NCBI GenBank assembly: GCA_964017235.1
Contig: OZ024929.1
Span: forward strand, 21,697,464 to 21,761,463
Length of the DNA stretch: 64,000 nt
Direction: 5' to 3'
DNA from: Sabellastarte sp. h YS-2021
Lineage: Eukaryota; Annelida; Polychaeta; Sabellida; Sabellidae
A model generated the notes under the pieces. It was not told where the DNA came from. It saw only the letters and a list, made by a program, of their open reading frames with translations, and ran no database searches. Positions 1-64,000 of this stretch are shown piece by piece (positions within the stretch are counted from its first letter, which is position 1; every line of letters starts with the position of its first letter). The translations under genes were made by a program, and so were the position numbers.

Positions 1-334
1 ACAATCTTTATTACTCAAGTAAGGATAGTCTTCCAGTTGCATTAACCTTGGCCTCTGATTAGAGCAATAGAACAAATATACATAAATCAACACTTTCAAT
101 GAGGGGCATCGTGAGAGTACAATCGAAAAATTATTTGGAATAGAGGACATGCAGGCATTTAAAGATGATTATACAGGGCAATTTTCTCTAATAAAGTGCC
201 AGAATTTTTAGGTAAATAAGTTGCTTAACTTAATATCAGAATGTATTCATGAAAGACACCCCAGCACGGGTTACCTTTATTACCAGGCATGTTGTTTAAT
301 ACTTAGGTTCCACATCATGCAAATGTAAGTTCAA
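1..334. other. Unassigned AT-rich DNA
   Basis: No exon, repeat or RNA gene recognised. Confidence 0.4.
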
Positions 335-494
335 AGTCAAAGATGGGGTTTTATGTACCTCTCAACAGACTTGGTTGTATTGGGACACGTCCTCAGCATT
401 TGTCAACCATGGGAGTCAAACCCACACAGAGGTGTCAGCCTGTGTTTACATTTCAAACTGGTAAACTCAAAAGGCCACTTTAGACCTCTGGTAT
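335..494 (-). repeat. tRNA-derived SINE, family B, reverse copy
   Basis: On the minus strand this matches the element at 34205-34400: the tRNA-like head at the high-coordinate end, GGGTTTGACTCCC-like B box near 415-430, then the GACGTGTCCCAATA body and an ACCCCAT tail. The reading frame 353-586 is an accident of this repeat. Confidence 0.65.
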
Positions 495-625
495 ATGTTC
501 AAGGTGTCAGTGAAGACTGCGGTCTCCGTCTTATTTCACACTCTTTTAGCCAATCATGGCTTCAATTTGGCTTACGTGAGAGGTGAGCATGTTACCGCTG
601 CACCATTATGGCTCCTTGCAGTCCA
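495..625 (-). repeat. tRNA-derived SINE head, reverse copy
   Basis: Read on the minus strand from about 618, the sequence GGAGCCATAATGGTGCAGCG with GTAACATGCTCACCTC resembles the GGGGCCACGGTGGCAGAGTG head of family A with a degenerate A box. The body is poorly preserved. Confidence 0.4.
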
Positions 626-954
626 AGAGGATTGACCAATACTTTAAAGAAAAAGTAGATTATAAGGCCATAGTTGGCCCATTATGCAGAGCTACTTCCT
701 TTAGAAATATGTATTATTCCTTGTGATTTTTCAATAGCAAAGCCAGAGTTACTAGGTCAGTTGTTGACCCATCAATGCCCCCAGGTAAATGTTTAAATTA
801 CTTGTTGAGTAAAATTTAAATCTATATTCATTTCTTTTTCATTTATTTAAATTGTAATCGATTGATAAATTACTTGCACAAAATCTAAAGCTATGCCCCT
901 AAAAGTGCAGTTAGAAGCCTACAGGTGGATCCTCATAATTATACTAGTTTGGAA
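626..954. other. Unassigned AT-rich DNA
   Basis: No coding signal seen. Confidence 0.4.
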
Positions 955-1181
955 GGGCCACGGTGGTCTAGTGGTAAGACACTCGCTTCCCACTTCTGAG
1001 ATCAGTACTCAAATCCAGGCTTGACCTCAATGGGAAAGCTGTTAGTTGCTTGCCGTTGTTTGGCAGTTAGACGCTTGATTAACTGTATGTACTGGTTTCC
1101 TCTGTCTTTCCAACTACCCATCAAAATATAACTCTGGTCAGATACTAGGCATAACACTAAAACACTAAATAAATAAATATA
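955..1181 (+). repeat. tRNA-derived SINE, family A
   Basis: Head GGGCCACGGTGGTCTAGTGG with an A box at 964-974 (TGGTCTAGTGG), a decayed B box near 1005-1017, then the family-A body (GGGAAAGCTG...AGTTGCTTGC, CTGTATGTACTGGTTTCCTC, CCAACTACC) and an AAATAAATAAAT tail. Same body as 13513-13745, 14077-14320 and 48101-48312. Confidence 0.8.
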
Positions 1182-3099
1182 GTGTTTTGTATTTAAGTAT
1201 CCTCAGAAAATGTACATGGGCATTGCAGTCTCTCTTTTGGTCTAAAGGTATGGCTTCATGACAGGTTTAGTACCAACAGCAGGATGCATCCCATGTCAGA
1301 AAGGGAATACTGAATGATGAAGCATTAGGGCACAAGACACTTGTGGTCCTATATTAAACAATATCTTAACGTCCCTTGGACTTCCACTGAATGACAGGAA
1401 GGTGGTACATCCAACCTCTGTTCTTACTTATTACTTATTAAAAGGTAACGTAATTTGTGGGCCTCTGTTCTTACTAGTACTTACTTATTAAAAGGTAACG
1501 TAATTTGTGGGCCTCAAAAGTTTCCACAACATGTAAGAAAATGTACTAATTATTAGAAAACTGTTATTTGTATCTGAATACATTAAGCACTCTTAGTGCA
1601 CTTTCTGATGCCTGTAGTGCACCTTGTTTTTCTCTTAAACCTTATACTGATATTTGTACTGATGTCTCTCTCACGGGCAGTTAAAATTAAGGTTTACACG
1701 TGTCCCATTCTTCGCTTATTAGCAGTTAAATGTACTATTGCCCATTGAGAAGTGTATAATGTAATGTATTAGAACATGGCGTCATAAATGCATGAATGTT
1801 GGGTTCAAATATGTAATTTTAACTTGTTGGTACTTTAAGTGGAAAACATTTTCACCTTTTACATTGTTCTTCATATGAAATGACTGTGTTTAAGTAATCT
1901 ACAGTAAATTTAATGTTTCCTAAAGCTTCTTATGGACATTGTAAATAAAGTTACTGTCATGCGAAACAACAGACGAGCCCACCAAATATTTCGTCATGTT
2001 GAAATTAAATCAGAATGTTAACTTCTGTCTGTGTTTTCAATACAATTCCCTCACTTGATCTGACATTAGGAATGAGGGAGTATTGATGTTTAACAGTGAT
2101 ACAGATGATACACTATACCTCAGATATTCTTGCAGATAGCATATATGAACATATATATCAAAAGTAAATTTTTAACAGGATTTTTGTTCTGGACCAAAAA
2201 CTTTCCCCTTTAAGGTTATTATTTCTTTCACAGGCAATAAATAAAAATAGGCCCTTGTGGTAGATTGTATGTAAAGTTAGCATTTAGTCAGTTTTCTTTT
2301 GCCTTTAATCTCCTAATTTTGAATCCAGTTTTGGATATAAAGCCTCAATGTAGACTCCTAAAATTGATTTAGTACTTACACATGTTTAAATTTTGTTATC
2401 CTACTTTACCACTGATGGATGGCACTTTGATTTTTGAAAACAACTACTTCACAGTATACTGACTTCAGTTAGTGTAAAGTATATTTCCTGTTATGATGAG
2501 TTCCTTAAATGGAAATTGTACACATGAATGGTACACAAAATAAGAAACATACATAGAACATTTTTAAATGTGTACTTCAGAACATGCTCTAATTTAGGTT
2601 TCTGTGATTTGACATGCATGATCTTGGATATACTTAATATCAAAGGAGACCATAGTATCTGTGGATGTAAAGTGAACTATCCAACAATTTAATGTCTTAG
2701 GTGACAGTGTTCCAAGGTAGGGATTTATATTCATATTTCGAATTATTTCTACATTTCCTCAAAACTTGAGGGCCTATATTTATTTAACATTCTTAACAGC
2801 CATTTGTAAAGAGAATATTCTAATAATTAAGAGGAATTTCTCAGAACAAGAATTTCTATTTGGTGAGAGATAGTCAGAATTCTAATGATATTAATTAGAA
2901 ATTGTTCACCACAGCCGTATAGAAAGCAAGATTAGTTTTTGTTACTGTAAATACACCTTTTCTTACAAAAATCTGTAAAAAATACACTTCTCATGGCATT
3001 TGTGAAATGTTTTTGTTCTTAGCATTGCGTCTTTTAAGTTATTTAGCCAATCCTTATTTTAAGCAAATTTGTAGAGCAAAAGTATTGGTAAAGGCTGTA
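1182..3099. other. Unassigned 5' flank
   Basis: AT-rich. Apart from the tandem duplication at 1415 I see no gene or named repeat. A missing SLC5 promoter and 5'UTR exon could lie here or in 5070-7000. Confidence 0.35.
1415..1511. repeat. Two-unit tandem duplication (47 and 50 bp)
   Basis: 1415-1461 and 1462-1511 both run from CCTCTGTTCTTACT to GTAACGTAATTTGTGGG and differ mainly by a short insertion, so the duplication is recent. Confidence 0.9.
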
Positions 3100-4450
3100 A
3101 ACACTAATGAGGATAGATTGCAAGATGCAATTTATTTTGGAAAAATTTTACAATTTTTAGTCATTGAAAAGGTTGTATCACAGCAGTTAACTCAACTTGT
3201 CACTGCAGTTACTTAAATTAACAATATCAGTCTGCATAAAGAAGACATCACAGAAACTGCACTGTTAAAAATAATGAATGATTTATTGCTGGTTGCTGAT
3301 GATCAAGAATTGGCATTGATGACTTTTCTTGATTTATCACAGCATGCTACTGTTGAGACGTCAATCCACGTCTGAAGTCAGTGGAGTTGCACTTTCCTGG
3401 TATACCTCATATCTAACTGGTAGGACACAGTCTGACAAGATAGGCAGTGGGATGTCCAAAGAGGGAGTTTTAAAATGCTGTGTCCATCAAGGTTCTGTTT
3501 TGGGCCCACAGCTGTATTCTGATTACGAAATACCTCTAGGGACTATTATCAGGTATTTTCTGATTTTATTCCACATGTATTTAGATGATTCACAATTTTA
3601 TAAGTCAGTATCACCATTAATTCAGGAAGGCAAACTGACTGCTGTAATGCAGCTTCAAAATTATATAGCTGAGATAAGTGACAGGAACAAGTAAAAACAT
3701 AAATGAAGATAAGACTGAATTCCTGATAGCTGGAACATCTCGCCAGTGTGCAAAAGTGTTGTTTGACTCTCTGAGTGTAAGTGGAATAATTATGCCAGCC
3801 AGTCCCTGTGTTAAAAACCTCAGTGTTGTCATTGATGAGGAACTTACATTAAATAATCACATAACTTATATCTGCAAGACATACATGACCACATCATCAG
3901 CTAATACCAATGTGCATTCAGTAATCTCTGCAAAATCAGATTACTGCAACTCTCCCGTTTTTGACATCCCAGATTTTTTTATCACAAAGTTACATGTACA
4001 AAATGCTGCTGCTAAGATTGTCCTGAATTTTATGAAGTATGACACCTATCTGATGAAACTGCACTGGTTACCCTTAAGACAGCGCATTATCTACAAACTG
4101 AACCTCATTGTGTTCAAGGTATTAAAGGGTGATGCCCTTGACTATATACAGTCCCTGCTTTCCATGAACCAACTAGCAAGACCACTATGTTCAGGTGACA
4201 AAATATATAAACTAAAAGAGCCTTGATAGAAACTGAAAAGTAAGGGATACCGATCTTTCCATGTTGCAGCACCTTGCTACTGAATAGCCTACCCGATTGT
4301 GTATACAACATTGAGCTGGATTAAAATGACTTCAAGAAAAGACTTAAAACCTTTCTACTTAAGAGTGCTTTGTTGGAGTATTGCAGTGATTATCCAATCA
4401 GTAACTAGAATAATGCTTATAAGGAACTAACTATTATTATTATTAATACA
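3100..4450 (+). mobile_element. Degenerate CR1/L2-type LINE, RT region to 3' end
   Basis: Broken frames follow the CR1/L2 RT order: ILQFLVIEKVVSQQLTQL (about 3160), TETALLKIMNDLLL (3252), FLDLS, SGVALSWYTSYLTGRTQS (3381), VHQGSVLGPQL, MYLDDSQFY (catalytic box A/L-D-D form), NEDKTEFLIAGTSRQCAK (3702) and LHWLPLRQRIIYKLNL (4057). At least two frameshifts and several stops break it. It ends in an ATT repeat (4432-4446), typical of this group. Confidence 0.85.
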
Positions 4451-4452
4451 AG

Positions 4453-5070
4453 AGCACTCAGAGAGCGCAGACCTCCGCCAAATGAGCTCAATTCTTGGAC
4501 TTTCAAAACCTACCATTAGCAGTTCCTTGTCCCACTTTGGACATTTCCTGAAAATTTCATCAAAATCTGTCCATAGCTTTTCAAAATTATCTTTCTTTAA
4601 AAAATCCCAGGATCCACAAGGTCCAGATAGTGATCTGGATCCCTCTCAAAATCTAACCACTTCTTCCTTTTACCATTTCTAACATATCCTAAAAATATTA
4701 TCAAAATCCACCCTGTAATTATCTGGCTATAACCTCCTTTTAAAGTGGGATCCAGATCACTCCCAAAATCTTACTACTTGTTCCTTGTCCCATTTAGGCC
4801 ATTTCCTGAAAATTTAATCAAAATCCATCCATAACTTTTTGAGTTATCTGTCTTTAAAAATTACATTTTATCGATCCAGAAGATCCAGATAGTGATCCGG
4901 ATCACTCCCAAAATTTAATTATTTCTTCCTTTTACCTTTTCAGACATATCCTGAAAATTCATCAAATTCCTTCTATAAGTTTTTCAGTTATCTTGTTCAC
5001 AAACAAACTCACAAACCCACAAACAAACCCAGGTGAAAACATAACCTTCTTGGCGGATTTAATAATTTCT
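4453..5070 (+). repeat. Interspersed repeat R1 (internally repetitive)
   Basis: Starts GCACTCAGAGAGCGCAGACC, TCCGCCAA and ends with a Lys-rich CACAAACAAAC tract and AACCTTCTTGGCGGA. Inside, a module of about 130-150 bp (GGATCC...GATCCAGATCACTCCCAAAA, TTCCTTGTCCCATTT, CATTTCCTGAAAAT, CATAACTTTTTGAGTTATCT) recurs about three times. The two ends, CTCCGCCAA and TTGGCGGA, are inverted matches. Confidence 0.75.
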
Positions 5071-5639
5071 TGTGAGCAGTCTAGTTTTGGCTGTTATATG
5101 TGTAATCCATTTTGCGTAGTCTAGTCCTATTTGTATTCTATTGTCTTATGTTTTTCTCAATTTTTATGTTATTTTTGCTTTCCTATATCTAGTCAGTTGT
5201 GTTGGTCTTTTGACCAGTATAGTAAATCCATTTTATTTGTATTTTTGTTGATGTTGTTTTTATTGGTTAGTTAATGTGCTTATTCATTTTAATGGTTCTA
5301 AATAACACCAAGGTGTTTTGGGACCTTGCAGTTACTTATTGTAGCATCAAGGAGCAGGTTGTAAGATAATGAAAGTATAACATCAACATTAAAGTCAGTA
5401 TAAGGTCTATAGTATTTTGTTTTAACAAATGTGAGCGTTGGTTTGATTCATGCTCATAAAACACTTTGGATTTGAAGGCTTGCTTATTATTTCAACTGTT
5501 AAAATGCAACACCAACTTTGATTACCACTTTTGTATGTTGGTATCAGGTGTTCCAATGACTTTCGCATCTGAGATAATCAGTTCAGATCAAGTTCACTAC
5601 ATTAGTAAATACTTATGGCTTGTCCACATGTAGCAAGAA
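5071..5639. other. Unassigned AT-rich DNA
   Basis: Nothing recognised. Confidence 0.4.
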
Positions 5640-6000
5640 ATACTCCGAGAGCACATATCTCTGCCAAGGAACATAATAAGTAAATGGGAAAACCTGGATT
5701 TTTCTTGTATCCAGATGTTGATCAAGATTATTCTCAAAATTTAATGTGATCAGAACAAGACCTTTTTTTCTGTTTTGATAAAATTTCAACAGCAGTATTT
5801 AGGTAATAATATTAACGAAAAAACAAAGGGACAACCAGATAAACAAATAATAATATCACTGGTTTCAGTTATGAATCTTTCAAGGTTGTGAGGTTGTATT
5901 TTGCAAACTAGAAGTGCCCGCTGGAGCAAAAACCCTCTCTTAGGTCTTGAACCAGATACTGGTAAAAAATTCCAGTGCGGATCGGTAAATCTCACCTTGT
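5640..6000 (+). repeat. Remnant of repeat R1
   Basis: TCCGAGAGCACATATCTCTG followed by GCCAAGGAA, a CCAGAT/GATCAAGATTATTCTCAAAA module and AAATTTAATGTGATC echo the R1 copy at 4453-5070, with heavy decay. Confidence 0.45.
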
Positions 6001-7000
6001 GTGAAACTACGATGACAATTTCATAAACAGTATTTAAGTTATGAAGCAGATATTTTTAAAATCTCCCTTAAATTCTTGAGTTTTGATTTGAATCTAGATC
6101 AACTTTAAAGAGCACCTAGCCATTTGTGAAACATGATGCTGATCCCAATTTATAATTTTCAAATTAGGCATGCAGATTAACAGACAAAAGGATGTAATTA
6201 GATTACCCTTCCCCTATCCTTCAAGAGGGGAGAGCAATTAATGATGACCTGCGATGTAATGCAATGAAACTTTTATAGCACTAAATCTGGATCGTTTACT
6301 GACTGTACAAGCACATAAAGCAAGAAGAAGAACAATCAAATTCCAGAAGCACAGCAGGCCAATACCATTGACATTGTGGAAATGAGAAGGCTATAAAAGG
6401 TAGGCTTTTCTGAAGAAGAAGTATGTTTTCAGTGTGTGTCTGAAAGATGGATGAGAAACAGCTGTTTAGCTTTTTGTCCTTGGGGAGACTTTTCTATAAA
6501 GATGAAGCTTCAGTTTGCAAACATATTATTAAAGTTCTTTTTTTTATTTGTGCTCTAAGGATAGGAATGTTAAGGTAATTTGCTGCACCAGGTATTCTTG
6601 GTACATGGTGCTTGAGTAAGACAGGTTTTGAAATTCTTTGCAAAATCTGTGTTGATGAAATTTACGGGGAGTCAGAGTTTTGAGAATGTTGCATTGTTTG
6701 CAACTAGTGCAGACCTTGACGGACATTTTGTTCTGTTTGTTATGATTGTAGCTGGACTATTTTTGGAAACACAGTAGTTTTTTTGACATTGCATTTGGGG
6801 GGAAACTCACACAGAGAATTACATTACTCGAAGTAACTGCCTTGTTATATCTTATATATTCAAGTACTCTGGCTGTCTGAGATCACCCATCTGAGCAAAA
6901 CAGCCACCACAAACCTTGTTAATATGAGCACCACGTATGAACCCGACATTGAACCAAATCTGACAGTTTCTGACATAATTTAGGGTAAATAGAAGGAATC
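6001..7000. other. Unassigned DNA upstream of the AAATCGGCCC element
   Basis: No exon recognised. A GGCTATAAAAGG string at about 6391 and TTCTATAAAG at about 6491 look like TATA boxes, but nothing coding follows, so I give them no weight. Confidence 0.35.
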
Positions 7001-7805
7001 CTAGACAAATCAGCCCTTTGCCAAATCGGCCCTTTGCCAAATCGGCCCCCGTCAAATCGGCCAACAAAATAACATTACCTGGTCAAATCGGCCCCTTATA
7101 AAATAATTTATGGTCAAATCGGCCTCTTATTATAATAACAATTATAATACTGTTTTCTAATACTGTTTCTTTAACACTTAAGCTAGTTATCCCTATATTA
7201 AATAAATACCAAAGATCACAGTATCCTGACATCTTTCATATGTGTTAATTACACTTAAACAACATATAAGCTATTGTCTCTACTGTCAATACATAGTCAC
7301 ACATATTTATCAACCCATCCAGCCTGATTACAATTAAATGATGCATTTCTCAATAAAAAGCCTCTTATTTTCTCTAAAAAGATCACAAAAGTTATGGTAC
7401 CATCTGCAGAGACTATGCATTTAGTATAATTGGATGTAATGGATATAGGTTAAAAGGCATTAATTACATGATCCAGTTACCTTTGATGTGTATCAATGAC
7501 ACCTAGCCAAAGTTCTCACCTTTTTCATAATTATAAAGATTTTAATTCATCCTTATTTCAATTAAGGCATGTCGTTTCTGTTGAATTGGACCTCTCATTT
7601 TTCTGTTTTAATAATCCTGAATAAATATATTTATCAATCCAGTCGAATGCTCTCTGCAGGTCTATAAATAAGTTTTAATTACAAAAGTTTTCAACTGGGG
7701 TCCGATTTGTCCAGAGCTGAATTTTTAGCGGGGCCGATTTGTCCAGGGCCAACTGTTTTAGGGGGCCGATTTGCCGAGGGCCGATTTGGCAAAGGGCGAA
7801 GGGTC
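7001..7805. mobile_element. Non-autonomous element with AAATCGGCCC end repeats, copy 1
   Basis: The left end (7003-7110) carries five tandem-spaced AAATC(G/A)GCC(C) motifs, the first two separated by CTTTGCC. The right end (7695-7800) carries the reverse complement (GGGGCCGATTTG...) four or five times. The interior (7111-7680) is AT-rich with no coding frame. The terminal order AATCAGCCCTTTGCCAAATC is shared with copies at 15286-16012 and 50247. No target duplication could be fixed. Transposon class unknown. Confidence 0.7.
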
Positions 7806-7961
7806 CCCGGAATGTTGAATTGCAAATTAGATTTGAGCTTCTTTTGTTGATGCTTTGGCCAAAACACAATAAATATGATTTGTCAGGATTGTGCCAACAT
7901 GTCCCCTACCTATTATACGTAGTGTGAAAATATAAAATCAAACATAACTCTATTTTCCATT

Positions 7962-8002
7962 GTGTTCCATTTTGTTCCAGTTCCTATCAAAGCATAAAAA
8001 AT
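7962..8002 (+). other. Splice acceptor and 5'UTR leader of the SLC5 gene
   Basis: A T-rich tract ending in TTGTTCCAG at 7980 lies 22 nt before the ATG at 8003. This implies that transcription starts in an upstream non-coding exon, which I could not locate in 1-7960. Confidence 0.6.
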
Positions 8003-8347
8003 ATGACATTTTCAAGAGAGACCTTCAGCTGGTTGGATTACCTGATCTTCTCTGTAATGATGGTAGCATATTGTGCAATCGGAATCTACTATGCTATTAT
8101 TGATTCCAAAGACCAAACACAGAATGAATTCTTCATGGGGAGCCGGAAACTGAAATGGATACCAGTGGCATTTTCACTATGTATGTCCCACAACAGTGCC
8201 ATTGCCATGCTTGGCAAACCAGCAGAGGTATACCTGTATGGATATCAGTATGTCATGAGCAGCTTTGGGTCATCTTTGGCCATACTGATTTCTGCATATA
8301 CATTTGTGCCAATGCTGTACAAGTTAAAACTGACCAGCGCATATGAG
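8003..8347 (+). CDS. SLC5 exon 1 (residues 1-115)
   Basis: Encodes three membrane segments: about residues 10-33 (WLDYLIFSVMMVAYCAIGIY), 52-72 (the unwound core helix equivalent to LeuT TM1) and 83-108. Between the first two is the family motif FFMGSRKL. The core helix reads PVAFSLCMSHNSAIAMLGKP, where relatives have small residues and G-T-P; the His, Asn and Lys here are unusual. Donor is GAG|GTAAAT, phase 0. Confidence 0.93.
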
Positions 8348-11300
8348 GTAAATTGAACAATTTTGATCTAGTTTGGGTATTGTTTATATTTTATTTTGGT
8401 AACAAGTTAAATACAAAAATATGGAAAATGTGGATTAATGTATGTGAAATAACACTTATTTATATGGCAATTATTTAATATTCTTTACAATACAAATTAT
8501 TTATTCAAATCTTTTCCCCAAAATGTTGACACTTTCTACACTCATTTTTGTGATCAAATAAAAATGTTTTTTAGACTTAGTTTATGGTGTTTTCACACTG
8601 ATAAATACATACAGAAAACTGGCAATGTTTTGGTGTATTTTCTGGTGTATGCTACACAATAAAACAATTAAAAACGTTGTGTATTATATTTTTTCAGTAT
8701 TTGGAGCTAAGATTTCAGTCCAAAGCAGTCAGACTTATTGGGAGTGTATTAATAGTTATATCTCGGGTAAGACATATTTTACTCATATCGGTGAGTTACT
8801 AATTTCACAAAGCCAACCTGAATATTCCTATGTAGCATTTTGACATGTAATGTGAGCAGAAATAGAGCATCTTCGTTAAATATAAATTTATTTATCTCCA
8901 TAGTTACTGATTATTGTTAAAATTATATTTTATACATTCAGCAATTCATATCGTTTCAGCAAATAGAAAATATAATTTTTTTTTAGATTTTTATCAATTC
9001 AGCTGATATTATATAAATATATCATATTTAAGAAACCCATATTAGATCTACAGCCCATGGTCATATCCACATATAGCTATATATTTTAGTTGTAGTGTTC
9101 AAACCATCCATAAGTCTGCCCTGATCCCTAAATCCTGATATGACCCTATCAGACATCTTGTATTCTATAGAAAATGTCAAACCTGCTCGTGACCACAAAC
9201 TTTATATACGACAAAATATGATACTGAGTCAGATTTTTGATACTGTCAGTACACTTTTAGATAAATATTTTTTGCCAAATTATTCGCTTGTTCTATCAGA
9301 ATTCTAAATACAGGGCTGTATATATAAGATCCTAGCCAAGTCTTAGACTTCACATTTGTATAAAACTAACCAACTTAAGCCTAAAACTTGTCTAAGACCT
9401 GTTTTGAATTTGGTACAGAAGAATAAACCTAGTTATTTTTTCATTCAGCAAAGGCATTGGCAATGTGGGAATGTTTTTAAATATAAGACGAGAACAGAAC
9501 ACTTGTTCCAAGGCCCACCAATATGGTTTATGGGCACAATGATAAAAAAATTTTCAGACTTGATTACCTCTAGTGAAACTGGTCACATTATGGTCTGTGG
9601 AGATTACAATTTGGCATTAGAACCTTCCCTTGACACCTATCAATGTAAACATGTCAATAACCCGAAATTATGTGAATTTTGCTCTTGCAACTAATGAACA
9701 CTTGTAATATGACTGATGTGTTCAGATATCTATATAAAGAAACTAAAAGGTATACATGGCGCAGAAAAAGGCCTATGCAGCAAGCTTGTTTAGACAATAT
9801 CATTGTCTCAAATGAACTTTTAGATTACATCCATAGCTGCCAAATAAAACCTGGATACCGTACAGACCATTCTATTGTTGAAATAAATATGATTTTCTGT
9901 AAATTTACTTAAGGAAAAGGAGTTTGGAAGTTCAAATTTTCCCTCCTAAAATATCGAACTACTTAGAATCGGTCAATAACTTAATAGATTTAGCTAAAAA
10001 GATTACGCTGTTCCTGTATACAATTTAGATAACATACATCAAATAGCAGATACTGACGTTCATATCAAGCTAAATGATAGTCATTTTCTGAAAATGTTAC
10101 TCCACAAAATCAGGGGGGAGACTATCAAATATGCTTCTAAATTTAAAATGGTCAAGAAACAAGAGAACAACAACTTATATCCAACACTGAGTTGCTAGAA
10201 AACTTGAACATGGGTAATAATGTGGCTGAGCTTGAGGGAAAAGGGATTGAACTTCAAGGACTCAGGGAAAACAAGGTCAAAGGGGCTTATGTCTACAGTG
10301 GTTGAAAGAGGGAGAAAAACCTTCAAAGTATTTTTGTGCTCTGAAATGCTCAAACTATCTTGAAAAAACAATGAAAGGCATACAAAAACCCAGTGGGGAA
10401 GTTATCACCAACCAAAAAGAAATTCTTACTTCAAGAAAAGACTTCTATCAAAATTTATTCATGAACAAAGTCAATACCTTGTGAGAAACCAATTTTAATG
10501 ATATGTTCTTTCACAATGATGTAACTTGTTTGTCTGAAAATCAACCCCAGAAACTTGAAGGACCCCTTAAAATTAATGAGTTGAGCAATGCTTTAAAAAC
10601 ATTGAAAAATGGAAAAACTGGTATTGATGGTTTTCCGGCAGAATTTGTAAAAGTATTTGGGGAAACTCAAATTCTTCATTCTTAGAGCAATGAACCATGC
10701 TTATGAATATGGAGAAATGTCTGTATCATTCTGTCAGTGTATTATCACCTGTCTCCCCAAAGGAGACAAACCAAGGCAATTTATAAAGAATTGGTGTCCA
10801 ATATCTTTGTTATCTGTCATATATAAAATTGGCTCCAGTGCAATTGCAAACTGTATTAAGAAGTTTTTAGGCTGTGTTATATCTTCAGAGCAATCAGGCT
10901 TTATCAGTGGACGGTATATTGCCGACAGTACTCATTTAATTTATGAACTAATGAGCATTGCTGAACAAAAACACAGGTGTTTTAATGCTCGTAAATTTTG
11001 AAAAAGCATTCGATTCCATTTCTTGGAGCTTTCTGTTTTCAGTTTTGAAGCTCCTTAGCTTTGGACCAAGTATCATAAAATGGATTCATACCTTTAACAA
11101 AAATATCAAAGCAACTATCATGCAATGTTGGGTGATGTCTTGCTTTATAAATATTGAAAAAGGTTGTCTCCAAGGTGATCCAATCGCACCATATCTATTT
11201 ATTATATGTGCACAAATATTAAGTTTCATGTTGAAATACAATCAATCTGTAAGAGGTATAAAGGTGGGAAATACTGAATTGAGACTGACATAATTCGCGG

Positions 11301-14300
11301 ACTACAACACTATAATACTGGATGGTACAAGAAGTTCCCTGATGGCAGTATTAAATATGTTGAAAGCTCATGAGTCCATGTCTGGACTCAAAGTAAACAC
11401 TGACAAAGCATAGTTGATATGGACTGGGAAAAAGATATTGCAAGAACTAATTTGACATTGGAAAATGCCTGACTTGGGGTGTGACAGAATTTAATTTATT
11501 GCATATAGCTTTTACAGAAGATTTAGACAAAATGATTGATCTTAACTATAGTAATATAGTCAATAAAGTTGGAAAAGAGCTGAAAAAATGGAAGAGACAT
11601 GACTTAGCACCCATTGGCACAATAACAGTTTTGAAAACCTTAATTTTACCAAAGTTCAGTCATATATTTATGTCTATTCCCAATCCCAAAATAATATTAA
11701 TGAAAAGCTGAATTACATGTTTTATAAATTTATTTGGGAAGATAAAGCTGATAAAATTAATAGAAAACAACTTACTAGGGGATATATACAAGGAGGATTA
11801 AAATGCTAGATCTTATTTGCTTTATCAAGGGTTTAAAAATGTCTTGGGTTCGTTGGTTAAATAAAAATACTTGTGCTCCATGGATACATTTGGTACCCTT
11901 GTTTGTTGGTTCAGTTAACAAAGTACTATTTTTGGATCCAGCTGGAGTTTTTTGATTGCTCAAAAAATGAATAACTAGTTCTGGAGAGATGTTATCTTAG
12001 CTTGGCATGATCTAATTAAAAACATATCTGAAAATAATGGTGACTACAGCACAAACCTGGGACCTCTTTGGTATAATCCATTTATCTCCGACACAGCTAC
12101 TATCATACCACAATTATATTCTAGAGGAATTATTTCACCCATCAATCTTTTAAGTGCCAATGGGGAACTTATGACCAAAGAAAGCATTGCTTTGAATTTT
12201 AACGTCCATATAGACTTTTTTTCTTGCTACAGAATGATTTCGAGTTTAAAAAATACATGTTTAACCATGCAGCTACACTAGAAATAATCCAACGGCCATA
12301 TTACCACAACCACCTTAAATTGCTCTGTAAATCTACAAAAGGAAGTAAAGATTTCTATGACTTCTTGAAAACTGAGAAAAAACTGGAGAGCTAATGTGTC
12401 TATACAAGTGGGAAACAGATTTAAACATGAGATCTGAATTCCTGGAAAAACATATACAATTTTTTTTTCAATAAAAGATAATTATCTAATCTGGTTTCAA
12501 TATAAAATCATATATAGATTAATCGGTGTAAAATATTATCTACATAAAATTAAATTATCTACCTCACCTACATGTGGCCTTTCTCATGAAAATGAAGAAA
12601 CACTTTACCATTTGTTTATTTCATATGAAGAAAGCTCTCGTCTTTGGGGCGATATCAAAGTATGGATAAAACAGGTCTTAAAGGTTGAAATAGTATTAAG
12701 TCCAAGCATGGTCATTTTTGGGAATTGGGAATTAGAGATGCCCAATTATTTAGTCAATATACTTAGCATTACAGCTAAGTATTATATTTTCTAATGTTTA
12801 CGACAGCATATAAAGTTGAATATTTCAGGTTTTCTAAGATTTGTAAACAATATGTATAATGAACAACAGTACTTGGCTAAAATAGAAATGTGTCAAGAAC
12901 TATTTATGAAAAAGTGGTCAGTGTTTACAATTTTGTTGAATGATTTTTGACATGTGATGGCTGTAACACCAATACAAATGCACAACTGACTTCAGATGAC
13001 ATGCATTGAATGCGTAACATATTTAGAAACTGTCTAATGTATAAGCATAATTCTGTCTAATGTATAAGCATCTTTATCGATCTGTTGTATAATATCTCTC
13101 TTGTGTTGAATTTAATGTAATGAACTATGAGTATAACCTCAATGGGGGTTTGTTGCCCTCGCCCCTCTGAGGGTTGATTGAAGATTGTGAAAAAAGGGCT
13201 AATAAAATATATTTGAGAGCAAAAAAAAAATCTTTCAAGAATTCTTGGATCATGAAGGTTATTCTGATCACCACCAAAATGTAATCATTAATTCCTTGCG
13301 TTATTGTTGACATTTCTTGCAAAAATTTTATCTGTCCACACTTTTTCAGTCATTTTGCAAGCAAATAAATGCCGCCAATTCGATAATATTATACTTCCTT
13401 GTCGAAGGTTCAATATTTACCTAAGGTATAACATCAGATGTTTGATGATTTTTAAATCCTGACCAAATTTTCTTGATCGATATCCCAATTCTGTACAATA
13501 TGAACCCACATGTTGATATTGGAGGCAACAGTATGCGTATTGTAAAACACTTGCCTTTCACTTCTGAGATCAGAGTTTCCGGCCTGACCTTATGTGGGAA
13601 AGCTTGTAGTTACCTGTTGTTAGGCAGTAGTTTACAGTACAGAAACTTGACGAACTGTATGTATTGGTTTCAATGTCCTTCCAACTACCTGTCACAATAA
13701 AACCGATAAGGTACTAAGCATGATGCAAAATATAAAAGGAATAACTATACCCATGTTAATATCAATGAATTATTATATGAAGGTATTGACAGATTTGTTG
13801 ACATACAAATTGTCTGTTGCACTTGAATGTAGCTATCAAAGTTATTTTTTGTACTTTTCAGCTAATATATGTTGGTATGGCAATGTATGCACCCGCTATA
13901 GCACTACAAACAGGTACTGTAAGATCAATTGTATTTTATTTTATTTCCCATTCTCATTTGACAACATCTGATAATTTTGGTTAATGAAGCTTTTAAAAAT
14001 CTCTGGTCAAACAGAGATATTGTAAGAAAATTGAACAGTACATGTAAAACAGGTAATGGTCCTTAATAGTCTTAGAGGGGCCACGGTGGCAGAGTGGGAA
14101 CACTCTCGCCTCCCACCTCTGAGGCCGGGGTTCGATTCCCTGCATGGCCTCAAGTGGGAAAGCTGGCAGTTGCTTGCTGTTGGTCGACAGTTTACAGTAC
14201 AGAATCCTAACAAACTGTATGTACTGGTTTCCTCTGCCCTTCCAACTACCCGTCGTGATAAGACCTGTACAGTATTGAAAGTGACGTAACCCCCCCCCCC

Positions 14301-17300
14301 CCCCAAAATAAATGAATTAATAGTCTTAATATTTTTGATATTTCAGGGATGTTACCATATTGTACTTTTCTGTGAGACATTGTAAATGCACATCACTGAA
14401 CTAAGCTGTATTTGAATTGTGACTTTTTATACCACTGTTTCACCATCAATAATGTTGTCCTGGGGCCGATTTCATAAAAGGACTAAGTCTTGGACGTAAA
14501 TCTAAGACTTTGGTCTTAGCTAGGTCTGGGACTTAAATGGATTTTACAAAGGGTGACTTAGCTAAGTTAAAGCTTATCAAATAACCACAGTGGTTTTCTG
14601 CATCATATGATGTTTTATATCCTTCATTTGATGCATATTATCTAAGGATAAGTGCTGTTTTGAAATAGAAAACGTTGTTACATCATATAAAGACTACTTC
14701 AGTAAGATATTCTGTATAATTATACTTTATTTACAGCCGTTTCAAATTTTGAAGCGGAGAAAAGTTTATGGTGGCCATATTTAAGTCCTCTTTACAAAAT
14801 CTATGCCCACTACCTCCCAGACTTAAAGTAAAGTCCACTGACTTTAGCAATTTCATGGACTTAGCTGCTTTGTAAAATCCGCTAAGTCTAAGACCACAGA
14901 CTTAACAAAAATTTAAGACCAAAGTCTTAAATTTAAGTCTAAATCTGGACTTAAGTCCCTTTGTCAAACTTTACTTGTAGGAAAGTTTTTAAAGTCTAAT
15001 GTTTTATCTCTATGCTGTTATATAACATCTTGTTACTGCTATGACTTACTCTCTTTAAAGATGTGGCAAAGTGTTCTTTTCTTACGAAAAGAGGTATCCA
15101 CTAACTACTGCACAAGAATGGAGAGCTTGCTTGATTTTGGATGAATGTTGTATAGGTCATACCATGATAACCTATAAAATGTCTTATACCACAGGAAATG
15201 GTATAGGTTATACCACGTTAGTACATTACTTTGGTCTGGGGGTTCTAACCCCCAACCAGGGGCCATGGTGGCAGAGTGGTAACACAATCGGCCCATGGCA
15301 AATCGGCCCCCTAAGAAAAACTCGGCTCTGGGCAAGTCAGCCCCCAGGTTAAAAAAACTAACATGTAATGCAATTAGAGTATTTTTGTAGCACTTAATCT
15401 TCCTCATATGACAGACTTTTAGATCAACAGATATTTAGTATGCACAGTACATCAGAGGAGCATGTATTAGGTTATTAATGACAAATAATGGCAGATAATT
15501 CTTTGTGATCATGTTTTGTTTGTTTCATTAGGGTGACAACTTCTATAATGATATTTGCAAAGTGCAATTAACATATCAAAGATATTTCGATGTTACACCA
15601 AGTTCTTTTAGCTTATGTTAGATTGATTATAAGTGCAATTTGATAATCACATCAAAGGTGAAAGCTACTTGAGTGATAGTCAGCAGAAGTGCAATTAACA
15701 TAGATCAACGGTTTTTTTTGATGCTGTAATTATATCATTTATCCTCTGTCCTTTACTCATTTATTTGTGTAAGTTTTATAGGAAGTGCAATTGACTTAAA
15801 CGAGATTAAGTGCTATAAGGGTTTTATTTAGATTCTTATTAGATTGTGATTTTTGTCATGTGTTTAATGTATTTTCTTTGAAAGTGCAGTAATTTCCAGG
15901 GGGCCGATTTCACTAAGGTATTTTTTCCTGGGTACCGAGTTGACTAGGGTATTTTATTTTGGGGGCTGATTTGACAGGGGCAGATTTGGCAAAGGGCTGA
16001 TTTATCTATGATTCGTTTGAAACTGCCTAGTTCTTTGGATAACGTCTAAAAATGGAAAAGCATATAACCTTATTTACCTGGAGATGTTCTAACAGCAGAT
16101 CAGTTCTTCTAAGTTATTAATCTGGGAATGCTCTAACAGCAGATCAGTTTTTCCAGTGAAATGTCAGTGCCAGTTCTGTGGAGGCACCTAAAGCAAATAA
16201 TGTGTTGACCAGATCTATTACTGTAGGGTCATAGTAAAGTCAATCTCAATTCAAGGTCAGGTTGACTGACGTTAAAGGTGAATGAAAATATTATCAGTAA
16301 AATACTTTGGGAATATATTTTATTTACATGTTAGCACATAGCTAAAAGTAGAAGTGATAAAATTTTAAGACAAGAGATTGTTACAAAATTTTTACCCCCT
16401 TTGGGTGCTATCATCACAGTGGAGATGTTCTAGCAGTAGATCAGTTCTTCTAACCTATCTAGCTGGGAATGCTCCAACAGCGGATGAGTTTTTCCAGTGA
16501 AATGTCAGCTAGTGCCTTTTGAAAGACTGGGTTTTTAATTCCAGAAGTTAATGATGACAGTACTAGAACTATGAAATATTTTTTTATAAATTACATAATT
16601 TCATTCTGTCACATTTATTTATAATTCTGTTTCAGTTACTGGCATTCCAATGTGGTCTTCTATCTTATGCATAGGGGCCGTTGCTACATTTTACACAATG
16701 TTGGTATGTTGAAAAGATTATTGTTTCAATTTTACGCTAGTCTGTTTGTCCATACAATAAAATAATTGCAATTATGCTTATACAAATCAAACAATAAATA
16801 GAAATTTGGATGTACATTGGTTTCATAGTATTTAGTTATCACTCACCTGTTTTAACAAGGTGGAAAAGGGTTTCGGTCTACCAGAGCGAGCTGCAAAGCC
16901 ATCAGACATTATGCCAGTGCTCAGAGATGAATGCATAAAACATGTGGCTTGTTCAGTGTACTTCTGTTGCTTAGCTTGTTTATCTACACAATTTATATGT
17001 CTTCTATAGATTAAAAATGCATTCAGAGGGTGCAGGCCTCCGCCAAACAGCTCATTTTTACCCCTATTTTTCTGTTCTAAATCATATCATTCGGATGGGA
17101 GTATCATGTAGTTTTGTTACTAAGCTATCTGAAAATATTAATAATGGATGTATATACATATATATATATATATATATAAATTGGCCATATCCCGCCATGA
17201 CAAAAAATCCTGCAGAATTCAGGATCTAGAAGGTGATCCAGATCTTAAAAAAGTCCAAATCATCTTTTTCTTTTACCATTGTCAATATTTCGGGATTTTT

Positions 17301-20300
17301 TTTTTTGAATTCCATTATAACTTTTTGAGGTACATACAAATGCAGACCAGCAAAATTACCAATGCTGTTCTAGGAACCAATGTTCTCTAAATACATGGTC
17401 TCTTATTATTACCAGCAACATTTTTATTATAGCACTTGAAAGTTACCCAAATTAAAAAAAAAACATTGCACTTAACAAATTTTGAAGGTAAATATAAAAT
17501 TGTGTATAAATTTCATTCAGTGTACATATTTCAATTCTTAGGGAGGAATGAAAGCTGTAGTTTGGACAAACACCATACAGTCTCTAGTTATGCTTGCTGG
17601 CATAGTGATCATTATTATATCAGTAAGTAATTAATATTGAATTTGTCATAAATAAGTGTCAACAAAGAAAGGTTATGTCAGTCTCACAAAAATTAATAAC
17701 CACAAGTGGAATGTGTGTATTAATGTTGGTAATTGATTTTTTTTCTATTTTATTTTCTTGCATGAACAGACATTCAAAAAGGCATAACTTTCGTCATGCT
17801 TTCACTTTTTTTTCAAGAGGAGTTAACATTTATTAACATATATTGTGTTTTCAAAATACACAACTTAGCTTTCAATTCTGCAATGGTAGAAACCAAAAAA
17901 AAAAATATATATATCCTGATAGGCCTTTTTTGTGTTGAATATTGTACCCAAAATGTATATTTTTACTATTTTAATTTGTTTCATATTATCATTCAATAAT
18001 AGTTGTAAATGACAGTACATACTACCACACAATTAAAGTAGTCATTGCAGTGACATAGCCACAGGTGACATGAAAGAGATGAAGCTGGAATCTCGTGGTA
18101 CAATAATTTTGCTTACTTTGTATGGATACATTTTAGAAATGAGGGGGTCACACTTTTATGTCACCTTTTCCAATAGAACGGAAAGCTATCAGAGTGTTCA
18201 AATGGAGAAATGTGAACCATGCTTTAAACCTTTCATAACTTAATATTTCTGAACAACAAGATCCAATAATTGCATGTAATTTTCATATCAGTAATGGATA
18301 TATCTGATACAAGAAAAGTGCTCCAAGTTATTAAATAATATTGCATTTTCATTTGTTCCTAATTTGCCTTAACATTATTAAGTGTTTTTCTATAACTTAT
18401 TTCATTTAATCTAATTTATCTGTTATAGTGCTTAATCTCTTTTTAGACTCTAAGGCACTGAAATGTAATAATTGTTCCAAATTTGTGCATTGGATGTGAG
18501 TGATGAGTCAGAGTTGTTGGTGGTGAGAACTTATGTTGAGCTTGATTAAACTCCTACCACACCCTCCACATTCTGACAATTCAATAGACCCCTTTCCCAC
18601 CTTGGAATTCAAGTGAATTAGTTTTCAGACCCACTTTGGTAGCATTGAAATGAATAAAAACTACTGGGGTTTAACATTATCAACATATATTTTCAGTTCT
18701 ATGGTGCTGGAAATACATATATTTATTTTATGTATATAAGCGGTGTTAGAATCAATAATGATAGTCTTAACATTAAAGTTGATAAGAGTTTATAATCTAC
18801 AGTAAAGTCAAACCATTCTCATACAGTACACTCAGCTAAGACCCCTAATTACACTAAATGCAGAAATGGCAAAAAATGGACCACAAATAAGCAAGTTGTG
18901 GTATTTCTAGCAGAATATCTGTGCTGTATGCCGACGACAGTTTCCAATCTGATAAAATTTGGAAAATTCTTTAAAGTAGCAAAGCTTTGTTATCACCTCA
19001 TATCAAACTATTTGTGTTGGTATAGACAAGGTGTTTTATACCCATTTGAGCTATAGTATCATATCACATTGTCATTAGTATACGTTTGTGTCTCTCCACT
19101 CCATAATGCTGATGCTTTTGTGATGCTATTACCGTATATTTTTCATTTGTAAATTGCTGTTTTTGCAGTTATCAATTCCCACATATACTAATCTCCAAAA
19201 GACTAGGATTATAATTTCCAGGTTTGTTAATGTGGACATTTTTCTCATGAAGTTGTTTTTTGTTCAAAATGTGGTATTTAAAACTTGTTAGTAAGGTGGA
19301 ATAATACCTTTTGAATTTCTCAGATCGATTTGAATAATTGTTGTATGAACAGGGAATAATTCAAGTTGGCAGCTTCGAAAAAATGTTGAAACTGAACCAA
19401 GCCAGTGGTAGACTCAACTTCTTTGAGTAAGTCAAATGTTATTACATTACAAAGGCTCTGTTTTCATATACATAATTTGTAAACGGCAATAAACCATTAT
19501 TTTTGTCTTCAGGACATCAGTGATCTACCTTCTGTTGGAAAATGAGCAATAGACTTTGTGTGAGTTTGCTTCAAAATTAGTGGGAAATTGTTGTTTGTTT
19601 TTAATATCTGACATGGAGGTACATGCAGTTGGTGATGTTTATTTGTTTGCAAATAACTTGAATAGTTCGCGGATTTTTATGAATTTTCCAGGCAATGTTG
19701 ACAATATTAATTTTGTTCCATATATTTTTTTTCATTTCACTCATTGGCCATTTTGGATGTATTGACCTTGGAAGAGGTGTTACACTCTCCCAGTGCTTTT
19801 CTAGTTGTTGATTATTTTCAGCAAACAATAATTCAATATTAGTTTCAAATTACATATAGGACAACAGAGCCTGGTAGGCTTACACTGAAAAAACACTATA
19901 TATATTTTTATGGTTATTTTGTCTACTTGTCTGTATGCATTAGTTTAAAAATATGCATTGGATCAATATCATATTTTATCACAAGGTGGGGTCTATCCAT
20001 TGCCTAGTCGTCCTCAAATATTATCTGGATCAGGATACAGATCACAATTGCATAATTGTTCTTGTGATATTTTGGCAATATAATAATAATAGTAGGATTT
20101 ATATAGCGCAAAATTGATACAAATCCTCTAATGCGCTTGAGTCCAAGAAGGGAGAGTCCAGGGACAGGCATGGGTATATATCCACCTGAATAACTCACAA
20201 AAACACTATTCATCAGATCGGGGTTAAATTTTAATACTAGGTGGAGTCTACCTGTGGTTGGACTTCCTATAAGTCGATCTAGGTCCAGCTTTCGTCCATG

Positions 20301-23300
20301 TTTCCAGTATTTACCCATGGGCACAGGTTTTTGCGTTCTCAGGTACTGCTGATTGTTATCTGCATTTGTCTTCCTTTAATTGTACAATACATTGTGATGT
20401 TTTAATTATAATGTCACCTCGAGTGAACTTAAGTTAACCATGAAATTCATGCTGTGGTGTTATTCTTGGTGTCTGAGCGGGTAGCAAGTTGGTCATTTAA
20501 TCACTTGGATGTCACTTATACAGTCTTGGGTTTCAATCCAGGTCATAGATACATTTGACATACACTGAGAGTCAGTCTTGATGTGTTACCTTAACTACTT
20601 AAAGGGACGCAAAAGTCAAACTGAAACATTGGTTCTAAAGTATGGCCAAGCATATAGTGGAATCATTTACTCAAGCTCCGGGTTTTGGTAATTACAATTA
20701 AATAATGGCAGGGTAATTGTAATGGTAATTACAACTAAATAAATTTAGTCATGTCATACCTTTCCTGCACAAACTACACTGGATCCCCATTCATTACCAT
20801 ATATTGTTCAAATATAGTCTCCTTATATAGTCTCCTTACTTAAAGCAATACATTTTGGCCAACCTCCATATCTGTTCTCTCTGATTGGGTAGAGTGATCC
20901 CACACAGGGTAATCGTGTATCAGTTTCCTCATCTAAACGGAATAAACGTTCAAGGTTGCGCAGCTACACAGTAGCTGCTCCCACAGAGTGGAACAAGCTT
21001 CCTCAAGCCATTGGTATCATGGGAAGTATCTGTGGATTCAGAACACAGTTGAAAACGTACTTTTTCAGATTAGCCTATCCTCCACCATAGCCTATCTCCC
21101 CTAATATTGATACTGACCTCTTTTTTGGAACTGGATTATCCCTTTTTGGACATCAGCACCTTAAAGGATGTTTACATCAATTTCAAGTGTTTCTTACTTA
21201 CTAACTTACAATGATAGTAGTTCATGATCACCTGAAATAAACACTAGTGTTTCTATTGTAACCATAATAATACCACTGATACTGTAGGACATTACTTATA
21301 TTTAGGTGCTTATAGTAAAACATTTTCGCAAAAGATTGATTGACAGCTACATAACCTTTAATTTAACCATAGACTAAAATTTTTTGTTACAGTTGTGTTC
21401 GAGTATATTAATTTTCTCAATATAAATATCTGTACCAATACTAGTACTCTTAGTCTCACCGTTTTATGGTAAATGCCATATTGATACAGTGTATATCAAA
21501 CAAAGCAGCTCTATCATTCCCCTTTATTTTTCATATTTATGAAAGAAAGGTGAAAAGTTAAGCAATGTATATTGTTATGCATGTAGAATTCAGAACCAAT
21601 ATGCAACGATTCAAGCTCTGGAAATTATAAATTCTAAGGTATTATGGTATGGTACATAGTTTTGCAAAATTGTATTTGAGCTATGTCCCCATTCCTTTGT
21701 GGTCTAGTGTTTTAGCAGTTAATTATTTGACTTGGACTGCTGTTGACATAGGTTCAAATAAAACTCATAGAAAAATGTGAGATTTATTGGAGGGCCTCTC
21801 CTGATAGGATATTTAATGCACATGGTGTCATTGGCTAATTTTTTGTATAAAATTGCAGCCACCTCAAGTGTAAGATTTGACTAAGATCTTTTGTGAATAT
21901 GGCCAGATGTGATAGTCAATGTTTGAAGAGACATAAAGCATTGTATTTTGATCTTTAACAGGCAAATATTAATTGATTATTAGGACAATGTGAGAGCAAA
22001 AACACATGTACATTTTAAGAAGTTTAAGAGAAGTTTATTTGTTGACTAAAGTGTTAAAATGCCAAAATTGTGAGAATACTGAATTGGTAAACTAGAAAAA
22101 ACTTCCTTGTGGAAACTTTTCTGCAAACCAGTGATGTCAAATAATTATTTAATGTGTATGTAGTTTTAGCTTTCGCTTTTGTTTCAGCTTTTCCATTGAC
22201 CCAACTGTACGTATGACCTTCTGGTCATTGTTCCTTGGGAGATTTACTGCAAACATGAGAGTTTATTCAGCAAGCCAATCAAGTGTGCAGGGATTTAGTT
22301 CTGTGTCCTCGCTAAAGGAAGCAAGACTGTAAGTATTTATTTGTAGCATGTTTTAGCTGTATCCAGCGGTGCCATTTTCATTAGATCTTGTTTTAAGCAG
22401 GATTTGTTCACATTTGCATCAATAAAATTCAGTGATATCCCTTTTGTGTGGCGTACAGTCAATAAATTCTTTGTCAAGATGGATGAATGTATCTGAGTTT
22501 CCCCTGTTCACAGGACCAAAGAGTCTCGGATTACTGTGCAGCCCAGCAGCATATTTGTGGTGTCAGTGTACTCTTCTGTGTTGTAATTGAACTATGCTTA
22601 GATGTAAAGTGTCCTATATATTTCCGACTTTTTTTTCAAAATATTGCATACATTATAATCAGGCTCACACTTCTCCAATAAGATTGAACTATGTACCCAA
22701 GCTTCATTTTACCAATCACCACTTTTGTCTTTTTTGAACAAGTGGTTTAGTGATTTAAGGTAAATGTTGCTTTTGACTTATTGTGTAGGTCATATCATGA
22801 TTGGCAACTGAGTTGATGTCGGTTATCAATGCATACTAGTTGGCTAAGATTTGGCATTTAAAACCAAATGGCTACCAACTTTTCCATTTCAGTTCAGCAC
22901 AGGAGTGGAACCCAGAACCAGAAGGGCGGAACCAAATGTCTTACCCAGTTATCAATTTTAAAACATAACATTGTCACGAGCTCTCATGATGGAGGGCCAA
23001 TCTAATGCGTAATTTGCAACTTCAGACACTTATAGTAGTACATGCATTTAAAATCCTGATGCTAAATTATGCATCATCCTTGTCTTGGTAATGGCCTTGC
23101 AGGGATTCCACAAAAAACTGAGACCAAATTATCCAATTACCCTCCAATTGGGGCTCAGCAAAAGCTTGTGAAGTTTATATTTTTGATCTACGCATAGTTG
23201 TGTTAGGAGCACACAGCCTGGGACATATTACCCCCATGCTTGTCTGTTTCTGTGAAGTTTACATGTAAAACATTGAGTAAAACTGTATTGTAAAAGTGAA

Positions 23301-26300
23301 ACAACTCCCATTAGACATTTGTGAGAACATATATAACTCATGAAGATGAATAATACAGTACTCCTACTTCACAATTATATTTTCTTGCCATCTTCGTTCG
23401 TGATACATTATTTAAAATAAGTCATTTTTGTCATTGGAAAGTTTTGATATTTTACACATTGAAATATTGGGTGTGTTCCACTGGGTCGTCTTGTCATTAA
23501 CAATGGATTTTTCAAGAGTTGGAAGCAAATGTTTAAAGAGTCAATTAGGGTCACTTGTAGTTTCCTAGCTTGTCGTGGTGAATTGGCAAAATATCAAACA
23601 TGTTTCATATTTCACTGACCCTCCCCGACTCTTGAATTCGACTTTGAATTCACCCACCTGGTTACTGTCTTGTAATCACTTCCCATCTTGTCATATACTG
23701 TTACTATCTTTTCTGGAAGCACTTGCAGGCTTTTTGTAGTCAGGTACCCAGACATCACTTCATGAAAGTCAGCAGATACAAACAGGCCATACTTGAAAGG
23801 AAACCATTCTGTCGAAACCATCCCCAACCTGGCTTGGTCAGTTCCAGTCAAGATGGAAGTTTTTCACTTCAGAGTTGGTAACATGTCAGCGGAACCAACC
23901 AGGAACACACCAGGACAAGCAGTAAAGAGAAACAGACAAGGCGATTACAGCAACAGACAAGGCAGGAAGTGCATAGGACAGGATGACTTCATTTTACTGA
24001 CCCATGGCTTGTTGGTTATGCAATCTCTGTCTATATAAGGCAAGTCAGTTTGTGGAATACATCATTTTGATTTTAAAATCTGATGGATTAAGTGTCCAGA
24101 TGATCTTTTCTTTGTTTACAAATTAACTAAGGATTTAGTGTCGAGATACAAGTTGGACTGACTTGGTAATAGGCTTTTGTTTTTTACAAACACTGCTTTT
24201 ATCTAATTCACAAGGTCAGTCCTAAAAAGAGAAGAAGGAATGTGAGGAAGATAGAAGTCCCCACAGACATACCTACAGAGTTTCAGTTGGGAGCTACAGC
24301 TGCTGACATATAGTGGAGGAGGGAATAGAGAGAACAGAGACAGAGGGAGGAGACAGAGAAACAACAGAGGGAGGAGAGGGAGGAAGCCAGGAGGGCAGAA
24401 ACTCCACAGTCACACACAGAGGAGGGAGTGGCAGAAAAACACTAAGAACTAAGAGAGTGAAAGTGAAATTGACACAGAGGAGGGAGGAGAAGTCAAGACA
24501 TCTCAACTGCAATCCAGGGTCAAGAAAGGAATGTGTTGAGAAGACCAAGAGGAGCTCTGTGGCAAGACCAACAAGCACTTTAAGGATAAGGCCAGGAAAG
24601 TGTGCCAGTAGGAGAGATTCGCCAGCAGCTGCAACCTGGCTGTGAAGTGTGCAAAACTAGGTTTGAGTCCCAAAGGACTCTACGGAAAATAAAAGAGAGG
24701 CAGAACTGGATTCAGGAGAAATTTAACATCTTGAAGACACACATAAGAAGGAAGGGACTCAGCAAATCTTTAACTTTCAAGTCTGTGACCTGAAGAGCCA
24801 TTGCAACCGCAGCCTTCAGCAACTACCTCGTATCTGAGGTTGAGGCTTTGGAAGAAAGAGACTTTCAAATGTTCAGAAATGAGGCCGAGAACCTTTAAGT
24901 TGGATCCTGAACAGGGCAAGTGGAAAGGAGCCATTAGCCCAAGCAACGTACACTTTTTATGAGCTTCAGTGCCACTTTCACATATGTGCCACAATCTTTT
25001 CCACAGTCACAACAACCAACAACAGTGCTGGTGAATATATCTTGCATATTATGGAAACCCAGATGCCAGCAAGCCAGGCCATCTAACCAGCTCAGTAGAG
25101 TCAAGTGGCATCCAGATTACAACAGCAGCTTAGAGGGCAGAAAACTTCTTATGTACTTGTTGACGGGCAACAACCCGGCACCTCGAGATAGCAAACTTTC
25201 ACTATCACCCTGACCAAGCATGTCAACCCCACCCCCTGTCAGTTGCATCTGTCACAGTCAAATAAAGTCCACACTATCAAGCATTTTGGGGAATCTGCAG
25301 TCAGTCATGAGCTACCGGCAGATACATACACCTCAAGCATTTTCACCAAGTGACCCACATCAACACGCCACCTCTCCTCCAACCACCATGCAGAAAGAGT
25401 CTCAGCAGCCAGTCCAGCCACAGCCCCTAGCAATCATCCAAGCCCAAGCAGCAGTGACAGTACAGATACTGTGCTTGCATACAATTGGTCTATTTCCATG
25501 AGACAAAACACAAAAAAATGAGTGAAAGAGTGCCTGAAATAATTTAAACATGAACCTAAAAGATTTGGAACCTTGAGAAAGTATAAAACTTTAAAATAAG
25601 AAATTGGAAAAAAGAGACTTTGGTCGAAGAAACAAAAAACAAAAAAATAAATAAAAATTTGGCAAAAAAATAAAACTTTGGCCACAATAAAGAATAAAAC
25701 TTTAGCCAAAAAATTAATAAAAAGTCCAAAATACTTTTAGCAATGTTTGACAAGTTTGGGAGTGACTTTGAAAACTTTGGAATTGACCTTTTGACATTTG
25801 AGTAACTTTTGAAGTTCTAAAAGATTTTGGTACTAAGAAAGTTTTTAAATTAGATATATTTTGCAAATTTGCCAGAAATAAACTTTTGGAAAAAACTTTC
25901 CTGACTTTAAAGGTGTACTATATGTGACTTTTAATGTGAGACATTTTACATAGCCTGTGTTGACGTTATTCAACAGCATTATGGGACTTGTGATTTCTTT
26001 GGAACTAGTTTGGAAACTTCTTGAAAATGTATTGGATTTTGGGGGAATTTGTTGGAAATTTGTGTAACACTAACATAAATATAAGTTCTTGGAATATTTG
26101 GGTAGCCCTCAAAAGGACTGACAGATGCCAATTTCTTCGTTTCCCCATGGTAGTTGCTTGTCACATCTCAGATCCTGTCCTGCTGCCCAGCTGATGCACC
26201 AATATGACTGAAGTAATCTTTCAGTAGGTCTTGCTTATATTTGGCTTCCTTTAGAGGATTCCTGTAGATGTCATTGGGCACATACACCATATTGCCTCTA

Positions 26301-29300
26301 GTCAGAGTGAAGAAGTAAAACCCCAATTGGGGATAATATTTTTTATTTATTTACATATACATCTAACAGTTACTCTAGTATTTATGTACATTTGCAAGTT
26401 ACTACACATCTTCTTATTTATTCATATTATTCCATATTTTACGAATTTCATGAACATTAACATGTAAAGCATATTCATGAATCTTTGTATATTCATGACT
26501 ATGTACAGTTAAAAGTGATGTTTAGAACTACCTTACAACTTTTAAAAAGTTTAGGGACCTAAATGATGGATGGACGTGTTGCCAGAGCCCGCAGGACCCT
26601 GGGGATGTAGGTAAGGTACATGGCTATGAGCAAGCCCGGAACCAGAATTGAAATTTGCCTTTATGGTAAGTTTGAGGCCACATTAAAGTTAAAGACTTGT
26701 AAGTTGTGAAAATTTATGAGTAATAATGAGCTAGGTGTCTCCCCCTAGGCTCCAAACAGCGTTAAGGTCAACCTAAAGTCGAGATTTCAAAGTTGCATTT
26801 TTGGAGTTACTGCAAGAGTTAAGGTCGCCTCAAGCTAGAGGTAATATTGGAATAGTGAAATTTTGATTAAAGTTGCAAAGTGTTTATAAAAGCTTGAGCA
26901 TTATTTTTATGTGACGTATAGATATTACTTAGATTGTGGAGTTAGAATAAAAAAGGGGTTGATAAAGGGCGTTTTAGTTGTTTGCAATAAGAGCTCCAAA
27001 CTCCAACTAGGGAGGAGGGGGGTAGGTATAGATGCTGCTAAAAATCCAAGGCTACTTGGTCAGTGGCATTATGATCGAGGGTTATGTATTTCCAAATACA
27101 TTCCGACATCCAGGTGCCATGGCTTTGTAAGACCTTTAATTTGACAATTTGAAATGTCAGATTTGCATCTTGTAAAATTTAGTCTTTGGAGCAAGGTCTT
27201 AAAATATCTTCTGACCTAGGAGTCAGTGAGGGGGAGCCATTTGGAGTAAACTTTATATTAATAGAGGAAAGTTGGTGGAACCAGGAGTGGTGGCTAACAA
27301 GTTTCTAATTGGTGTTACTGCACATACAGGGTTGGTTCCTAGTGAGGGTATCTTTAGTATTTTAACTGCATTTTTTGACTAGGTTTTTCGACCATTTGAA
27401 AAGGCCAAAGTACAAACAGCCTTTGGCCCATATAGGTGGTGTCACAGAGGTGAACTATTTACTGAAGGGTATTTATGTCTACAATTTGTTTGAAGGAGGG
27501 TTTGAAAGGCCTATGCAAGATATTGGCTTTGTGAAAGTATTTGATTCTGCTATCTTAAAACATTTGAGTATGAAGGCCCTGACTGGCTTTTATGGCTGAG
27601 AAATGGTATGCAAGAGTAAGGGGTGATGACCAGTTTGCATTGAGACATTGTAGATAGGAAATGAGAATCACTGGATTCAATTGATAGATTGACACTTGCA
27701 TGAAGACAGTGAAAGCTATGAAGAACTTGAATATACTTTGATAACTATGTCGGGGTTCCTGGTCTGAAGGCCATATGGGTCTTCTGTGAAGTCAATCTAG
27801 GAGACAATCCTGTTAAATAGACAAATCAATATTTAAGTGATCTCTATGTATGGTCACCCATTGATGATGTGGCACCAGACTGCTTAGCTTTACCTGGGGA
27901 TTTATGGTTAGGACCCATCTGGAGAGCAGGTCTGCAATGGTTTTTGCCTTACCTGCAATATGTTAAGTGCAATGTCCATAATGGCCGCTTGTAGTTGTAT
28001 GTTCCTAGCAATTGCAGTATGAGGTGTCTGGTCCTACCTGAGTTTAAGATCTGGACCACAACCACATTATCTCAAGCGATGTGGACCTTAGTTTTGGCCC
28101 TGTGATTTTTCCAGACTCTGAGAGCCACCAAAATATTTAGCATTTCAAGGTGAAATACCCCAGGGGGAAAGAGAAAGCATACACCTGAAATTCCCATCTG
28201 GCCCCAATACCTTGGAGACTTGCATCAAGCTCAATTTCAAGGGAGGTAGGTTTGTGATAAAAACCTAACCCAAATGAATGTCGGCGGGAAGGTTAAAAAC
28301 CTATATATGTCCCATTGAGCCTCTATAGTTAGAGCCACTTGCGCTTTCTCATGCATGCTACATAATATGTCCAGTAATCGATTTAAGAAAATCCAGGAGG
28401 TGTGAACACATTTGTTCACATACAAGAGACTCCCTAACAGCGACTGCTTAGTGCAATGCCTTTTATGATGCCATATGGAGCACATATTCATTATTTCCTG
28501 AAGTTTTACGGGGCAATTAAAAGTCGGAAAGTTTCTAAACTAGCTTTTTCTCAGAAATCTCAAAGCTCAGAGCAGGTAAAAGCTGACCCAGAACATCGAA
28601 CGATGCATCAATTTTGCCTGGAACATCAATTCCAAGGATATTGTCAATGTAGTTCATAATGTCAAAATTGCGTTGACGCATTGTGTGACAAACAATGTCG
28701 CTTGGGCACTGAAACAAGATGCTTCAGTGACAATACCCAAAGGACAGACAGATGTCTAGGAATCAGCTATTGTGATGCAAACCCAATAGATTATACTCCT
28801 CTGGGTCAAACTTGACATGCCTGATTGCTCGTTTGATGTCTACTTTGTGAATCATGAATCCATTGCCCAGTAACTTGAAGCATCTTGGTATGTTATTAGT
28901 TATTGGAAGTTTCAAAGTAAAAGAGGTATTTAGGAAAATACCTTTTGTTATATGATTAATTATTTGCCATGTTGAAAACTATGATCCTATGGTCAATTAT
29001 GATCCTTCTATTTTTGAATTGGGTTTATCTCTAGCCATTAAGGGGGATGTGCGAGGGTCAGCTAATTTGGGAGCCTTGAGTGGTCCTAAGATGTTTTTGT
29101 GGCTATTTTCTTTGTCTATAATGATATTTTGCAGAAGTATGGTTATCTGAAAGGGAAGCAAAATCTGATGAGTAAGGGTAATTGCTGGTCCCAATAGTCC
29201 TGGAGCAATTCCTCCCAGACCTGTGGATTCAATTGAAATGTTACAATAATATGGGAACTTTTGTAGTTAAAATCTTGGGAGGCTATTACCATTTGGTGTA

Positions 29301-32300
29301 AAGTCAATGGGTCTGCATCAGAAGATGACTGTGTGACCCTTTGGGGAAGGTGAAGGTCACCCATGGTGATGAAACCAAACTTTAATTTGTTCTGAGGATC
29401 CCAGAGCTGCAAAGTGGGACAGGATTACATGATTTGTCTATAACTGGGAGCTTTATCTTTCAAACACAATGGTAAGTCATATTTGCTTGTAGACTTGTTA
29501 TCTTCACCACCATTTGGTGAGTCAGATTTCTAGGGTTGTCTTTTTTTGGTTCTGGTCCACTAAGGATGTCAGACAATGAGGCTTGTGAAATCAGTATGAG
29601 TAACCTTGGTTTTTTCAAATTTACTAAAGTAAGTGATATTGGTCATATCTCTGCAATGGGCTTTGGAGGTTTCACAGTCGACTGAATGAGGAACGATGGC
29701 ATCAAGATCACACAATGCATCAATCCTGTTTTCATTTACCTTGATCAGAGTTGCAAGTTTCACTCACCTTTCACCTGCTGCCATTGGTTAGTATGACGCT
29801 GGTTTTGCTGGTTATACATTTGTTAGTATATATAGAACCTTTTTGTTTGGTGCTGTTTGTTTACAGGGTGCTCACTGGGGGCGAAGATGGTACACCCTGA
29901 GTATATGAAAACGCTTTGAATCTATAGTATTCTAACCTACAGCTAGCACTGTCACCATTATGACACATTTTACTTTTTACAGTTCTGGTAACCTTGGATA
30001 TCAGCCTATATGGAGTCGGCCAGGTGGGTTATATAACATCCTCTTTCTTCTCTTTGAAGAATACAAGACACGACCCAGGCATTTGGTCGATTTCTTCTTC
30101 CCCTGGGTGGTGGTTAGATCCGTGGGGAAGGTGCTAGCTGTGGGGCAGGTCCCACGTTCAGATTCTTCCTTTTCTGTCTGCAAATCACAATGTAAATTAA
30201 AACATTAAACTCAATTAAGACACCCTAAGTGGAACACAACAGTATCAATAACGCAGTATCAATGTAAAGTATATGCATCATGCATTTTGTTCCCTGTGAC
30301 CATTTTGCCAATTACACATGTTCCCCCATATATGCATATATCAATGAAAAAAATATTTTCTGTGAAAACTTTAAAGATTGAGTATTTTCAAAAGTTAGAG
30401 AATTTTAAGAGTGCTTAAATATTGTTTTAAATTGTTTAATGAGGCAAAATATTACCTCCACCAATCACATATGATCGTTTGAGCATGATAATGCATATAC
30501 ATTCTGGTTGGATCTTCATAAGGAAAAATATTAGAAGATCGGGATTTTGCCATTTATTTATTATTACATGCCTTGGTGGATGTCTGCACTTTCCTAGTGT
30601 TTTTGGTTATATTTGTGCTTTTCCTTTAACATTTCAGGGCAGTGTTATCAAATATACCATTCAATACCATATTAACTTTCTTCACCTGTGCTATTGGTCT
30701 GGTTCTATATGGCTACTTCTCTGGATGTGATCCACTGAGTGATCCAGACCCACAAAGACAGCTGTCAAGCCCAAACCAGGTATGTACAGCTATAGTTAAC
30801 TTGAGGTTTAAGGATTCTTTGTAAAACCCTATTGCTCCTTATCACAACTCTTCACATCCTTTAACTAGGCACAAAAATAAATCAGAATAATTATCAACAG
30901 TTGGTTGTCTTTGGCGATATATGCACATTTCTAGGGATTTATCAATAACATATAACATAGTCAAAGTGATAAGGAACATTAAATAATTGTCTTAATTAAT
31001 TAAGACAAATTAATTGCGTTTGGAAATTTTCGAGAGTTTTTGTTTCTCCCAAGTTGGGGCATGAATTGTGCTGCGCATGTGCTTTCTAGTTAATTTCTTC
31101 TGCAATGAAAGTACAACACCCTAACCAATCAAGTTGTTATATATGGAATCCAGGAAAGGACATATAATTGCTTCATTATCATTTTTGTATAGTTACCACT
31201 AATAAACAAGTCGTTACCACAAGATACTAAGTCATTCCCACATGATAGCAAGTGGTTACCACAAGATAATATGTTATTTCCACAACTCAGTAAGTCCTTG
31301 TAATGAGATACTTAGTTGTGGTAATGAGATACTGAATTGTGGGAATAGGATACTAAAAGATTACCATAAGATAATACGACCATGTGTTTTCATTCATACT
31401 CACCCCTTACTAACTCATTCCCACCATTTACTAAAGAGTTCCTATAACTTATTAAAGTTATTATTCCCACCACTTAAAAACTGATTCCCATCACTTATTA
31501 AATTGTTCCCACCATTTATTTACTCATTCCCATCACTTATTAATTTGTTCCCAGTGCTTCCTAATGCATTACCACCACTTAGTCGTTCCGATCACATATT
31601 AAGTCAGTTAAAAAGTGGCCACCACAAGATATTATGGTGCTAACTTAAGATCAGTTAGGTATATATACAAAGAAATAGTCTGTACATTGACATCAAAGCA
31701 TGACTTAGTAACTCGTGGGATGACTTTGTAACTTGAGGTAATGACTTGCTAAGTCATGGGAATGAGTCGGTATCTTGTGGTAATGACTTGCTAACTCATG
31801 GTAACAACTTAAGATTTTGTGGGAACGACAAACTATCTTGTTGGAATGATTTACTATCTTGTGGGAATGACTTACTATGTTATTTTAATATAATATAATG
31901 GCAACTCATGAAGAGTAGTAATATAATAGTTGTGCTACACACTAGTATAACATTTCCATCTTCTTTCCTGATGTATAGTTTTTAAAATGTCCTTTCAGAA
32001 TTTTTCCTATTGCATCTGTTCAGTGCCCAAGGTTATTTACTCATATATGTTTCAGTTGGTTCCACTGTTTGTCATGAAAGTTATCAACTGGCCTGGAATA
32101 CCTGGGATATTTTTGGAAGCCATTTTCAGTTCATCTCTTAGGTAAATATGAAGGAAATCATAAATTGTATTACATCCATAAAACGTTTTGAAAATAATGT
32201 ATTCTGTCTGTACATGTTACTTAAAATGGTTATTTTGTGTAAATGGTGTGTTCCATAGAATCCAGCAACTTGCTATATTTTGGTGGTTTAGATCCTACTA

Positions 32301-35300
32301 TCTTTTCCTACACTGTTCTGTGGTGGTCTTATGAGCTACATAAACCACAAAATATTATCTCATCTGAGCTCATTTGTTAGAGTTCTGTACTTTGTAGGAC
32401 ATGTTTGACACAACTAGGACAGCAATTGAAGCATGTGGTGGAATTTATTAAATCCTTTATAAACCCACAAGCTCCTATTTGCTAAACTAAAATGTATATA
32501 CTATAGAGATGACTGGGGAGGGGGTGGCTATAAGGGGTAACTCATTTTTAAACATTTTGTTTAAAACACCTTAAGACATTCTTGAATTGTGCCCATTTTT
32601 AGCGCTGTCTCCTCAGCACTGAATAGTATGGCTGCTGTGACTTGGCAAGATTTTCTCCGCTGGAAATTCCAGAATTTAACTGACAGATGCCAGACAATTG
32701 TGCTTAAGGTCATAGGTAAATGTTTAAACTATTATAGAAATTATATATCTGTAGAAAGGTATTTTAACCTTCCTGTCAGTTGTAAGTATATATACTTTTT
32801 AAAAATATACAACAATATGACAGTGTCATGACTTTATATCAATATGGCATGCTGGATATGCCATAAAGACCACCAGCACAATTATATTTTTATCTATTTA
32901 CACTATATTGAAAATGAAATATAACCAATGATAATAAAGGACTTTTCAGAACCATAAACTCAACTCAAAGCACTGTATACAACCCTCTACACCTAACCAA
33001 AATATACGATATGTAGACCACTGTAAATCAACTACTGAACGCATGTTATATCAGTGAACCTAACTGGCAGGCAAAACATATGATTGTTTATTACAATCAT
33101 ATGGTTCTCAGCCTTCCTGTTTTTACCCTCAGGGTCAGGGGTCTGAGACTAGACTAAAATGTGAGAAAAGTGGATGCAGAAAGTCCCATATGAATCAATT
33201 ATTGGGCAAATGAGTGCTAATTTATGCTAAATTATCAACCTTACCAGGCCATCAAGATAGGTTCAATACTATCTGAATTAACCAAGTTCATCTACAGGAT
33301 TCTCCAAGGTTCCGTTCTTAGCGAAATCATCAACCTACATATGGATATTAAATTCCATTTCCATTTTTACATAGCAGTTCTCCTTCCTATTTTGAACCTT
33401 TCTTGTCTCCCAGCAGTTATTCCTATAGAACCAGGTGTAGTCACCCTGATCAGCAATGCCTTACAGTTCCTCCATTCTACTCACCAGTCTTTAAGTCAGT
33501 CAAACATTTTGGCCATAGTTTTGCCTTTGAGGCTCCTAAGATCTGGAATAAACTCTCTAATGATGTGCACTGCACAACATCAGTTGCCTCCTTCAGGAAA
33601 AAGCTCTAAACTCGGCCATAGCCTCCCCTGTCACCCCTGTGTCTCCTTTGTGCGACCTGGCTTTGTCATTGGATTAACATTTATTGCCTTGTTTATGTTC
33701 AGATGCGACTTAGAGTCTGTCATTGATGGAGAGTAAGTGCTATAAAAGTCCACATCATATTAGATTAGCAATATGGATCCAATTATTAAACAGATGTTTT
33801 ATGTTGCATCAAAATTTTTATCCATCTTATCGTAAATGCACACTGCTCCAGTCTATGTTTTGTTCTACAATTCTAACTCTGTGAACAGGGCAGACAAGGC
33901 AGGAATAAAACTGGAATAATCATGACTTTTGAGGTTGTCCCTGTTCAGTCTAAATGAGTTTTGGAGTCATGTACAGACACATGGAAGATGTTTCTTGCTT
34001 TTTAAGCCATCAAAAGACCTCATGGCAACATAAACACACAGAGAACGAATATTTATGAACATAGATTTTGAAAATGTATACACAAGTCCTGACATGCCTT
34101 AAATTAATATTAATATTACTTACCATCTACATGCTACTGCCATCATTACTTAATCTTTGGCAATTCATGCATTGCTATTTTTATATTGTTATTACTACAT
34201 GTATTAAGGTCACCAGTGTCCTAGTGGTCAGCCAGCCTGGCATCTAATCACAGGCTGTCACCTCTGTGTGGGTTTGACTCCCACAAGTGACAATGCTATG
34301 GGCCTGTCCCAATATGGCCCTGGTTGTTAAACTGAATATAAAACCCAAACATTGAGGATTTGGCATGCTTAGGTAAATGATGTAAACTTATTTTACTTAT
34401 TCTCCAAACAGAGTAAATAAATGTAACATAACCATTGTATAGAAGTTACTTTGTATCTTTTGTCTGCTGATAAAATTTTATTGTGTACATTTATTGTGTA
34501 ATTTTCTATTTTATTTACTTTTGCATGACAGTTTTGCTGCATGGCATCAGTTGCACAAGTATGGCTTTCCTTTTCAGCCTACTACATGGGTCAGTTTTAC
34601 AGGTAGGTTGTGCACTTAAACATAAACAAACTTATAAATAAGAAATTGTTAGTTACATAACTTGGCCAAATTATGCATCAGATATAAATGATAAAAAAGT
34701 GATGAAATGGCACAACATTTGTATGCATTTCTTTTATTTGTTTACTTCAAAGATAATTGTATGATTTAGCAACATATATATAAAAATATATATATATACA
34801 TGCCCAGGTCTCAAAATGTTTCACTAGTGATGTCTATAAGCAACTTTGTACTCCTCATCACCAGCACTGTATTGTGCATATATCTTCATACATCTTTCTT
34901 TCATCTCCAAAATCTGCATGATGTCCTTTTGCCGTTCTACATGTTTTTGATTGCTTGGAAATTTTGTTTCTTGTCATCAATAAATTTGTGTTTTTCTGAT
35001 TCTCTGTATTCCCCCCCCCCCTTCAATTTTGACACTGTCAAGTGTGTAGTGCTCTCGTCGTGATGTCTCCTTTAGTCTTCGTAATAGTCTTCTGAATCAG
35101 TAGTACCATATCTTAAGTTCTAGCTTATGCTGCTGTGGATTTTGATGTCCCATATCATAACTTGGTACAACTTCAACACAAAAGTCTTACTTGTGTTTGT
35201 ATTGTGTGCAGCAATATTGATATGACAATTCTATCAACAGAAGAACAATAGATTAAATAGGCTTTACCGATATAAAGACAAATTAATTTACTCTTTACAA

Positions 35301-38300
35301 TACTGTGTAGAGGTGATCAGTTGCTATTTATTGCTCCCAATTAGCACAAATAGTCCTCTGCAGAAACATTTAATTTATTGTCTTGGTCACTTTGGTACCC
35401 ATATCTCCCCCCTTATATATTATGATCCATAGCAGGAAATTCAAGTGTTTGCTGATGACAAACAAATGTGGTTAAATTCTCTGTATTATGTTGTTGCCAG
35501 GTTAAGGTGTGTGACGTTATGATGTGGGGCCAGTTCATGTCCTGGATGTTTGTATAGCAAGCAATGTTTAAACCCAAACTTAATTGAATGAAACAAAATA
35601 TTGCACTTATGTGGACCATATGCCATTAATTAGAAGATATATTTTTTTTAAACTATTATAATTGTTATTATTATTAGATAGGCAGGCATTCCCTAGCTCA
35701 TTAATGTTTTTTAAAGGTCCATAAAACACCATATTTGCACAGATTCTTTCATTATCCGCCCGCTATTTTGGGAATAATAATATTAATGCATGTTTTAACG
35801 TTTCTCGTAAGTTTGTTTACAATAGATTTGCTCCCACTTGAAATTTTCAAAATGCCATATCTACCTTATTATTTGATGGATTTTGATCAAATAAAAAGAG
35901 TATAAACAGCTTAAAAGCATTTTTACAATAGAACGAGTACAAATGGTATGAGTTAAAGTTAAGGAATGAAAAATCGTAAAAAATGTGAATGTTTTGAATG
36001 AGTGCATTACTGATGGTGAAATAAATAACATTTTACAGGATCAAAGTTCATTAATCTTGGTGGCCGTGAGTGTAGAATGCTTGATATTTTAATCGTGGGG
36101 GATGGGGTTTGAATCCCAGCAGGACAGTTTAATTTTTTTTTGTATTTAGCTTTTTAAAGCAATCTTTTAAAAAGGGTTTTAACATTAAAATTATTAAAAT
36201 TAAAATTATTTTGAACATGTTTACAGTTATAGATAAACACTTGAATCAAAATATATGGTTTCCTTTGAAGTACTACAGTTTTGCAAGAAAATGTTAGAAT
36301 AATACTTAATATTTATGAGAATTTAGGTGAATAATAATGACAAATGCAGATCTAATAATAATAGTAATAATATGATTTTGCACGGGCATTATAGGTTTTT
36401 ACAGGCACTTCATGAATCATTACTGCACTCAGGCCTAACGGCCCTCGAGCTGTAATGATTCATGGCGTGCCTGTAAAAACCTATAATGCCCTACAAAATC
36501 ACATTATTGTACTATTACAGACGAACTCTCATGTTATATGTTACATATAGGACTACGCAAGGGCCATAACTTCTCATATCACCCTCATCCCCCCAAAATA
36601 ATCTACTTGTTTGTTTATTATGCACAAAATTTTGATGTAAAGCTAGAAATATGAATGACCTTGAATGAAAAAAAATAGTATTAAGCAAAAACGTAAAACA
36701 TTTTTTTGTGAAAAAAATAAGTGAAACTTAATTTTCAAATTTACCACAATGTGTGTGCCTTTCTGATTATTATTTAATGAATATTTACAGGCAAACATAA
36801 GTTTTGGTTCTTCAGCAAATAGTCCACTGTTGGGTATCTTCATTCTTGGTGCTTTCTTCAGAAAAACAAATTGGTTGGTAAGTGACTAAATAAAAGATAA
36901 AGAGACAATAGATTTGAAAATTATTTAAAGTGTAGTCATTCCAAGATATAGCCTCTTTCCGCTGCAAGATTTAGTTTCAGTGTAGCTGCAGCTATGCATA
37001 TTGATCAAGTAAGGAGGTTACTTCATCACAATCTTACCTTCACAACTGAAGCATCAAAAGAAAAAAACTTTCACAGAGCTTCCATCCTTTTTGAAATCCG
37101 GGAAATAAAGTGTTATACAAAACTTATTGTGAAGAAACATGCCTTGACAGTTTTGAGAGACTGATAAGAAAGTCTTCTGTATAACGTTTGATGATCTAAT
37201 TAGAGAACGGATGTAAAATAATACTGAAAACTGGATAGAAATATCTACAAAACATTTTCCTCCATAAATTGATCACTTTGATGATTTAAAGCCATTATAT
37301 TTAAGCCATTAGCAGAGACCCTTTTAATTGTTGCGATATAATAATATAAACCAATTTTCCTACAAGGTTTCAACTGATTTTTGTAATGTGGACGAATTAT
37401 TTTTATAATATAAGCAATGTCAGGACATGACAAGGCTATAAAAGGACAGGTGCACACCATTCCTCATTCTCATAAACAGTATATATAATATTTACCCTGC
37501 CTGTTGATTAATCACAGTCCCTGTCACCCCAGAACAAAGAGTCACTGGGATTATATATATTTATTATACAATAAATGTTTCTACTAAAAATACTTGTAAA
37601 GACATGTACAAAGACATTAAAGAGTACATAAAAGAATATTACAAAACATTAAAAATTGACATTATAATCTCATAAGTATATATGTGGAGACTCCCCCCAT
37701 GACCCCAATTGAACTGAGGTTGACCTGAAGGTGAAATCGAAAATTACCTGAGGTAAAATCTAGTTAATGAACAGGTAAATGCATAGTAAATATAAGCCCA
37801 GTTGGAAGGTGAAAACAAATACCTGGAGGTGAAACTCAGGTGAATTAAGGTCAAAGGTCAAGGTGAACCATGAACTAGCATTTAGTTACCATTCCAACTT
37901 GAGGGGTGAAAACAATACCTCCATGTATGACAAGGAGAGGTGAATTAAGGTCGAAGGTCAAGGTCACCCCAGCAAATCCTGGACCCTGAGTTTAAAAGTG
38001 GAGATGTCCAACCAGGTCACAAGGTCATAATATAGTAAACACATATAAAATTCTGACTAAAGTGTGATATAATAATGACAAGAAGGGGCCCATATAGCTC
38101 CAATGTAATATGGCAACAGATAAAATGTGTCATTTAAAATTATGAAAATTAAAACATATAACTGATAGAAGGCAAACACAATTAACATGGATATCAAGTT
38201 CGTTGGGCACAAGCCAGGACATTTCCCAACCACTTCCCACCAAGACAATAATAACCAAGCATGGGATTAAAATATTTATTATAATCATGAATATTCAATT

Positions 38301-41300
38301 ATTAAAACAGATTTGTATCATATATATATAGTTTACAAGTATGGCAGTATATCAATCCCTGTCACGACAGTAATAATTTTACAAAACAAGTGATATGTAA
38401 ATGAAATATGGTTAAGCCCAAACACAGTGAAGGCAATAACAACAATTATTGCCCCCACCTGAGGATTTCTACATACAAAGATGCAACAGCAACTTCTAGT
38501 TACATATTATCCCAATAGTTTACAACCTAAAGCCAAAGAAGGAATAATGGAATTATGGCCCTAACCCCCCAATTTGTATTAACTGACTACCCCCCTGATA
38601 ACATAAGGAACGTGACAGGAAGCACTATCAAACTGCAAAGGCACTGCTTAAGCACTAGTATGTAAATGATATGAAACCGTATTGCCTTGCAAGTAAGTGC
38701 TACAATAAGAGAAAGTATACAGATAGGTGTATGATAACCCAAGAAATCTGTATAAATGTCTGCCAAATCCCAAGCTACAACTACAGTTCCCACAACCATT
38801 ATACACTGAGGTTGGGCCAAGTGCCAGGGCAGTCCATGAACTCCACATCGCTGGGCGCAAGGCGCCAGGACAGTAATAACAAAGTACTCTGGCTACCAAA
38901 CAATGGGGAAGCCAAGAAGCCACTGTTCATAAACTCAGTTGGGCACCAACAGGCGCCAGGACAGTCCACTCATCGGAGGGTGCGAAGTGGCACCATGTCA
39001 GTCTCTCACATCACTGCATTCCTGGACAGGTGTTGGGTGCACAACTGCACCAGGACAGTACATCATCAATAGATAAGATAACATACGATAAGATAATGAC
39101 ATGGGAGAGCAAGCAGGCTGCAAGCACCCAAACAAGCTGCATAGATAAACATGAGCCAATCTCTACCGGTCCATAGTAGTGTAACAGTCACCATGACATA
39201 AACACACACAAGCAGGCGCTCCCCTGGTAAAGGCTTCCTGCTACCTGAGCCCCAAGGATAGAAGATCACAGCATTTGGTGGCAGCACCCCTTCTCAACCA
39301 TAAAGTAGTAACAAAGTAGAGTATGAAGATTGAAGAGCACATCCTGATAAATAACTGCAGGCATCACACGGATATCCCCTTCATATAGGATTGAAGAGGG
39401 AAGCCAACCAGGTAAACTGGCGAGCTCCTGTAGGAGGCATCTGGCAACGGGAAAGGAGGCCATTGGCAGAAACCCTCATCACAAGCCAACCAGGCAAGCT
39501 GGCGAGCTGGGTACACAGCTTCTAGCAACATATCTGGCATGAAGGTGTCAGGACAGGAGGCTTGAACCCACTGGTAGAACAGCCGACCACCAGGTAGCAA
39601 CGTAGACCAGCAGTGATGGTAGCGACCAGACGTCGGGAGAGGGAGCCCTCACATCCATGCAAATCTGAAACTGAAAAATCTGACAGCCAGCATGATATTG
39701 ACACTTATAAGGGGGGAACCCTAGGGTGGCGAAAAATTTTTCATGTGTTCACAGATCACCTTCTACATTCAAAGTGACCAATTGACCAGCTATTGGGAAG
39801 GTCACGCCTCACTGACCAATCACAGAGTTGGTATCAAATGCACATGGGGACAAGAACTTCAAATTGATAATAGACATGTGCTAGTTATAATACTATATAA
39901 CAATACTAACAGCTTTAAAAAAACTAATGGTAAGGCATTCATGATCAAAATAATTAAGAAAAAGCAAATCTTTGACCATGTTGTGTATAAACCTAAAACA
40001 TCAGCTCAAAACCATTCCTTTTATGTTTAGTCATTTTTGCAATTAAATGTAAAGACTTTGTAAATGGGCGTGAGTTGGTGAATTGCCATTTTCCATATTT
40101 GATGGGCTGTGGCTAAATGCTTTGTTAGCTGATTTGGTTTTCAAGAGCTGAGGTGAGATTTTCAAAACAAACCTCTCCTGAGCACAAAAAAAGACACTGA
40201 CCCTTATTCACAAAACAAAGTCTAGCAACATTTTCATATACCCACTGCAGAAAGCAAGCCATATATATCAACTTTCAAGAAGTCTAATATTTAAGATAAC
40301 CTCATCTAGAATCAGATCTGAGACCTTTTGTGATTACCAATAAAGAAAAAAAAAACATATTTTTTTAAAAAACATACTCTGATTTGAAATTCAAGATTTC
40401 TGGGTTTAAAATTTGACAACTTCCTCTGATTAATTAAAATTATTTATGCAACTCTCACTCTTGTTTCTGTTCTGTTTAATGCTGTGAAACCATAAGTCAG
40501 CTGAATAATAGATTAAATAAAGGTTCAATCTCTAATCTTGACTTTTGCAGAATTTATTTTGTTTCAGGGAGTCATAGTGGGAAGTGCTGTTGGCTTAATA
40601 CTTACCATGTGGATCAGCGTGGGTTCTTACCTAATCCCATCAGTTCCCCCACTATATACATCTACAGCTAAATGTGCCTGGAATGGAACCAATAGTTCAA
40701 ATTATACAGTTTCAACTGACATCCCACAGCCAGTGTAATTAATGCCAAGAAAAAATGGATCTAATACTATACTGATACCTTCAGCACTGAGGTGACCAGA
40801 AGAGTGAGATATAGCGAGACTTCCTTCTTCTCATTGGCGACCATTTTGCCTGGAAGCATTATTTATTACTCTCGATATTTGTATAATATTTTAGTGGATG
40901 TACATATTGTTTGATGTTAAAACTAGTAGTTTTCTTATTGTATTTTATAGAAGGTATTGCTGTACCCTTCTCTGTGAAAGGCTAAGTGTTTTTACCCTTT
41001 TCGTGGGTTATTTTCCTCCTCAGCTCTGATATCATGTCCTCGCAAAGACAAAGAACTGATAGACCATGTTCCTTAAACTGTTGCCATTTTTACAATGACT
41101 TTGATCTGCACAACTACTGCCCTAGCTGTAGAGATGTAGGTTAGGGTGATGACGCAGATGGAGAGTTCTCGGGTTCTAGAGTAGAGTTAGAAGAGTCCGG
41201 TACCCCCAAATAGCAAAAAACGTGTTTGGAGGCTTTATCTCCCCATTCTCAGCAAAAGCCAGTTCTACCTACACCAGCCACTGCCTTTTAAAAGAAAATT

Positions 41301-44300
41301 GAAAAGTATATGCTCACAAATGCAGCTTCAATTGAAGCCAGAAATGGGAATTTTTCAGACATCCATTTTTATTAAATTATCTGAGCAGCAAAAATCCCTC
41401 CAACAACAAATCAACCATCCGAGTGCTACCATTGTCAAACCTCAATCGCTTTTAGTGGATGACACCACTGAATCCGACCCTAAACCGAGAACCAGTCATA
41501 TATGGGCTTAAGATCCGAGAACTCTCTGGGGGAGAAAGTGGAAGTAGAAATTGTAGGGCCCCACTTCCACCTAACTTTAGGCGAGGACAAGTCTTGGACC
41601 CCCCTCGAGAGGTGTCTCGGGTTAGACCACAAAAAGGGGCAAAGCCTAAAATAAAAAGCACACAGATAAAAAGAGACACAGGTATCTTAAATATGTTACT
41701 TCCTCTTCGGAATACTCAGAATTTCACCCTCAAGTGCTTAAGTCCTCCACAGGTGAACAACCTGTGAGAAGTAAGAGTGAGTCTCAGGAGGCTAATAACC
41801 CATGACTTTTCGGGACCTCAAAGAAAAGGACTTAACTGAGCCCATATCCTAACCTCAAAGAATAGGACTTTGAACCAAGACCCCATCTTTATTAGGGAGG
41901 TAGATGTATCAGACGTATCCTGTCAGTATAGGATATTGAAACAGGTATGCTTTAGGCAGGTACTCAGTGATCCCAGGGCCAGCATGCCAGTCTCTTAAGC
42001 CTCAGTGTAGGTCTAAATAAAGTGGCTTGAATACAATAGCTCAGCCCTTAAGGTCCTTCAGCCATGCCCCCAGTTACTCCTACGTTAAAAGAGGCCCTGA
42101 ACGAATTTGAAAAAGATTTCAAAGCCACGAATCTCCAGAAGGGAAATTTATTAAACCAGGTTCCTCCACTGCAAAGTTGGGTAATTCATGTTTGGAGGGA
42201 AAATGCAAGAACTCAATACAGATTTTACTAGTATCTGTATCTCTCCCAAACCCTCTGGAACCCCTACAGTTAGGGCCCTAAGCAGGTAGTCAAGGAATTT
42301 GAGCAGCAACTAGGCACAATTTCTGTATCCTGAACTTTTTGGTTGCCTTCAATCGGGTTTTCTGTGAGTGTAACCTGATTATGGAAGGTTGCAGGAATAG
42401 CCAGAAGGCTACATACAAATAGTAACCAGTAGTTTTCCTCAGGCAGTTGGAACTCAAACAACAGAGGCAACAAAGGTCAATTATGACCTCATCGCAGGGG
42501 CAGAGGGCATGGAAACCCTTCTTTCTAATGACTACCTAACCTCAATCAATCGACCAGTAGGAAGATCTGGCTTATTAGGGCCCAGTCTCAGGAAGAGGCA
42601 CTACTGAACACTCAGATTGTGGTGGACATCACTCAGTCCTTAGGCTGGATAATCAACCAGGAGAAGTCCGAACTCATACCCAATAAAGTGTTTTCATTCA
42701 GAGGCTACGAATACCAACTAGATACAACCCTTTCAAAACCCACGACAGACAGATGGCTCAGACTTCAGGATTTGATTCAAAATATAAAGTCAAAGCCTGC
42801 TTTGACTGCAAGATATTTGATTACGCTAACTGGATTGCTTGCCTCAAGAGACAAAATGGTCCAGATGGTTGCCTTCACATGAGAACCCTTCAGTAGCCTC
42901 TCAAGGAGCACTGGAGATTTCCTCAGTTGCTGGACACCCTCTTTTTTGGCCAGAGACCATTTTATTTCACCTTAAATGGTACCAAAACCTTGTCAACATC
43001 CCAAATACCACAATTTCCTAATGCTTAGCAAACACCTTAAACATTGGTTTGTTGCTAAAAGCAAGACTCCGTAAAAGGGCTGTGGTCAGAGAAGGTCAAC
43101 AGAATGGTAATTTCATCCGCAGGTATTCCAACATACAATAGTCAATAGTGGTTTACTCCTCATGTAGACCTTTTTGCTACTCGTGTGAACCACAAGCACC
43201 CCCTGTACATGTTTCATGTCCCAGACCAACATGCATGGGACATAGATGCTCTGAAGATGAACTGGTCAGGTCTAGTAGCCTATGCCTACCCTCCCACGGC
43301 TCCCCTTCACAGGGTGATCAAAAAAATTAGGCAATGCAATTGCCACTTCATACTAATTGCCCCAGGCTAGCCAGGAATGCCCTGGTTTTGGGACCTATAT
43401 CTGAATCTACACGCCTGGTCTCTAGCAGTGGACGCCTTCAAGAACAAGGCTTCTTTGTGGAAGTGGCAGAGAGAATTGCTGCTCCTCAAAGGTCATAAAT
43501 AAGGACCGTCTACAAGTCAAAGTGGGCCCTTTTTGATAAATGGTGAAGAGAAAAGTCAGTGGATTTCTCCACTCTCTCTGTAACACAAGTCTCATACTTT
43601 TTCATGTATCTGTACCAAAACAGGCCCCAGTCAACCATTGATGGTTATAGGACAGCCATTGTTGACATTTTGGTCCAACTGGGCTTCATATTTCTCAAAG
43701 GTCTGACCTTAACAGGTTACTGTCCAGCTTTCAAAGGGATCCAGAAATTTACCAAAGTGAAACCTTTCCATTGTCCTTAATGAGCTCACAAAAGCACCCT
43801 TTAAGCCTATAAAAGACACAGACATTAAACATCCAACCACTAAAACTGCCTTGTTGCTAGCCTTGGCCTCTGGCAAGGGCTGCAGCAAAATCCACACCTG
43901 GGTTGCAAACAAAGTTTCTAATTTAGGCCAAATAGAGAAGGTCCCCTTTTTCCCTTCATCAGATTTCATAGCCAAAAACCAACATGCAAGAAAGGGTTCT
44001 CAAACTGTGTTTCTGGGTGATTATTCCTGCTTTGATTACCATTGCAGATAGATCTTGTGTCCGGTACAGGCCTTGAGGTACTAGCTGGATTGTACAAAAG
44101 ACCTGAGAGGGTCTTGATCTCTGCTCTTATCTCCTTCAAGAAATGACATACCTCAGATATCAGACCCGCTACTCTCTCTTCTTGGTTAAAACAAACTATT
44201 CTACTATGTTACAAACAAGCAGATCAGCAATCCTTGGACTTAGTCCAAATTAAAGCTCATGATATTAGGGTATGATATGATGATATTTTACGGCATCTAA

Positions 44301-46155
44301 GGCCTTTTACGACAGGGTTCCAATGGATCAAATCATGCAAGCTTCTCACTGGAAGATGCACAATACTTTCATAAATTTCTACCTAAACTACCAGACTTGG
44401 TATTTTACAACGACCACAATATATATTTGAGTCCACTAGCAGCGCAACAAATCTTAGACCCTTCCCCTCAGAATAGTCATCCTCAGAAGGAAAAAAGGGG
44501 GGGGGAGCACACCCGCTGCAGCCAAGTCTTCCATAGTCTAACACCCAGGGTCGTCAGATATATGTGTACCAGCTCAGGATATCTTGGTAAGATCTAATTT
44601 ATCTTATTTAATAGTGAACAATGTGTAACGTATTATTTGTGTCTTGAGATGATACTCATAATGTCATAAGTAATTTTAAAGTAGATGGACGGATAGTGAA
44701 GCCCTTGTTGCAACAAACAATCAAAAGTGAATATAGGCTGCACTTTTTCCTTCATAAATCCAGATATCCAGATGGTACTTGTACTGTCTTTATTTGAGAA
44801 TTTTGAAGATTTTTGGCCTCTTACAGTACCCAGTTTTTTAACTGGTGCACTGTAAGTGGGACTCAGACTGGTAATTTTGACATATATATTTAATTTAATT
44901 CAAATCACAAGAAAAATGGATATAAATGCTTCCAGTCTCTAGTCCCTCCAGCTAACGCTTGGATTCCGCATTTAGTTCCACATGGTAAGCTATTGTAGCA
45001 CAATAAAATTGGAAAATTTAATTAGTTAAATGTAGCTTTTATAAGCTACAAGCTTACCATATGGAACTAAAGAGAGTTTCACCCTGCTGACCCACTGTAT
45101 TTCAGCCAATGGGGTATGGGCAAAAGTTCCAACTCGGAGAAGGAAGTCTCGCGATATCTCCCAATCCAGATCACCTCAGTGTTGAAGGCATCAGACCAGT
45201 ATCACAGCGGCCATCCACGAAAGAAAGCATTTAGTTTGACATTTAAATAATTTAAAAAGTTACATTTAAATAATTAAAATTTGTTCAAATGGAAATGTTA
45301 TATATGTTATTAAATAATGCCAGAAATATAGAATTTAATTGTATATTAAATATCATTTAAATCCAAAGTTATTGCAGGTGTCACACCTCTCATCACAAAT
45401 AGAGATGATAATAGAATTTTTTTATTGAAAGTGACACACCAATTGTTCTGGCAAATGCCAGTAAGTTGTAGAAATTGTCCACGATGCAGTTTGTGATGTG
45501 ATGGACCTATAATTATGTTGCTTAGATCAGTTATCAAGAATCACAATTTCAAAAAGCCCTTGGGAAGTGAAGATAGTTCAAAGTTGGGGTTTTACATCCC
45601 ATTCAAAAGTTGGGTCATATTGGGACAGGTCCTCAGCATTGCCATTTGTAGGACTTGAACGCTCATAGAGGTGACAGCCTGTGATTAGATGTCAAACTTG
45701 CTAACCACTAGGCCACTGAGGGCCTTCTTGAAAGTGAAGAAACATGATTCTTGTCAGAACCAAAAGAATGTTTAATTGTAAGCTTGCACATTGATATCCC
45801 AAAGCAACTGTAACAGCTCTTAGAACATTGGCACACTACAGTAAAGGATAAACACATATGTTTAAGCTACATGTTAGGAATTTCTGCTGCTTTAACTTTA
45901 GGCATATTTTGGTTTACAATAAACCTGATGCCCTTTAAAATATCACCATCATGTATGAACATTTTTTTAAAATTTACTCACAATGAAAACATATATTTTC
46001 AAAGTTGTTGCATCTATGAATGTATCGCTGACACATTATCAGAAATGGATTCATGAAAAAATGTCATCAAATGTTAAATGACAAATAGCACCAAATAGCC
46101 AGATTTTGATTTGCATTGTGAGGTTTTTAAGGGTTTTAAACATATGGTGATTTTT

Positions 46156-46186
<31 letters not shown>

Positions 46187-47864
46187 GCAGGCATGAACAA
46201 AATATTACACACTATGACCACTAGTAACCTGGAAGAATTATCTTTGTTTTCCTTTCATTGTTTTAGAGGAGGAATTGGCAAGCTGTATAGTGTATCTTTT
46301 CTATACTTCCCTGTGATTGGTACACTAACCACTGTCTGTGTGGGAGTAGTGATCAGTTTGGCAACAGGTAATTTCTGTAAATCAACGACTGTATTTCTGT
46401 CAGGATTTGGTTCCAGTGTCTACCAATTACTGTACACATAGCAGTCTGGCTCTCCGACATGTTAAGCTAAGTGTGATATGTGTGATGAGACAAGCATATA
46501 ATAGCATATAAAGGCCAGATTTATATATGACATAAGATATAGCATGTTTTCAATGGTGAGCTCTGATCATATCTAATATAAATACCTTCATTTCATCTTA
46601 ACCATCTTACCTATGAGGGTGAGAACCCAGAGAAATGTCAGTAGAACCAAAATATATATATACCTATTCAGATACCTCCCCGCAAATTCCAACTACCAAA
46701 AAGCATACACTTTCTAGGAAAGATATAATAAATCTCATTAATGTATTGGAACCCAGCTGATGTGTGAATTACTTACAGGATATCCAAGTAGAATGAGATT
46801 ATTAAACCCAACTTTGACTATTGTTCATATTAAAATTTCATCCATTTCTCTTACCAGGATGATTTTGTCTAAATATAATCAAAAGACGTCCTTACAATAA
46901 AGTTATATATCACCTACAAAAGCAAAACGCATACAGTATACTTTTGTTTACCAGAACCTCTGTGAACCCTTAAGTTTGGATAATCGGGAGGTTTGGAAAA
47001 CCCAGAGTGAGAATGAGATAATGCATTAGTGTAACTGGCCATGGACAATAATACAGTGCTACTTCCAGCAAAATTCCTTTAAATACACAATAATGACAAA
47101 CAATGCAGTACTTCTTTCTGTTTTTTTATAAATAATCTATAATATTTGCACGGAATTTCATGAAGACAATATCAAAAGAGATAATATATTTTTTTTAGAA
47201 TTTTCTAAATTTGAAATTAAAGAAAACATGGGACATACAATTATTACGAAATTTTGCAAACGTTTACTAAGTATATCTGATAAAGTATTCAGTTAATAGC
47301 TAATAACTTTTATTGCTGAATGCCTAAAATCCTTTGCCTAAATGCTTATTAAATAAACAGTGCAAAATCTCAATCAAATCCTCTGTTTAATATACATGGA
47401 GGCCATTTATTTACTTAAAAGTTTAAACGTTATAAAAGTTTTGGCATATTAAAGCATAATATTAATGGCAACTGATATGTTAAGACATGATAGGACTAAA
47501 AACATATTCCCAAAGCAACCGGACACTTCAGGAAAAATTTGTGTCTAATGTTCAACCTCAGTTTGTTTTAGGCCATGGTAATCAGTTTAGCTATGAGACT
47601 GATGTTAATTATATACAAGAAGCTAATTTATACAATATTGTGTCTTTTCAACTTATTTTGTGAAATATCCAATTCTTCATCTTTCATGATCATAACTTGG
47701 AAATTTACTATTTTACAGCATCATTGGTTGAAACACAAAGACCAGAAAACATTGATGATGCCTATCTTATTTTTCCACTGGATAGTTGGTCACGTAGGAA
47801 GAACATTAGAGCTAGAAAAATTTCCGTAGATGGTTGTGAACTCAAGAATTTGTTAAAAGAGTGA
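8003..47864 (+). CDS. SLC5-family sodium:solute symporter, complete 15-exon gene
   Basis: Coding exons are 8003-8347, 8698-8766, 13862-13913, 16636-16703, 17542-17622, 19353-19426, 22188-22328, 30638-30779, 32056-32141, 32603-32715, 34532-34602, 36791-36877, 40568-40734, 46267-46367 and 47719-47864. They sum to 1743 nt (580 residues plus stop); all 14 introns are GT-AG and all junction phases agree. The protein has the SLC5 layout: N-terminal helix, the YLELRF segment after helix 3, the GGMKAVVWTN loop, an extracellular GCDP loop, the SAVSSALNSMAAVTWQD helix/loop and a glycosylation-rich loop near residue 485. The family moves small organic solutes (monocarboxylates, vitamins, iodide, sugars) with Na+ across the plasma membrane. 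The pattern fits the SMCT/SMVT branch best; substrate and one-to-one orthology cannot be called. Length is slightly shorter than vertebrate SMCT because of a short C-tail. The start is the first ATG after the acceptor at 7980. Confidence 0.93.
8348..8697 (+). other. SLC5 intron 1
   Basis: 350 bp, GTAAAT...TTTTTTCAG; AT-rich, no repeat recognised. Confidence 0.8.
8698..8766 (+). CDS. SLC5 exon 2 (residues 116-138)
   Basis: Acceptor TTTTTTCAG|TAT. Begins with YLELRF, among the best conserved SLC5 strings, which follows SAYE of exon 1 exactly as in the family (TSTYEYLELRF type). Donor CGG|GTAAGA, phase 0. Too short to be found as an isolated reading frame. Confidence 0.92.
8767..9499 (+). other. 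SLC5 intron 2, 5' part
   Basis: AT-rich. Around 9325-9410 the sequence CCAAGTCTTAGACTT...GTCTAAGACCTG resembles the ends of the TIR MITE at 14460-14975 and may be a fragment of it. Confidence 0.4.
9500..13230 (+). mobile_element. L1/Tx1-like LINE, decayed, in SLC5 intron 2
   Basis: Fragments follow LINE order. Endonuclease: MVCGDYNLALEPSLDT (9591), RYTWRRKRPMQQACLDNIIV (9748), YRTDHSIVEINM (9859). RT: KNGKTGIDGFPAEF (10610), IITCLPKGDKPRQF and WCPISLL (10742-10807), SSEQSGFISGRYIADST (10882), LVNFEKAFDSISW (10988), EKGCLQGDPIAPYLF (11157), FADYNTIILDGT (11293; catalytic DD is DY). The thumb and C-terminal region runs to about 12790. The 3' end has AATAAA (13201) and A10 at 13221-13230. Many frameshifts and stops; the 5' boundary is uncertain. 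Domain style is L1/Tx1 rather than CR1. Confidence 0.85.
13231..13395 (+). repeat. Fragment of repeat R1
   Basis: Directly after the LINE poly(A): TCTTGGATCATGAAGG, GATCACCACCAAAATGTAAT, CATTTCTTGCAAAAATTTTA and CACTTTTTCAGTCATTTTGC follow the order of the R1 module. The LINE therefore ends against, and may have inserted into, an R1 copy. Confidence 0.55.
13513..13745 (+). repeat. tRNA-derived SINE, family A (degraded head)
   Basis: CACTTCTGAGATCAGAGTTT, then GTGGGAAAGCTTGTAGTTAC, TGTATGTATTGGTTTC, CCTTCCAACTACC: the family-A body, with a decayed tRNA head. It ends about 120 bp before exon 3. Confidence 0.75.
13861..13861 (+). other. Acceptor base of SLC5 exon 3
   Basis: ACTTTTCAG ends here and defines exon 3, which no isolated reading frame shows. 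Confidence 0.85.
13862..13913 (+). CDS. SLC5 exon 3 (residues 139-155)
   Basis: Acceptor ACTTTTCAG|CTA. Encodes LIYVGMAMYAPAIALQT, matching the family helix of the form IxYxxIVIYAPALAL. Donor ACAG|GTACTG, phase 1. Confidence 0.92.
14077..14320 (+). repeat. tRNA-derived SINE, family A (best-preserved copy)
   Basis: tRNA-like head GGGGCCACGGTGGCAGAGTG with A box 14087-14097 (TGGCAGAGTGG) and B box 14129-14139 (GGTTCGATTCC), both near consensus for RNA polymerase III. The body follows (CAAGTGGGAAAGCTGGCAGT, CTGTATGTACTGGTTTCCTC, CCAACTACCCGTC), then C15 (14290-14304) and AAAATAAATGAA. As the most intact copy it is the best reference for the family. Confidence 0.85.
14460..14975. mobile_element. 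MITE with long imperfect terminal inverted repeats
   Basis: The left arm (14467-14572) holds AAAGGACTAAGTCTTGGAC, AAGACTTTGGTCTTAG and GGATTTTACAAAG. The right arm (14855-14972) holds their inverted counterparts: CTTTGTAAAATCCGC, AAGACCAAAGTCTTAAAT and GGACTTAAGTCCCTTTG. The interior is AT-rich and non-coding. About 510 bp; no target duplication resolved. Confidence 0.75.
15257..15285 (+). repeat. Truncated SINE family A head
   Basis: GGGGCCATGGTGGCAGAGTG plus GTAACAC is the family-A head, cut off after about 29 bp exactly where the AAATCGGCCC element begins, so that element probably inserted into the SINE. Confidence 0.7.
15286..16012. mobile_element. AAATCGGCCC-end element, copy 2 (opposite orientation)
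   Basis: The left end has AATCGGCCCATGGCAAATCG, then CTCGGCTCTGG and AAGTCAGCCCCC. The right end (15898-16012) has GGGGGCCGATTTCACTAAGG, GGGGGCTGATTTGACAGGGG, AGATTTGGCAAAGGGCTGAT. Its right terminus is the inverse of the left terminus of copy 1. Internal GTGCAATTA/GTGCAATTG motifs recur (15561, 15630, 15690, 15783). No coding frame. Confidence 0.7.
16079..16512. repeat. Direct duplication of a ~90-bp unit, ~340 bp apart
   Basis: 16079-16170 and 16420-16512 both read GGAGATGTTCTA(A/G)CAG(C/T)AGATCAGTTCTTCTAA ... CTGGGAATGCTC(T/C)AACAGC ... TTTTTCCAGTGAAATGTCAG. Function unknown; it sits upstream of exon 4. Confidence 0.8.
16636..16703 (+). CDS. SLC5 exon 4 (residues 156-178)
   Basis: Acceptor TCTGTTTCAG|TTACT. 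Encodes VTGIPMWSSILCIGAVATF plus YTML, the helix preceding the conserved GG(M/L)KAV(V/I)W loop. Donor TTG|GTATGT, phase 0. Confidence 0.92.
17016..17390 (+). repeat. Repeat R1, third copy, with TA microsatellite
   Basis: GCATTCAGAGGGTGCAGGCC, TCCGCCAAACAGCTCA is the R1 head; GGATCTAGAAGGTGATCCAG, TTTCTTTTACCATT and TAACTTTTTGAGGTA are its modules. A (TA)n tract lies at about 17157-17178. Confidence 0.65.
17542..17622 (+). CDS. SLC5 exon 5 (residues 179-205)
   Basis: Acceptor ATTCTTAG|GGA. Encodes GGMKAVVWTNTIQSLVMLAG then VIIIIS, the sodium:solute symporter signature loop followed by a helix. Donor TCA|GTAAGT, phase 0. Confidence 0.94.
17623..19352 (+). other. SLC5 intron 5
   Basis: 1.7 kb, AT-rich, no gene or named repeat recognised. 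Confidence 0.5.
19353..19426 (+). CDS. SLC5 exon 6 (residues 206-229 and part of 230)
   Basis: Acceptor TATGAACAG|GGA. Encodes the extracellular loop GIIQVGSFEKMLKLNQASGR plus LNFF. The GRLNFF string is the family GGRLNFW motif. Donor TTTGA|GTAAGT, phase 2, completed to Asp by exon 7. Confidence 0.92.
20077..20180 (-). mobile_element. CR1/L2 LINE 3' end, reverse copy
   Basis: Read on the minus strand it matches 54150-54263: CATGCCTGTC...GGACTCTCCCTTCTTGGACT, AAGCGCATTAGAGGATTT, TTTTGCGCTATATAAATCCT, ACTATTATTATTATA. This is the same LINE family as the element nested in the Penelope-like element. Confidence 0.85.
20465..20605 (+). repeat. SINE with tRNA-Leu/Ser-like head, family C
   Basis: GGTGTCTGAGCGGGTAGCAA resembles a class-II tRNA 5' half. 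About 40 bp later a B box GGTTTCAATCC (20529-20539) follows. The spacing suggests a long variable arm. No acceptor stem closes, so this is a SINE or tRNA pseudogene rather than a gene. Confidence 0.5.
20735..21190 (+). mobile_element. CR1/L2 LINE 3' fragment
   Basis: Codes in decayed frames for LHKLHWIPIHY, then RLRSYTVAAPTEWNKLPQAI and FRTQLKTYFFRLAYPPP, the C-terminal end seen also at about 54000-54125 (AAPAEWNKLP...FRSQLKTRLFRLAYPPP). Confidence 0.8.
21191..22187 (+). other. SLC5 intron 6, 3' part
   Basis: AT-rich. 21690-21770 (TTTGTGGTCTAGTG...ATAGGTTCAAAT) may be a decayed tRNA-type SINE head; otherwise nothing recognised. Confidence 0.35.
22188..22328 (+). CDS. SLC5 exon 7 (residues 230-277)
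   Basis: Acceptor TTGTTTCAG|CTT. Encodes FSIDPTVRMTFWSLFLGRFT followed by ANMRVYSASQSSVQGFSSVS and SLKEAR. This is the family region TFWxxxxGxxxxxxxxYxxxQxxVQRxxSxxSxxxAR. The usually conserved Q-R pair before the SxxS is Q-G here. Donor CT|GTAAGT, phase 2. Confidence 0.93.
22329..23459 (+). other. SLC5 intron 7, 5' part
   Basis: No coding frame with family support. Short repeat traces only. Confidence 0.4.
23460..24660 (+). mobile_element. Penelope-like element 5' region, truncated copy
   Basis: Parallel to 51430-52250 over several hundred bp: GTGTTCCACT...GACTGGTCATTAAC-type start, AATATCAAACATGTTT, AGACAAGGC/ACAGACAAG motifs, a TATA-like CTATATAAGG (24031), and a start of coding sequence with K-I-E-V-P-T-D-I-P-T-E-F then LGATAADI, followed by a Glu/Arg-rich, GA-rich tract. 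The other copy reads KIEVPTDSQPHFELGDTAED. The RT part of the element is absent here. Confidence 0.65.
24661..25978. other. Unassigned repetitive DNA in intron 7
   Basis: Short frames (24602-24793, 24959-25213, 25220-25501) show no family I recognise. The stretch 25540-25900 is A-rich with recurring AAAACTTTGGCC/AAAACTTTAGCC and TTTTGGAA motifs, suggesting simple-repeat expansion. Confidence 0.35.
25979..26340 (-). pseudogene. Protein-like minus-strand remnant of unknown family
   Basis: On the minus strand a frame reads LTRGNMVYVPNDIYRNPLKE, then AKYKQDLLKDYFSHIGASAG, a stop, then NYHGETKKLASVSPFEGYPN. The composition is protein-like but matches nothing I can name. It lies downstream of the antisense tyrosine-recombinase element and may belong to it. 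Confidence 0.35.
26985..29770 (-). mobile_element. Antisense DIRS-like tyrosine-recombinase retroelement, decayed
   Basis: Minus-strand fragments, in order from high to low coordinate. Gag-like: 29763-29569 and PQVWEELLQDYWDQQLPLLI (about 29220). RT: LGNGFMIHKVDIKRAIRHVK (about 28870), DPEEYNLLGLHHN, FQCPSDIVCHTMRQRNFDIM then NYIDNILGIDVPG (28717-28620), ALSFEISEKKLV. RNase H region: KCVHTSWIFLNRLLDIL (about 28410), VALRVWKN, CDNVVVVQILNSGRTR. Recombinase-like pieces: FKWSKN (about 27385) and SHGTWMSECIWKYI (27120-27080). The RT palm has YIDN in place of YIDD, and frames are broken many times. The family style is the DIRS superfamily; ends not found. Confidence 0.75.
30001..30190 (-). pseudogene. 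Lys/Thr-rich minus-strand reading frame
   Basis: A 60-residue basic frame (ESERGTCPTASTFPTDLTTT, then GKKKSTKCLGRVLYSSKRRK). It might be the far 5' end of the antisense DIRS-like element, but no homology was recognised. Confidence 0.3.
30638..30779 (+). CDS. SLC5 exon 8 (residues 277-324)
   Basis: Acceptor AACATTTCAG|GGC. Encodes a helix (NTILTFFTCAIGLVLYGYF), then SGCDPLSDPDPQRQLSSPNQ, the family loop of the form Y-x-x-CDP ... PDQ. Donor CAG|GTATGT, phase 0. It follows an 8.3-kb intron holding two retroelement remnants. Confidence 0.94.
30780..31189 (+). other. SLC5 intron 8, 5' part
   Basis: Only a short inverted TTAATTAATTAA-type stretch near 30992; nothing else recognised. Confidence 0.4.
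31190..31885. repeat. Minisatellite of ~21-bp units in inverted arrays
   Basis: The left half (31196-31600) is built from units like TAAGTCATTCCCACAAGATA / CACTTATTAAATTGTTCCCA. The right half (31690-31885) is built from the reverse complement, e.g. CTATCTTGTGGGAATGACTT. A short reversed patch lies at about 31295-31350. The extreme ends are inverted matches of each other, so the block may be a TIR element whose arms are tandem arrays. Confidence 0.8.
32056..32141 (+). CDS. SLC5 exon 9 (residues 325-353)
   Basis: Acceptor ATATGTTTCAG|TTG. Encodes LVPLFVMKVINWPGIPGIFL plus EAIFSSSL. The family equivalent is LxPYxVxxxxxxxPGLPGLFxA. Donor TTAG|GTAAAT, phase 2. Confidence 0.94.
32603..32715 (+). 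CDS. SLC5 exon 10 (residues 353-391)
   Basis: Acceptor CCATTTTTAG|CGC. Encodes AVSSALNSMAAVTWQDFLRW and onward to KVI. This is the strongest SMCT/SMVT-type match (S-x-V-S-S-x-x-N-A-x-A-A-V-T-x-x-D). By family alignment Ser356-Ser357 fall at the Na2-site serines of SGLT1 (inference). Donor ATAG|GTAAAT, phase 1. Confidence 0.95.
32716..33223 (+). other. SLC5 intron 10, 5' part
   Basis: AT-rich; nothing recognised. Confidence 0.4.
33224..33775 (+). mobile_element. CR1/L2 LINE 3' fragment
   Basis: ILQGSVLS (33298, cf. PQGSVLGP), then in another frame KSVKHFGHSFAFEAPKIWNK and LSNDVHCTTSVASFRKKL (33497-33609), the C-terminal signature AP-x-x-WN-x-L...FRKKLKT. It ends with CTTAGAGTCTGTCATTGATG, AGTGCTATAAAAGT. 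Related in position to 48790-49125 (CTTAGAGTCTG...AGTGCTACAAATGT). Confidence 0.8.
33776..34204 (+). other. SLC5 intron 10, middle
   Basis: Nothing recognised. Confidence 0.4.
34205..34400 (+). repeat. tRNA-derived SINE, family B
   Basis: Head with GTCCTAGTGGTCAGCC (A-box-like) and B box GGTTTGACTCC (34270-34280), body GGGCCTGTCCCAATATGG, tail AACTGAATATAAAACCC. Reverse copies at 335-494, 45576-45728 and 48604-48690. Confidence 0.75.
34532..34602 (+). CDS. SLC5 exon 11 (residues 391-414)
   Basis: Acceptor TTGCATGACAG|TTTTG. In the spliced frame it encodes LLHGISCTSMAFLFSLLHGS plus VLQ, the helix aligned to the family pattern GxxCIGMAxLAxxxGxxLQ. Donor CAG|GTAGGT, phase 0. Confidence 0.88.
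34603..36050 (+). other. SLC5 intron 11, 5' part
   Basis: AT-rich with an ATATAT run (34775-34800) and C10 (about 35012). The reading frame 34800-35063 has no family features. Confidence 0.4.
36055..36130 (+). repeat. tRNA-like SINE head or tRNA pseudogene
   Basis: GGTGGCCGTGAGTGTAGAAT, then B box GGTTTGAATCC at 36106-36116. The A box is weak and the acceptor stem does not pair. Confidence 0.4.
36357..36517. repeat. Long hairpin / foldback MITE
   Basis: The left arm 36357-36423 and right arm 36452-36517 are near-perfect inverted copies (GGCATTATAGGTTTTTACAG, GCACTTCATGAATCATTAC against GTAATGATTCATGGCGTGC, CTGTAAAAACCTATAATGCC), with a 28-nt loop containing AGGCCTAACGGCCCTCGAGC. A transcript would fold into a stem of about 60 bp. 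Confidence 0.9.
36791..36877 (+). CDS. SLC5 exon 12 (residues 415-443)
   Basis: Acceptor ATATTTACAG|GCA. Encodes ANISFGSSANSPLLGIFILG plus AFFRKTNWL, matching the family GPLLGxFxLGxFxPxxNxxG helix. Donor TTG|GTAAGT, phase 0. Confidence 0.92.
36878..37480 (+). other. SLC5 intron 12, 5' part
   Basis: Nothing recognised. Confidence 0.4.
37480..39760. repeat. GC-richer, internally repetitive block, possibly an LTR or compound element
   Basis: A motif of the form GGGC(G/A)C-AAG(G)CGCCAGGACAGT recurs near 38210, 38820, 38852, 38942 and 39035. GCCAACCAGGTAAACTGGCG (39402) and GCCAACCAGGCAAGCTGGCG (39485) are direct repeats. GTCCCTGTCACCCC (37517) and ATCCCTGTCACGAC (38354) echo each other. A minus-strand TATA-like CCTTATAAGTG lies near 39697. 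AGGTGAA(T/A)TAAGGTC(A/G)AAGGTCAAGGT recurs at 37850 and 37932. Minus-strand frames here are Cys/Leu-rich shadows with no family match. Confidence 0.55.
39760..40567 (+). other. SLC5 intron 12, 3' part
   Basis: Nothing recognised; the frame 39743-40030 has no family support. Confidence 0.4.
40568..40734 (+). CDS. SLC5 exon 13 (residues 444-499)
   Basis: Acceptor TTTGTTTCAG|GGA. Encodes GVIVGSAVGLILTMWISVGS and YLIPSVPPLY (the family GxxxxxxWIxxGSxxYPPxPxxLP motif), then an extracellular loop with clustered glycosylation sequons (NGT, NSS, NYT). The open frame would end at TAA 40736. I place the donor at GT|GTAATT (40735) because it leaves phase 2, which exon 14 needs. The donor is weak, and a DIRS inverted repeat starts about 20 bp later. 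Confidence 0.88.
40755..40838 (+). repeat. Left inverted terminal repeat of the DIRS element
   Basis: TACTGATACCTTCAGCACTG, AGGTGACC and GAGATATAGCGAGACTTCCT match the reverse complement of 45130-45218. It begins about 20 bp after the exon-13 splice donor. Confidence 0.85.
44971..45071. repeat. Hairpin near the DIRS right end
   Basis: The left arm 44971-44999 (TTTAGTTCCACATGGTAAGC, TATTGTAGC) pairs with 45045-45071 (GCTACAAGCTTACCATATGG, AACTAAA), around a 45-nt AT-rich loop that itself contains TAGCTTTTATAAGCTA. Confidence 0.85.
45130..45218 (-). repeat. Right inverted terminal repeat of the DIRS element
   Basis: AGGAAGTCTCGCGATATCTC, AGATCACCTCAGTGTTGAAG and GCATCAGACCAGTAT are the inverted partner of the left repeat. 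Confidence 0.85.
45240..45575 (+). other. SLC5 intron 13 after the DIRS element
   Basis: AT-rich; nothing recognised. Confidence 0.4.
45576..45728 (-). repeat. tRNA-derived SINE, family B, reverse copy
   Basis: On the minus strand: GGCCCTCAGTGGCCTAGTGG, TTAGCAAGTTTGACATCTAA, B box AGTCCT(A)-side GTTCAAGTCCT, then ACCTGTCCCAATATGACCCA and GGATGTAAAACCCCA. The A box TGGCCTAGTGG is nearly consensus. Confidence 0.8.
45729..46150 (+). other. SLC5 intron 13, 3' part
   Basis: Nothing recognised; the frame 45871-46056 has no family support. Confidence 0.4.
46151..46187. repeat. T15-G22 homopolymer tract
   Basis: T15 (46151-46165) followed by G22 (46166-46187), 79 bp before exon 14. The G run can form quadruplexes, and its length is likely polymorphic or mis-assembled. 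Confidence 0.95.
46267..46367 (+). CDS. SLC5 exon 14 (residues 499-533)
   Basis: Acceptor CATTGTTTTAG|AGG. Encodes GGIGKLYSVSFLYFPVIGTL and TTVCVGVVISLAT, matching the family segment W(Y)SLSYLYFxxxGTLxxxxVGxxxSLxTG, the last helix. Donor ACAG|GTAATT, phase 1. A T15-G22 tract lies 80 bp upstream. Confidence 0.93.
46368..47718 (+). other. SLC5 intron 14
   Basis: 1.35 kb, AT-rich, nothing recognised. The frame 47575-47829 starts in the intron and overlaps exon 15 out of frame. Confidence 0.5.
47719..47864 (+). CDS. SLC5 exon 15 (residues 533-580, stop)
   Basis: Acceptor ATTTTACAG|CAT. Encodes the cytoplasmic tail SLVETQRPENIDDAYLIFPL then DSWSRRKNIRARKISVDGCE and LKNLLKE, ending in TGA 47862-47864. 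The N-I-D-D-A-Y-L-I-x-P pattern resembles the family (D)P(K/R)YIxP tail. No PDZ-type C-terminus is seen, unlike vertebrate SMCT1. Confidence 0.9.
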
Positions 47865-48100
47865 AATGTTCTTAATAGGATAATTATATGGGCAAGATAT
47901 TTTCCACAGTTGTTATTGTATATTAGCGTGAACTAATAGGGATTTTGAGACAAAGGAGACTTTTAAAAACCGAGCCACAAATCATGTGTGGAGTAAATGA
48001 GAGTATGACACCTTGTATGAAATACACTTATTCTTTCTATAATATACAAATTAGACTCTAAAAATACCAATTCAGTGTATCATGTGGTCTTCTAAACACT
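47865..48100 (+). other. SLC5 3'UTR / 3' flank
   Basis: Follows the TGA. No polyadenylation signal before the SINE. Confidence 0.4.
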
Positions 48101-48312
48101 ATTAGAGGTCTTGGTGGTGTTGTAGTGGAGAATTCAAATCCTGAAACATCCTCAGGGAAAACTGGTAGTTGTATGTCTTTGGCCAGAGTTTTGCCCTACA
48201 GATTCTTGAATTAGTGTATGTACTGGTTTCTTTTGCCCTTATAACCATCCGTCATAACATAACCTACACAAGGGTACTATATCCTACATAGATCAAGAAA
48301 TAAATCAATCTG
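48101..48312 (+). repeat. tRNA-derived SINE, family A (decayed head)
   Basis: GAGGTCTTGGTGGTGTTGTA with B-box-like ATTCAAATCC, then GTATGTACTGGTTTCTTTTG, CCCTTATAACCATCCGTC, ACAAGGGTACTATATC and a AAATAAATCAAT tail, following the family-A body. Confidence 0.75.
48299..48304 (+). terminator. First AATAAA downstream of the SLC5 stop
   Basis: The first AATAAA after the stop codon lies 435 bp downstream, in the tail of a tRNA-derived SINE. It could serve as the polyadenylation signal; transcript evidence is absent. Confidence 0.2.
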
Positions 48313-48603
48313 AGCAGGATTATTGCCATAGTTCATTGATCCATGGACAAATGTGACTCAGCAACAAGTTGCATTTCGTGCCAGGGAGACCAAATGAATG
48401 CCATTAGCTGATTTATAAAGGATAATAAATGTGGAAGCTAATCTATTTCTAATCTAAAGTTGAAGTATAACATAACTGTTAACAACTAAGGTCATGACAG
48501 AACCTCTGTACATTAAAAATATTGTCATGGACACTAAAACGCCAAATAATTTAAAACAAAACTTATGAACCACTGTTAAAGGACTGAGAAAAGACAATTG
48601 TTT

Positions 48604-48690
48604 AGTCTTCAAAGTTAGGGTTTAACACCCATTCAACAGCCAGGATCATATTGGGACACATCATCAGCCTTTTTGTGGGGTAAAAACTAT
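48604..48690 (-). repeat. SINE family B, truncated reverse copy
   Basis: AAGTTAGGGTTTAACACCCA, TTCAACAGCC, ATATTGGGACACATCATCAG matches the 3' part of family B seen at 45576-45640. Confidence 0.65.
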
Positions 48691-48789
48691 TAACTTCATA
48701 GATTTCCTTATTATCTTGAAAAAATAATCTCAAAGCTCTCCAAGACCTTTTGAGAGGAACTTTAGATGTTCTACAACCCCCGGCAAAGC

Positions 48790-49125
48790 AAACCTGTTAG
48801 CTGTTACTGTAAGTGTTCTACAGTACATATCTTTAGTAAGCATATCAAAAATCACTTTAATCACAACTTCACATTTGATGCTCTGAGAAAATGCAAACAG
48901 TTGTTTCTCTGTCTTCTTTCAGGAGCAAATTGAAGACATATCTGTACAGTGAAACCAAATCTCCACAGCTGGCCTTTGTCCCTTGTGTTTCTGTTTTGTC
49001 AGCCTGCTATGTTTATGGATTCTGAATATTTCCTTCATCCTTTATTGGTCTTACACCTTAGAGTCTGTAATTTGACAGGGAGTTAGTGCTACAAATGTAC
49101 TCACTGCAAGTCGAAACAAAATTTA
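48790..49125 (+). mobile_element. CR1/L2 LINE 3' end fragment
   Basis: Encodes FRSKLKTYLYSETKSP near 48920, followed by an untranslated tail (CTTAGAGTCTGTAATTTGAC, AGTGCTACAAATGTACTC) like that of 33700-33770. Confidence 0.65.
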
Positions 49126-49861
49126 TCAATCCTTTATAAGGGAAACTGTGTACAATTTATGATTTCTTTAAGATAATATTTATATCACATCACATTTTCT
49201 GCTTTGGCTCAGTATTCTGAAACACAGATCAGTGCATATCAGATTTGATTTGAGTCAAATATATAGTATTTGATCCGTTTTTGTTGGAATTCATGAAATA
49301 TTTTTGGATTGAATTTTTGTTTAATTTGATGAAGTCATTGTGGATTAAGACAGATCTAAAATGGGTGTCATTTCTCAGGGTTGTATGACGATTTTGTGAT
49401 TTTTTAAACAATAACTACTGAGGCAGAGTGTTTAACATGGCCAAATAAGTCCTTTCGATTAACCAAGTGAGGAGAACTCTATACAACATCTATATCCATA
49501 GTTATCACATATAAAACAAGAAAACTGATCAAATATTTGATATTTTCAGCTCAAGGTATACCTGCTTTGTAAATAGCTATTTGATCCAAAGGCTCATCAG
49601 AAATTTTTTCCCAAATTTGATATAATCTTGATCTGACTTTAAGCCATGCTTGTGAATACTGGCCCAGAAGTGACAATACTGCTACAACGATCATGAAAGT
49701 TATTTTTTTTTGTGCCAAAAATGTTTGTAAATTTAATCTACATGGAAGTGTAGAATACTTGAGACTATGAAAAATACATTAAACAACACATCAACAGTCT
49801 ATAGTTAGAAACTAAATTCCAAATTGAGTTTAGCCTCAATTATTTTGTCATTAACCTACAA
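49126..49861. other. Unassigned DNA
   Basis: Nothing recognised. Confidence 0.4.
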
Positions 49862-50026
49862 GTGCACTAGCTGATCCAGGGGGTTCAGGGGGTTGCATCC
49901 CCCTTGAAATATAATGTAAAGGGGTTTAACCCATTAATTTTTTCCCGGGGGCATGCCCCCCACATCCCCTAGTTATGGTATGTCTTATGTGACCCCCACC
50001 GTACTTAAAAGCTGGATCCGGCCCTG
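49862..50026 (-). mobile_element. hAT-type terminal fragment
   Basis: On the minus strand the terminus is CAGGGCCGGATCCAGCTTTT, a common hAT-type end, followed by GGTGGGGGTCACATAAGACA, GGGGGGCATGCCCCCGGG, TTAAACCCC and AACCCCCTGAACCCCCTGGA. The matching opposite terminus is not visible, so it is a one-ended remnant. Confidence 0.55.
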
Positions 50027-50246
50027 AAACATCTTTACTTTCAAGGTTTATACACATGTTCCATCGGAAAACTTTACTGACTGGCCATGCAACCATCAGT
50101 TGCTGCCAGTCGTCATCCATTTTGATGGTGGAAAGGGGTATGCACACAACTGTGTTAGTGGATCACAAGATCAGTGAGATATCAAACATGCTGATCACAG
50201 TGTGCCACAGCCAACATTTGATTGTTATGATAAAAACGGGAGCTGG

Positions 50247-50700
50247 ATGAATCAGCCTTTTGCCAAATTGTCCCTTGGCAAATCAGCTCCCTAAAAAGTC
50301 AGCCCCGGACAAATTGGCCCCTTAAAATTTGGCAGTGTACAAATTGGCCCCCAGTTGAAAACTTTTGTAATTTGAACTTCTTTTTCGATCTTCAAAAGCA
50401 TTCGACTGGGTTTATGGAGATGTTTCTTCAGGATAATTAAAAAAGAAAAATAACGGGTGCTTTTCAATAAAACTGCATGCCTTAATTGAAATGGTGTTGA
50501 ATTATAATCTGGTCCATGTTAATGTTGACTAAAAGGTGGGATAATGTGTGTGATAATAATGGTGAAAGCTAAATGTGATTAACACACATCAAACATAATC
50601 GGATGCTGTAATCAATCTATTTAACCTATATCCATTACATACTTCGCTATGTAAGAATTAATAAAATTGTACCAAATGCATGGCCTCTGCAGATGGGATC
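50247..50700 (-). mobile_element. AAATCGGCCC-end element, copy 3, truncated
   Basis: TGAATCAGCCTTTTGCCAAA, TTGTCCC, CAAATCAGCTCCC, AGTCAGCCCC, CAAATTGGCCCC, then AGTTGAAAACTTTTGTAATT and AAAGCATTCGACTGG. Compared with 7620-7800 it is inverted (there CCAGTCGAATGC ... AATTACAAAAGTTTTCAACT). The far end was not found, although homology to the copy-1 interior may continue toward 50720. Confidence 0.7.
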
Positions 50701-51420
50701 ATAACTTTTGTGATCTTTTAGGAACAACTGGCTTCCAATATATGCTACTGTTTGATCAGTACCTTTTTAAATAATCCCTCTGCTTAGATATTAACTATTT
50801 TGTAACATTTGTGATCTTTTTTGTGATCAATTTGCTTTAATTTGTATGCTACTGCTTGATTGGTACTTGTGCTAATAATCTCACTACTTATACATTAAAC
50901 TGTTTTGTAACTCTTCATTTGAGAACAACTGACTTTAATTCATTCATACCTGTGTAATATTTATGTAAGTTTGTTTGACTAACATCTGTGTAATATTTGT
51001 CTACGTTTTGAGATTAAAATGAATATTCTCAATGTTTTATATTATATTTTATAATGAATTTCAATTATGAATCGAAACTTAAAAGAATAAAGAATATTTA
51101 GTCACCTTTTTGTTAGTTTTTAACACTTAGCTTGTGGTAATGTAACAAAATAATAGACTGATATAGAATCAATCTAGGAATTACACTGTTATTCCCGAAT
51201 ATATACACAGTCATCAAATATTTATATGAATTTGACATCAAGGGACCGATAAACATTTTGATAAAAATTGTCCTACATGCAATGTCTTAAAGTAAGAATT
51301 GAATGGGGGCACAATTTTTAAGTTGCTATGTTACAATTTTAGGCATAATAATATTTTCATAGGTGAGCAACCTAAAAATATCTTGAATTAGACCTCTGGT
51401 TCCTGTTTCACAAAGCGTCC
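50701..51420. other. Unassigned AT-rich DNA
   Basis: A loosely repeated TGTGATCTTTT(A/T)...AACTG/TTTGATTGGTACTTG pattern spans 50710-50935; otherwise nothing recognised. Confidence 0.35.
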
Positions 51421-52644
51421 TTTGGAAGAACCTTCTTTATGTGGGTGTTCCACTAGAACCGACTGGTCATTAACTGTGCCTTTTTTGAGAGTTGGGACCA
51501 ATGTTTACATGGTCAGTTAGGGTCAGTTGTAGTTTCAAGACCTGTCAGGGAGAGTCAGTAAAATATCAAACATGTTTGAAATTTCTACGACCATTGCCGA
51601 CCCTTGTAACAGACCCTAATTTCATCCACCTCTAGCCAGCCTGTCTATAAATGTTCCCGACAAGCCTGTAAGTTTTCCAGGACAGTTGGGAATTTTTTCA
51701 CATCTGGGTCCTAGAGTAGGGAATTTTTATAACCAACAAGTCTTAAAGCGAAACAGACATGCTGTAAACAAAAGCTGACAGGCCTGTTACAGTAACAGAC
51801 AAGCCATGAGGTGTAACCGACAGGCTGGCAATATATTTTTTTGTCTTACAGCCTGTCAGTTTCAAAATCTGTGGCTATAAAAGGGCAAATCGGCACACAC
51901 ACTTCATTCATTTGGGCTTTGGCTGTCGAAAGACAAGAGGTGTGCAGCTTTCGAGTTTTAATTTTTTGCAAATTAGCTTAAGTTGTGAGCTAGGCTGGAG
52001 TGAAGAAGCTGTACATGTAATTTGACATAATGCCAAGGGGCAGAAGGAGGAAGATTGAAGTACCTACAGATTCTCAACCACACTTTGAGTTAGGAGATAC
52101 TGCTGAGGATATAGAGAGAAGAAGAAGGGAGAGAGGGGAGAGAGAGTAATGGGAGAGACAAGAGCAGGAGAGGGAGAGAGAGGTTGGAGCAAGGGAGGAT
52201 AGAAGAGACCAAGCAGATGGAAGAGACTGAGGAAAGAACAGAAAAGCGACCTCAAACGGACATAGATTCTGATCCAATTTAAGTTTAATATCAGCTCCAC
52301 TAGAAGCAAGTCTGTCAAAAAGACATGGGACAAGTGCATTAGAGAGTCCAAGGAAAAGATAACCAAGGCACTTCTTGATGACTTATTCATTAAATACAGT
52401 TTCCTTAAAGAGTGTATCAACAAAGATTATGACCAACTTGCAGTAATCCTGGATGAGAATCAAATAAGGGAATTAAGGACTCTTTGAAGAAAAGAGATAT
52501 TTGGATGGCGCCTATACTGGAACTCAAAACAAAGAGACAGTTTGAGCCACGAAAAACACAACCAATACCTTAACTACACAACTTTGTTGTCCCAAAGAAA
52601 AAGAAATGGGCCCACTAAAACCTAGAAGATCACACCAAGGACAA
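51421..52644 (+). mobile_element. Penelope-like element, 5' part
   Basis: Leader with repeated ACAGGC/GACAAG motifs and a TATA-like CTATAAAAG (51875-51883), then a start ATG at 52031 in RGRRRKIEVPTD, LGDTAEDIERRRRE, a GA-rich Glu/Arg tract, and WDKCIRESKEKITKALLDDL (52330), FIKYSFLKECINKDYDQLAV, NQIRELRTL. This is the N-terminal region of Penelope-like polyproteins as I recognise it. It stops where the nested CR1 LINE begins and resumes after 54264. Confidence 0.7.
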
Positions 52645-54263
52645 CAACGTCACTGGTCAAGGAGTGTGCTGATATTCTCACCACTCCCATCACTAAAATT
52701 GTAAATTATTCAATCAAAGAAGGTAGTTTTCCCAACTGTTTTAAGATGGCACATGTCACCCCCCTCCATAAGAAGCCCAGCCTTGATAGAAATAGCCTCA
52801 AAAATTATAGGCCAGTGTCAAACCTTAGTTTTATATCAAAGCTTATCGAGAAAGTTGTGGCAAACCAGCTAAGTGAATTCATTTCACACAAGGGTCTCTT
52901 AAATGTCAACCAGTCTGCTTATAAGAGGTCCCACTCCACTGAAACCGCATTGTTGAAGATTCAAAATGATATAGCTTTTTCAGTGGACTCAGGAAAGGCA
53001 GTGGCCCTGATATTATTAGACATGTCAGCGGCGTTTGACACTATTGACCATTCCCTGTTATATGATTGCTTGCATGACTGGTTTGGTCTAGATAGCACTG
53101 TCTTGTTGTGGATCAAATCATACCTTTCAAACCGAAAACAAAAAATTAAAATAGGTGATAGTTTCTCTGAGGCGGTAATTCTCCCTTTCGGAGTCCCCCA
53201 AGGCTCCGTATTGGGTCCTCTCCTTTTTACCCTTTACACTAGTCCCCTCAGTCAAGTTATTTCTAAATTCAATGTTACTCATCACCTATATGCTGATGAC
53301 ACCCAGATCTACTTAGCAGTTGACTCCAGGAACTTTGATTCTAGCATGGAAGAACTGACCGAGTGTCTCAAGTCAGTACAGTAGTGGATGGTTGGTGTTA
53401 AGCTAAAACTAAACCCAGAAAAAACCGAATTTATCATCATAGGTCAAAAAGCCACCAGAGAGTCACTTGCACCAAATTTCTCTGTTCCACTCCTCCAAAA
53501 CAATATCTCTCTGTCGGTGGAAGTAAAGAATATGGGTGTTATCTTTGACTCAGACAACTCCTTTGACAATCATGTTGCCAAGGTTTGCCGAGCATGTTAC
53601 TATCATCTTCGTGATTTGCAACGAATTCTCAAATTCCTAAGTAAGAAACTGCAATACTTCTGGCAAATGCTATGGTCAGTAGTCGTCTGGACTACTGTAA
53701 CTCTTTACTTTATGGGGTAAGCAAGTCCAACATAGCTAAGCTACAGAGAGTCCAGAATGCTCTTTGCCGCATCATATTCAGACTTGACAAAATGAGTCAT
53801 GTTACACCCTTTTTGAAAAACTCCACTGGCTTCCAATTCAACATTGTATCCTTTTTAAGTATAATCTCCTGGTATTCAAGGCTATCAATCTTTCACAGCC
53901 CCCATATCTCTCAGCTTTAATAAGATCGAGCAGTCTTACTCGCGGCAACAGGCTATCTGTCTCCTCAACCCGCCCTAAGAAGCACATAGGCAGGCAAGGC
54001 TTTGCAGTAGCTGCACCAGCTGAATGGAACAAGCTGCCACAAACTGTCAGATATGAGAAAATAATAGATCATTTCAGAAGCCAGCTAAAGACACGCTTGT
54101 TTAGGCTGGCATACCCCCCACCTTAGTTATACCCTGGCAGGCGCTTATTAGATGTCGACCCATGCCTGTCTCTGGACTCTCCCTTCTTGGACATAAGCGC
54201 ATTAGAGGATTTCTATCAATTTTGCGCTATATAATCCTACTATTACTATTATTATTATTATAA
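52645..54263 (+). mobile_element. CR1/L2-type LINE nested in the Penelope-like element
   Basis: The RT domain is largely intact in one frame, 52746-53381: PVSNLSFISKLIEKVVANQL, SAYKRSHSTETALLKI, ILLDMSAAFDTIDHSLL, GVPQGSVLGPLLF and the catalytic HHLYADDTQIYLAV. An in-frame TAG at 53382-53384 precedes WM-V-G-V-K-L-K-L-N-P-E-K-T-E-F, and frameshifts near 53650 and 53820 break the C-terminal part (SSRLDYCNSLLYGVSKSNIA; AAPAEWNKLP near 54010). The 5' end is truncated. The 3' end is GCGCTATATAATCC plus (ATT)n at 54241-54263, the same tail as at 20077. Confidence 0.9.
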
Positions 54264-56487
54264 CAGTCCCAGAGTTTTGTCAACCAACTTAAGAGACCTT
54301 TAAATTGAACTCTCACTTCTGCTTCTACATCTAGTAGTTAAGCTTTTATATCCTTACTCACATATTCACATCCTGATAATATAAAGACTACTAATCACAT
54401 GTAACTTGATGCATAAAAATAAAACGAATTGAAAAACAAATGCAATTCCACTGGACCTCCAGGGACCTACACGATGAATACTTTAAGAATCATGGCACAA
54501 TCAAAGTGACAGATTGAATTAGCCTCCTTGAATACCCCACCTGGTATTCTACCCCCTAACACTAAATTTGAAAGTTATATAGGTCATAATGCCATAAATA
54601 TATCTAAGGTAGAACTCAATGAACACCAGCTCACAGCCCTGGAAAAGGGCTTAACTTTCTGCCCCACACTAAACGGGCCAGATAAGTCTGAGATCTGGAA
54701 TGACTTTAAAAAGTCTACAGGAGGTTGGAATTAGTTCAATTCTTCAGGCCTACCAAACAGCCAGAAGATAACAACCAAGAAATATCATAAAGCATCATTG
54801 ACTTTATGAATGCTAACACCAATCAAGAAAAGGATGAACAAGACACTTTAATTAACTATGATGACATACATAAATCATTCAAGAATAAATCCTCATTTAG
54901 GCCTAACCCACCCAATAAAACACCTGACACCTTCAAAAGAGCTTTTAAGATGAACTTATTGAAGTGTAAGGTAGACCACAACTCTTACAATAACCTAACC
55001 AAACAACAATTTAAGGGACTGAAGGAACTTAGGGACAATACAGAAATTGTCATAAAAAGGCAGATAAAGGATCTGCGATAGTGATCATGAGCACTACAGA
55101 TTACATAAAAGAAGGTTATAGACAGTTAAGTGATACCAACTTCTATACCAAACTCAGACAAGACCCAACACTAGACATATCCAAGAAAATATGCCAAGTA
55201 CTAACTGAAATGAGAAGTCTTAAACTTATCACTGAGAAGAATTTCGAGTTCTTAAACAAAAGCAATCCGAAAGCTGGAAGATTCTATCTTCTCCTTAAAA
55301 TACACAAAAACATCTTCCAGGTAGACCAATATGCAGTTCTACTGGACACCCAACTGGCAACATCAGCAATTTTGTGGAATGCACACATTAGAGACTATGT
55401 ACCAAAAACAGCCTCTTATGTTAGGGACACTCATTGATGTTATCTTCATCATTTGGACACATGGCAAAAATGAACTAGAACGTTTCATTATCTCAATGAT
55501 ATCCACCCAAAAATTAAATTCACTTCAGAGGTCAGTGACACTACTGTCAATTTCCTGGACATCACAGTAAAAATTGACACTGACAACATCATATACACAA
55601 CACTATATAAACAACCCACAGACACGCATCTGTACCTTCACTATGAATCAGCCCACTACAGTCCCTGTCATGAAAAGGCCCCTATGGACAATTCTTAAGA
55701 ATCAGAAGAATATGTTAAAAAAACAAGGACATCTTTGAAAATAGCTTCAAAATGATTGAACATTATATAAAAAGAGGTTATCCACTTAAGCAGTTGAAGA
55801 AACATAAGCCTAGAGCTAGCAAGTATAATTAACTTGACTTACTTGAAGTCAGAGAAAAAGAACCTAATTCAACCCCAGTAATGACCAACAAATGCAATCC
55901 ACAAAACCCCAATATAAAGGGTTTTATTCACAACAACTGAAACATAATTGAACACAGTACAGATTGTGCCCCAACATTTCCAGACAAAACTATCATTGGC
56001 TTCAAAAGATTACCAAACCTTTGAGACTTACTTACAAAAGCATCTATTGAATATCCACCAAAGGCACTACAGACCAAACCATTAATACTCACTCACTGTA
56101 CTAGATTAGAGTGGAAAATTAGTGGAGACAAATACAAAACTAAGGATCTCCTCAAACAAATACCATGTGAATTAAGTGATATAGTGTATTTAATTACATG
56201 CACAAAATGCAAAAAAATACTACCTGGATGAAACAGGCAGATCATTCAGAGTACGAATCTGTGAACACAAACTCTCAGTTAATAAACCACAGGAAAGAAG
56301 AGTGACTCCTGTTTCCACACATTTCACTGGAAATAATCACTTCACTAAGGATATGCAGTTTTCTATACTGGAATGGTGCACTCCCAAGTACAAAACACAA
56401 TCAACTGCTCTCAGAAGAAGGTGTAAACAGTGGTGGATGTGGAATATTGGAGCAGTCCATGCAATAGGCATAAATCAATTTGTTTGA
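54264..56487 (+). mobile_element. Penelope-like element, RT remnant and GIY-YIG endonuclease
   Basis: Frames in order: YFKNHGTIKVTD (54480), KSEIWNDFKKSTGGWN (54684), IDFMNANTNQEKDEQDTLIN, KNKSSFRPNPPNKTPDTFKR, GLKELRDNTEIVIKRQ (55015), TTDYIKEGYRQLSDTNFYTK, NPKAGRFYLLLKIHKN (55267), DVIFIIWTHGKNELERF (55436), VNFLDITVKIDTDN, TDTHLYLHYESAH, IIGFKRLPNL (56000), CTKCKK (56199), then a GIY-YIG-type domain ending TPVSTHFTGNNHFTKDMQFS and WWMWNIGAVHAIGINQFV (56305-56484). The end WWMWNIGAxxxIGINQFV is diagnostic. The core RT palm is deleted between 55430 and 55440. Confidence 0.88.
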
Positions 56488-56740
56488 TTTCTACGCATTT
56501 TATCTGTCTTTTATTCACACTCATGAGACCAAAACCCTGTATTTGCTTAAATATCCATGTGCACAGTTATTCAAATAGCCAGAGTAATAAGGGTGAGCAG
56601 TCATAAAACCACTCAAAAGCCTAATTATATAAAATACCATAAAAATCAATATTTGATCATAAATGGGATTATATGGGATTCTGATGCAATAATCATATCA
56701 CGTCACATCAAATGTTACATCACGTAAAATTACATCAATA

Positions 56741-57750
56741 TGGATATCAGAGTGAATTATGTTTGTAGAATTTGCCATAAGGCCTTCACTAAGAACTCTA
56801 GCAACATGTAACTAATTCACACTGTTCCTCAGACCAGCTGGTGATATATTCATTTGAGAATAAAAATAAATAAATAATTTTACTCAACAAAGTTTTTATT
56901 AGTGTATATTAATGACAATATAAACTAAAGTGTATACACCTCTACAGTACTGCAATGTGGATGTAAGAGTGGATTATGTTTGTGGAATTTGCCATAATAC
57001 CTTCACTAAGAACGCTAGCCTCAAAAGGCACAAGGCAAATGTACACCTTATTACTCACTTCAATTGCTTGATATGCCCAAAATCCTATAAAAGAAAAGAA
57101 GACATGATCAAACATAGTAAAATTTATTTGAAAAACATTTAGAGTCAGACTGTGAGGCTTCAGAAAATGCACCACCATGCACCTCCACTAGTACGGACAG
57201 CACACCATCAAATCTGCTCTCCAGTGACATCAGTGATGTAGTCCAAGACCTCATTATGAGCGACAGTGAAGATGGCGACCTAGACAAGATGGCCACCAAA
57301 CTTGAGAACAGTGTACCCACAAGAAGTATTTCCAGACCGACAAATACAATCATAAGCTGTTTAGAAATGGTTGACAAATCAACCAATACAGAATCATTAA
57401 TAGTGATCACCCCTAACGAGATTCTGGATCCAGGGGAGAAACTATTGGAAAAACACATGGACTGTTGGATATGCCGACTTCACTAGGAGACTCAATGGAA
57501 GATCCTCACTCCCCAGTTAGCAGCACACACTCTCCATCACTCCACATCACTCCCCTCATTTGTAAACACCTACTACCTCACACACTGTCACAAAAGCAAA
57601 AGTATCTGTGGAAATGGACTGCACACAAGCAGAGCTCACCCTCGAGGATATGTACAGGAGGGAGCCAACCAGGCCAAGTCTATTTGCGTCCCCACTGAAA
57701 AGACACAAACTGGCATCAATCCTGAAAAAAATAAATGTTGACTTAATGTT
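56741..57750 (+). pseudogene. C2H2 zinc-finger reading frame, broken, with a duplicated first finger
   Basis: 56930-57142 encodes YVCGICHNTFTKNASLKRHK-ANVH (C-x2-C-x12-H-x4-H) and FNCLICPKSYKRKEDMIKHS. A decayed copy of the first finger (YVCRICHKAFTKNSS) lies 200 bp upstream at 56755-56812. After a frame change near 57140 an acidic Ser/Thr-rich segment runs to 57486 (ESDCEASENAPPCTSTSTDS ... CLEMVDKSTNTESLIVITPN), then a third frame reads VSVEMDCTQAELTLEDMYRR and SPLKRHKLASILKKINVDLM to a stop near 57750. It may be cargo of, or captured by, a neighbouring element; no family assigned. Confidence 0.5.
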
Positions 57751-57800
57751 GTAAAATGAAATTGTTTTCCTTTTATATTTCAACAAAAATATATATATAA

Positions 57801-58920
57801 TTGTCCATTTCGTGAAATGGACAAGAAAATTGGACAACCAAACTGTCCATTTTGTGAAATGGACAAATCCATATGTATTTTCCTATCCATTTCATGAAAT
57901 GGACAAAGTTATGTATGAAAGTTAAAATTTCATTCATCGCCAATCTTTTGGTTTAAGTTATCCACTTTATTCCCCTATAATTATAATAATATGTATCTGA
58001 AATATCTTACACTAAGTTAGTTAATAGTTAAATAGTTAAAACAATTTGAAATAAAAGTGTTAATTAAATCATACTTTTTAATGGGAATAACTATTTAAAA
58101 TTACACTCACACTTTTAAAAAGCATATTGGTATCTGGTATATTGTTTAACTTTTGCTTAAAAATTATAAGAGAACTTTGTCTCTTTTGTGCACTAGTCTT
58201 GTTTAAAAGACTTTCCTTTAATGAATAGATGTGAGGAATTGTAGCCTAACCTTTGAAGATTACCTCTGAGGGTTATTAAAAGTAACTATCAATTTAAAAA
58301 GGTTGAAGCCATCCTAAAAATTGCAAAAAGAAGTGGGCTAATTACAATTAAATCCAACGTACAAGTGGTGAGGCTTTCTTTAAATGAGATCTGTGGTTTG
58401 TAGCCAACCTTTTGAGGATAAGATCTAAGGGTTAATTCAGTGGCTGTAATAGTCATAAACCTCATGATAATGTGGACAAGTAAATAACAACAGTGATATC
58501 AACATTTGCAATTATTAATGTAAATAAACTACCAATGTGGCTTAGTGTTAAAAGTTCCTAATGTTATAAAATATATGTTGTGGGTTAGTCTCACCTAGAT
58601 GCTAAACTCATAAATTTTTAATAAATATAAATACAGATATTTAACTAATATTGTAGCTTAATCATAGTAGGATCGTGTTAGATTTTATAAGAAAAGGTTA
58701 AAGCAATTATATTTACTTGCACATCACTAGTAGTTAAAGTACAACCATTTATGTACAACCATTTTTTTTCACACACACATACAAAAAACAAAAAAAATGT
58801 TTTTTCACTGTGAATGAGAGTAAAAATTTCGTACATTTACGTCATTTTCATGAAATGGACAAATATTTTGTCTATTTGACGAAATGGACAGTTGGATTGT
58901 CCATTTCATGAAATGGACAA
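57801..58920. mobile_element. Non-autonomous element with three palindromes at each end
   Basis: Palindromes built on TGTCCATTTCRTGAAATGGACA lie at 57801-57824, 57844-57865, 57886-57903 and, inverted in order, at 58843-58860, 58869-58890, 58897-58920. The two ends are inverted repeats of each other, including the spacer AACCAAACTG / CAGTTGGAT. The interior is AT-rich, non-coding, with a partial internal duplication (58211-58277 versus 58374-58436). No target duplication resolved. Confidence 0.85.
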
Positions 58921-59408
58921 TTTCACACCTGGGTCATAACATATATATACCCTTAATATTGCTATTGTCCTTTACTCACATTTCTAGTTAGTTGTGTAAC
59001 ATCAAATCGAGTGTTATTTCAGCGTGTTGAGGTGTGTCATTGTTCCTTCATTGTTTGAGTTTGATTGTTTCAGTTTGAATTAGGTGTTGAACAGTGTGGA
59101 CATGTTTTTTGGGCCTCTCTAATTGTTTGGGAAGAATAACCTCAAATCTAAGAGAGGAGAGAGGACAATCCAACTGTATACGTAACATATTGATCATGTA
59201 TAGAGACTAATGATATATCGTAATTATTGTACCTTGTAATCAGTTCTAATCATATTGTAATTATATCTCATTTCAGATGACCGTGGTCATTGTTTACTAA
59301 TAAACAAATAGACAGTGTTCTTATCTATGACCACGGCCAGAACTCAAACCAGAGGCAAAGATACCAAGTTAGACTTGTGAAAACAGGACACACACACCAT
59401 CTACAATT
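58921..59408 (+). other. Leader and possible 5' LTR of the Ty3-type element
   Basis: Precedes the gag start. Contains AATAAA at 59299-59304 and an inverted pair ATGACCGTGGTCAT (59277) / ATGACCACGGCC (59326). LTR limits and primer-binding site cannot be fixed without the 3' LTR, which is outside the window. Confidence 0.35.
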
Positions 59409-60421
59409 ATGTCAGCTGTGGAGTGCCCCATCCCTGGATGTACCTAGAAGACAGATGACCTGGATGCTATTATTGTTGCTGCATTACTCAATGCACATAG
59501 CGCTACACACAGCCCCAACCTGGGGGCATCTGCTAAAGTAGAAAAAGTCAAAAGGCCAACAGTATCCGCTGCTGGCTCCAGTGAGGAATGGTCATACTTC
59601 GAGTCATGTTGGAAAGACTATGTAGATGCCACAAAAATCACAGGGCAAGATAGTTGTCCAGCTCATTGAATGCTGTGATGAAAAGCTCTGGACAGACCTG
59701 ACAAGATCCGCAGGGGGAAGCTTAACCAGCAAAACTGAGCAACAAATACTAAGTGCCATGAAAAAACTTGCTGTACGTGAAGAAAATACAATGGTTGCCA
59801 GAGTAATATTGCACAATATACATCAGGACCGTGAGGAGACAGTACGAAGCTGGTGCTCACTTACGCGGACAAGCAGGCATTTGTAAATTCCTGGGAAAAT
59901 GCCCAGGATGCAATACTGATGTTAATTACACAGAGAGTGTGCTACGCGATGTACTCACCAAAGGCATAGCCGATCCAGAAATCCAGCTGGACCTACTTGG
60001 TAGCAACAATCAAGACATGTCACTTGAAGAGGTCTTTAAATTTGTTGAGACTAAGGAGGCCAGGAAACGTTCTGCATCACGTTTGCTTGACTCACACACA
60101 GTTGAATCAACAAGCAGTTCATACAGGAAAAGCAAACAAACAACCCAGAAACAAAATCAGGAACCCTGCTCTTATTGTGGCAAGAAAGGACATGGCAGAA
60201 GTGCTCCAGGTTGCATCCGAAGAAGAGAATGTCCAGCATATGGACACAGATGCCAACTATGCAGTCGTGACCACCACCTTGAACTCGTCTGTCAAAGCAA
60301 GAACAAGCAGAACAGTAACACTGACACATTAGAATTGGATGAATGTGAAGGTACCATCTTCAACTCTCTGTGCGCAATAAAAAACCTTTGCCCCACAAAA
60401 CTAGATATTCAGTTGCCTTAG
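59409..60421 (+). pseudogene. Ty3-type retrotransposon gag, broken
   Basis: Likely start ATG 59409. The frame opens with a C-x5-C pair (CPIPGC), meets TAG at 59445-59447, and continues through WSYFESCWKDYVDATKITGQ. A frameshift near 59650 leads to VVQLIECCDEKLWTDLTRSA and ALAVREENTMVARVxL-type sequence (KKLAVREENTMVARVILHNI), and another near 59850 leads to GAHLRGQAGICKFLGKCPGC. The nucleocapsid end has CSYCGKKGHGRSAPGCIRRR, ECPAYGHRCQLCSRDHHLEL: a C-x2-C-x3-GH-x4 knuckle and a second Cys/His cluster. Ends at TAG 60419-60421. Confidence 0.85.
60379..60385 (+). promoter_or_regulatory. Canonical -1 ribosomal frameshift heptamer A-AAA-AAC
   Basis: In the gag frame the codons are ATA AAA AAC, so the X-XXY-YYZ register is exact. 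A -1 slip here enters the protease frame, which is open across this point and has no ATG nearby. The gag stop follows 34 nt later. No pseudoknot was modelled. Confidence 0.75.
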
Positions 60422-61218
60422 ATCACCACATCTATGATCAGCTGTCAGACACATGGATCAACAAGGGTTCCAAACCCCAGCCATATATCAGCCTCACAGC
60501 TAAAGTTGCCCTAGAGGACTACAACGCACTCGGATTCAGGCAGCCGGCTGATACCAACACTGTGGCGATATCTGCAATGGCCGATACAGGCTGTCAAAGC
60601 TGCTTAACTGGCATCAGAATAGTGAAGCGTCTTGGTTTACATGAGAAAGACCTTATTCCAGTAAAGATGAAAATGCATGCAGCAAACAATAAGGGAATTT
60701 GCATCCTTGGTGCCACATTCCTTTGTCTCCTTGGGAAGGATCAACATGGCCAAACAATTGAGACCAGGCAGATGACGTATGTAACAGACAACTCCAAGAA
60801 GTTCTTCCTCAGCAGAGAGGCCTGTATCACACTTGGCATTATCCCCAAAGACTTCCCGGAAGTAAGTACAACTTGCAACACCATACAGGTGCCAAAGCCT
60901 TGTGAATCATATGACCCTACGTATGATCAAAACAATGATGTTTCCAACAGGGATTGCAACTGTCCCGCACGCCAAAAACCACCCCCACCACCTATAAACT
61001 TACCATTTCCTGCAATAGGAACAAATCGTGCCAAGGTACAAGAGTACCTGTTAGATTACTACAAATCGAGCACCTTCAACACCTGCGAACACCAAACACT
61101 ACCGCTAATGGAAGGACCTCCCATGAAACTGATGGTGGACCCAGATGCCACCCCTACTGCACATCATACACCAGTCCCTGTACCACTGGCAAGATCAAGT
61201 CAAGGCAGGACTGGACCA
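60386..61218 (+). pseudogene. Ty3-type protease region and linker to RT
   Basis: Open from the slip site to TGA 61219-61221. Protease core MADTGCQSCLTG (60577), in which D-T-G is the catalytic aspartate triad, followed by FLLGATFLCLLG-like flap and LSREACITLGIIP (60811). Then a Pro-rich linker (CPARQKPPPPPINLPFPA) and a conserved PPMKLMVDPDATPTAHHTPV string before RT. A one-step frame change near 61185 leads into the frame that continues as RT after the inserted MITE. Confidence 0.85.
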
Positions 61219-61235
61219 TGATGTTAGATTAGGAG

Positions 61236-62033
61236 TAGTGTTCTCAATAAACCCTTTTTACTAGGACCGGGTATGCAGTGGTTTCAGCGGGCGGGTACCC
61301 GGGTACCCGCGCCGATGGGCGATAATAGCTGAAACTACAAATATCTCCATATTTACAGACTTAAAACCTACAGAAATAATGGGATGCAACCATTTGCTTT
61401 ATTTCTTGTTGGCCACGGTTTTGCATTCAAAACAATATTGCATGAAAGAAAGGTTAAATAAATAAAAAAAGACATCTGTACATTCAAAACACGGTTGTTT
61501 ATATAAAAATGGAGTCACATGACCTATCACAAGAGCATTACACTACAACTCGAATGTAGTTTCGGAATTGAAACTTTATTTTTATTTCAGGATGTAAGTT
61601 AATTTTATTAACGTAAAATTATTAACTACTGTGTGAAAATATTGTACTCTTATTTATTTAAGGAGTGCATGTCACTATATATGGCCAATATACAGCGTTT
61701 TATGGACTCGGAATTAAGAAACTGTGTTGATATACTGACGATTTTCAAAGGGTTCCGGTATTTGACAATGTATAAACAACTAAAATAAAAGACAAATAAA
61801 ATACTATAAACGGTGTACAAGGGTGAGAAAACAATATTATTATGCATTTTAATTGAATAGTTTCATTTTAGAGTGAATTAATGAAGTCCAGATACGTCTG
61901 TACTTGGTCAGCCAATGTGGGCGATATTAACAGAAATAAGCTTAGATTCGGGTACTCGGGTATGAGATTTCAGATTCGGGTAAGTATTCAGGGTTCGGGT
62001 ACCCGGATATCCGGGTACCCGTTGAGATCACTA
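61236..62033. mobile_element. hAT-type MITE inserted in the Ty3-type pol gene
   Basis: 798 bp. Terminal repeats TAGTGTTCTCAA (61236-61247) and TTGAGATCACTA (62022-62033) are inverted with 11 of 12 matches. Flanks are a perfect 8-bp duplication ATTAGGAG (61228-61235 and 62034-62041), fitting the Ac-group nTnnnnAn pattern. Subterminal GGGTACCCGGGTACCC (61295) and GGGTACCCGGATATCCGGGT (61998) are palindrome-rich. The interior is AT-rich and non-coding. Confidence 0.92.
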
Positions 62034-62041
62034 ATTAGGAG

Positions 62042-63455
62042 TCCTTGAACAGGTCCCCATAGGAGAACCCGTGACCTGGTGCCACAGAATGGTTGTGTGT
62101 GCCAAAAAGAATGGCAAACCACGGAGAACGATTGATTTTCAGGCATTAAATGCCCATGCTAAGAGGGAGAGACACCATACCCCATCACCATTCCATCAAG
62201 CTAGATCTGTACCTCATGGCAAGAAAAAAACTGTACTAGATGCCTGGAACGGGTATCATAGCGTGCCAATACCCAAGGAGGACAGACACCTTACCACTTT
62301 TATTACATTATGGGGAAGGTACAGGTACAAAACTGCACCTCAAGGTTATATTGCTTTTGGTGATGGCTACACACGTCGCTATGATGAAATCGTGTCTGAC
62401 ATCCCCAACAAAACCAAATGTGTGGACAACACCTTACTTTGGGCAGATTCCCTAGAAGAAAGCTTTTTCCAAACCGTTCAGTGGTTGGATATCTGTGGGC
62501 GACATGGGATAACACTAAACCCTGACAAATTCATATTTGGTCAGGACACTGTAGAATTCGCAGGCTTCAAAACAACCTTTGACAGCGTTAGACCATCCTC
62601 AAAATACCTGCAGGCCATCTTAGATTTTCCAAGCCCCAAGAACATCACGGATGTGCGTTCATGGTTTGGTCTCATCAATCAGGTATCTTATGCCTTCAGT
62701 ATGGCACACCGGATGTTACCATTCCGTGAGTTACTCAAACCTGGAACAGCGTTCAAGTGAGATGACCAACTCCAATCCATATTTGAAGAGTCAAAAACCG
62801 TAATCACCAATGACCCCAGCAAACCTACCTGCCTAGCTACCGACTGGTCAAAAACTGGCATCAGATTTTGGCTTTTTCAAAAACACTGTAGATGCCACAA
62901 AATAGAGCCATTCTGTTGCCATGATGGATGGAAAATCACACTTGTTGGCAGTCGTTTCACCCATAATGCCGAATCACGATACGCCCCTGTGGAAGGCAAA
63001 GCCCTTGCTGTTGTTGATGCCTTGAACAAGGCAAGATACTTTATTTTAGGATGTGAAGACTTGGTAATTGCAGTAGATCACAAGCCTCTACTGAGGTTAT
63101 TCGGCAACAGTTCCCTCGAAGACATCTCCAACTCTCAACTCAGAAACCTTAAGGAGAAAACACTCAAATATCGCTTCAGAATGGTACATATCCCTGGTAT
63201 CAAAGATCGAGCAGCAGATTGTGTCTCCAGGCACCCTGCTGGTGACCCAGCGAAGCTGCCTCTACTAGATGATGATACAGAGGCCATAACAACCTGTGGT
63301 AGAGTACAAACAGTTAGCTCTTGTAGTTCCGCCACATACCAAGAGAGCATTGAGGACACAATTCTGTCATCCTCCGTGTCATCCCTCAAGTCCCTTGCAA
63401 CAAGATCGATCACATGGGATACTATTTGGAGCGCAACCACCAGCGATAAAGATAT
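62042..63455 (+). pseudogene. Ty3-type reverse transcriptase and RNase H, broken
   Basis: RT: CHRMVVCAKKNGKPRRTIDF, LNAHAKRERHHTPSPFHQA, TVLDAWNGYHSVPI, FITLWGRYRYKTAPQGY, then CVDNTLLWADS where active elements have a Y/F-x-D-D box, so the second Asp is Asn. GFKTTFDSVRPSSKYLQAIL and PKNITDVRSWFGLINQVSY follow. TGA at 62758-62760 replaces a probable Trp. RNase H: CLATDWSKTGIRFWLFQ, ESRYAPVEGKALAVVDALNK, VIAVDHKPLLRLFGN, IPGIKDRAADCVSRHP. Frame lost near 63450. Confidence 0.88.
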
Positions 63456-64000
63456 GCACACATGAACTTATCACAAGTGGTCTCCCTGAGGCCAAGAACG
63501 AGTACCCAGCCTCAATATGTGAATATCACCAGTTTCGCAATGATTTATATACAGTAGATGGCGTGATAATTTACAAGGACCGTATCCTTTTACCACCTGC
63601 ACTGTGACCAGAAGTGCTTTCAAGCCTGCATGCAGCCCACCAAGGTGTTTCTTCCATGATTGCAAGAGCTGAAGCATCTGTATTCTGGCCTGGGATCACA
63701 CCAGCCATAACCATGTATCGTGCCCAGTGCAACCACTGTAATCGAATAGCACCCTCAAATCTAAACAGCCCTCCCATACCACCCACTATACCAGACTACC
63801 CATTTCAGAATGTGTGTGCAGATTTCTTCCACTACAAAGAGACTAATTATCTGGTAATAGTAGACTGATACTCCAACTGGCCCATAGTTGAAAAGTCCGT
63901 GGATGGAACTGCAGGACTAATTGCCTGCCTCAGACGAACTTTTGTAACCTTTGGTATACCAGATGAACTATCTTTTGACGGTGGGCCCGAATTCACCTCC
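63456..64000 (+). pseudogene. Ty3-type integrase, 5' part, cut by the window end
   Basis: ASICEYHQFRNDLYTVDGVI, a stop at 63605-63607, then the HHCC zinc finger (LHAAHQGVSSMIARAEASVF ... QCNHCNRIAPSN), the first core motif VCADFFHYK, a stop at 63866-63868, and the second core motif SFDGGPEFTS at the very end. The third catalytic Glu and the 3' LTR are beyond 64000. Confidence 0.85.

Follow-up and report, generated by a model that had tools for sequence, protein, structure and literature searches.

The window (the whole 64,000-nucleotide stretch of DNA analysed) contains a 1.14-kb element with six imperfect 24-bp palindromes arranged three and three at its two ends, which we interpret, with a probability of roughly 65%, as a decayed copy of a family (family A) of non-autonomous Ginger2-type cut-and-paste transposons with ends that consist of arrayed sites for transposase dimers. 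This reading draws on the termini, a target consensus, an array geometry common to family A and a sister family, B, palindromes that are better conserved than the spacers between them, and a net gain of 4 bp at filled sites of family B. From the sequence features, a Ginger2 transposase is the probable mover, and we propose that its dimers would occupy the palindromes and that many such sites together would bring about synapsis of the ends.

Within the window, the family A element occupies positions 57801..58941. All six palindromes lie within four substitutions of TTGTCCATTTCATGAAATGGACAA, and at this threshold the window holds six matches as compared with zero in every one of 20 mononucleotide shuffles, which bears out the earlier note's description of six near-identical palindromes, three plus three, at the ends of a ~1.1-kb element. 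The left array consists of palindromes at 57801..57824, 57843..57866 and 57883..57906, the last of which is separated from its neighbour by a 40-bp step, equal to the inner step (91 to 131) of the four-palindrome end described below; the right array consists of palindromes at 58839..58862 (degenerate, with four substitutions), 58868..58891 and 58897..58920 (its dyad lying 33 bp inward of the right terminus). Both stretches that had been described as perfect proved to be so: 58897-58920, across all of its 24 bp, and 57886-57903, across its 18 bp. As had also been claimed, the left and right ends are inverted repeats of each other that contain the palindromes, but the palindromes are not themselves the termini: the right terminus, ACA, falls at 58941, 21 bp beyond the last palindrome. 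These right terminal 21 bp (58921..58941, minus strand; TTTCACACCTGGGTCATAACA, which reads inward as TGTTATGACCCAGGTGTGAAA) are retained, and the left 21-bp tip is lost; in a comparison with eight left ends, a target-site remnant, TATATATATA plus A, was recognised at 57790..57800, and the canonical tip TGTTAYGACCCARRTGTGAAA was absent before the first palindrome. The TATA at 58942..58945 is probably the right copy of a 4-bp target-site duplication, judging from the flank consensus of family A and the filled and empty sites of family B. The interior (57920..58830) is non-coding, having no open reading frame of at least 60 aa with an ATG, GTG or TTG start, and matches other copies: besides itself, 40 matches at 79-88% identity were found (the best 40 of 564 candidate places), lying on many contigs and 79-85% identical over long stretches.

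The surroundings of the element hold other repeats. An exact 15-bp inverted match to the right array (GGACAATCCAACTGT) lies at 59163-59177, 222 bp outside the element, and is perhaps a fragment of another copy. Upstream, at 56731-57142, a C2H2 zinc-finger-like ORF (judged by eye) sits inside a 72-bp repeat pair that is 86% identical, and the region just downstream (59300-64000) contains a broken gypsy-like retrotransposon with zinc-knuckle, protease- and reverse transcriptase-like ORFs, likewise judged by eye.

A search of the 1.79-Gb genome (647 contigs) with TGTCCATTTCNYGAAATGGACA, allowing at most one mismatch, returned 2,420 matches, compared with none for the reversed control. We sampled all 19 clusters among the first 100 palindrome places listed, all of them on contig C1. 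Every one of these matched the window element, three of them (L011, L012, L021) in the end arrays only; among the sampled loci, its interior was matched at 77-84% identity. Alignment of their ends placed the end of the element 21 bp outside the outermost palindrome, at the tip TGTTAYGACCCARRTGTGAAA. Canonical termini (with at most four substitutions) were present at both ends in 14 of the 19 C1 clusters, at one end in four (L017, L021, L022, L025) and at neither in one (L026). The expectation of a many-copy mobile element with paired ends was therefore supported, and palindromes scattered singly, which would have spoken against it, were not the pattern found among these 19 clusters.

For 39 family A termini, picked by similarity of the tip and not by the flank, the bases outside and at the terminus read R-T-R-T-A-T-A | TGTTA. 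The first five bases of the element were T in 39, G in 37, T in 39, T in 38 and A in 38, and in the flank position -5 was a purine (R) in 39/39, with positions -4 to -1 being T (37), A (39), T (38) and A (38). The terminal inverted repeat (TIR), measured to the inner palindrome, is ~145-165 bp long. The 196 distinct A termini listed yielded at least 30 inverted pairs at a distance of up to 12 kb, and these fall into a narrow size class, with 24 of the 30 spanning 1,149-1,323 bp, the rest 1,858 to 7,673 bp and a median of 1,263 bp. These pairs, like the 33 from family B described below, were selected as inverted and come only from termini among the matches listed, so that unpaired ends are to be expected. 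At one place (G000:C8:37657273-37686367), four A termini in the same orientation lie ~9.68 kb apart, which points to a tandem duplication encompassing an A end; at another (L023:2473 and 4617), the 25-bp flanks beyond both A termini are identical and inverted, as in a fold-back or inverted duplication.

A complete element of the sister family B lies at L013:2616-4214, with the tip TGTTACAGTCAATCTGTGAAAC, palindromes of the form CAGTCATTACGCGTAATGACTG and 175-nt inverted arms that are 87% identical. A 44-base B tip pattern, with up to three mismatches, was found at 514 + 513 places in the genome, and 33 inverted pairs, hand-picked among the places listed, ranged in length from 589 to 9,288 bp (median 1,498 bp). 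Long B copies contain interior tandem arrays, with a 169-bp unit repeated 42 times in L036 and 25 times in L034, a 351-bp unit in L037 and units of ~168/356 bp in L035, where the array splits the fifth palindrome from the other four; this transposon thus seems to carry satellite-like arrays. A separate 33-bp tandem repeat lies upstream of the B element in L013, from ~487 on.

The palindromes differ between the two families, and their dyads lie at nearly the same distances from the tip: 33/62/91/120/153 bp in B and 33/62/91/120/152 bp in A. In B, dyad centres were found at 33, 62, 91 and 120 bp in 10/10 termini and at 153 bp in 4/10, these data coming from five elements, four of them close relatives. 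In the 36 A termini with at least two palindromes, centres were found at 33 (31 termini), 62 (24) and 91 bp (21), together with 120 (8) and 152 bp (7) at one end type and 131 bp (7) at the other; the remaining positions were scattered, as expected for decayed copies. A five-plus-four distribution of palindromes over the two ends was seen in A copies L014, L015 and L030 and in B copies L013, L034, L036 and L037, with as exceptions L019 (3 and 5), L035 (4 and 4) and the window element (3 at its right end). Judging from these better-kept copies, the 3+3 arrangement of the window would be a decayed form of the 5+4 arrangement. When the 36 A termini were aligned, mean column identity was 0.925 in the tip, 0.937 in the palindromes (96 columns) and 0.753 in the spacers (51 columns), in a set chosen for tip similarity and at least two palindromes, which favours the tip and palindrome columns. 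Exchange among the repeated units could also contribute to palindrome conservation and, with this caution, copies appear to have kept their palindromes while the spacers drifted.

The register bears on an alternative in which a host transcription factor or insulator-like protein, and not a transposase, would recognise the palindromes. A dimeric host factor would be well served by a sequence-specific palindrome of high copy number, but the sites here are terminal and in register with the cut site, the sister family keeps that register with another sequence, and there is no reason for a host site to hold its distance from the tip; we consider this alternative quite improbable, if not so remote as the rolling-circle and solo-LTR readings discussed further below.

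Evidence for the target-site duplication comes from B copies L036 and L037, which occupy the same position, in the same orientation, in a host repeat. A first look at this repeat gave 1,021 candidates, and of the 40 that were scored, 40/40 matched through the insertion point. All four empty copies that were read have CACACACACA-TATATATAT-CTC, with 9 nt of TA run. In the filled sites the element is preceded by TATATA and followed by TATATAT (6+7), so that 4 bp are gained on balance; only the length of this gain is certain, the target being a TA run, and in a TATATATA target such a gain is indistinguishable from 2+2 bp of element. The first 1,015 bp of the two copies are 98.6% identical, and L036 is also 98.6% identical, over 921 bp, to L034, which is located elsewhere, so they may represent one insertion copied with the host repeat, or two. 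The 169-bp array of L036 is absent from L037 at the same point. The 4-bp gain was seen at filled versus empty sites of family B only; the duplication of family A is taken from its flank consensus alone, the A comparison (L028 flanks versus L027) being, at 73% identity, too diverged to size a duplication.

A TATA target was found in both A and B, and the CCGG or CCGT target of Ginger1 was not encountered. Beyond TGT...ACA, the net gain is 4 bp in a TA run, and part of the TATA could be the element's own, which bears on the TA duplication of Tc1/mariner elements. The usual terminal bases of mariner differ from the TGT...ACA ends seen here. Kolobok and piggyBac elements duplicate TTAA, and membership of either was rejected on account of the TATA target.

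The earlier note had raised both a target-site duplication and an autonomous copy; the first stands as the 4-bp gain in B, and neither the long copies nor the integrase probes revealed an A or B element that encodes a transposase of its own. Long A copies (L015, L022-L024) have no ORF over 137 aa, and long B copies (L034-L037) contain tandem repeats and, in ORFs read by eye, no recognised transposase; L035 also holds a gypsy-like integrase fragment. A first integrase probe led to two Ginger1 copies, L038 and L043. The first of these (L038:495-4708) has an 806-aa ORF, a CCGG duplication and, at both ends, paired inverted subterminal repeats (GCCATATTTTACACCCC and its reverse), and the CCGG target is present on both sides of L038 and at the 3' end only of L043. 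For the protein encoded by L038, matches were obtained to models of H2C2, rve and Ulp1 (rve and SH3_Tf2-1 under curated cut-offs). A second probe, which we take to represent Ginger2, gave at least 153 matches from 150 scored of 5,040 candidates. Integrase-type transposons are present in the genome in the form of two Ginger1 copies and the many second-probe matches. Family A termini lay within 4 kb of second-probe matches, on the inner side, in 2 of 100 cases, compared with a mean of 0.033 in 2,000 shifts (two or more in 0.05% of these). This is weak evidence of a linkage and was set aside: one of the two termini closes a complete 1.26-kb element that does not include the neighbouring integrase, and the second may likewise be the end of a separate element. 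Among the matches listed, 0/166 B termini had an integrase match within 12 kb. Integrase matches on contig C560 (G000) recur every ~9.2 kb, as in a tandem array of a gypsy-like element.

TIRs, TGT...ACA ends and the 4-bp gain in B are marks of a DDE cut-and-paste (integrase-like) transposase, and the transposases of Ginger elements are closely related to integrases of the retroviral type. We envisage that such an enzyme, made elsewhere, would recognise the 21-bp tip TGTTAYGACCCARRTGTGAAA and the row of palindromes behind it, each palindrome probably being bound by a transposase dimer, by analogy with piggyBac, at fixed dyads, which are 33, 62, 91, 120 and 152 bp inward of one tip and, at the opposite end, 33, 62, 91 and 131 bp inward. 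Next, this transposase would pair the ends, cut at TGT...ACA and insert into RTATAY with a 4-bp TATA duplication, and the array may raise the efficiency or fidelity of end pairing. The multi-site transposase that the earlier note had entertained is thus the mechanism we favour, on inference. Five plus four dyads in exact register would suggest a large, ordered complex. Going further, it is conceivable, although we would sooner bet against it than for it, that the two families share a scaffold of five plus four sites, their dyads 33 + 29n bp inward of the cut site, and differ in the palindrome placed on it, so that specificity evolves via the palindrome and the multi-dimer geometry stays fixed. 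If so, families in one genome would keep separate addresses. With their register in common and their palindromes distinct, the two sister families offer a direct test of how enzyme and site co-evolve.

An assignment to Ginger2 has to be weighed against convergence, in which a cut-and-paste element from a different and perhaps undescribed superfamily would have come to share TGT...ACA ends and a TATA target with Ginger2. In the published description (PMC2836005), Ginger2 has TGTNR ends, 4-bp duplications, an RTATAY target preference, a TIR of 45-297 bp (Table 2) and a short derivative, Ginger2-1N1_NV, of 252 bp, and its transposase has an H2C2 finger and a DDE core, without GPY/F. The elements here have TGTNR...YNACA termini, the RTATAY target, a TIR of fitting length and a 4-bp duplication, the last from the B site and perhaps from one event. 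This joint fit of four separate traits (terminal bases, duplication length, target and TIR length) counts against convergence, which gains from there being no transposase linked to the ends and from the palindrome arrays, which go unmentioned in the main text of PMC2836005, where 'palindrom' and 'subterminal' have no occurrence. In the open-access literature we found no report of palindrome arrays in Ginger2, and the letters of the palindromes likewise gave no relevant match. On balance we regard convergence as unlikely, while granting it real weight.

The earlier note had also considered a rolling-circle or single-strand transposase, and an element of the HUH or Y1 type that uses hairpins would draw on the folding of both arrays as single strands (DNA energy z -8.4 and -5.6). 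The hairpins that had been suggested can form, but any palindrome array would fold, so that folding is not evidence that they are used. Rolling-circle elements (Helitron, HUH/Y1) normally have neither a target-site duplication nor TIRs, and the inverted repeats at both ends, the TGT...ACA termini and the 4-bp gain at the filled B site make this mechanism highly improbable here. To the proposal of a solo LTR of a gypsy retrotransposon, alike in its TGT...ACA ends and 4-bp duplication and with gypsy-like pol ORFs (by eye) downstream at 59.3-64 kb, we give scarcely any credence, since these ends are ~150-bp inverted repeats with arrays on both sides and LTRs are built otherwise.

Returning to the Ginger2-type reading, several known systems place many transposase sites behind the tip, including hAT, CACTA, Tn7 and Mu, mostly not as perfect dyads at a fixed 29-bp step. 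The piggyBac and piggyBat elements have a TTAA target and an unrelated transposase. Family A and B ends are compared with them here for their arrays. According to PMC11707139, a pair of piggyBac transposase C-terminal domains binds an end palindrome, and Tol2, Tag1, Ac and Tn7 are cited for repeated subterminal sites. According to the same source, piggyBac and piggyBat resemble the present elements in having near-end palindromes, several sites and unequal ends, and differ in having fewer sites and, for piggyBat, imperfect palindromes at one end only (PMC11707139). The Ginger1 copies L038 and L043 share the TGTNR ends, and L038 has paired inverted subterminal sites, which may be common in Ginger ends; they differ in the CCGG target (CCGG or CCGT in the text of PMC2836005), the Ulp1-like tail of L038 and a different repeat without the 33/62/91/120 register. 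In the case of Ginger2/TDD (Bao, Kapitonov and Jurka 2010, PMC2836005), the main text says nothing of palindrome arrays and no transposase is tied to the ends here, while the ends, duplication, target, TIR length and short derivative given in that text are all alike.
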